A stretch of DNA of 29,852 bases from a virus, in the IMG/VR virus record IMGVR_UViG_3300025131_000273, positions 1 through 29,852 of that record; one strand, given 5' to 3'. Positions within the stretch are counted from its first letter, which is position 1; each line of letters starts with the position of its first letter. The notes under the pieces were generated by a model that saw only the letters and a program-made list of their open reading frames with translations, did no database searches and was not told the DNA's origin. The position numbers were made by a program, and so were the translations under genes. Below are positions 1 through 29,852 of this stretch, piece by piece.

Positions 1-46
1 GGTGCGGGTCGAGGTCAACCCGTTGACGAGCACCGCCGAGCCGCGC

Positions 47-60
47 GTTCCACGTGGAAC
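47..60. promoter_or_regulatory. parS-like ParB-binding palindrome
   Basis: The 14 bases GTTCCACGTGGAAC form a perfect palindrome directly downstream of the amidase stop codon. This is the core of the bacterial centromere site parS, which is bound by chromosomal ParB proteins; as I remember, this CC/GG variant is the form seen in pseudomonads, while GTTTCACGTGAAAC is common elsewhere. No parA or parB gene is visible in the window, so a host ParB would have to be the partner. Other CACGTG cores here (about 1084 and 19883) lack the GTT/AAC flanks. The sequence match is direct; the function is inferred. Confidence 0.6.
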
Positions 61-61
61 C

Positions 62-622
62 CTAGCCAAGCCCGCGGCGACGGGAGTCCCATCTCAGAAG
101 GCCATGAGCGAGCGCGGCGCCCATTGCACCGCAGTAGTGCAAAAGCGGCCCTCGAGGGCCATCCAAGAAACACGGCTCATAGCAAATCCCGACCGCTTTC
201 AAGTCTTTGATCGTCGAGAATGCCCGGTCGCCCTGGCGGCATCCCTTCGCCTTCACCGGCCACGGTACCCGGCGCTCGAGTTCCCTCGCGATTTCGCGGG
301 CGAGGAGGGGCCCGTTTTGGGGCATCGATCTGATGTCGTAGTAGACCTCCCCCCGGTCGGCGACCCCGGACCCGGATGCGTTGACGTGGGACGCGATGAA
401 AGCGTCAGCGCCTATTGAGTCCGCCCGCCGCCATCGGTCTAAGTAGTGACCGTCTGAGATCACGCAGACCTTTGAACCGGACGCATGATCTCGAAGGATC
501 CGTTCAGCCTCCCACGCATACCGCCGCACATAGTCGACCTCTGTGATCCCGTCTTTGGACGCCCCTCGGTCGCGGAGTCTATAGGGCTTCCCGTGATGCT
601 GGATATCGATCACGACGATCAC
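62..622 (-). CDS. N-acetylmuramoyl-L-alanine amidase (endolysin, Amidase_3-like)
   Basis: Predicted zinc amidase that cuts the bond between N-acetylmuramic acid and L-alanine in peptidoglycan, releasing progeny phage. The 186 residues follow the Amidase_3 pattern: a strand ending in His9-His10-Gly (usual DPGHGG position), Glu28 in a G-x-T-E-x-x-Y block, His79 in the SHVNAS motif and the presumed catalytic Glu149 in CYEP. There is no signal peptide and no separate cell-wall-binding domain, so export should depend on the holin. The start is GTG at 622, giving a GTGA overlap with the holin stop, so the two are probably translationally coupled. It is the last gene of the long minus-strand cluster, as expected for lysis. 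Family assignment is good; substrate detail is inferred. Confidence 0.85.
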   Translation of the reverse strand: MIVVIDIQHHGKPYRLRDRGASKDGITEVDYVRRYAWEAERILRDHASGSKVCVISDGHYLDRWRRADSIGADAFIASHVNASGSGVADRGEVYYDIRSMPQNGPLLAREIARELERRVPWPVKAKGCRQGDRAFSTIKDLKAVGICYEPCFLDGPRGPLLHYCGAMGAALAHGLLRWDSRRRGLG

Positions 623-1401
623 GACGATCGCCCGGTGATCAATCCGGTGAGCTTCCCGCCCCGCCCGACCTTTTCGGCTCCTCTGGATATCATGTAGACC
701 GACGCCAAGCCGAGGAAGAGGGTCCAGAACTCGCCCGGGAGGACGACATATTGAACCTCGCCACGCGATGCCAGGGCGATGCTACCGAAAACCGGATAGC
801 AGTAGATGACCGCATAAAGGCACCACCGAAGCAACATCGGACGAGTTCGGCGCGTATACAAATCGTCTTGCTCGAGCTCGGCGACCATCACGCCCTTTTT
901 AGCCTCGACCTCAGCGCGAAAAGACTCCTCGAGGTCCGAGGTCAAGTCCGCCTGGATCTCGGCCAATCGAATCCGGGCGGCGCTTTTTTCCTCGGATGAT
1001 GTGTGTAGATCGTCGATCAAGCCCGAGACGGTGTCGACGGCCTTGTTGATGATTGACGAGAGCATGAAGTCGCCTTTCTGCCCACGTGGGCGGTCGGGGT
1101 TTAGTATGTCTTGCGAAACCTCGACGGGCTCCGCCGGCTCGACGGGCTCCGCCGGCTCGACGGGCTCCGCCGGCTCGACGGGCTCCGCCGGCTCGACGGG
1201 CTTTTCGGGTTCGTCGGGTTCGTCGGGCTCGTCGGGCTTCGCGCGCCTGGCGCGCTCGCGGGCTTCGCGTCGACGGCCCGCTTTTCCCCGGACTCGGCGA
1301 CGGGGGGAGCTCGGGGGAGGGCGAGAGGGGTCGGGATCTTTGGCCCCGCCGCCGCCGAGTTTGTCCAATATCCGCGAGACGAACCCACGGGCCCGGCTCA
1401 T
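619..1401 (-). CDS. Holin of the three-TM gene-transfer-agent type with a proline-rich N-terminal extension
   Basis: The C-terminal half (about residues 113-260) matches the GTA-type three-helix holin pattern: a charged amphipathic start, a coiled-coil-prone stretch, an R-R-T-R-P entry into a hydrophobic segment (LLRWCLYAVIYCYPVFG), then an LPGEFWTLFLGLASVYMISRGAEK segment that ends in the family's R-x-x-E-K. It would permeabilise the inner membrane for the neighbouring amidase. The N-terminal 112 residues are unusual: a basic block followed by DEP and VEPAEP repeats. An internal ATG at 1065 is preceded by AGAAAGG seven bases upstream, a better ribosome site than anything expected in mid-gene, and would give a 148-residue protein of normal family length. 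Two products, or a shorter true gene, are therefore likely. ATGA overlap with the upstream gene. Confidence 0.75.
   Translation of the reverse strand: MSRARGFVSRILDKLGGGGAKDPDPSRPPPSSPRRRVRGKAGRRREARERARRAKPDEPDEPDEPEKPVEPAEPVEPAEPVEPAEPVEPAEPVEVSQDILNPDRPRGQKGDFMLSSIINKAVDTVSGLIDDLHTSSEEKSAARIRLAEIQADLTSDLEESFRAEVEAKKGVMVAELEQDDLYTRRTRPMLLRWCLYAVIYCYPVFGSIALASRGEVQYVVLPGEFWTLFLGLASVYMISRGAEKVGRGGKLTGLITGRSS
1127..1198. repeat. 18-bp tandem repeat, four copies, coding for VEPAEP
   Basis: The unit ggctccgccggctcgacg is repeated four times without change and encodes the six-residue Val-Glu-Pro-Ala-Glu-Pro on the minus strand. It is followed by shorter 9-bp imperfect repeats (about 1199-1235) coding Asp-Glu-Pro. 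Identical copies suggest recent expansion by slippage or recombination. The peptide would be an extended acidic proline-rich linker. Confidence 0.95.
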
Positions 1402-1652
1402 GGGCCCGGCTCCCGAACTGTCCAGTCGGGCCCGGCGAGAACTTCTCGGGCGCCGGCGTAGTCGTAGACGGTCGCATCCCCGACGAGCGCCTCGATGGCC
1501 TCTCGGTTGTCATCGTCCTCGATGAACTTCAAGAGAACCCGCACGGGTTTTGTGATACTCCGCCGGGCGGAGTAGATCGTTTGCGGGACAAGCTCCCACA
1601 TCCCCTCAGGCACTCGGTCGAGCTTCATGATTACATATCGGATACACGTCAT
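1398..1652 (-). CDS. Small hypothetical protein
   Basis: An 84-residue protein that I do not recognise. It begins MTCIRYVIMKLDRVPEG and contains a basic central part (SARRSITKPVRVLLKF) followed by an acidic helix-prone stretch (EDDDNREAIEALVG). No membrane segment or metal-binding motif is visible. Its stop overlaps the holin start as ATGA, and it sits between the receptor-binding candidate and the lysis genes, so it is expressed late and may be a minor tail or lysis accessory protein. The ATG at 1652 is weakly supported by a GAAG just upstream; a second in-frame ATG at 1628 is possible. Confidence 0.6.
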   Translation of the reverse strand: MTCIRYVIMKLDRVPEGMWELVPQTIYSARRSITKPVRVLLKFIEDDDNREAIEALVGDATVYDYAGAREVLAGPDWTVREPGP

Positions 1653-1667
1653 CTTCTTAATCCCGGG

Positions 1668-2921
1668 TCAGTCGTCCGGGAGGTCCGTCGTCCAGTCGCA
1701 GAAGTAGATGACCCCCGTTTTTTGGTTGCCAGAGGCGTCGAGAAGTGTATCCCCTGATCCCTCCTCCATTTTCCACCAGCCGATCAGATCGTCGAATCTG
1801 GTGATAGATTCAGGGACTGGCTCCGACCCGAGCCCTGCTGTCCCCGGCTCTCCATCACCGCTGTTGTATATTGCTTCAACTTCTTCCTCCGAGAGGACAA
1901 CGCTATACATCCTGACATCCTTCATCCACCCGTCGAATTGCTTGGAATTAGATGCGTCGCTTCCGAAAATGCGGGGAGCAATGCCCGAGTAGTCGATGGC
2001 ACCTATGTCACCGTTGTCCCATCCATTCGTCGGAACCTCGGCTACCCCGTCGACATATAGCTTCAGATGGCCCGCGCTACCCAGGTCGGAATCGCTCGGC
2101 TGGGTGCCGTCCCATGTCCAGCAGACATGATGCCAGCCCCACTCAGGATCGCTTTGCTCAAGATCCGTGAGCCCATACCATCCTACAGAATTTGCTCCCG
2201 AGTCGAAAGTCATCACGGATCGCCCACTGGTAGTCTGAGATATGCTCCAGCCGGGTTTGTCCGTGCTGTAGTGGCCGGACCTCGACGAGAAAAGAACATC
2301 GTTCGTCACATACCCGTCCGGCTTCATCCAGAAACACCAACTCGCAGTATCGCCGACCTGTAGGTCTAAATCGTTCCCAATATCTGCGATTATCACATAC
2401 GCGGGTTGTGCATCGCCGAAGAGCGAATGGGTCCAGCCAGCCACGGGCGCCGTTGCTGGGGTTGCGCTCACCTCGGCAGACTTGGCGCTCTCGTTCCCGT
2501 CGTCATCGGTGCAAGTGACCGCATAGAAATATTCTGTCCCATTCGTCAGGCCGGTATTGGTGTATGTTGAATTGGCGGCCCCGGATATTGTGACGTCTGT
2601 GTCATACACCCCCGTGCTTGTCCCCCTGTATAGCTTGTAGCTTGCAGCGTCATCTTCTGCATTTGTATCCCAGTCCAGCACAATTTCCGTATCCCCCGCG
2701 ACCGCACCCATTCCAGAGGGGACGCCCGGGGGCGTCGTGTCGGCCGGCGGCGCGCCGCCCGCATCCCACCCGCCGAACATCCCCCCGGGCCCACGCTGGG
2801 CGCTTGTCTCGCCCGAGAGACTCGGGGCCCACTCACCGGAGGGGAGTCGAGTCAATGTCTCGGTATCAGTGTCGATAATATGCCACACGCCGGCGGCGTC
2901 GATCTTCCAGGTTCTCGCCAT
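1668..2921 (-). CDS. Putative receptor-binding tail protein with FN3 and LamG-like domains
   Basis: 417 residues placed after the hub gene, where adhesion proteins are usual. Residues about 1-55 hold a short N-terminal module, perhaps for docking to the tail. Residues about 61-155 form a fibronectin type III domain (D-T-T-P-P-G-V-P start, Y-K-L-Y-R-G, T-N-G-T-E-Y-F-Y-A-V). Residues about 175-360 resemble a laminin-G/concanavalin-like lectin domain (W-C-F-W-M-K-P, W-H-H-V-C-W-T-W-D-G, L-K-L-Y-V-D-G, I-Y-N-S-G-D-G). The last 35 residues carry an extra GWWKMEEGSGDTLLDASG motif, which normally opens a LamG domain but here closes the protein; I recall this closing element from other viral LamG proteins. 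Carbohydrate binding at the host surface is inferred from the folds, not shown. Confidence 0.7.
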   Translation of the reverse strand: MARTWKIDAAGVWHIIDTDTETLTRLPSGEWAPSLSGETSAQRGPGGMFGGWDAGGAPPADTTPPGVPSGMGAVAGDTEIVLDWDTNAEDDAASYKLYRGTSTGVYDTDVTISGAANSTYTNTGLTNGTEYFYAVTCTDDDGNESAKSAEVSATPATAPVAGWTHSLFGDAQPAYVIIADIGNDLDLQVGDTASWCFWMKPDGYVTNDVLFSSRSGHYSTDKPGWSISQTTSGRSVMTFDSGANSVGWYGLTDLEQSDPEWGWHHVCWTWDGTQPSDSDLGSAGHLKLYVDGVAEVPTNGWDNGDIGAIDYSGIAPRIFGSDASNSKQFDGWMKDVRMYSVVLSEEEVEAIYNSGDGEPGTAGLGSEPVPESITRFDDLIGWWKMEEGSGDTLLDASGNQKTGVIYFCDWTTDLPDD

Positions 2922-2922
2922 T

Positions 2923-5742
2923 TTATCCCTTTCCTCTCTCCGGCAGGTTGATCGGCGGAACGATCACCGGCCCCTCGGGTTCCTCGGGCGTGAAAGTGTG
3001 GCGCCACACCTCGACCCGGTCCAGCACTACGTTGATACTCTCGGCGCTTGGGTTCGAGTGAAAATCGGGGTCGTCGTGCTCCGGCCCAGTCGTCCCGCTT
3101 GGCCGACTAAAGTCCAAAAAGTGCCCGCCCTCAATCGAGAGCTTGAGCGAATGGATCGCCGACATGCTACGCCCTGGCATGTTTTCCTTGTGGGGCGAGA
3201 GCCACGGTCGGCCCTGGGGGATGCTCTCGTCCATCCTATCCCGGGCAGGTCGAAAGATTGAATATGGAACGGGGCCGGTATAGTTCATATCAATCCCCCC
3301 GTCTTTTTTTCGGGGATAGTCTGGATCCCAGTCGGGATTGTCCTCCGGATCTGGCGGCTCAAGTTGGCCGTATCTCTCCCAAAAAACCCGGGGGAGTTTG
3401 TCGACCTTCCACGCCCACGGGTCGCCCATGTGGGATGTGTTATAGGCTCGCAAGAGCTCGGTCTCGTATGGTCCGCCCGTCTTATCCCTCACCGTCACGA
3501 CGTCCCCCGCTTGAATGTTTTCGTCCCCTGGATATCCCTCGGAGTTCGTCGTGAATAAGTCCGCCGTTCCATCTCTTGGGTCGGTATGAAACGCGGGCCA
3601 ATTGGTCCCCGGCGATGTGTGCCCCTTGAACATTTGAACCCGCGACTTCTCCGGGTCAAAGCCTGGAACCGCCGGGGCGAATATCGAGTCAGTAAACGTG
3701 AAAGACTGCCCGCTATTTTTCCCGGCGACTCGAAACAATCTAGAAAACGCGACCCTCTGGCGACCGTCCTCATCGGTCGACATGAGCGCCGCCCGGACTC
3801 TGATCACACTGGGGGCACTGATTGAGGAGAACAACACCCGAAACGTGTATCGCAAGTAGTGGAACCGATGCCCGTGTAGTCGGTGCGCGTCCCACTTGGG
3901 CTCCCCGTCGACCCCCCTGAGCCGCCACTCCGCCGCGAATTGGCCGCCGAAGATCGAGGCCTGATTATGGTAGTGGGCTTGAATCGCCCCATATTGACAA
4001 GTGTTCCGCTCGGCATACGTCGAGACGTGAATCGGATCCCCGCCGTCGTAGACGGAGAACCCACTCTCCTTCCGGGGCTCCATCGGCACCGCGAGAACGA
4101 GTGACACGGTAGAACCAATGGCCGAGAATGTCCGCTCGCGGACCTGGGCGACGACTCGCTTTGCGCTCCCTCCAAAGCCGAGCTCGCGGAGCGCCAAGTT
4201 CGGGACGTGCGTCGATTCGAGATGGACAAGGTCGCCTACTGCGAGGAGTGCGCCGGCGCTCGAGAGCACCTCTACCGGCAACAACGCATGAGGGAGCCCC
4301 CCCGCCCGGATAATCCGAAAGGCCGTTTTGTGGAACTCGTGCGCCTCGTCGAATCGATTCGACACTCCGGGCTCGTCGTAAAGTGAGACCGATCGCTTGA
4401 GAATGTCAGGGTGCGCCCATTCCCGCCCAGAATGGCGAAACGTCGTCGGGAATCCAAACGAATCCTGAGGCTCGAAATAGTCGTGATAACCGAACGCCCT
4501 CGATCCGAGCGGCTCGACGAGTGAGGCGTCTTGGGTGATGTCGATGCTTTGATCGTCCTCGGTCGGCCACATCGTGAACGCAGACATCGACACGACACGA
4601 CCGTCGGCCCCGGCTCCACTCCATGCCGGATGGACTCCCGAGAATGGCGTAAACTCGTGTGTAAATGCGAACGTACCCACACGGTCGCCTGAGTGCCGAA
4701 CATTGGAGGGGATATAGTCGACGGCGCTCTCGTCCTGGTTTGCCTTCAGAACGTCGGACCAAAACGACCACGCCACAAAACCGAATCGAGCGGAGACCCC
4801 GCGCACCATCGACTCGGCATCGTATGCCGCGGACCCGACCGAAACGATCACCTCGTCGCCAATCGATCGCCGGGGAGTGTAGACCGAGGCCGAGGGGAGT
4901 CCGCCGTCTTTGTCCTGCGGGTGGATGTCTCCGAGTGCCCAATATCCGAACGAATCACGTCGGAGAAAGCACGCGAAAGCGGCGAGGAGATCGCGGTCAA
5001 TCGCCGCCTTGGGATCGCCTGTTTTGATAATCTGCGTTTTGATCAAATGCCGGAAGAGTCGACTATCGACCGAGTGAATCCCCTCGAGCAGTTCGTTGAA
5101 AAATCCCGCTTGCTCGATCGTCTCAGGATGCTCATCCCATCCCCTCACCTTCGACTCGTCCTCATTCGTGGACGCCTGGAGATAGTCCGAGACTACGTCG
5201 ACGCAAACCTTGGCGGGATGCTCGAGGTCAAGGGGCTGGGGACTGCCCGCAAAAGGATCCGAGTCCTCGATCACCTTTTCGACGTCCGCCCTCCGCATGA
5301 CGTCCAATCCGTCGGAGATGACGAACGTCGCGACGGTCGATGAAAATGAGAGCGACCGAAGAACGCCCCGGAAGACACAAAGATAGTCAGCCGGCGAGAT
5401 GCTCGACGAGCCGACGGGCCGAAAGCCCATCAGGACATCCGCAAAGCGTGGGGCGTTGACCGACTGAACAAAGATCGACGCAAACTCGGGCGCGGTCGAT
5501 TGGCCGACGATCGAAACCGATACCTCTCCGATATGATAAGAGAGAGACGCGACCTCGTATCCTGAGCCAATGGCGCTCACCTCCGAGATCGCGGCGGTCT
5601 GGCCCGTGCCCGCCCAAGTCGCATAAAACCGCGAGCCGTAGCTTGTGTCTCCCGGCGAATACACGCCGACCATGATCACCGTTCGCCGAGTCGTCTCGAG
5701 GTTGAGCCCCTTGAAAGCAGCCGAGACGCCGTATCTACCCAT
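2923..5742 (-). CDS. Large tail hub/tip protein
   Basis: At 939 residues this is the largest protein in the window. It lies between the distal tail protein and the receptor-binding candidate, the usual position of the tail hub (Tal/gpJ-like) gene. The N-terminal third is beta-rich with hub-like phrases (SVSIVGQS, YLCVFRGVLRSLSFSS, VISDGLDVMRR). The C-terminal third looks like a beta-sandwich with aromatic surface residues and ends in a proline-rich tail (EEPEGPVIVPP). I see no peptidase or lysozyme motif. It starts with ATG at 5742, overlapping the stop of the preceding gene as TAATG. Assignment rests mainly on position, length and beta content, so the exact role is inferred. Confidence 0.6.
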   Translation of the reverse strand: MGRYGVSAAFKGLNLETTRRTVIMVGVYSPGDTSYGSRFYATWAGTGQTAAISEVSAIGSGYEVASLSYHIGEVSVSIVGQSTAPEFASIFVQSVNAPRFADVLMGFRPVGSSSISPADYLCVFRGVLRSLSFSSTVATFVISDGLDVMRRADVEKVIEDSDPFAGSPQPLDLEHPAKVCVDVVSDYLQASTNEDESKVRGWDEHPETIEQAGFFNELLEGIHSVDSRLFRHLIKTQIIKTGDPKAAIDRDLLAAFACFLRRDSFGYWALGDIHPQDKDGGLPSASVYTPRRSIGDEVIVSVGSAAYDAESMVRGVSARFGFVAWSFWSDVLKANQDESAVDYIPSNVRHSGDRVGTFAFTHEFTPFSGVHPAWSGAGADGRVVSMSAFTMWPTEDDQSIDITQDASLVEPLGSRAFGYHDYFEPQDSFGFPTTFRHSGREWAHPDILKRSVSLYDEPGVSNRFDEAHEFHKTAFRIIRAGGLPHALLPVEVLSSAGALLAVGDLVHLESTHVPNLALRELGFGGSAKRVVAQVRERTFSAIGSTVSLVLAVPMEPRKESGFSVYDGGDPIHVSTYAERNTCQYGAIQAHYHNQASIFGGQFAAEWRLRGVDGEPKWDAHRLHGHRFHYLRYTFRVLFSSISAPSVIRVRAALMSTDEDGRQRVAFSRLFRVAGKNSGQSFTFTDSIFAPAVPGFDPEKSRVQMFKGHTSPGTNWPAFHTDPRDGTADLFTTNSEGYPGDENIQAGDVVTVRDKTGGPYETELLRAYNTSHMGDPWAWKVDKLPRVFWERYGQLEPPDPEDNPDWDPDYPRKKDGGIDMNYTGPVPYSIFRPARDRMDESIPQGRPWLSPHKENMPGRSMSAIHSLKLSIEGGHFLDFSRPSGTTGPEHDDPDFHSNPSAESINVVLDRVEVWRHTFTPEEPEGPVIVPPINLPERGKG

Positions 5743-6659
5743 TAGAACGGGCCCTCATGCCCCGCGGCCCCTGATAGCCTCAGCCTGTATCTTTCCGGCC
5801 CCACTGGTCGAATGATCGGCTCCGCGCCTGGTGGCATGATCAGCGCCCGGCTCCAATTCAACGACCGGTCGGCGCGGTCGGCGGCGAATCCGAACGAGCC
5901 GCCGACCTTCGCGTGATCATAGAAGTCTCGAACATTCCGAAACGTCGCGCGGTCGAGATCGTGAGAGTCGACGCTCACGATCTCGTGATCGGTGAAAAAA
6001 TCCGTTTGAACAATCCCGCCGTGGGATCGGGCTTGTTCGGCGACCGAATGCCGGCGGATGTCGTATTTAACTCCGTCGGGGAAATCGATCACCCGACCGG
6101 CGCGGACGATCGCCCGACATGACGCAGCCGTCGTCCGCTTGATAGCGAGCACCGCCCGAACATTGTCGACGCCGGCGGGCACCGTCAACGTCGCGTGGAG
6201 CTCATACCAAGTCTGGGCCAGCGCGTCGTATTGATCGACTCGGACGGTATCCCCCGCACTCTCCCCGGTGTATGTCTCAATGTACACGCGGAGATATTCG
6301 GCGCCCAGCGTGGGCCCTGTGCTCATCATCCAAGCGTGGACGAAGTAGGTCGCCGCGCCATGGGCGGGAACCGTGAGCCCGGCCCCCGCAGAATCGACGC
6401 CCTGCACGTTCTCGAACTTCACCCACGAGCCCGCGTCGTCAATGCGCTGATCCCAGACCAGACAATGGCTCATCGTCGGTGATGCGATCGGATTCACTTG
6501 CCACGATTCCGCGCCCTCGGTGCTCCCGACTCGCACCGAGTCGGCTTGAGACTTGCTTCCCCAGTTGTCATCGGACGGATTCAATATCCCGAGCGGCATG
6601 AACTCAACCGAGCAATCCCGGGCGGTCGATGGCAGAAACTCAATCACCGGATATCCCAT
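5742..6659 (-). CDS. Distal tail-like protein with a jelly-roll carbohydrate-binding-type insert
   Basis: 305 residues from the ATG at 6659, whose TGATG overlap with the tape measure stop defines the start; the longer upstream reading is an artefact inside the tape measure gene. The ends (residues about 1-50 and 200-305) look like a minor tail or distal tail protein: D-I-R-R-H-S-V-A-E-Q-A-R-S-H-G-G, then an FRNVRDFYDHAK helix and GGSFGFAADR. The middle, about residues 55-195, reads as a jelly-roll of the CBM4/9 type (W-V-K-F-E-N-V, A-T-Y-F-V-H-A-W-M, L-R-V-Y-I-E-T, W-Y-E-L-H-A-T-L-T-V-P-A-G). This resembles 'evolved' distal tail proteins that gained a sugar-binding module. It would link the tube to the hub and may add host binding. 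Fold calls are by eye. Confidence 0.6.
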   Translation of the reverse strand: MGYPVIEFLPSTARDCSVEFMPLGILNPSDDNWGSKSQADSVRVGSTEGAESWQVNPIASPTMSHCLVWDQRIDDAGSWVKFENVQGVDSAGAGLTVPAHGAATYFVHAWMMSTGPTLGAEYLRVYIETYTGESAGDTVRVDQYDALAQTWYELHATLTVPAGVDNVRAVLAIKRTTAASCRAIVRAGRVIDFPDGVKYDIRRHSVAEQARSHGGIVQTDFFTDHEIVSVDSHDLDRATFRNVRDFYDHAKVGGSFGFAADRADRSLNWSRALIMPPGAEPIIRPVGPERYRLRLSGAAGHEGPF

Positions 6660-8509
6660 CAGTGCAGCCCCTCGTATCCGTTGCTCGTGATCAAGCTCCG
6701 CGTATGTGGATGGATTAGCGCCGCAAGTGCGCGAATTCCCCCATCTCCCGTGACCGGCCCGTGAATGTGGATCTCCTGCGACACTCCAGCCGAGCCCCCG
6801 GAGTTGATCGCGTCGATAGCCTGAACCCCTCCGATCCTCCGCGTCGCCTCGGCGGTGAGAATCCCCTCGCCCGGGGAGAGCATCGCCGGGATTGTATCGG
6901 TGCCGCGCGCGATCCCACCGGGGGAGAAATAACTCACCCCGGGCATCACTCCACCTTGTGCGGCATACCCAAAATCTGGAGCGATCTCGCCGCCACCACC
7001 GCCACCACCGCCGCCCGGGAGCCAAGCCGTAAGGGCCTTTTTGATCGCGAACTTGATCCCGGTGACAATGGCCCACCGAATGAGCTCTTGAGTAATGTTT
7101 TTGAATACGTCAAGGATCGCTCGTCCGATGTCCTCGATCTCTCGAAAATGGACCGCGACGTCGGCAAGCCCGGACGCGAGTTCATCGATCCCCCAGACCG
7201 CCATATCCTCGCCGACCTGGTGGACATCTTGGCCGAGTCCGGCCCATATTCGCTCGATGGACGAAAACTCGACGTCGAGCTCCTGGGCGAGCCCCTTTAC
7301 CTTTTCGAGTTCGGGAATGGCGGGGAGTTCCATTGGGGTGGGGTGGACGGGTGGACGTTCGCCGAGTCGTCGCCATTTCGACTGTCTGATCTCATAAGCT
7401 GACCGGCCCGCCAGATGTTCCCATCGGGCCGGGGAGAAGTTTTCGTCCCATGACTCGTCCGGTTGTTCCGGCTGCATTACTGGCCGCGGGGGGGGCCCCG
7501 CGAGCACCGGGGGCAGCCACCACAGCATCCCGCTCGGCGGGGAAGACTGCTCCGGCTTAGCCGGCGAGAACTCGCCCCGTCGCCTTTCTTGCCAAGAAAC
7601 TGAAGATCCCTGCTGCTTCCTCCAAAACTGGTCGACGGCGTCTTGAGGATTACTCGGGGTGAACGCCCCGAGTAAGCCGGTGAGCGTTTTGATCCCCCAC
7701 GTCATGGCCGGCGATAGTTCTTTTCCAACCTCGAGGCTAAAGTTCTCCCACGCAATAGTCAGCTCGTTGGTGGCCCCCGCAAGGCCGGTCGTCGCATCAA
7801 CCGCCGCCCCCTCGAGGGTTTTGTGTAACTCCTTGATCCCGAGCATTTTGGTGTCTGCCTTGTCCAACTCAAGGCCCAATTCTTTCGCTCGCCTTGCTCC
7901 GACCTTCATGATCTCCGAGAAATTCGCGGTCATGCCCGACAGGTCGCCGAGTTCGCTTTGCTCGGTCTTGAAGGCCTGGGTCAGATTTAGCACCGCATCC
8001 GAGAGGGTGATCGTCGAGGACCGCCCGATCGAGGCGATATCGACGAAAGTATTCATCATGTCGGCGGCTTCGTCCGCGCCCAGTCCCGCTAGCATCAAAT
8101 TACGGAGCCCGGTCGCCCGCGTATTGAACTTGAGCATTCCTTGGCCCGCGGTTTTCATCGCCGCCTCGACCTTGCCAAAGTCTTGGTGTGTCCCCTTTGC
8201 CACCCGCTCGAGCCCCATCATCGCAAGCCGCGCCGAGTCCGCTTCCTTCGCCATATTAAAAAGGCCGACCGCGACTCGTCGCCCGGCCTCGAGCGTGATG
8301 AGTGTTTGAACCTGTTTCGCAAGGCCCCCAACCGACGACTTGGTTTGATCCGTCGCTTTCTTTGCCCGCTTCATCCCGTCGACGTGAGCGCGGCCCGCGG
8401 TGCCCGCTTTCTTTTCGAACTTCGAGAGCTCGCGGTTCATCTTCTCAACCGCGGCCTTGAATTCGGGCGACGCCTGATCGTCAAGCTCCCAGCGTGTCAC
8501 CCATCCCAT
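6659..8509 (-). CDS. Tail tape measure protein
   Basis: 616 residues, placed after the tail assembly chaperones and before the distal tail gene, as in other siphoviruses. The N-terminal 280 residues are helical and rich in Ala, Lys and Glu (for example KAAVEKMNRELSKFEKK), with the typical phrase TTGLAGATNELTIAWENFSLEVGKELSP seen in tape measure proteins. A Pro/Trp-rich middle follows, then a Gly-rich stretch of about nine glycines and a C-terminal block (GGVMPGVSYFSPGG, PGEGILTAEATRRIGG) that often closes such proteins. It sets tail length during assembly. The protein is short; at roughly 1.5 angstrom per residue it would predict a tail of about 90 nm. The ATG at 8509 follows directly on the previous stop. 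Confidence 0.9.
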   Translation of the reverse strand: MGWVTRWELDDQASPEFKAAVEKMNRELSKFEKKAGTAGRAHVDGMKRAKKATDQTKSSVGGLAKQVQTLITLEAGRRVAVGLFNMAKEADSARLAMMGLERVAKGTHQDFGKVEAAMKTAGQGMLKFNTRATGLRNLMLAGLGADEAADMMNTFVDIASIGRSSTITLSDAVLNLTQAFKTEQSELGDLSGMTANFSEIMKVGARRAKELGLELDKADTKMLGIKELHKTLEGAAVDATTGLAGATNELTIAWENFSLEVGKELSPAMTWGIKTLTGLLGAFTPSNPQDAVDQFWRKQQGSSVSWQERRRGEFSPAKPEQSSPPSGMLWWLPPVLAGPPPRPVMQPEQPDESWDENFSPARWEHLAGRSAYEIRQSKWRRLGERPPVHPTPMELPAIPELEKVKGLAQELDVEFSSIERIWAGLGQDVHQVGEDMAVWGIDELASGLADVAVHFREIEDIGRAILDVFKNITQELIRWAIVTGIKFAIKKALTAWLPGGGGGGGGGEIAPDFGYAAQGGVMPGVSYFSPGGIARGTDTIPAMLSPGEGILTAEATRRIGGVQAIDAINSGGSAGVSQEIHIHGPVTGDGGIRALAALIHPHTRSLITSNGYEGLH

Positions 8510-8734
8510 TTAGTCCATCTCCCTCGAAGCTCTCACCGCTCTATGGATCGCACCGATAACCGTCCACAATCTCAGCCGCTCGACCCGGTCGGGTTCGTAA
8601 TCCTGCAAGAAGGCCCCGAGCCCGCCGGCGTCGGCGACGAGTTGACCCACCGACGAATAGACCTCAAGCGCCCGGTAAACTCTCGGCCTGAACCATGAGC
8701 CCCGCCACCCGCACGGGATCGACGAGCGGCCCAT
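8510..8734 (-). CDS. Downstream tail assembly chaperone segment (T-like)
   Basis: About 74 residues ending in a clearly protein-like, helix-forming stretch (YRALEVYSSVGQLVADAGG, then LQDYEPDRVERLRLWTVIGAIHRAVRAS). It lies directly before the tape measure gene, where the T part of a G/GT chaperone pair is expected. It is in the +1 (equivalently -2) frame relative to the upstream G-like gene, and the open frame extends back to 8869. Two ways of expression are possible: reinitiation at the ATG at 8734, ten bases after the G stop with only a weak GGGA, or a programmed -2/+1 frameshift from G, for example at the G-rich stretch read GGAGGGGACGAG on the minus strand (8814-8825). Mu-type phages are known to use a -2 shift here. 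I cannot decide between them. Confidence 0.6.
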   Translation of the reverse strand: MGRSSIPCGWRGSWFRPRVYRALEVYSSVGQLVADAGGLGAFLQDYEPDRVERLRLWTVIGAIHRAVRASREMD

Positions 8735-8744
8735 GAATATCCCA

Positions 8745-9350
8745 TCACAGGGCCGAGCCCTCGGGTTCGGTCGCTGCGATATGCACGAGCGGCACCCCGT
8801 TCGTGATGGGTCGCTCGTCCCCTCCAGCGCCATCGACCACTCGATCCCCGCCGTCGCGAAATCGAACATCCTTGGCGACCTCCCGCGCCGCTTGGTTTTT
8901 CTGATCGTTCGCGCGACCGGTCAAGATTCCCCCGATCCACTGGACGAGGTCTCGAGAACTCGCGAGCGCGATTGATAGCATCTCCTCGGAGAACGGGACC
9001 GGCTCCCCGGACTCGTCAAATATCCCCCGCCAGTCGAGCGTATGAGTCGTGACAAGCTCGACCATTGTGAGAATATTCGCGAGCTCCTCGTTCGGAGTGA
9101 CTTCGACCGTATCGACGCGCGCGACTACGTCCCGGGTTTTGTCCTCGTTTTGTGGGTTTGCGGGCTCGAGTTCCTCGCGAGTCACCGCCCGCGCCGTCGA
9201 GCACTCCGTCGAGTGCCGGGAATACACTCGATACATATCATCAAACGCCACGAGGTCGAGGAGGAGGGACACGCCCGAAGCCCCCGCCGGAAGGACATGA
9301 TCGGGGACGTCGATCCAATAGGATGCCGTTTTGGGGATTGTCCAACCCAT
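8745..9350 (-). CDS. Upstream tail assembly chaperone (G-like)
   Basis: 201 residues between the tail tube gene and the tape measure gene, the standard place of the G chaperone that coats the tape measure protein during tail assembly. The start ATG at 9350 overlaps the tube stop as TGATG. The sequence is acidic and partly helical (EELANILTMVELVTTHTLDW, EEMLSIALASSRDLVQWIGGIL), ending in a low-complexity, Asp/Gly-rich tail that is likely the poorly conserved zone where frameshifting would occur. No enzyme motif is seen. The identification is from position and partner gene, not from a recognised motif. Confidence 0.6.
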   Translation of the reverse strand: MGWTIPKTASYWIDVPDHVLPAGASGVSLLLDLVAFDDMYRVYSRHSTECSTARAVTREELEPANPQNEDKTRDVVARVDTVEVTPNEELANILTMVELVTTHTLDWRGIFDESGEPVPFSEEMLSIALASSRDLVQWIGGILTGRANDQKNQAAREVAKDVRFRDGGDRVVDGAGGDERPITNGVPLVHIAATEPEGSAL

Positions 9351-10402
9351 CAGGAACTCACCGCCGTGTCATAATCGACGCTTTCGGAATTAGCGACGGT
9401 GATCTCCCACGGGGCCCCGCCGGCGGTGTCGCAATTGGCCTCCGCGGTGCCCTCGGGGTCAGCGTATATCCGATAGGTGAACTCGTGGGCCGTCGCCCCC
9501 GTTCCCGAGCCGGCAGGGTCGAACGACTTCAGAACGAGTCGAGGGAATTTGATCTTGCATGACATCGCCGCGGCTCCGACCGTTGCACTAGGGAGGGTGA
9601 TCAGTGCGTTTTTTTCGGTCGGCGTCGTAAATTCCGCGAGTGAAGCCGTCGGGACGAACCCCGGCACCCTTATCACTAGTTCACCGGTTCCGGTACCAGA
9701 CCGATCGGGGAGAGCCACATACTCCGCGGCGGTCGTGTGCGCGCCCGCCTCGCGTGGAGTATTCCATCTAAAAGTGAAAGAAGAGATGCCAAGGTTCGAA
9801 ACCGCGGATCCGGCATTTGCGATTGCAAATAGATCCGTATCGCCCGCGCCGACCGTTATGAGTGAATTGCCCGCCGGGAACGTCGCGGCGGTGATCGTCG
9901 CCGCGGCGACGGGCTCCACCGAATACGGGATCCCGCTGATCGAAAGCTGAGCCACCTCCCCCAGCGTGCCCGACAACTCAAAGCCTGTGCCGGCGAAGCT
10001 TTTCACCTGGAGGCCCCGGGTCGTGTCTCCCGTGTTCCCCGGGTTCGGGACGTTGATGTAGGCCCCGATAAATGTCCGTTGAGGCGAAGCGGGGGGCGTC
10101 ATGACATGAGAATATGGGCCCGAGCCCGTCACCGAATCCGATGTGAAGAGGGACATAGCCCTCCAAATGTGCTCGTAGGAAAGCAAAAAGTCGAGCGTCA
10201 TGTCGGAGGCAACGATTCCGCCTCGATTCGTCGTCCCCGGGAACTCCATGCCGACCCCGCTCGGGTCGGTATCCGCGCGGGACATCGACGCCGCGGGCAT
10301 TGAGGCGAGCGAGACGCCGAGCGTGGCGAAGTTGAGCGCGGGCAACGTGCCCCAAGTCGTGCCGTTGTTCAAGACGGCCTTGTTTTGATAACCGGCAGCC
10401 AT
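9350..10402 (-). CDS. Major tail tube protein
   Basis: 350 residues, beta-rich with many Thr, Gly and Ala, as in tail tube proteins. Typical phrases are an N-terminal YQNKAVLNNGTTWGT, GIVASDMTLDFLLSYEHIWRAM, PYSHVMTPP, GFELSGTLGEVAQLSISG and a late FTYRIYADPEG. It polymerises into the non-contractile tube through which DNA passes. There is no sheath gene nearby, which supports a siphovirus tail. The ATG at 10402 has GAGGAG eight bases upstream. It lies between the tail terminator and the chaperones, the expected order. The length suggests an extra domain besides the core tube fold, but I cannot place its borders. Confidence 0.8.
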   Translation of the reverse strand: MAAGYQNKAVLNNGTTWGTLPALNFATLGVSLASMPAASMSRADTDPSGVGMEFPGTTNRGGIVASDMTLDFLLSYEHIWRAMSLFTSDSVTGSGPYSHVMTPPASPQRTFIGAYINVPNPGNTGDTTRGLQVKSFAGTGFELSGTLGEVAQLSISGIPYSVEPVAAATITAATFPAGNSLITVGAGDTDLFAIANAGSAVSNLGISSFTFRWNTPREAGAHTTAAEYVALPDRSGTGTGELVIRVPGFVPTASLAEFTTPTEKNALITLPSATVGAAAMSCKIKFPRLVLKSFDPAGSGTGATAHEFTYRIYADPEGTAEANCDTAGGAPWEITVANSESVDYDTAVSS

Positions 10403-10416
10403 TTGCGGGGCTCCTC

Positions 10417-10893
10417 TTAGTATATGGGTCGAACTGTTAAGGTGAGATCGTAATGGGCCCCCCAGATGGTGCCCTGCTCGGTCTCGAATTTCCCGAAACC
10501 GCCGAAGCGACCGGCGCCGCCCTCGGTCGACGAGCTCGGTCGATTAGTCGTGAGAATATAGTCGACAATCTGGAGATGATCAGCCGCGGAAGCCTGGGCG
10601 GTCGAGACACTCCCCGAAGAATCCGAGAGCCCGACCCATATCCGAACCGGCAACTCCCAGCGAACGAGCGGCGAGCTCGACTCGTGGGTGATCGGGATCC
10701 GCTGGCCTCGGCCCGCGGGCACAATGAGAACCTGGGGGAATCCAGATTGGGGGAGTCGAGTTAATCCCGGCTCGATCACGGTGTATCCGCTCGGCGTTGA
10801 GACCGTCGCCGACTTTGCGGTGACCGCCGCCGCCCAGTTATCCGAGAGCGTCGTCGCCAAGTCGGTCAGGGCACTATAGACCTCAAGTGCCAA
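10417..10893 (-). CDS. Tail terminator-like protein
   Basis: 158 residues with the layout of tail terminator proteins (lambda gpU/HK97 gp10 group): an N-terminal helix (LTDLATTLSDNWAAAV), a central strand pair with a hydrophobic F-P-Q-V-L-I-V-P-A-G-R-G, a W-E-L-P-V-R-I-W-V-G strand, a helix (AADHLQIVDYILTT) and a final strand Y-D-L-T-L-T-V-R-P. It would cap the finished tail and join it to the head. The start appears to be TTG at 10893, preceded by GAGGGGG at a good distance; it overlaps the previous gene by 11 bases. Function is inferred from size, strand pattern and gene order. Confidence 0.65.
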   Translation of the reverse strand: MALEVYSALTDLATTLSDNWAAAVTAKSATVSTPSGYTVIEPGLTRLPQSGFPQVLIVPAGRGQRIPITHESSSPLVRWELPVRIWVGLSDSSGSVSTAQASAADHLQIVDYILTTNRPSSSTEGGAGRFGGFGKFETEQGTIWGAHYDLTLTVRPIY

Positions 10894-11599
10894 ATTGACC
10901 CCCTCGACGCTCCATCAAAGGCCCCGATGATTCCATGAATGCGACCTCATCGACGTCGATGTAGCCGTGCTTGATCGCGGAACTGAGCCCGTGCCGGATC
11001 GCCCTTTGCACCGGCTTGATGATTGATTTGATCCAAAGTTGACGCCCCCCCCCGGTCATGTCCCAGTCGAGAAACGGGCGGGCGGGCATTTTGGAAGTGC
11101 CGAGCATGTGCGCCCGGGCATAGTCAAAGCCATCGCTTGTGCGGGCCCGCGTTCCAAATACGAACCCATGGGGAACCGATCGCCAGACCGAGCCCTTGAC
11201 ACGACTCGTCAACGTGCCCTCGAGCTTTCCCGAGAGGCTTAGGGGCTTGGGGAAATGAACGCCTCGGCGCCCTCGGTATGCCCACCACGAGCCTTTTCCC
11301 ATTGACGCGAATCGCCCGGTTTTCCAGTCCCTGTAACCTGGGCGAATGAGTTCCCCGCCTCGACTCCACGCTCGATTCGAGAGCCTGGCCCAGCGACCGC
11401 CGCGAGTGAATCGGCCCGACTCCCCGAATACCCGGAGCATCGCGTTCATAATATTGAACCGAACCGGCCCATCGAGAACGGGCCGCAAGTCGTCGACCGA
11501 CGACGTGAAGCGACCGACGTCCGCGACAAACTGCTCTCCGTTCGACGTGACAATGAACCCCCCCCGCCCATGCTTGCCGGAGCCAGATCGGGCGGGCAT
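10883..11599 (-). CDS. Virion morphogenesis/neck protein (Mu gpG-like)
   Basis: 238 basic residues. The C-terminal part carries the signature of the phage virion morphogenesis family: Y-A-R-A-H-M-L-G followed by M-P-A-R-P-F-L-D-W-D, corresponding to the usual H-x-x-G...RPFLG. The centre is rich in Arg, Trp and Gly (RFTRGGRWARLSNRAW), and the family's typical helix precedes it (DLRPVLDGPVRFNIMNAMLRVFGE). Such proteins act at the head-tail junction or in tail completion. The ATG at 11599 overlaps the connector stop as TAATG. The N-terminal 15 residues are Gly/Arg-rich and probably disordered. Fits its place between connector and tail terminator. Confidence 0.7.
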   Translation of the reverse strand: MPARSGSGKHGRGGFIVTSNGEQFVADVGRFTSSVDDLRPVLDGPVRFNIMNAMLRVFGESGRFTRGGRWARLSNRAWSRGGELIRPGYRDWKTGRFASMGKGSWWAYRGRRGVHFPKPLSLSGKLEGTLTSRVKGSVWRSVPHGFVFGTRARTSDGFDYARAHMLGTSKMPARPFLDWDMTGGGRQLWIKSIIKPVQRAIRHGLSSAIKHGYIDVDEVAFMESSGPLMERRGGQFGT

Positions 11600-12066
11600 T
11601 AGACCCGGAACTCCCGCTTAAAAACCCGACGGGCCCGAGCCTCCGCGCTCGAGTTCATATTTGAGAGCCACGTCGGAGACTGGTCGGGGTCATCGCTCCC
11701 CGACTCCCGCGCCGCATCGGCGAGATAGTTCGGCTCTTCGCGAACCCGCCGGAGGAAGTCCGTCCACTCGGTAAAAACCGTCTCCGCGTCGCTCGCGGCG
11801 GCGTCGAGAATCATGCCGCGGTTTCGTATTACGTAGGCCGCGACGGCCTTCACCAAATAGAGCCCCGCGAGCTTGAACGAGTTCGGAGAGTCGCCCGACG
11901 TCACCGGCACGGTATAGCCTCGAGACTTCGCCGCGAGTTCGAATTCGGCCTCGAGTAAATCGAGATGGTTATCGGCTTGCGTCGTCGTCGGCTCCGTCGA
12001 GCCGGATAGGATCAAATCCGAGTCGTAGTCGCTCAAGTCGCCGGGGAGAGTTACATAGGTGCCCAC
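11599..12066 (-). CDS. Head-tail connector (gp6-like adaptor)
   Basis: 155 residues, mostly helical, following the capsid genes. A conserved-looking block with a helix (LDLLEAEFELAAKSRGY), then a helix (FKLAGLYLVKAVAAYVIRNRG) and later an amphipathic helix (ETVFTEWTDFLRRVREEPNYL) is what I associate with the gp6-like adaptor proteins that dock to the portal ring. The C-terminus is basic (ARARRVFKREFRV). The start is GTG at 12066, immediately after the stop of the previous gene, so coupling is likely. Position between capsid and neck protein supports the call. Confidence 0.6.
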   Translation of the reverse strand: MGTYVTLPGDLSDYDSDLILSGSTEPTTTQADNHLDLLEAEFELAAKSRGYTVPVTSGDSPNSFKLAGLYLVKAVAAYVIRNRGMILDAAASDAETVFTEWTDFLRRVREEPNYLADAARESGSDDPDQSPTWLSNMNSSAEARARRVFKREFRV

Positions 12067-12372
12067 TCAATCACTCCCGCTCGAGGTCGGAGACGGGCCC
12101 GGGGAGGGGCTCGGGCTCGAGGTCGGAGACGGGCCCGGGGAGGGGCTCGGGCTCGAGTTCTGGGCCTGGCCCCTGGTCGGGGATGGCGGCGGGCTCGGGC
12201 TCGGGGAGGGGCTCCTCTTCAGGCGTAGGTCGCTCGGCTCGACTCGCCTTGCGATCCCAGACCGCACGAGGGCCCGCCCCCGATGCCGGTCCATCTGGAC
12301 GATCTCCCCCCGCTTGAATTGTCGGCCCTGGATTTTCAGCGGTCGTTTGATCTGGAGAATTAAGTCTTCCAC
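12067..12372 (-). CDS. Small head-associated protein with a Ser-Pro repeat tail
   Basis: 101 residues. The first 53 residues have a compact domain seen near head-tail genes of many phages: a strand (LILQIKRPLKI), then G-R-Q-F-K-R-G-E-I-V-Q-M and a helix ending H-R-G-R-A-L-V-R-S-G-I-A. The rest is a Ser-Pro repeat encoded partly by a 36-bp tandem duplication. The alternative frame over the same repeat gives an acidic Glu-Pro tail (EPEPLPGPVSDLEPEP) that looks equally protein-like, so a frameshift in nature or in the assembly could change the tail. The chosen frame ends right at the next gene's GTG. Start is GTG at 12372. Confidence 0.6.
   Translation of the reverse strand: MEDLILQIKRPLKIQGRQFKRGEIVQMDRHRGRALVRSGIARRVEPSDLRLKRSPSPSPSPPPSPTRGQAQNSSPSPSPGPSPTSSPSPSPGPSPTSSGSD
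12080..12151. repeat. 36-bp tandem duplication
   Basis: Two identical 36-base units (12080-12115 and 12116-12151) beginning ctcgaggtcggagacggg, followed by a partial third start at 12152. The unit length is a multiple of three, so either reading frame survives gain or loss of a copy. It encodes Pro-rich low-complexity sequence. Confidence 0.95.
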
Positions 12373-12424
12373 GTCGCGCCAACCATCCTCGTTGTCTTTT
12401 GCTGAGTCGCATTTTCGCCCCTCG

Positions 12425-12456
12425 GTAGACGTCGGGGCCGAAGCCCCGACGTCTAC
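12425..12456 (-). terminator. Very stable hairpin after the major capsid gene
   Basis: Arms 12425-12438 and 12443-12456 pair perfectly over 14 bp. On the transcribed (minus) strand the loop reads TTCG closed by C-G, the extra-stable UUCG tetraloop. It lies 8 bases beyond the capsid stop codon and no gene of its own spans it. No U-tract follows, so it may be a partial terminator, a pause or an RNA 3'-end stabiliser that raises capsid mRNA relative to downstream genes. Confidence 0.75.
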
Positions 12457-12464
12457 GGCTCAAC

Positions 12465-13433
12465 TCACTCGGTCGTGTCCGAGATCAGATAGCCCGCGAT
12501 CGAATCCGCGCTCGAGTCTCGGCAGATGAACTGCAAGTCCCAAGTAGCCGACGCGATGAGCTTCACCGCGTGATTGCGACGGGGCTCCCGCTCAACTCGC
12601 GCCTGGACGCTCGAGAACGAGTATCCAAAAGCGGGCCGACGGATCCCGGCGGCGGTCGGCACATACGCCAGGACGACGTTGTCGCCCCATATGTCCGACA
12701 TCGACTCGGTGGCGCCCTCGTGCGCGGTGTTCTTCACGCCTCCGCCCACCGCATAAGTGCGAACGCCCAAAGCGGAGAATAAATTCGCCATCTGAGCCTC
12801 GTTCGGGAGGGCCCCGACGGATCGCTTTGCGAAGTCGACGATATCGGGATGATTCATCAAGCTCCGATGAGCGACCGGGCCCGCAATTACGACAATTTGA
12901 CCTGAAACCCTCCCGCCGACCTGGGTTCGAATCGCGTCGATCCCGGCGGAGATGTCATCGATCGGGTTCGAGTTTGCGACGTCGCTCCACTGGTCGGTGG
13001 TCTCAAGTGTCGTTTTGTTCGCCGTGGGATAATTCCCCGCCGTCGTCGCCTTGGTCGCGGCTTCTTTCTCGTGCTCGAGGAGAATTTGCTCGGTGAGTTC
13101 CTCGGTGACGTCCGCATAGGCGTTGAGGGGCGCGTCCTGGTTCCTCAACTCCTCGTCGGTGACGTAATCGGCGGCACCGTATTGGAGGCACAAGCCCGAC
13201 TGAGTCGATCGAGTGCTTGAGACCTCGGGCGGATTCGAACCGTCGACCCACTCGAGCCGAGTGTTTCCGTCTCCGAAAACGCCCCGCCCATAGGTGAAGT
13301 ATTTGAATGAATCTTTAGCGACCGGAACCGTCGGGAATAGTAGATTCCCCACAAATCCGGCACTCTGTGAATATGCGAGAGAGATATTCGTCAACGCCTG
13401 ATCGACGTGGACATCGCTACGGTAGCGTGGCAT
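12465..13433 (-). CDS. Major capsid protein
   Basis: 322 residues that match a common family of HK97-fold phage coat proteins: H-V-D-Q-A-L-T-N-I-S-L-A-Y start, a block FVGNLLFPTVPVAKDSFKYF, YGRGVFGD, a long helix (EELTEQILLEHEKEAATKA), and a later G-Q-I-V-V-I-A-G-P-V-A-H-R-S-L-M segment. The N-terminus has no long delta-domain, consistent with a separate scaffold supplied by the I-like gene upstream. The ATG at 13433 has AGGAAGGG upstream. Flanked by a cement protein gene and, downstream, a stable hairpin. It builds the icosahedral head shell. Confidence 0.9.
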   Translation of the reverse strand: MPRYRSDVHVDQALTNISLAYSQSAGFVGNLLFPTVPVAKDSFKYFTYGRGVFGDGNTRLEWVDGSNPPEVSSTRSTQSGLCLQYGAADYVTDEELRNQDAPLNAYADVTEELTEQILLEHEKEAATKATTAGNYPTANKTTLETTDQWSDVANSNPIDDISAGIDAIRTQVGGRVSGQIVVIAGPVAHRSLMNHPDIVDFAKRSVGALPNEAQMANLFSALGVRTYAVGGGVKNTAHEGATESMSDIWGDNVVLAYVPTAAGIRRPAFGYSFSSVQARVEREPRRNHAVKLIASATWDLQFICRDSSADSIAGYLISDTTE

Positions 13434-13446
13434 GTCTTAGCCCTTC

Positions 13447-13842
13447 CTAAGCGTCGGCGGCGTTCGCTTTGCCCTGCATGATTTGCACGGTGATGACGTC
13501 ACCATCGGCGACGGTATTGTCCCCGGAGTCGGTGACGACTCCGAAGATCCATTCATCGGCGGCGGCGGTCCGAACGCCCTTCCCGGCGGCGTCGCTCGTC
13601 AACAAATGCTGAGTCGAGGCCGCATAGCCGACAACGCACTTTGAAAGCCCAGAGATTCGAACAACCGCAGACTCGCCGACGGTGCCGTTGGGCTTGTTTT
13701 GTAAAATTCCGATAACCTTCCCGGCGTCGCCCGCAAGGCCCACCGTATGGTTAGCGGATATTGAGACCGCATAATATTGTTTGGTGGAGAGATCAGTCAC
13801 GCAACGATACGTAACATCGAGTCCCCTTGCTCCAAAAGCCAT
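13447..13842 (-). CDS. Capsid cement/decoration protein (DUF2190-like)
   Basis: 131 residues of small beta-barrel character: Q-Y-Y-A-V-S, then GDAGKVIGILQNKPNGTVGESAVV, RISGLSKCVVG, and D-V-I-T-V-Q-I-M. This pattern, with a central G-I-L-Q-N-K-P, is typical of DUF2190-type proteins encoded next to the major capsid gene and used to stabilise the shell. ATG at 13842 with GGAGG eight bases upstream. Expressed between the protease/scaffold and the coat protein. Good positional and motif support. Confidence 0.75.
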   Translation of the reverse strand: MAFGARGLDVTYRCVTDLSTKQYYAVSISANHTVGLAGDAGKVIGILQNKPNGTVGESAVVRISGLSKCVVGYAASTQHLLTSDAAGKGVRTAAADEWIFGVVTDSGDNTVADGDVITVQIMQGKANAADA

Positions 13843-13845
13843 GTT

Positions 13846-15006
13846 CTATTCCTCCGCGCCGATGGCCGTCAATGCGAGCGCGGGATTTTCCCGCTGAGCC
13901 TGGGTGAGTGCGTCCCGATAAGACATCGCCCCCCGGGCTTCCGCGACGAGTTCGCCGGCGCGATCAGTCAATTTTGTTCCGGCGGTGTCCTGGGTATGCA
14001 CCTCGGGGGCACTCGTCGGGGATGTCGAAGAGCCTTTCTCTCCGAACGTCTTAATCACGGGCATCGCTTCGAGGATTCCTCGAGCGCGGTCGAAGTCGTC
14101 GACCGCGAGCTCGAGGAATTTTACCTCGGCCTCATGGGTGATCCGAGCGCCGTCCGGCTTCTCGAATCCGGTCACGTCGGCCCCGCGTGCCCACGCGATC
14201 AAATCATCGGCGCGGCGCTTTCCCTGCTCCGCGGTAAGCGTCGCATTGGTCGCGCGCAATTCGGTCACCGTCGCCTCGAGTGTCTCGACGCGAGCGGAAA
14301 AGTCGGGAGCCTCGGGCGCGGTCGCCTGCGACTTGAGCAGCTCGATGGCGGCGAGGGCTTCGTCGGCGGTCTCAACCCCGAGGGCCTGGACGATGGGGGC
14401 GAATTCGGTCATTGGTTCTAACTCCTCCCCGCTGGCGGGGTTCATGTCCCCGAATCCGGGGCTTGTGGTGATCGCCGCGGCGAGTTGCCGTTGCTCTCGA
14501 AACTCTCCGACTGGGACCAGACTCTTCTCGAAGAGCATCGCCCCCGCCGGCTTGCCGTCCTGATCTTGGACGTTGAAAAATATCGTCGGGCTCATTTGAT
14601 CCCATGCGCCGGAGCGGACAAGTCCGCGGCCCTCGTCGGTGAATTCGTCCAGCGACTCGAGCCATTGTCCATCTTCAGAGATTCGAAGGCCGATTACGTT
14701 CCCCACCTTGCGGAACTCTTCGCTCGGGAGCCCCGCCGCCCCCGCCGATTTCGCGTCTCGATCTCGCTTGTATGGGTGATTCAAAAGGATGGGGATACGG
14801 GAGCTCTGGAGTGCCGCGAAGTTCCTCAGCGCCTCCTCTGCTTGCTCTCGAGTCACCCGGAACGTCCCACCCTCGCGCCCCTTCGAGTTCGCCGGGATCG
14901 GCATCACCCGGAACCGATCTGATTCCACGATCGGCGCGATCTGATTCCACGTCGGGCCGTCGTCGCCCCCCGTGAAGTGCTGGGCCTCGAGGATCGTTTC
15001 AATCAT
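13846..15006 (-). CDS. Head maturation protease and scaffold (Mu gpI-like)
   Basis: 386 residues from the ATG at 15006, which has GGAG at a good distance and overlaps the previous gene by eight bases; the longer TTG reading to 15027 is less likely. The first 190 residues look like the Mu I-type protease: I-P-I-L-L-N-H-P supplies the candidate catalytic His, and S-G-A-W-D-Q-M-S-P-T-I-F-F the candidate Ser in the usual S-P motif, then a LFEKSLVPVGEF segment. The C-terminal half holds a coiled coil (FSARVETLEATVTELRATNA) and a helical Glu/Ala-rich region that fits a scaffold. It would guide shell assembly and then digest the scaffold. Upstream of cement and capsid genes, as expected. Confidence 0.75.
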   Translation of the reverse strand: MIETILEAQHFTGGDDGPTWNQIAPIVESDRFRVMPIPANSKGREGGTFRVTREQAEEALRNFAALQSSRIPILLNHPYKRDRDAKSAGAAGLPSEEFRKVGNVIGLRISEDGQWLESLDEFTDEGRGLVRSGAWDQMSPTIFFNVQDQDGKPAGAMLFEKSLVPVGEFREQRQLAAAITTSPGFGDMNPASGEELEPMTEFAPIVQALGVETADEALAAIELLKSQATAPEAPDFSARVETLEATVTELRATNATLTAEQGKRRADDLIAWARGADVTGFEKPDGARITHEAEVKFLELAVDDFDRARGILEAMPVIKTFGEKGSSTSPTSAPEVHTQDTAGTKLTDRAGELVAEARGAMSYRDALTQAQRENPALALTAIGAEE

Positions 15007-15409
15007 TTTGACGCTCCATGTATCCAATCACGTCGACTCTCACCGTCCCGTCGAGCGATGTCGACCCGCTCAAGCTCGCGGTAACTCGAAGCGCGTGATA
15101 TCCCGACCCCTCGAAACTCGTGAAGCTCCCGCGCCCAGTCGTCACCGCCGCCGGATCCCACGTCTGGGAGACGTCGATCCAACCTCGGATCTCAGTCGAG
15201 TCATATGGGTCGGATGGGAGATAGCTCGAGACCTGGTATGCAAAGGCATTGATTCCGGGGCCACCCGTGCCCGCGTAGTCGTAAAGCGCGACGAGCACCC
15301 GGTCGAATCGCTCGAGGTCCGAGGCCACGGTGACGACGATCGTCGCCCCGGATGCCGGCAAGGCCCGAATCTCGCTCGCGACCGTTTGGAACCGATTGTA
15401 TCCGGGCAC
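14999..15409 (-). CDS. Small beta-rich structural protein (third of three)
   Basis: 136 residues with no recognised family. It contains T-I-V-V-T-V-A-S-D-L, R-V-L-V-A-L-Y-D-Y, then Y-H-A-L-R-V-T-A-S-L-S-G-S-T-S-L-D-G-T-V-R-V-D-V-I-G-Y, an alternating strand pattern ending in the same way as its two upstream neighbours, so all three may be beta-sandwich proteins displayed on the head or neck. Start is GTG at 15409 with GGAGG eight bases ahead. Overlaps the protease start by eight bases. Role inferred only from place between portal and protease. Confidence 0.6.
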   Translation of the reverse strand: MPGYNRFQTVASEIRALPASGATIVVTVASDLERFDRVLVALYDYAGTGGPGINAFAYQVSSYLPSDPYDSTEIRGWIDVSQTWDPAAVTTGRGSFTSFEGSGYHALRVTASLSGSTSLDGTVRVDVIGYMERQND

Positions 15410-15410
15410 C

Positions 15411-15764
15411 CTACTCCTCCCCGCTCCCGCGAACGTGGATCGTATATTGGGGCGACGTCCCCGCTACGGTGTATTTCAACCGGGCCCATTTCCCGAGGAC
15501 GGGCACCCGGAGCCATGCGAAATTGTCCGACTTGTCGTGGAAGTCAATCAGCCCCTCCGGGGGCTCGATCCCCGTCGTCGCCTGGTCGCTATTGGAAAAC
15601 TGAACCTGAACCTCCATCCGAGGATTCGTCCCAGAGATCGGGCCGACGTCAAATGAGATGTTCAGGTTTGAGAATCGATGGACCGGGATCCAGTCGCTCC
15701 GATCGGTCGGCCCCGTCGCGGTAATCGTTCCTTGTACCGAATAGAACTCAATCCATTGACCCAT
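15411..15764 (-). CDS. Small beta-rich structural protein (second of three)
   Basis: 117 residues. The strand pattern W-I-P-V-H-R-F-S-N-L-N-I-S-F-D-V, M-E-V-Q-V-Q-F-S-N-S-D and W-A-R-L-K-Y-T-V-A-G-T-S-P-Q-Y-T-I-H-V resembles a discoidin-like or carbohydrate-binding-module-like sandwich, similar in layout to both neighbours. ATG at 15764 overlaps the upstream stop as TAATG. I do not recognise a specific family; a head decoration or fibre function is possible. No catalytic motif seen. Confidence 0.6.
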   Translation of the reverse strand: MGQWIEFYSVQGTITATGPTDRSDWIPVHRFSNLNISFDVGPISGTNPRMEVQVQFSNSDQATTGIEPPEGLIDFHDKSDNFAWLRVPVLGKWARLKYTVAGTSPQYTIHVRGSGEE

Positions 15765-16132
15765 TAGGGGCCCCCAATCACGAGCACCTCGGCGGTAGAC
15801 GAAGAGGCCGAGGTAAGAGTGAGCCGCATGTATTTACACCGCCCGTCTGTATGCTTTGCAATCACCTTTACATCGGTGGCCCCCGCCGCGGGCGTCAACG
15901 TGTTACTCGAGAGCACAAACCAGGTCGCCCCGTCGTGACTTCCCTCAATCGATGATGCGGTGATCGCGACCGAGGCCCCCGTCTCCCTCACCGAAAACGT
16001 TAAATCCGAATAGGGGAGAGTAACGGCGAAGTTATTCGTTGTGGCGGCGGAGTCCGCGGGCCACGCGCATGTTGCCGAGCCGCCGATCGTGGCGGTTGAC
16101 ACGGGCCACCGCCGAATGGGTCCATTGCTCAT
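15764..16132 (-). CDS. Small beta-rich structural protein (first of three)
   Basis: 122 residues from the ATG at 16132, which overlaps the portal stop as ATGA and has GGAGG ten bases upstream; the open frame runs further back but only inside the portal gene. Sequence features are T-L-P-Y-S-D-L-T-F-S-V, I-E-G-S-H-D-G-A-T-W-F-V-L and C-K-Y-M-R-L-T-L-T-S-A-S-S-S-T-A-E-V-L-V. The 'S-x-D-G-x-T-W ... Y-x-R-L-x-x-T' layout is common in viral sandwich domains that bind surfaces. Probably a virion protein. Confidence 0.6.
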   Translation of the reverse strand: MSNGPIRRWPVSTATIGGSATCAWPADSAATTNNFAVTLPYSDLTFSVRETGASVAITASSIEGSHDGATWFVLSSNTLTPAAGATDVKVIAKHTDGRCKYMRLTLTSASSSTAEVLVIGGP

Positions 16133-18339
16133 CGGGTGAGTTCCTCCGGTGGAACGTGTGAATAGACTTTGATGCACCGGCACCGGTTCCCTGAGGAACC
16201 GGCCCGGGTCGAATAGCAATCTCGAAGCGGGAGACGGGTCGCCAGGTCCGCATCACTTCCGACCCGCCCGACCTCGAGCTCGTGCTCTCGGCACGCTGGG
16301 CAAGTCCGGCCATCCTCGAAAAGTGTCGAGTATGTGAAATAGGTCGCCTGCGATTTCGCGGCCCCCGACTCGCGGCCCTGGTTATAGCCGAGCCCGATCG
16401 CGTTCGAGATCCCGCCGAGCACCTGATTCCTCGAGAGCTTGCCGAGCATTCGCCCTACGGCCTTGGGATCATCGACCCGCCCGGCGTTTGCGACCTGGCC
16501 TCGGACCTCCCCGGTGGCAGTGTCGACAAGCGTCGACACGTATCTCTCGACGGCCTCGTCGGCGAGCTCCACTATCGACCGTTTAACCGTGGCCGCCGTC
16601 GGGGCCTCGAGCGTCGAGGCGAATCGAGCGTTCGGCTTGAGCGGGAGCCGGGCGAGCTCGTCGATCACGTCGGCCCGCCCCCGGGTGAATTCGGCCATCC
16701 CCCCCGCGACGATCTCTCGGCGAAGTTGCACGCGCCACGCTCGACGCAATCCCTCGAGCTTTTTGATCTGCTCCGGTGATAGCCCCTTCCCGTCGGCGGT
16801 CCACTTCTGAATCGTCGCCTCTAACTCGGGAATGAACCGCGCCCGGAACCGCTCGAGGGCCTGGGCGGCATCCTCGGCGGCGGCTTCCCAAGCGGTCCCC
16901 AATGCGTCGAACTCAATCGCCCGCTCGGCACCCTCGGGCTCCCTGGAAAGCACCCCGTCGGCGGCACGCGGGGCCACCGGGTCGACGGTGTAGGCCGGAA
17001 GGTCCGAGGCGGCGAAAATCGCGGCGGACTCCTCCTGGACGGCGGGCTCCTCTTGGGCGGCGGGCTTTGCGGGCGCGCGGGCGGCGCCGGCCTCATCAAC
17101 GACATCGTCGGGCGCCCGCATCAAGCCCAAAACGTGACGCTGGAGCGCCGGCGTCGAGCCGATGGCACCTCGAGCGATCGCGTCGACGAATGGGGCGATC
17201 TCCTCGGCCACGCTGGACGTTTGTAGGTTGTCACATTTTAGCCCGACTTCTCCGACGGCCCGGGCTCCAAAGTTGTCACGAATGAACGGCTCGACGAGCC
17301 CCGACATCATCCGGTCTTGAATCCTTGAGGCCCACGTCCCGAGCGCGTTCCAATAGGGCTTCTCTTGCGTCTCGGCGACCGATCGAGATCCGCTCGGCAT
17401 CATGCCCTGGGCCATGTGCGTTAAAAGCAGCCGCTGGAGAATCACCCGGTCGGTGTAATCCATGATCGATTGACACCGCTCGATCCCATCGCTGACGGTC
17501 TGTAGGAAGCTGATTTCCCACCCTGGAGAGCCCACAAAGTGTAAGTCCTCGTGGTTCGTGAAGCCGGCGAGGGCCTCTATCACATTGTCCCGAGAGTCAC
17601 CGGTCGCGCCCTCCCCCGTCGGGTTCGCCCCGAGGAATCCCTGACTCCGCTCGGCCATGATGTTTCGCCACATCCGGCCCTCGCGCTTCGAGATGAACTC
17701 TCCGTACAGGGGCCGAAGAATCGACCGGCCCTCGAGGTTGTTCGCCTCCTGGTCAAACACGAAGTGAACCAAGTCGCCACCGGGAATTTCCACATGCCTC
17801 GCGACGCCGGAATCGTCGACGATTTCTTGGTCGATCCCCGCAAGGCGTCGCCCGTCGAGCTTCCACCTCCAGACCGAATCCGGGGGGCGGGGCGATAGAT
17901 AGCACCGATCGAGCCCATCGGCCCCGCGGTGCCAAACTCGCTCGAATAGATAGCACCCGAGCCATACCGATAGCTGGGCGTGGAGGAGTAACTCTTCCCA
18001 CGTGAGCGCCTGGTCATGCTCGGGGGCGAAGAGTAGCGACTCCACCGCGCCCCGGAGCTCGTCGGATTCCGAGTCAACGCGCCAGTCGGCAGCAACGAGC
18101 GGGCCATCGATTAGCATCCGACCGAGCCCGATGATCGGGTCCGAGTCGAGCATCTCTCGGAAGATTCCGTATTTTTCGCGCCCGTCGAAGTCCGAGTTAA
18201 AGTCGGCGCCCGAGAGCATGCCGGCCCAACTCGCGACACGATACGGGGCGCCCTTTGCCCCCCCGTCAGCGGTCGCCGACGCGAACGCTTGCGCCTCCTG
18301 GTTGAGCTCTCGGCGCAAGGCCTGGCGGGTCGCTTTCAT
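16129..18339 (-). CDS. Portal protein fused to a MuF-type minor head domain
   Basis: 736 residues. Residues about 30-430 match the DUF935 (Mu gp29-like) portal type: FREMLDSDPIIGLGRMLIDGPL, LLHAQLSVWLGCYLFERVWH, GRSILRPLYGEFISKR and QRLLLTHMAQGMMPSGSRSVAETQ. A linker rich in Ala, Pro and Glu follows (about 430-480). The C-terminal part (about 490-736) resembles the MuF/SPP1 gp7 head morphogenesis domain, ending with F-E-D-G-R-T-C-P-A-C-R-E-H and G-N-R-C-R-C-I-K-V-Y, a CxxC...CxC set that may bind metal. These are usually two genes. The portal ring is the DNA channel and packaging motor dock. ATG at 18339 (GGAGG upstream) lies 74 bases inside the terminase gene. Confidence 0.85.
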   Translation of the reverse strand: MKATRQALRRELNQEAQAFASATADGGAKGAPYRVASWAGMLSGADFNSDFDGREKYGIFREMLDSDPIIGLGRMLIDGPLVAADWRVDSESDELRGAVESLLFAPEHDQALTWEELLLHAQLSVWLGCYLFERVWHRGADGLDRCYLSPRPPDSVWRWKLDGRRLAGIDQEIVDDSGVARHVEIPGGDLVHFVFDQEANNLEGRSILRPLYGEFISKREGRMWRNIMAERSQGFLGANPTGEGATGDSRDNVIEALAGFTNHEDLHFVGSPGWEISFLQTVSDGIERCQSIMDYTDRVILQRLLLTHMAQGMMPSGSRSVAETQEKPYWNALGTWASRIQDRMMSGLVEPFIRDNFGARAVGEVGLKCDNLQTSSVAEEIAPFVDAIARGAIGSTPALQRHVLGLMRAPDDVVDEAGAARAPAKPAAQEEPAVQEESAAIFAASDLPAYTVDPVAPRAADGVLSREPEGAERAIEFDALGTAWEAAAEDAAQALERFRARFIPELEATIQKWTADGKGLSPEQIKKLEGLRRAWRVQLRREIVAGGMAEFTRGRADVIDELARLPLKPNARFASTLEAPTAATVKRSIVELADEAVERYVSTLVDTATGEVRGQVANAGRVDDPKAVGRMLGKLSRNQVLGGISNAIGLGYNQGRESGAAKSQATYFTYSTLFEDGRTCPACREHELEVGRVGSDADLATRLPLRDCYSTRAGSSGNRCRCIKVYSHVPPEELTR

Positions 18340-19648
18340 ACCTTGCTAGTCCTCCGGGCCCGCGTGCCCCTGACCTGTCGACTAGTCGCTTCGTCTCGTG
18401 GCGTTCGGGTCGTTTGATCGGGGCGTCCTTAAATATCCAATACCCAAGCGCGTCGGTGTGGTGCGTCCGCATCCGGTCTGATGCGTCCGGGGCCCGTGTG
18501 CCCGTTTTCCAGACGACCCGCTCAAGGTCGTCGAGCGTGTGCGTGCATTGTGGATGAATGCGAACATCGCCCCGCCGGAAAGCCCCCCCGACCGAGTTGA
18601 TCCTTTCGGTCACGTATGGATTGGACCGAGGGACATCAACCCCGATAAATCGTTCTCCGAAGTGCCTCAAGTAGGCCTCGGCGAGAATCCGATAGTCGGA
18701 CGCGAGGGCCGACGACTTCCGGGCGCTCCCCGTCGCGTCGCCCTTCACGATGACCTCGCCGGGCCAATCGGCGAACCGCCGAACAAACTCGTCAGCGACT
18801 TCGTATGAATTGCACCCGCCCTCGATGTGGATCTCGTCCCAGACTCGGAAGCCCGAACCCTCCCGCCACCCGACCGAGGAGCACGCGGGATCGACGTTGA
18901 AGTCGATCGAGTGCACGAGCGGCCCGACGGGCCTGAACTCGAACGCCTGGACGTGATCCGATCGACTGAACTCGCTATATACTCGCCCGGACTGTAGATC
19001 GACGAACCGACCCTCGAGATATGCTTCTCGTTGCTGCTCGGTGAACGACTCGACGAGCCGCTCGACGTATTGACGGTCGAGATCTTCGTTCGCCGCCGTC
19101 GACATCCTCGAGAGCGAATAGAAGGCCGACGGGCCATCGGTCACGTCGTAAAACCACCCATAGCCCTCGGGCGTGCCGACGAGCCCCCCGAACAAATGCC
19201 CCGCCGCCGTCTCTCGAATCCTCGAGAGCAAAATGTTGTGGACCTCCTCGGAGACCTGTCCGGCCTCATCGAGTAAAAACCAGCTAACGTCGTGCCCCTT
19301 GAGCCGCCCGGGCTTGTCCGCCCCCCGGAATAGCACCCGATGCCGAAAGACGGGGATGTAGATCTCCATCTTCGAGATCCGCTTCACAAAGTCGATCCCA
19401 CTCTCCTCGAGCACCTTTTGGAACCGCCGCCAGAGTGTATCCCTGAGCATTCGATAGGTCGGGGCACACATGATCCCCGAGCACCCTTGATTGAGCGCCG
19501 CCAGAGTGATGGCCTTGCGGCAAGCCGTGAGCGTTTTCCCGGCACCATAGCCGCCAACAAATGCGGCGTGTCGATCCGCGGTCGAGAGAAAATCGCCTTG
19601 GGCGGGGTAGCTCGAGAAGTCGAGCGAGAGTGTCCCGGCGCTACTCAT
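18266..19648 (-). CDS. terL: Terminase large subunit
   Basis: 460 residues. ATPase motifs are clear: Walker A GGYGAGKT at about residues 32-39, an adenine-binding-type C-A-P-T-Y-R region near 61-66, and Walker B W-F-L-L-D-E-A at 123-129 followed by the coupling motif G-L-V-G-T-P. The nuclease half begins at H-S-I-D-F-N-V-D-P (about 247), with KGDATG in the middle and a late H-H-T-D-A-L-G-Y motif carrying acidic residues for metal binding. It drives ATP-dependent DNA packaging and cuts the concatemer. The last 25 residues are Arg/Gly/Pro-rich and overlap the portal gene. Start overlaps the small subunit stop by eight bases. Confidence 0.95.
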   Translation of the reverse strand: MSSAGTLSLDFSSYPAQGDFLSTADRHAAFVGGYGAGKTLTACRKAITLAALNQGCSGIMCAPTYRMLRDTLWRRFQKVLEESGIDFVKRISKMEIYIPVFRHRVLFRGADKPGRLKGHDVSWFLLDEAGQVSEEVHNILLSRIRETAAGHLFGGLVGTPEGYGWFYDVTDGPSAFYSLSRMSTAANEDLDRQYVERLVESFTEQQREAYLEGRFVDLQSGRVYSEFSRSDHVQAFEFRPVGPLVHSIDFNVDPACSSVGWREGSGFRVWDEIHIEGGCNSYEVADEFVRRFADWPGEVIVKGDATGSARKSSALASDYRILAEAYLRHFGERFIGVDVPRSNPYVTERINSVGGAFRRGDVRIHPQCTHTLDDLERVVWKTGTRAPDASDRMRTHHTDALGYWIFKDAPIKRPERHETKRLVDRSGARGPGGLARYESDPPGLAPRAQPGGASVRVGDR

Positions 19649-20027
19649 TCTCGACCCGTCGATCGGTCACCACTATCTCGACCTTTGCCGGCGCGGCTTT
19701 CTCTTCGTCGGCGGTCACGTGATCGCCCCAGACGTCTGGGAATATCTTCGAGAGCACATAGCGCGCGGCATACATATCCCCGCCCATCGCCGCAGTGATG
19801 ACGGTCTTGGCGATGTCGTCCCCCATCCCAAGGCGTGCCCGCGCGAGCGCGGTCGCAAATCCCTTGTGATTTCTCTGGCGCCACGTGGCGAACGTCGACG
19901 TCGGCACGCCGAGGAACTCAGCGATCCGGCCATCGCTCCAGCCTCTCCCCGCCATGCCGAGGGCCATCTCTCGGCGCTCTTGGGTGAGCGTGGACAATGC
20001 CACATCACCACCCGCCCCGAGTCGCAC
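19641..20027 (-). CDS. terS: Terminase small subunit
   Basis: 128 residues or slightly fewer. A helix-turn-helix is visible at about residues 27-52 (G-W-S-D-G-R-I-A-E-F-L-G-V-P-T-S-T-F-A-T-W), followed by a helical region (ALARARLGMGDDIAKTVITAA) that would oligomerise and a C-terminal acidic-to-charged tail that would touch the large subunit. It recognises the packaging site on phage DNA. The start is uncertain: GTG at 20027 has no ribosome site, GTG at 20003 is preceded by GGTGGTGAT, and ATG at 19967 is also possible. Immediately upstream is a gene-free stretch. Confidence 0.85.
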   Translation of the reverse strand: MRLGAGGDVALSTLTQERREMALGMAGRGWSDGRIAEFLGVPTSTFATWRQRNHKGFATALARARLGMGDDIAKTVITAAMGGDMYAARYVLSKIFPDVWGDHVTADEEKAAPAKVEIVVTDRRVENE

Positions 20028-20183
20028 CCGCAGGATGCACGGGCACGACCGGGCCCGACGAGAGGGAATCGCGCCAGATCAAAGCAAGATCACCACCTCC
20101 CAAGAAATGAGAAAATGGGAACCTCGTCGGAACTTGTGGCGGGGGGACCATACCCTCCATATGTCACACTTGAACCCGATCGG
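20028..20183. other. Gene-free stretch upstream of the terminase genes; candidate packaging site
   Basis: 156 bases with no gene I can support; a 51-codon reading on the minus strand has no good ribosome site. Packaging sites (cos or pac) often lie at this position next to terS, but I see no clear repeat set or cohesive-end palindrome. No convincing promoter was found either. Confidence 0.35.
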
Positions 20184-20555
20184 TCAACTATATTCCCCCG
20201 CGGGATTTACGGGATCATCGTCATTTACGGGCTCCATCGCCTCGAAAACCAAAGAGGGTTCAAGAAGTCCATTAGCGTCCGGCGGCTCGATTGTCGTCGA
20301 TGGAAGGTCGACGGACTCGAAAGCCGCACACGCTCGGCGGTGCTCGTTAACGTGCGGTTGCTCGGCAAGGTTGAACCGGGTCGTCGGCGAAGAGAGCCCG
20401 GTGATTCGATGAAGTCGCCCGAGGGGCGGCACCCCGAAACAGCTCCCGAATAGCTGAAGCTCGCCCGCGTCACCTACCTCGAAAACCCTCACGTCGCTTT
20501 GATCGAAAAAATAACACCCTCCGCACGTTCGCCCGTCCAAATCAGGTCTTCCCAT
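20184..20555 (-). CDS. Small Cys-motif protein
   Basis: 123 residues from the ATG at 20555, which has GGAGG eight bases upstream (the GTG at 20570 is less likely). It carries a pattern common in short phage proteins: T-C-G-G-C-Y-F-F near the start, G-S-C-F-G about 28 residues later and R-R-A-C-A-A-F-E further on, four Cys that could bind zinc or an iron-sulphur centre. The C-terminal 40 residues are acidic and probably flexible. Function unknown. It starts shortly after the RuvC-like gene's stop, so it is in the same operon. Confidence 0.65.
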   Translation of the reverse strand: MGRPDLDGRTCGGCYFFDQSDVRVFEVGDAGELQLFGSCFGVPPLGRLHRITGLSSPTTRFNLAEQPHVNEHRRACAAFESVDLPSTTIEPPDANGLLEPSLVFEAMEPVNDDDPVNPAGEYS

Positions 20556-20560
20556 TTTGA

Positions 20561-21112
20561 TTACCTCCACATCTCCGGGCGGGCCCGGTTGATCTCGTGT
20601 ATCGCGACAAAGGCTGCGTCGACCATATGGTCGGTCTCGGCGATTGCCGAATTTTCACAAATCGCGGTGAGCCATCGTTTGGCGTTCCGCTTGATGTCTG
20701 CCCGTCGACCGGTCCTCGACGCGGGCACCCTCAGTGCCCGATGCCATCCGCCCGAGGTCACCGACAGGCACGCCCCGCCCGCGGCCCTGTATACCCCAAT
20801 TTCAAGGGCCGCTTGGGCGCGGAGCGTCGGGCGGCACGCCCTGAGGAATCTCCCCACGGCGTGCCGGGTTTTGCCCTGGACCTCGAACGCTTCGACGCCA
20901 AACACCGCCGGAGCCCCGGCCCACCCGTCGAGCCAGTCGTCGACGAGCCACTGGGCCCAATCCTCCAGTTCGACGAGCCGCCGGCCCTCCGACTCAAATC
21001 CGTTTTGAGACTGCGCAACGGCCTCGAGCCGGTAGGGGCGCGCGCCGGGGCGACATCGAACGAGCGCCGCACCGGTCACGTTGAGACCTGGATCAAAGCC
21101 GATCCCGATCAA
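20561..21112 (-). CDS. RuvC-like Holliday junction resolvase
   Basis: 183 residues with the RuvC/RNase H-like layout: strand 1 G-I-G-F-D-P-G-L-N-V-T-G with Asp7, a central V-F-G-V-E-A-F-E with Glu74, and a C-terminal T-D-H-M-V-D-A-A-F-V-A with Asp161 and Asp165. These four acidic residues are the metal-binding set of RuvC-type nucleases. In phages such enzymes trim branched DNA before or during packaging, consistent with its place directly upstream of the terminase genes. The start appears to be TTG at 21112, in a TTGA overlap with the previous stop. Family assignment is good; the exact DNA substrate is inferred. Confidence 0.8.
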   Translation of the reverse strand: MIGIGFDPGLNVTGAALVRCRPGARPYRLEAVAQSQNGFESEGRRLVELEDWAQWLVDDWLDGWAGAPAVFGVEAFEVQGKTRHAVGRFLRACRPTLRAQAALEIGVYRAAGGACLSVTSGGWHRALRVPASRTGRRADIKRNAKRWLTAICENSAIAETDHMVDAAFVAIHEINRARPEMWR

Positions 21113-21462
21113 GCGTCGACGCTCGCGAGTTCGTCCACGAGATCATCTTCCGCGTCGAGGTCGAGGGCCGCGGTCAATTGCCGATCGGCGAGCACTGGAG
21201 CGAAAACGCTCAAACTCGACCACATCTCCTCAGTCATCTCCGCGAGGTTGTGAATCGGGCCCGCGAGGGTCGCGGCGAGTTCCTGCGAGCCTGGAGCGAA
21301 GACGGCACAAAATCGCTCGAGATCCTCGGAAACGGCCGTACCAAAGAAAGCGACCCACCGACCGTTTTTTAAGATCAGGGTCAGGCCGTCATCGCCGGAA
21401 GCCCGCTCCAACTTCCACAGTCGATTGCCGATTTCGTCGCGCCTGGTCAAATCCACGGACAT
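21109..21462 (-). CDS. Hypothetical protein
   Basis: 117 residues from the ATG at 21462, supported by GGAGG six bases upstream. Not recognised. It begins M-S-V-D-L-T-R-R-D-E-I-G-N-R-L-W, has a strand pair L-T-L-I-L-K-N-G-R-W-V-A-F-F-G and then a helical half rich in Leu, Ala and acidic residues. No metal-binding motif or membrane segment. It overlaps the RuvC-like gene by four bases and lies in the cluster of small genes between replication and packaging, so expression is probably early to middle. Confidence 0.6.
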   Translation of the reverse strand: MSVDLTRRDEIGNRLWKLERASGDDGLTLILKNGRWVAFFGTAVSEDLERFCAVFAPGSQELAATLAGPIHNLAEMTEEMWSSLSVFAPVLADRQLTAALDLDAEDDLVDELASVDA

Positions 21463-21655
21463 GCTCAACCTCCAAAACTCGACGGGACCACTCCCGTCTA
21501 ATCATCTGCTCGGCATTCTCGACGGCCTGCGCTTCAGACCAAAGATCGCCGGGCGTGTAAACGTCTCCCGCCCCTTCGAGAAGGATCGCGACCCGCTCCT
21601 CGAGGGCCTCGCGAGCCCCACGGGGCCATCTTAGGGGGCTACCCGGCAGGCTCAT
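21389..21655 (-). CDS. Small hypothetical protein
   Basis: 88 residues, charged and largely helical (AREALEERVAILLEGAG, then AQAVENAEQMIRREWSRRVLEVEHVRG). No family recognised. ATG at 21655 with a G-run just upstream; its 3' end overlaps the next gene by 74 bases in another frame, which is long for this compact genome but occurs also at the terminase-portal junction. The overlap includes the neighbour's ribosome site. Confidence 0.55.
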   Translation of the reverse strand: MSLPGSPLRWPRGAREALEERVAILLEGAGDVYTPGDLWSEAQAVENAEQMIRREWSRRVLEVEHVRGFDQARRNRQSTVEVGAGFRR

Positions 21656-21842
21656 CGAGCCCCCGGGCCTGCTTCAGGTCTAGGCTCAACCGCTCGACCT
21701 CGAGGCCGAGACGATGGATCTCCTCAACAAGTTGCTCGTGAGTCGACGGGGCTCGGACATGCTGGCACCGATGAGCCGGGTCGACCCAATCACGGCACGC
21801 CGGGCACACGCTCCAGGGCGCCGGCGGGAGCTCGTCGGTCAT
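21639..21842 (-). CDS. Small zinc-ribbon-like protein
   Basis: 67 residues from the ATG at 21842; the open frame extends upstream but that part looks like antisense noise. The N-terminus carries V-C-P-A-C-R-D-W and H-R-C-Q-H, a possible CxxC...CxH zinc site, followed by an amphipathic helix (EQLVEEIHRLGLEVERLSLDL) with heptad spacing suited to dimerisation. It overlaps both neighbours (ATGA at the upstream side). Function unknown; could bind nucleic acid. Confidence 0.55.
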   Translation of the reverse strand: MTDELPPAPWSVCPACRDWVDPAHRCQHVRAPSTHEQLVEEIHRLGLEVERLSLDLKQARGLDEPAG

Positions 21843-22012
21843 ACGAGCCCCGCTACGATCCCGACGCCCCAGATCAGGCACAAGCCGACCATTGAGCGCG
21901 GGGGCGCCTTGTCGTTGACTTGGGTCGTCGCAACGCAGAAGAGTCCCCAAGCGATCGCGACCACGGGATCGGCGAGGGGCGTCAACTCGGGGAGAGGCCA
22001 TAGCTCACTCAT
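21839..22012 (-). CDS. Small membrane protein
   Basis: 57 residues from the ATG at 22012. Two hydrophobic segments are visible, PVVAIAWGLFCVATT and MVGLCLIWGVGIVAGLV, separated by a short charged turn (QVNDKAPPRS), so a two-helix hairpin in the inner membrane is likely. It overlaps the neighbouring genes by ATGA on both sides. Not recognised; could be a lysis helper or an exclusion factor, but nothing in the sequence decides this. Confidence 0.5.
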   Translation of the reverse strand: MSELWPLPELTPLADPVVAIAWGLFCVATTQVNDKAPPRSMVGLCLIWGVGIVAGLV

Positions 22013-22116
22013 GACAAGATGAGCCACGCCCACACCCACATCACCCCGACCATCCCAAGCCCGCAACGGGTCACCATTCGGTCGATTACCTCGTCGGTCT
22101 CACGTCGATATTCCAC
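22009..22116 (-). CDS. 35-residue single-helix membrane peptide
   Basis: A short gene below common length cut-offs. GTG at 22116 starts three bases after the DnaC-like stop and is preceded by GGGAGA at six bases, and its TGA overlaps the ATG of the next gene. The first 18 residues are charged (E-Y-R-R-E-T-D-E-V-I-D-R), the rest is a hydrophobic Trp-rich helix (GMVGVMWVWAWLILS). Start signal, exact fit in the gap and both junctions support translation. Function unknown. Confidence 0.55.
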   Translation of the reverse strand: MEYRRETDEVIDRMVTRCGLGMVGVMWVWAWLILS

Positions 22117-22119
22117 GGA

Positions 22120-22806
22120 TTATCTCCCTGTTCGGTAGTCCTCCGACACGACCGGGATGAGCCATCGACCGGCCATCCCCTTGAGTCTCGACCCCGACCG
22201 GGGCCCGAGACGCTCGTCAAAATCGCTCGGAGAAATGTTGAGGGTCACCACGATCGGCAATCCCCTGATCTCACGTTCCTCGATCAACTCGTCGATCGAA
22301 TCGCGCGCATAGTCCGTATCTCGCATGGCCCCGACGTCGTCCAAGAAAAGCCAATCGCTCGAGATCAGATCCGCCATCACTTCCCGGTCACCCCTTCCCG
22401 ACTCGATGCCGGCTCGACGTGCATCGATGAGCCGCCGCACCCGCACAAAAAGGGTCCGGGGGCCCGTGATGCGGGCACAGGCCGCCGCTATATGCGTTTT
22501 ACCCGTCCCGGTCGGCCCGAATAACACGAGCGATTCGCGGGCCGCAATCCCCGCCCGGACCCACTCCCCGACGCGGTCGCGGGCGATCACGTCACCCGGG
22601 GGGCACTCGTAACCCCTGAGCGTTTTTTCACGATATGCACTCGGCAAAGGCCACGCCTCCGACAACCGGCGCTCGCGACGAAAGCGGACGGCCCGGACCT
22701 CGGGGGAATCTTGGCAAGCGTGCGCGGTCAGATCTCGTGAGAAAAAATGGCACCTCGGACAGATCCCCTCTGTCGCGAATGCGGATGTGGCGGCGACGTC
22801 AGGCAT
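22120..22806 (-). CDS. DnaC-like helicase loader (AAA+ ATPase)
   Basis: 228 residues from the ATG at 22806, which has GGAGG six bases upstream and overlaps the previous stop by eight bases. The N-terminus has Cys16, Cys19 and Cys31 in a small zinc-finger-like module. The ATPase core shows Walker A GPTGTGKT (97-104), Walker B W-L-F-L-D-D-V-G (152-159), a sensor 1 V-V-T-L-N (186-190) and an arginine-finger-like R-S-G-S-R-L-K-G. Such proteins load the host replicative helicase onto the phage origin. Adjacent to the replication initiator, like the O/P-type pairs of other phages. Confidence 0.85.
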   Translation of the reverse strand: MPDVAATSAFATEGICPRCHFFSRDLTAHACQDSPEVRAVRFRRERRLSEAWPLPSAYREKTLRGYECPPGDVIARDRVGEWVRAGIAARESLVLFGPTGTGKTHIAAACARITGPRTLFVRVRRLIDARRAGIESGRGDREVMADLISSDWLFLDDVGAMRDTDYARDSIDELIEEREIRGLPIVVTLNISPSDFDERLGPRSGSRLKGMAGRWLIPVVSEDYRTGR

Positions 22807-23614
22807 TGCCGACCTCCCATTTTGAGCGGTCGTCTCGATCCGTATAGGGTCGACGCCAGTCCGCTTTGCCATTCTGGCCCCGCTTTCCTTTAGTTTTTGC
22901 CGGGGGCGAGTTCATCGCCTCCTGGATCACCGACGAAACGCCCGCCAGCGTCGTGGAGACCTTCGTCCAGTGGTCATTCTCGCCGGCCCACAGCCTCAGT
23001 ATCGCCGGCCAGATCTTCGCCGGGGGATAGCGCCCGAGAAGCTGATCGACCGCCGGAGAGTCCCGTTCGTCGCTCCAAACGTATTCGAGGCCCCCATGAT
23101 GCTTTGCATATTCCCCGATAAACCTTTTCACGAATTTCAAATTATCTCGCGCGCTTGCGCGCGTAGGGGGGTACTCCGATCCGATCCGATCCGATCCTGC
23201 GCGCGCGGGGGGACTGAGGTCTCCATGAGGGCTCACTGAGGCCTCACTGAGGTCTCCATGAGGGCTCACTGAATTACTAGGAGGGGGAAGAGAAGACGGC
23301 ACCGGGCGGTTAATCTTTTGATGGCGAGACCACCCAAGAATCGCGATGAGGGCGTGGCCCTCGGACTCGTATCGGATGAGCTTCCCGGCCTCTTCGAGAA
23401 GTCCGAGCCATTCGTCGACCTGTGCATGGGTCACGTCGTCGTCGAATCCGAAAACGACCTTTCGGACGCGCCGCGCGCTCGCCCTGATCCGGCCCTCGTC
23501 GTCCGCCATCGACCATAAACCGACGTAGAGGAGCCGGGCGTCACGGGGCAATGATCCGATCGACTCCGAATCCCAGAACTCGGGCTTGATGCAACGAATC
23601 CGGGGGCGGCTCAC
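22799..23614 (-). CDS. Replication initiator (O-like/DnaD-like) with embedded origin
   Basis: 271 residues. Residues 1-105 look like a winged-helix DNA-binding domain (F-W-D-S-E-S-I-G-S-L-P-R-D-A-R-L-L-Y-V-G, then D-D-E-G-R-I-R and an HAQVDEWLGLLEEAGKLIRYE helix-strand). Residues about 108-157 form a low-complexity linker whose DNA carries direct repeats. Residues about 160-235 form a helical domain (NLKFVKRFIGEYAKHHG, PPAKIWPAILRLW, TLAGVSSVIQEAM) expected to contact the helicase loader or helicase. This arrangement, origin iterons in the linker between two domains, is that of lambda O. GTG at 23614 with GGGAGG eight bases upstream and a GTGA overlap with the HTH gene. Confidence 0.75.
   Translation of the reverse strand: MSRPRIRCIKPEFWDSESIGSLPRDARLLYVGLWSMADDEGRIRASARRVRKVVFGFDDDVTHAQVDEWLGLLEEAGKLIRYESEGHALIAILGWSRHQKINRPVPSSLPPPSNSVSPHGDLSEASVSPHGDLSPPARAGSDRIGSEYPPTRASARDNLKFVKRFIGEYAKHHGGLEYVWSDERDSPAVDQLLGRYPPAKIWPAILRLWAGENDHWTKVSTTLAGVSSVIQEAMNSPPAKTKGKRGQNGKADWRRPYTDRDDRSKWEVGNA
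23148..23267. other. Predicted replication origin inside the initiator gene
   Basis: Within 120 bases lie a perfect inverted repeat (23148-23154 with 23157-23163, cgcgcgc-tt-gcgcgcg), four tandem CCGAT units (23176-23195) that create four GATC sites 5 bp apart, a GC alternation (23200-23207) and five 11-bp iterons (23213-23267). An AT-rich stretch, about 23130-23147 (gaatttcaaattatct), lies next to the inverted repeat and could melt first. The layout resembles the lambdoid origin in gene O. Predicted from repeats only. Confidence 0.65.
23213..23267. repeat. Five tandem 11-bp iterons
   Basis: Units in order: actgaggtctc, catgagggctc, actgaggcctc, actgaggtctc, catgagggctc, followed by a partial actga. 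The consensus is [ac][ca]TGAGGnCTC. The spacing of 11 bp is close to one helical turn, so bound protein would sit on one face. The middle unit contains the palindrome TGAGGCCTCA with its neighbour. The period is not a multiple of three, so the encoded peptide repeats only every 11 residues (SPHGDLS twice). Confidence 0.85.
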
Positions 23615-23877
23615 TCCTCAAGCCTCCCGAATAGAAGGGCCGCTTGGCGCTCCACTGATAGCGATGGGAAGGCATAAGCGATCCGGGTCACGTAAAAGAA
23701 CGACGGCACCCGCTCCCCGGTTTCCCACCGTAAAAGCTGGGAGGCCGAACGCGCCCCGACCCGCTCGGCGGCGGCGTCCATGGTGAGTCCTGCACGTTTT
23801 CGAGCAGCGTGGAGCGCGGCACCGAAGGCCTCGCTATCGATTTGATCGAGGGGTGGAAGTCCGTTCATGTTGCCCAT
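23611..23877 (-). CDS. Small HTH (XRE/Cro-like) regulator
   Basis: 88 residues with a lambda-repressor-like helix-turn-helix at about residues 17-65 (F-G-A-A-L-H-A-A-R-K-R-A-G-L-T-M-D-A-A-A, then S-A-S-Q-L-L-R-W-E-T-G-E-R-V-P). It has no C-terminal cleavage or dimerisation domain, so it is Cro-sized. It is the first gene of the minus-strand cluster and divergent from the recombination genes, the usual place of a phage switch regulator. Two ATGs are possible: 23877 has no ribosome site, and 23868 falls close to the start point of the predicted promoter, so a leaderless message is possible. Target operators are not identified. Confidence 0.75.
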   Translation of the reverse strand: MGNMNGLPPLDQIDSEAFGAALHAARKRAGLTMDAAAERVGARSASQLLRWETGERVPSFFYVTRIAYAFPSLSVERQAALLFGRLEE

Positions 23878-23904
23878 AGTTGTTCAAAATTTGCCGACGG
23901 TCAA
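23876..23904 (-). promoter_or_regulatory. Candidate sigma70-type promoter for the minus-strand cluster
   Basis: On the minus strand TTGACC (23904-23899) is followed after exactly 17 bases by AACTAT (23881-23876). The -35 box matches the consensus at five of six positions, the -10 box at three. Transcription would start near 23869, at or just before the second ATG of the HTH gene, leaving little or no leader. Confidence 0.4.
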
Positions 23905-24037
23905 CGCGGAAATGAGAAAACCGCCCCGGCCTAACGGGTGAGGCGTCGGCGGATCTTGACGCAAGGCAAAAAAAGAGTTGATTCTATCCGCTTTTTTGAC
24001 GATTCTCCGATGAGTAGACACCAACGGAGGGTTCGAA
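23905..24037. promoter_or_regulatory. Divergent control region between regulator and recombination genes
   Basis: 133 bases without a gene, AT-richer than the surroundings. Two TTGACG boxes on the plus strand (23956-23961 and 23996-24001) may be -35 elements for the rightward genes; matching -10 boxes are poor (for example TTCTAT at 23982-23987). CTTGACGCAAG at 23955-23965 is a short inverted repeat (CTTG/CAAG) and a possible operator. GGAGGG at 24025-24030 is the ribosome site of the first rightward gene. Confidence 0.45.
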
Positions 24038-24415
24038 ATGACGAAACGAATGAAGTTATGCACCTGCGGATCTTGGCATTTAATCGGAGACGAGCATTCA
24101 AGGTGCCCGCACGACCGATGCGAATTCGTAGCGTGCTCCGAGTGCGTGACCGACCACATCGAGGGCTTCCACGTCCTCGAAAAGATCCAATCGAAGGCAG
24201 GGCCCTATATGGTCTGGCTCAAGTCGGACGGCATGGAATACACGCCGGACCTGAGGAGAGCCGGAGTATGGACCGCCCGAGAGGTCCAAGCCAACCCCGC
24301 CCTAGACGACGGCATCCGAACGCGGGCCGTGAAGTGCAAGGAAGCGATCGCGCTCTCTCCGGGGCTTGTGGTCCCTGGCCCCTTCGCCCCGCTCCTGGGC
24401 GAGGCCATCCAATGA
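24038..24415 (+). CDS. Cys-rich putative zinc-binding protein
   Basis: 125 residues. The first 45 hold C-T-C-G-S-W-H, C-P-H-D-R-C and A-C-S-E-C-V-T-D-H with several His, enough for one or two zinc sites of a ribbon or RING-like kind. The remainder (Y-M-V-W-L-K-S-D-G-M-E-Y-T-P onwards) is not recognised. GGAGGG seven bases upstream supports the ATG at 24038; the longer plus-strand reading that begins at 23938 in another frame is not needed. It is the first rightward gene and overlaps the exonuclease start by ATGA. A role in early host takeover or recombination is possible but unproven. Confidence 0.65.
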   Translation: MTKRMKLCTCGSWHLIGDEHSRCPHDRCEFVACSECVTDHIEGFHVLEKIQSKAGPYMVWLKSDGMEYTPDLRRAGVWTAREVQANPALDDGIRTRAVKCKEAIALSPGLVVPGPFAPLLGEAIQ

Positions 24416-25299
24416 AGTATCAACGGAGCCAGGAATGGCACGCCCGGCGGGCGAGGTTCATCGGTTCGAGCGACGCTCCGGCGATCGTCGGTTGTAGCGA
24501 CTACGCGAACGCCTATGACGTATACCTATCGAAGATCGGAGCCGTCGAGCCGTTCGAGGGCAACGCAGCGACCAACCTCGGTAACCATCTCGAAGGGCCG
24601 ATTCTCGACCTCTACGAAGAATCGACCGGCCAAGACGTCCGCCGAGACGTCCCAATCATGCCCGGCGAGGAGCTCCACGACGGGCCCGCGTGGGCCGCCG
24701 CGTCCCTAGATGGACTGTCGGGAAATCGAATTGTCGAGGCCAAAAGCGCGGGGATGACGTCTCCCTTGTTTGGCTCCCCATGGGGCGACGATGGGAGCGG
24801 AGACGTGCCGCTTGCTTACGTGGTCCAAGTGCATCATCAGGCTCTATGTTTGGGATCCCACGCGGACTCGATCGCCGACGTCCCCGCCCTCCTCGGCGGG
24901 ATCGGCTTTCGGATATATCACATCGAGATCGACGAACGAATCCTCGACGAGCTCCGCGAGAGATTGGGGACGTTCTGGGAGTGCGTGACTTCGCGGACCC
25001 CGCCCGCCGGCCCATATCCCAATATGGAAACGATCTCGCGAATACGGCGGGTCGAGGGGACCGTCACCGCTGTCGATCCCATACTCGTCGAGCAATGGAT
25101 CGAAGCCCGAAAGCGGGCGACACTCGCCCGAAAAGAGGCCGACAATTTGAAACGCGAAGTCGCCCACGCCCTCGGCGATTGCGAGTTCGGTGATTTCGGT
25201 CATGGCAAAAAATGGATCAGCTACGCGGAGCAGACCAGAAAAGCGTATTCCGTCGAGGAGAAGACATTCCGAGCGATGGCCGTTCGGAATCGACCGTAA
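24412..25299 (+). CDS. YqaJ-type recombination exonuclease
   Basis: 295 residues from the ATG at 24412. The PD-(D/E)XK nuclease fold of the YqaJ/lambda exonuclease group is visible: E8-W9-H10 near the start, G18-S19-S20-D21-A22-P23-A24-I25 motif, Glu61 in N-x-L-E, Asp100 in S-L-D-G and Glu109-x-Lys111 in V-E-A-K, then a V-Q-V-H-H-Q-A-L-C-L-G helix. The C-terminal 60 residues are helical (EQWIEARKRATLARKEADNLKREVAHALG). It resects double-strand ends to give single-stranded tails for RecT, encoded next. ATGA overlap with the preceding gene. Strong motif support. Confidence 0.9.
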   Translation: MKYQRSQEWHARRARFIGSSDAPAIVGCSDYANAYDVYLSKIGAVEPFEGNAATNLGNHLEGPILDLYEESTGQDVRRDVPIMPGEELHDGPAWAAASLDGLSGNRIVEAKSAGMTSPLFGSPWGDDGSGDVPLAYVVQVHHQALCLGSHADSIADVPALLGGIGFRIYHIEIDERILDELRERLGTFWECVTSRTPPAGPYPNMETISRIRRVEGTVTAVDPILVEQWIEARKRATLARKEADNLKREVAHALGDCEFGDFGHGKKWISYAEQTRKAYSVEEKTFRAMAVRNRP

Positions 25300-25319
25300 C
25301 AACCATGGAGGACGAAGAA

Positions 25320-26117
25320 ATGACGAATCAAATAGCATTGGACCGAATGAGAAACTCCACCGCCCCGGCCCCCGCGTCAGGGGCCACGCCCGCGCCGCGA
25401 TCGGCGCTCGAGGATATGATGGGGAGGGCGATGCCCTACATCCAGCAATCCCTACCCGCTCATTTGACGCCCGAGCGTCTTCTCCGCCTCGCTATCACCG
25501 CGGTCAACCGGACGCCGGGGCTCGCCGACTGCGACACAAAGACGATCGTCGGGGCGATCATGACGGCCGCGCAATTGGGGCTCGAGCCCAATACCCCGCT
25601 GGGTCACTGCTACCTCGTGCCCTACTCAAACCGAAAGGCCCGCGTAAAGGAATGCCAGTTGATCGTGGGATATCAGGGTTTCATAGACCTTGCCTATAGA
25701 TCCGGTCGAGTCCTATCGATCCAAGCCCGCGCGGTCCGGGCGGGCGATCACTTCGCATATCAGTATGGACTCGAAGAGAAGCTCGAGCACCGGCCCGGGG
25801 ATCTGCGGGGCGAGATATCGCATTTTTATGCGGTGTGCCGCATGAAGGACGGGGGCCACGCATTCGTTGTTTTCTCTCGCCCCGAGATGGATCAGATCAT
25901 GGCGGAGACCGCGTCAAAAGGCCGCCATGGGCCATGGAGAGATCACTTCGAATCGATGGGATGCAAGACGGCGATCCGACGCCTGCAAAAGTTCATCCCG
26001 CAGTCGGTCGAATGGGCAAAAGCCGCGGCGGTCGACGAGTCGTCACCGACAATGGTCGACGATCTAGACCTATCCACGCTGTCCCAAGAATCCGAGCCCG
26101 CCATCGTTGAGGAATAA
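25320..26117 (+). CDS. recT: RecT-type single-strand annealing protein
   Basis: 265 residues from the ATG at 25320, which has GGAGG eight bases upstream. The RecT core is clear: P-E-R-L-L-R-L-A-I-T-A-V-N-R-T-P, then an I-M-T-A-A-Q-L-G-L-E-P segment, L-G-H-C-Y-L-V-P-Y, Q-L-I-V-G-Y-Q-G-F-I-D-L-A-Y-R-S-G, and G-C-K-T-A-I-R-R-L-Q-K-F-I-P near the end. It anneals complementary strands exposed by the YqaJ nuclease, giving a two-protein recombination system of the RecE/RecT kind. The last 25 residues are acidic (DDLDLSTLSQESEPAIVEE) and may contact partners such as SSB. A structured RNA element starts at its stop codon. Confidence 0.93.
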   Translation: MTNQIALDRMRNSTAPAPASGATPAPRSALEDMMGRAMPYIQQSLPAHLTPERLLRLAITAVNRTPGLADCDTKTIVGAIMTAAQLGLEPNTPLGHCYLVPYSNRKARVKECQLIVGYQGFIDLAYRSGRVLSIQARAVRAGDHFAYQYGLEEKLEHRPGDLRGEISHFYAVCRMKDGGHAFVVFSRPEMDQIMAETASKGRHGPWRDHFESMGCKTAIRRLQKFIPQSVEWAKAAAVDESSPTMVDDLDLSTLSQESEPAIVEE

Positions 26118-26182
26118 TCCGCGCCCAATCCTACTACTAACCGGCGCCGGGCTGGGCGCGGATCGTCATTTCGCCCGGCGCC
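26117..26182 (+). promoter_or_regulatory. Predicted H-type pseudoknot in the recT-ssb leader
   Basis: Two perfect inverted repeats interlock. Stem 1: 26117-26127 (atccgcgccca) with 26153-26163 (tgggcgcggat), 11 bp. Stem 2: 26143-26152 (ggcgccgggc) with 26173-26182 (gcccggcgcc), 10 bp. The left arm of stem 2 touches the right arm of stem 1 with no base between, and loops of 15 and 9 bases would cross the stems, a classical pseudoknot geometry. No U-tract follows, so it is not a simple terminator. It ends 25 bases before the ssb ATG. The stems may instead be alternatives to each other. Confidence 0.7.
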
Positions 26183-26207
26183 AAGACTTAAAGCAAGGGC
26201 CCAATAA

Positions 26208-26633
26208 ATGAGCGTCAACAAAGTCATTATCCTCGGCAATTTAACCGCCGACCCCGAGACCCGGGGCGGGGTGACAAAGGTCAGAATCGCCACCAACGAA
26301 CGATGGAAAGACCGCGAAGGCGCGCTCCAGGAGCGCACCGAATACCACCGCGTTACCTTTTTTGGACGCGCGGGGGAGATCATTGGGGAGCATTGCCGCA
26401 AGGGTCGACCGCTTTATGTCGAGGGCCGCATCCAGACCAGCGAATATGAGAAGGATGGGGAGCGGCGATGGTCGACTGAGATCGTCGCCCGAGAGTTCCA
26501 ATTCGTCGGAAGTCGCCAAGACTCGGCCCCCGCTTCGACCGCCGCCCCCGCGCCCGCCCCCGATGGGGACGGGTACCCGTGGCGCGAGGCCGGCGCGATC
26601 GACGGGGCTCCCGAATCAGAGATTCCATTTTGA
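26208..26633 (+). CDS. ssb: Single-stranded DNA-binding protein
   Basis: 141 residues with the bacterial SSB OB-fold: V-N-K-V-I-I-L-G-N-L-T-A-D-P-E at the start, R-I-A-T-N-E-R-W, E-Y-H-R-V-T-F-F-G-R-A-G-E-I, K-G-R-P-L-Y-V-E-G-R-I-Q-T and the E-K-D-G-E-R-R-W-S-T-E-I-V-A block. A flexible Ala/Pro-rich linker leads to the acidic tip S-E-I-P-F, the partner-binding tail that recruits repair and replication proteins. It protects single-stranded DNA and works with the exonuclease and RecT encoded just before. AAGGGC lies upstream of the ATG, downstream of the predicted pseudoknot, which could let SSB control its own translation. Confidence 0.95.
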   Translation: MSVNKVIILGNLTADPETRGGVTKVRIATNERWKDREGALQERTEYHRVTFFGRAGEIIGEHCRKGRPLYVEGRIQTSEYEKDGERRWSTEIVAREFQFVGSRQDSAPASTAAPAPAPDGDGYPWREAGAIDGAPESEIPF

Positions 26634-26683
26634 TCCACGCGGGGCATGATCACGTAATCCGATACGTTCGCTCTTTGGGGCCG

Positions 26684-26875
26684 ATGGATTTCGGCTCCCA
26701 CGGGCCGGATGGTGCCGAACGGGTCGCTTGGTGCGCCGCGCTCGTGCTCGGACTCGTGGCGCTCCGAGTCGCGTTTCTCGTGTTTTCGAAGTCACCGGGG
26801 GCGCCAGTTCACCCGGTGATGTTTACGTCCTGCGAAGCGATGGTCGATGAATGGCATCGACAAAGGGATTTGTAA
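26684..26875 (+). CDS. Small single-pass membrane protein
   Basis: 63 residues from the ATG at 26684 (GGGG a few bases upstream). A TTG overlapping the ssb stop as TTGA at 26630 is an alternative giving 18 more residues. One hydrophobic helix is visible (AALVLGLVALRVAFLVF), followed by a segment with Cys and a basic-acidic tail (EAMVDEWHRQRDL). No family recognised. It follows ssb in the same direction and is likely co-transcribed. Confidence 0.5.
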   Translation: MDFGSHGPDGAERVAWCAALVLGLVALRVAFLVFSKSPGAPVHPVMFTSCEAMVDEWHRQRDL

Positions 26876-26957
26876 AATCCGGGGCTCCGGTTCTGCGTGC
26901 TTCAAAGAGCCTCACAAAATAAATAGAAGCGCGCACCCCTTTTTAGGAGTGCGAGCA

Positions 26958-26999
26958 ATGCCGCCCGCCATCTTCGATTATCTAATGGAGCCAAAATGA
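26958..26999 (+). CDS. 13-residue leader peptide
   Basis: ATG at 26958 has AGGAG eight bases upstream and encodes MPPAIFDYLMEPK; its TGA overlaps the next gene's ATG as ATGA. An imperfect hairpin (26935-26956 region, cgcacccc/ggagtgcg) covers its ribosome site. This fits a coupling leader that controls the gene starting at 26996. The reading is short, so confidence is moderate. Confidence 0.4.
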   Translation: MPPAIFDYLMEPK

Positions 27000-27256
27000 A
27001 AAGACGAAACAGCACCGTAAGACCGCTCCTCGTGGGCAAGATCAGGAGCACCAGAAAAGCAGACGGGGATGAAGTCCATACGATCCACGTATGGTGCCCC
27101 CATTGCAAAAGGCACCATATCCATGGGCTCGGCTCAGACCCCAGAATGGCGGACGACGTGTCGCACAGGGTGGCGCACTGCACCGCCGAGAGCCCATTCA
27201 AGAAGGAGGGCTACTACATCGGGACCGAGCCCAAAACGCCGTGGAGCGCTGACTAA
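26996..27256 (+). CDS. Small Cys/His protein of unknown function
   Basis: 86 residues. A central motif W-C-P-H-C-K-R-H-H-I-H-G followed by S-H-R-V-A-H-C and G-Y-Y-I resembles a short family I remember from phages, mainly of actinobacteria, with a CxxC...H...C layout that should bind zinc. The N-terminus is basic (KRRNSTVRPLLVGKIRSTRK). GGAG lies five bases before the ATG, and a 13-codon leader reading overlaps this start. Function is not known. Confidence 0.65.
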   Translation: MKRRNSTVRPLLVGKIRSTRKADGDEVHTIHVWCPHCKRHHIHGLGSDPRMADDVSHRVAHCTAESPFKKEGYYIGTEPKTPWSAD

Positions 27257-27317
27257 ATCACCAACACTAGAGCAAGAGCGCTCTATCGTTCCTTGATGCC
27301 GCTCGAGGAGTCGACCG

Positions 27318-27668
27318 TTGCGGAAATCAACTAGACCTATTCAGCAACAAACGCTATCGAGCGTTCGGAATATGACCGAGCCGGACGACATGGAAATTTT
27401 GAGGGAGATCGGACGACTGCAAGAGATCGACCCACTACATCCCGAACTTGCGGGGCTCCGCGCGGCGCTCCCCGACGGATTGATTCAAATCGAACCGCGC
27501 GGACTTCTGGCGGAGCGCATCGAGCACCTGGAGGCCCATCCGTCGGCGACCGCGCGAGACTTGTCCCAAGCGTGGGAGGTCAGTTTCAAACACGCCGGGA
27601 GAGTCCTTCACTACCTCCGACGACAAGGTCGAGTGAGGACCGAGGGGGGGCGATGGTGGGTCGTGTGA
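27318..27668 (+). CDS. Small winged-helix-like protein upstream of the methyltransferase
   Basis: 116 residues from a TTG at 27318 that has GAGGAG seven bases upstream; the ATG at 27372 is an alternative without a good ribosome site. The C-terminal 50 residues read as a winged helix: E-H-L-E-A-H-P-S-A-T-A-R-D-L-S-Q-A-W, a recognition-type helix F-K-H-A-G-R-V-L-H-Y-L-R-R-Q-G and a wing R-V-R-T-E-G-G-R-W-W-V. The rest is acidic and helical. It overlaps the methyltransferase start by 16 bases and could control it, in the manner of small regulators near modification genes; this is inference. Confidence 0.55.
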   Translation: MRKSTRPIQQQTLSSVRNMTEPDDMEILREIGRLQEIDPLHPELAGLRAALPDGLIQIEPRGLLAERIEHLEAHPSATARDLSQAWEVSFKHAGRVLHYLRRQGRVRTEGGRWWVV

Positions 27669-28705
27669 CTTTCGGGAGTTTGTTCTCGGGGATCGGCGGG
27701 CTCGATCTTGGGTTCGAGCGCGCGGGCATGACCCCCGCATACAATTGCGAAAACGACCCCGCGGCCCGGTCAATACTCGCTCGGCATTGGCCTACGGTCC
27801 CACAATACGAGGACGTGAGAGATGTCGGAAGATACGCTACGACAAGAGCAGATGTTCTCTGTGGAGGATTCCCCTGCCAGGATTTGTCCGTCGCGGGCCG
27901 TCGTGAGGGCCTGGATGGAAAGCGATCTCGGCTCTGGTTCGAGTTTCATCGAATCATTGCGGGCGCTTGCCCCTCCTGGGTCGTGGTCGAGAACGTCCCT
28001 GGCCTCCTGTCGTCGAACTCGGGAAGGGATTTTGGAACCATCCTCGGGGGACTGGAAGACCTCGGGTATGGGGTCGCCTGGAGAGTATTTAACTCTCAAT
28101 TTTTCGGAGTTCCCCAACGCCGGCGTCGAGTGTTCATTGTCGGAAGTCTTGACGACTGGCGAGCTCCCGCCCGGGTATTACTTGAGCCCGAAAGCGGCAC
28201 GGGGGGTTTTGCGCCGAGCGGAAAAACGGGGCCGAGTATTGCCGCCGGCACTCTCAGCCGCGCTCTTGCTCGTGTCGGAGGGGGAGACGACCCGGGAGCA
28301 AACAAAGGAGCCCCGTTGATCGTCGCCCCCTCCGACACCGATACCCTCGTTTTTGACCCGACCCAGATCACGAGTCCGCACAATCGCAGTAACCCTCGCC
28401 CCGGCGACCCTTGCCCGACCTTGCCAGCGCGGGGAAATCCCCCCCTCGCGTTTCACGCAACCCAAGATCCAATCTCTGGAGTCGTGACTCCAGCCATCCC
28501 TACGGACAAGGGCAGCATCGGGGCTCTCGACCGTGGAAGGGTCCGCAGACTGACCCCGGTCGAGTGTGAACGGCTCCAAGGTTTCCCCGACGGATGGACC
28601 GCCGGCCAGTCGGATGCCGCCCGGTACCGTCAACTCGGAAACGCGGTCACGGTGAACGTCGCGGAATGGATCGGGCGCCGGATCGTGGCGGTTGACGGTG
28701 CGTAG
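27653..28705 (+). CDS. DNA (cytosine-5) methyltransferase
   Basis: 350 residues with the ordered motifs of C5 methyltransferases: motif I F-G-S-L-F-S-G-I-G-G (7-16, SAM binding), motif IV G-F-P-C-Q-D-L-S with catalytic Cys75, motif VI V-V-E-N-V-P (111-116), motif VIII Q-R-R-R-R-V-F-I-V-G, then a variable target-recognition region, motif IX R-R-L-T-P-V-E-C-E-R-L-Q-G-F-P and motif X Y-R-Q-L-G-N-A-V. It would methylate cytosine in an unknown target; no restriction enzyme gene is near, so it is an orphan, probably for protection from host restriction. ATG at 27653 has a G-rich ribosome site; GTG at 27665 is an alternative. A second reading frame spans much of it. Confidence 0.93.
   Translation: MVGRVTFGSLFSGIGGLDLGFERAGMTPAYNCENDPAARSILARHWPTVPQYEDVRDVGRYATTRADVLCGGFPCQDLSVAGRREGLDGKRSRLWFEFHRIIAGACPSWVVVENVPGLLSSNSGRDFGTILGGLEDLGYGVAWRVFNSQFFGVPQRRRRVFIVGSLDDWRAPARVLLEPESGTGGFAPSGKTGPSIAAGTLSRALARVGGGDDPGANKGAPLIVAPSDTDTLVFDPTQITSPHNRSNPRPGDPCPTLPARGNPPLAFHATQDPISGVVTPAIPTDKGSIGALDRGRVRRLTPVECERLQGFPDGWTAGQSDAARYRQLGNAVTVNVAEWIGRRIVAVDGA
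27822..28319 (+). CDS. Possible overprinted gene inside the methyltransferase gene
   Basis: A 165-residue reading one base ahead of the methyltransferase frame, with AGGA nine bases before its ATG. It contains M-F-S-V-E-D-S-P-A-R-I-C-P-S, W-K-T-S-G-M-G-S-P-G-E-Y-L-T-L-N, E-C-S-L-S-E-V-L-T-T-G-E-L-P-P-G-Y-Y-L-S-P-K-A and G-V-L-R-R-A-E-K-R-G. I remember very similar phrases in annotated phage proteins of unknown function. The D-S-P-A-R segment is simply the +1 reading of the PCQDLS motif, so the likeness could be forced by the conserved methyltransferase frame. It may be a true overlapping gene or a common annotation artefact. Confidence 0.35.
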   Translation: MSEDTLRQEQMFSVEDSPARICPSRAVVRAWMESDLGSGSSFIESLRALAPPGSWSRTSLASCRRTREGILEPSSGDWKTSGMGSPGEYLTLNFSEFPNAGVECSLSEVLTTGELPPGYYLSPKAARGVLRRAEKRGRVLPPALSAALLLVSEGETTREQTKEPR

Positions 28706-29033
28706 GCTCTCCGACTTCCCGCTCTCGTCCATCCCTCACCTGATATCCGGTCACCCGCCGGGCACGCTTACGATGGACGAGATCATCGCCGCGATTCCGA
28801 GCGAGCCCCCCACTCACGACGATACCCGTCGAGCCATGCGAATACTCGAGGACGTCGGACTCATGCGGGCAGTCGGGGAAGACTGGGGACTGACGGAGCG
28901 GGGCGAAAGCTGGGCCCTTGTGCTGGAGAACGTGCAATCGATCGGGCTGAGTCGCCGCGGCATTGTCTCCGCCGCCGCCGCGCTCGTGCTCGCAATGCTT
29001 CACCTTAGAGAACAAGTCGCACCTTACAACTAG
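28698..29033 (+). CDS. Small winged-helix-like protein downstream of the methyltransferase
   Basis: 111 residues from the GTG at 28698, overlapping the methyltransferase end by eight bases; a TTG at 28692 is possible. Residues about 26-80 look like a winged helix (T-M-D-E-I-I-A-A-I-P, then D-D-T-R-R-A-M-R-I-L-E-D-V-G-L-M-R-A-V and W-G-L-T-E-R-G-E-S-W). A hydrophobic helix (IVSAAAALVLAMLHL) lies near the C-terminus. Not assigned to a named family. With the similar small gene upstream it flanks the methyltransferase. Confidence 0.55.
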   Translation: MRRLSDFPLSSIPHLISGHPPGTLTMDEIIAAIPSEPPTHDDTRRAMRILEDVGLMRAVGEDWGLTERGESWALVLENVQSIGLSRRGIVSAAAALVLAMLHLREQVAPYN

Positions 29034-29037
29034 AAGG

Positions 29038-29096
29038 GCCGCGCCCGGGGGTGACGAGGCCCCCCCGGATCCCGTGGAAAAATCCGGCGGCGCGGC
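29038..29096. terminator. Branched inverted repeat between convergent genes
   Basis: An outer stem pairs 29038-29045 (gccgcgcc) with 29089-29096 (ggcgcggc). Inside, 29046-29051 (cggggg) pairs with 29062-29067 (cccccg), and ggat/atcc at 29067-29070 and 29082-29085 can form a small third stem. It fills the gap between a plus-strand and a minus-strand stop codon, so it may serve as a bidirectional terminator, although no U-tract follows on either strand. Confidence 0.5.
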
Positions 29097-29381
29097 TTAA
29101 TCCTCCCGCTGTCGGTCAACGTGGCGTTGCAAGGCCGCGGCAAGGCCCTCGAGTCGTCCGACGGTTCGATTGAGTTCGTCGATCACCTCGAGGCGATCGT
29201 CGTGCTCCTCAATCGCGGCCTCGACCGATCGAACCCACCCCGAGCCCCATATCGCCCCCGACGAAACCGCACAAATGCCAGCGATCGCGACGCCGGCGAT
29301 CACCCGCTGAAGCGACTGAAAAACGCCGGTCACTTTCACAATGGATCGATTCATCTCGGCGATATCATCAAGGTCGACCAT
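29097..29381 (-). CDS. Small membrane protein with C-terminal coiled coil
   Basis: 94 residues from the ATG at 29381, five bases after GGAGG. One membrane helix (VIAGVAIAGICAVSSGAIWG, about residues 26-45) is followed by a charged coiled-coil-like stretch (EAAIEEHDDRLEVIDELNRTVGRLEGLAAALQ). This is the topology of inner-membrane spanins and of some small phage accessory proteins. If the genome is circular it lies close to the lysis genes, beyond the lipoprotein gene. A spanin role is only a possibility. Its start lies 25 bp from the divergent lipoprotein start. Confidence 0.6.
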   Translation of the reverse strand: MVDLDDIAEMNRSIVKVTGVFQSLQRVIAGVAIAGICAVSSGAIWGSGWVRSVEAAIEEHDDRLEVIDELNRTVGRLEGLAAALQRHVDRQRED

Positions 29382-29406
29382 TCTCACCTCCAGTGGAGCT
29401 ATTACC

Positions 29407-29766
29407 GTGCGAACTTTACCAATTATTGCCCTGGCTGGGCTCTTTTCCTGCTCGGCGCTTCGTCACCCTCGACCCATCGAAATGCCCGACGGCACCGTGA
29501 GGGACTATCACGACCTGACCCACGACGAGCGCCGGGGGCACTGGGAGCGCGAGGGCTTCACGCAAAAGGAAGCCTACGCGATCACCCAAAGAGGGGCATT
29601 CGTCGGGATGAGCTCTCGCGCCCTGGCGGTCTCGCTCGGTCGACCGACCCGCACCTCGACGACCCGCTCCCGCGCCGGCTCGACTTTCTATCATTGGTAT
29701 GGGTCCGGGCCCCTCTCGCTCATGGTCGCAATCGAGGATGGATCGGTGACCTACGTCCATCGGTAG
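29407..29766 (+). CDS. Lipoprotein with BamE/OmlA-like domain
   Basis: 119 residues from GTG at 29407 (GGAG eight bases upstream). A short signal peptide, basic then hydrophobic (R-T-L-P-I-I-A-L-A-G-L-F-S), ends at Cys15 in an L-F-S-C lipobox, so the mature protein should be lipid-anchored. The C-terminal half has the SmpA/OmlA (BamE) pattern: K-E-A-Y-A-I-T-Q-R-G-A-F-V-G-M-S-S-R-A-L-A, then S-L-G-R-P-T-R-T, F-Y-H-W-Y and a closing strand E-D-G-S-V-T-Y-V. Such small domains sit on the inner face of the outer membrane. Phage lipoproteins often block superinfection or help lysis; neither is shown here. It implies a Gram-negative host. Confidence 0.65.
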   Translation: MRTLPIIALAGLFSCSALRHPRPIEMPDGTVRDYHDLTHDERRGHWEREGFTQKEAYAITQRGAFVGMSSRALAVSLGRPTRTSTTRSRAGSTFYHWYGSGPLSLMVAIEDGSVTYVHR

Positions 29767-29786
29767 GCCTCGCGCCCAAATGACGT

Positions 29787-29837
29787 AATGACAAATTGAC
29801 AAAAGTCCCCTTTCCGACTTTTGTCAATTTTGTCATT
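29787..29837. terminator. Long AT-rich hairpin, probable bidirectional terminator
   Basis: Arms 29787-29807 and 29816-29837 pair along their whole length except for one bulged base; the 8-base loop is ccctttcc. Each arm carries the repeated words TGACAAA and TTGACAAAA, so the second arm is T-rich on either strand, as in rho-independent terminators. It lies 20 bases after the lipoprotein stop and stands out from the GC-rich surroundings. If the ends of the window join, it separates the convergent lipoprotein and amidase genes. Confidence 0.75.
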
Positions 29838-29852
29838 GGGTGTTTTCCCTCC

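Follow-up and report, generated by a model that had tools for sequence, protein, structure and literature searches.

A predicted H-type pseudoknot between recT and ssb of a phage as a candidate cis-acting leader element

The gap between the recT and ssb genes of this phage is largely filled by a pair of interlocking perfect inverted repeats, which would form an H-type pseudoknot with loops of 15, 0 and 9 nt; the repeats were read directly and their folding is predicted. The interlocked fold is highly non-random, far beyond chance. Judged from its sequence and position, the chances are about even that the knot is a cis-acting control element for ssb, working on translation or on mRNA stability, and it probably helps to set the amount of SSB. 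All positions refer to the window, which is the complete virus record of 29,852 bases.

Structure and genomic context

Stem 1 was formed by 11 bp (11/11 complementary) and stem 2 by 10 bp (10/10 complementary), and their inner arms adjoin with no base between them. This is the arrangement that the initial annotation had described, and its arms were confirmed as given. The range proposed there (26117–26207) was correct in placing the knot from the recT stop codon, but the knot itself ends at 26182 and the rest is linker. The knot spans 66 nt (26117–26182); its first base doubles as the third position of the recT stop codon, and 25 nt separate its end from the ssb ATG (26208). The features of the region are as follows:

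25320–26117, + strand: recT, stop codon TAA at 26115–26117 (PF03837 RecT, E 1.8e-49)
26117–26127, + strand: stem 1 5' arm, ATCCGCGCCCA, 100% complementary to 26153–26163
26128–26142, + strand: loop 1, 15 nt, ATCCTACTACTAACC, read from the sequence
26143–26152, + strand: stem 2 5' arm, GGCGCCGGGC, 100% complementary to 26173–26182
26153–26163, + strand: stem 1 3' arm, TGGGCGCGGAT, adjoining stem 2 (loop 2 of 0 nt)
26164–26172, + strand: loop 3, 9 nt, CGTCATTTC, read from the sequence
26173–26182, + strand: stem 2 3' arm, GCCCGGCGCC, pairing with 26143–26152
26183–26207, + strand: A-rich linker, 25 nt, with little structure of its own and a weak Shine-Dalgarno sequence AAGGG (about 26194–26198), read from the sequence
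26208–26633, + strand: ssb, 141 aa, bacterial-type SSB with C-terminus ...SEIPF (PF00436 SSB, E 6.1e-26; solved bacterial SSBs match)

The identity of the neighbours as RecT and a bacterial-type SSB, proposed earlier from the letters, was borne out by both domain matches. The two genes are preceded by a gene for a YqaJ-type exonuclease. A recT–ssb fusion by stop-codon read-through was rejected: ssb shares the frame of recT, but an in-frame TAA stands directly before its ATG. The linker has 12 A among its 25 bases, a GC content of 40%, and one UUAAA and one UAAA beside the ribosome site. Its A-richness, remarked on earlier, is thus real but not distinctive, since a stretch of equal length before recT contains 11 A and such a composition is ordinary for this phage. 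A perfect 15-bp inverted repeat, AAATTGACAAAAGTC/GACTTTTGTCAATTT, was also observed at the right end of the record (29778–29846), within a longer imperfect one and past the last + strand ORF.

Chance level of the knot

No other knot in the window had 7 bp or more in each stem. Dinucleotide shuffles of the window (n=60) yielded 0.48 knots per shuffle with stems of at least 7/7 bp and zero at 8/8 or more. In 140 Mb of Markov-simulated sequence with the dinucleotide make-up of the window, one knot of at least 10/10 bp appeared, corresponding to about 2e-4 per 29,852 nt, a rough value that derives from a single event. The fetched phage and prophage loci (1.77 Mb) contained 26 knots of at least 7/7 bp, two of at least 8/8 and none of at least 9/9. 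The simulated rate predates any counting of placement, and as the knot also fills the intergenic gap, a chance origin is still less likely.

Stability and alternative folds

The stacking energies were −27.1 kcal/mol for stem 1 and −28.2 kcal/mol for stem 2. For the whole knot, a rough estimate with a Dirks-Pierce-type penalty, as distinct from a pseudoknot partition function, gave about −46 kcal/mol, versus about −31 kcal/mol for stem 1 together with the best nested fold of the remainder. The pseudoknot penalty of the Dirks-Pierce model is 9.6, and by general A-form geometry a 9-nt loop should be sterically able to cross 11 bp. Either hairpin alone was more stable than its shuffles (z of about −2.9 each).

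When the arms of stem 2 were taken up, the bases of the Shine-Dalgarno sequence were mostly unpaired (0.55–0.98), and part of the start codon could still pair inside ssb. In the nested ensemble, loop 3 and the 3' arm of stem 2 paired with most of the Shine-Dalgarno G's and with the AUG. An on/off switch through this start-site-hiding fold was considered and rejected, with a z of −0.49; because the fold is no better than that of shuffled sequence, a selected switch is not claimed. Within loop 3, TCATTT (26167–26172) is the reverse complement of AAATGA (26206–26211) across the ssb start, which makes pairing with the start site possible, in a fold that stands at chance level.

Search for relatives and other ssb leaders

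Exact-peptide searches with RecT, TerL and YqaJ retrieved no relatives, and the same search with SSB retrieved 12 SSBs with 37–49% identity. Alignment and profile searches reached at most 55% identity for RecT and 37–56% across the matched segment for SSB, and no similar leader was present among the RecT and SSB relatives from the alignment searches. None of these was near enough for an analysis of stem covariation, and the collections may lack records very near the window's own. DNA similarity with phages and plasmids covered the SSB coding sequence only (about 68%). An exact search with the central 19-base block of the knot returned 17 contigs, none of which carried both partner arms, and these matches were judged to be due to chance. 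Among the fetched loci that preceded the later profile searches, ssb followed recT directly in only two, with spacings of −1 and 4 nt.

Of 93 ssb leaders from other phages, none contained a knot with stems of at least 6/6 bp, where shuffles would give 0.7. This result, together with the fact that no sequence relative retrieved carries the element, stands against a cis-acting role. Hairpins were no commoner in these leaders than in shuffles, and the idea that phages generally have structured ssb leaders was discarded. The distance from the upstream ORF to ssb had a median of 3 nt in other phages, and 10 of 91 gaps exceeded the 90-nt leader of this phage. A leader of this length is thus in itself unusual, and no other phage in the sample shared the long leader with its knot. 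In an unrelated phage (L006:2441–2474), an 11-bp perfect hairpin behind a TATAAT-like box ends 27 nt before the ssb ATG, a placement similar to that of the knot, yet approximately at chance expectation over the sampled loci.

Proposed role of the knot

The most likely role suggested by the sequence is that of a leader element that leaves the start of ssb open and separates the gene from recT, with a possible effect on mRNA stability. Segment 26117–26182 would fold as a stable H-type pseudoknot in the recT–ssb mRNA and act in cis on ssb. With its own GC-rich strands tied up in the knot, the Shine-Dalgarno sequence of ssb would be accessible, and ssb would be started independently and not by ribosomes that finish recT. 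The Shine-Dalgarno sequence lies outside the knot, and the knot lies at the edge of an initiating ribosome, which favours a separating leader element that acts in cis.

Counted from the first base in the P site, the leading edge of a ribosome lies at about +16. For a ribosome that terminates on recT, with the stop codon in the A site, this edge would fall at 26127, the last base of the 5' arm of stem 1. Since that arm would be covered by the ribosome, translation of recT would open stem 1, which would refold once the terminating ribosome is released. A protein with a preference for the knot, most obviously SSB, could then nucleate on it and silence ssb by covering its start. Such autorepression by SSB leads among the specific versions of a cis-acting control, and separation of recT and ssb expression is at least as likely as autoregulation.

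Alternative explanations

The same position would also suit an insulator, or an mRNA-processing or stability element, that acts without a protein ligand and gives recT and ssb different levels, either by blocking the 3'-5' decay of recT mRNA or by shielding a processed ssb mRNA at its 5' end. Stable intercistronic structures that act on decay or processing are well known in bacteria, and the knot is very stable, starts exactly at the recT stop codon and adjoins terminating ribosomes. A single hairpin would suffice for this purpose, with no obvious need of an interlocked second stem, and we consider this explanation possible but less probable than a control element for ssb. A partial transcription terminator or attenuator between both genes is very improbable: the stems are stable, GC-rich and intergenic, but neither is followed by a T run, and no terminator-like site was called on the + strand at the knot. 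No promoter-like site was found for ssb.

Perfect Watson-Crick repeats are identical on both strands, so the sequence alone does not separate an RNA from a DNA function. The knot could thus be a DNA-level element, either single-stranded DNA folded in replication or recombination, or a two-part site for a dimeric protein, and its interlocked repeats are symmetric on both strands; a role in single-stranded DNA was also weighed by the authors of the STAXI motif before RNA was favoured (PMC2864571). Nevertheless, the site is flanked by genes that run in the same direction and sits right where one translation stops and the next starts, and neither arm has a second copy anywhere in the 29,852-nt window. 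A better origin candidate is found elsewhere, at 23213–23272, where iteron-like 11-base units (TCAGTGAGCCC / TCATGGAGACC / TCAGTGAGGCC, − strand) lie inside an ORF (22799–23614, − strand) just ahead of an IstB/DnaC-like ATPase (22120–22872, − strand); this is a candidate origin, which would lie within a replication gene like that of lambda in O. A DNA-level role is accordingly regarded as improbable.

Comparison with known pseudoknots

The initial annotation had regarded such control of a bacterial-type SSB as, to its knowledge, not described for such phages. This was somewhat too strong, since STAXI (RF01728) is a described pseudoknot motif that often occurs near SSB and other DNA-handling genes; it is found in Enterobacteriales, where two or, more usually, three pseudoknots stand in tandem, often with UUCG tetraloops (PMC2864571). 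Both share the proximity of a pseudoknot to a gene for a single-strand-binding protein, but the knot described here is not STAXI: it is present in one copy, with open loops and no tandem repeat at the site. The STAXI covariance model gave no match at the gathering threshold nor at E values up to 10. Searches of Rfam at gathering and permissive thresholds returned nothing on the coding strand, and only chance-level matches on the antisense strand. The S15 knot of E. coli overlaps the ribosome site, whereas in this phage 25 nt separate the end of the knot from the start codon, and the gene product is SSB. Likeness to rpsO (ribosomal protein S15) lies in the presence of a pseudoknot in an mRNA leader, which in rpsO exerts autogenous control (named in PMC3014915).

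Resemblance to the gene 32 operator of T4, which had been suggested at the outset, holds for the layout and for the presence of the knot in the leader of a genuine SSB gene (PF00436). In T4, T2 and RB69, an H-type pseudoknot lies 5' of the ribosome site of the SSB gene, and the RNA after it is less structured and carries UUAAA/UAAA elements (PMC535899, PMC3014915; the operator is reviewed in the latter). In gene 32 of T4 and RB69, the knot measures about 28 nt, and the less structured RNA behind it extends over more than 40 nt and contains several UUAAA/UAAA; in T4 both parts are required for repression (PMC535899). The T4 knot is situated 67 nt upstream, whereas in this phage a 66-nt knot with GC-rich stems of 10–11 bp, predicted from the perfect 11/10 bp geometry, is followed by a linker of 25 nt with one UUAAA and one UAAA.

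In a mechanism of the T4 type, excess phage SSB would nucleate at the knot, spread across the linker and block the ssb start. The order of the parts, a linker with little structure of its own and a downstream gene for an SSB are all consistent with it. On the other side, this SSB belongs to a family unrelated to gp32, the A-richness of the linker is almost equalled upstream of recT, no knot was present in the other sampled phage PF00436 ssb leaders, and the linker is short both for the repeats that T4 requires and for a bacterial-type SSB tetramer, which wraps about 35–65 nt. The action of a bacterial SSB on mRNA would not be unheard of, as E. coli SSB reportedly binds mRNA (Shimamoto and colleagues, 1987). 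By analogy with T4, an operator of this type is possible but doubtful in this phage. Slightly more doubtful is that the knot represents a second case of SSB autoregulation through a pseudoknot, evolved independently of that in T4 for a bacterial-type SSB in a recT–ssb operon; it would be coupled to recT translation because an arm of stem 1 lies under the ribosome stopped at recT.

Implications

Even in the case of no protein ligand, a knot set precisely between the stop of one gene and the weak start of the next would be a simple model for the uncoupling of neighbouring genes in one mRNA. If the autoregulatory version is true, SSB self-control by a folded leader would have arisen more than once, and this leader would offer a clean test of the action on mRNA of bacterial-type SSB, a widespread protein.
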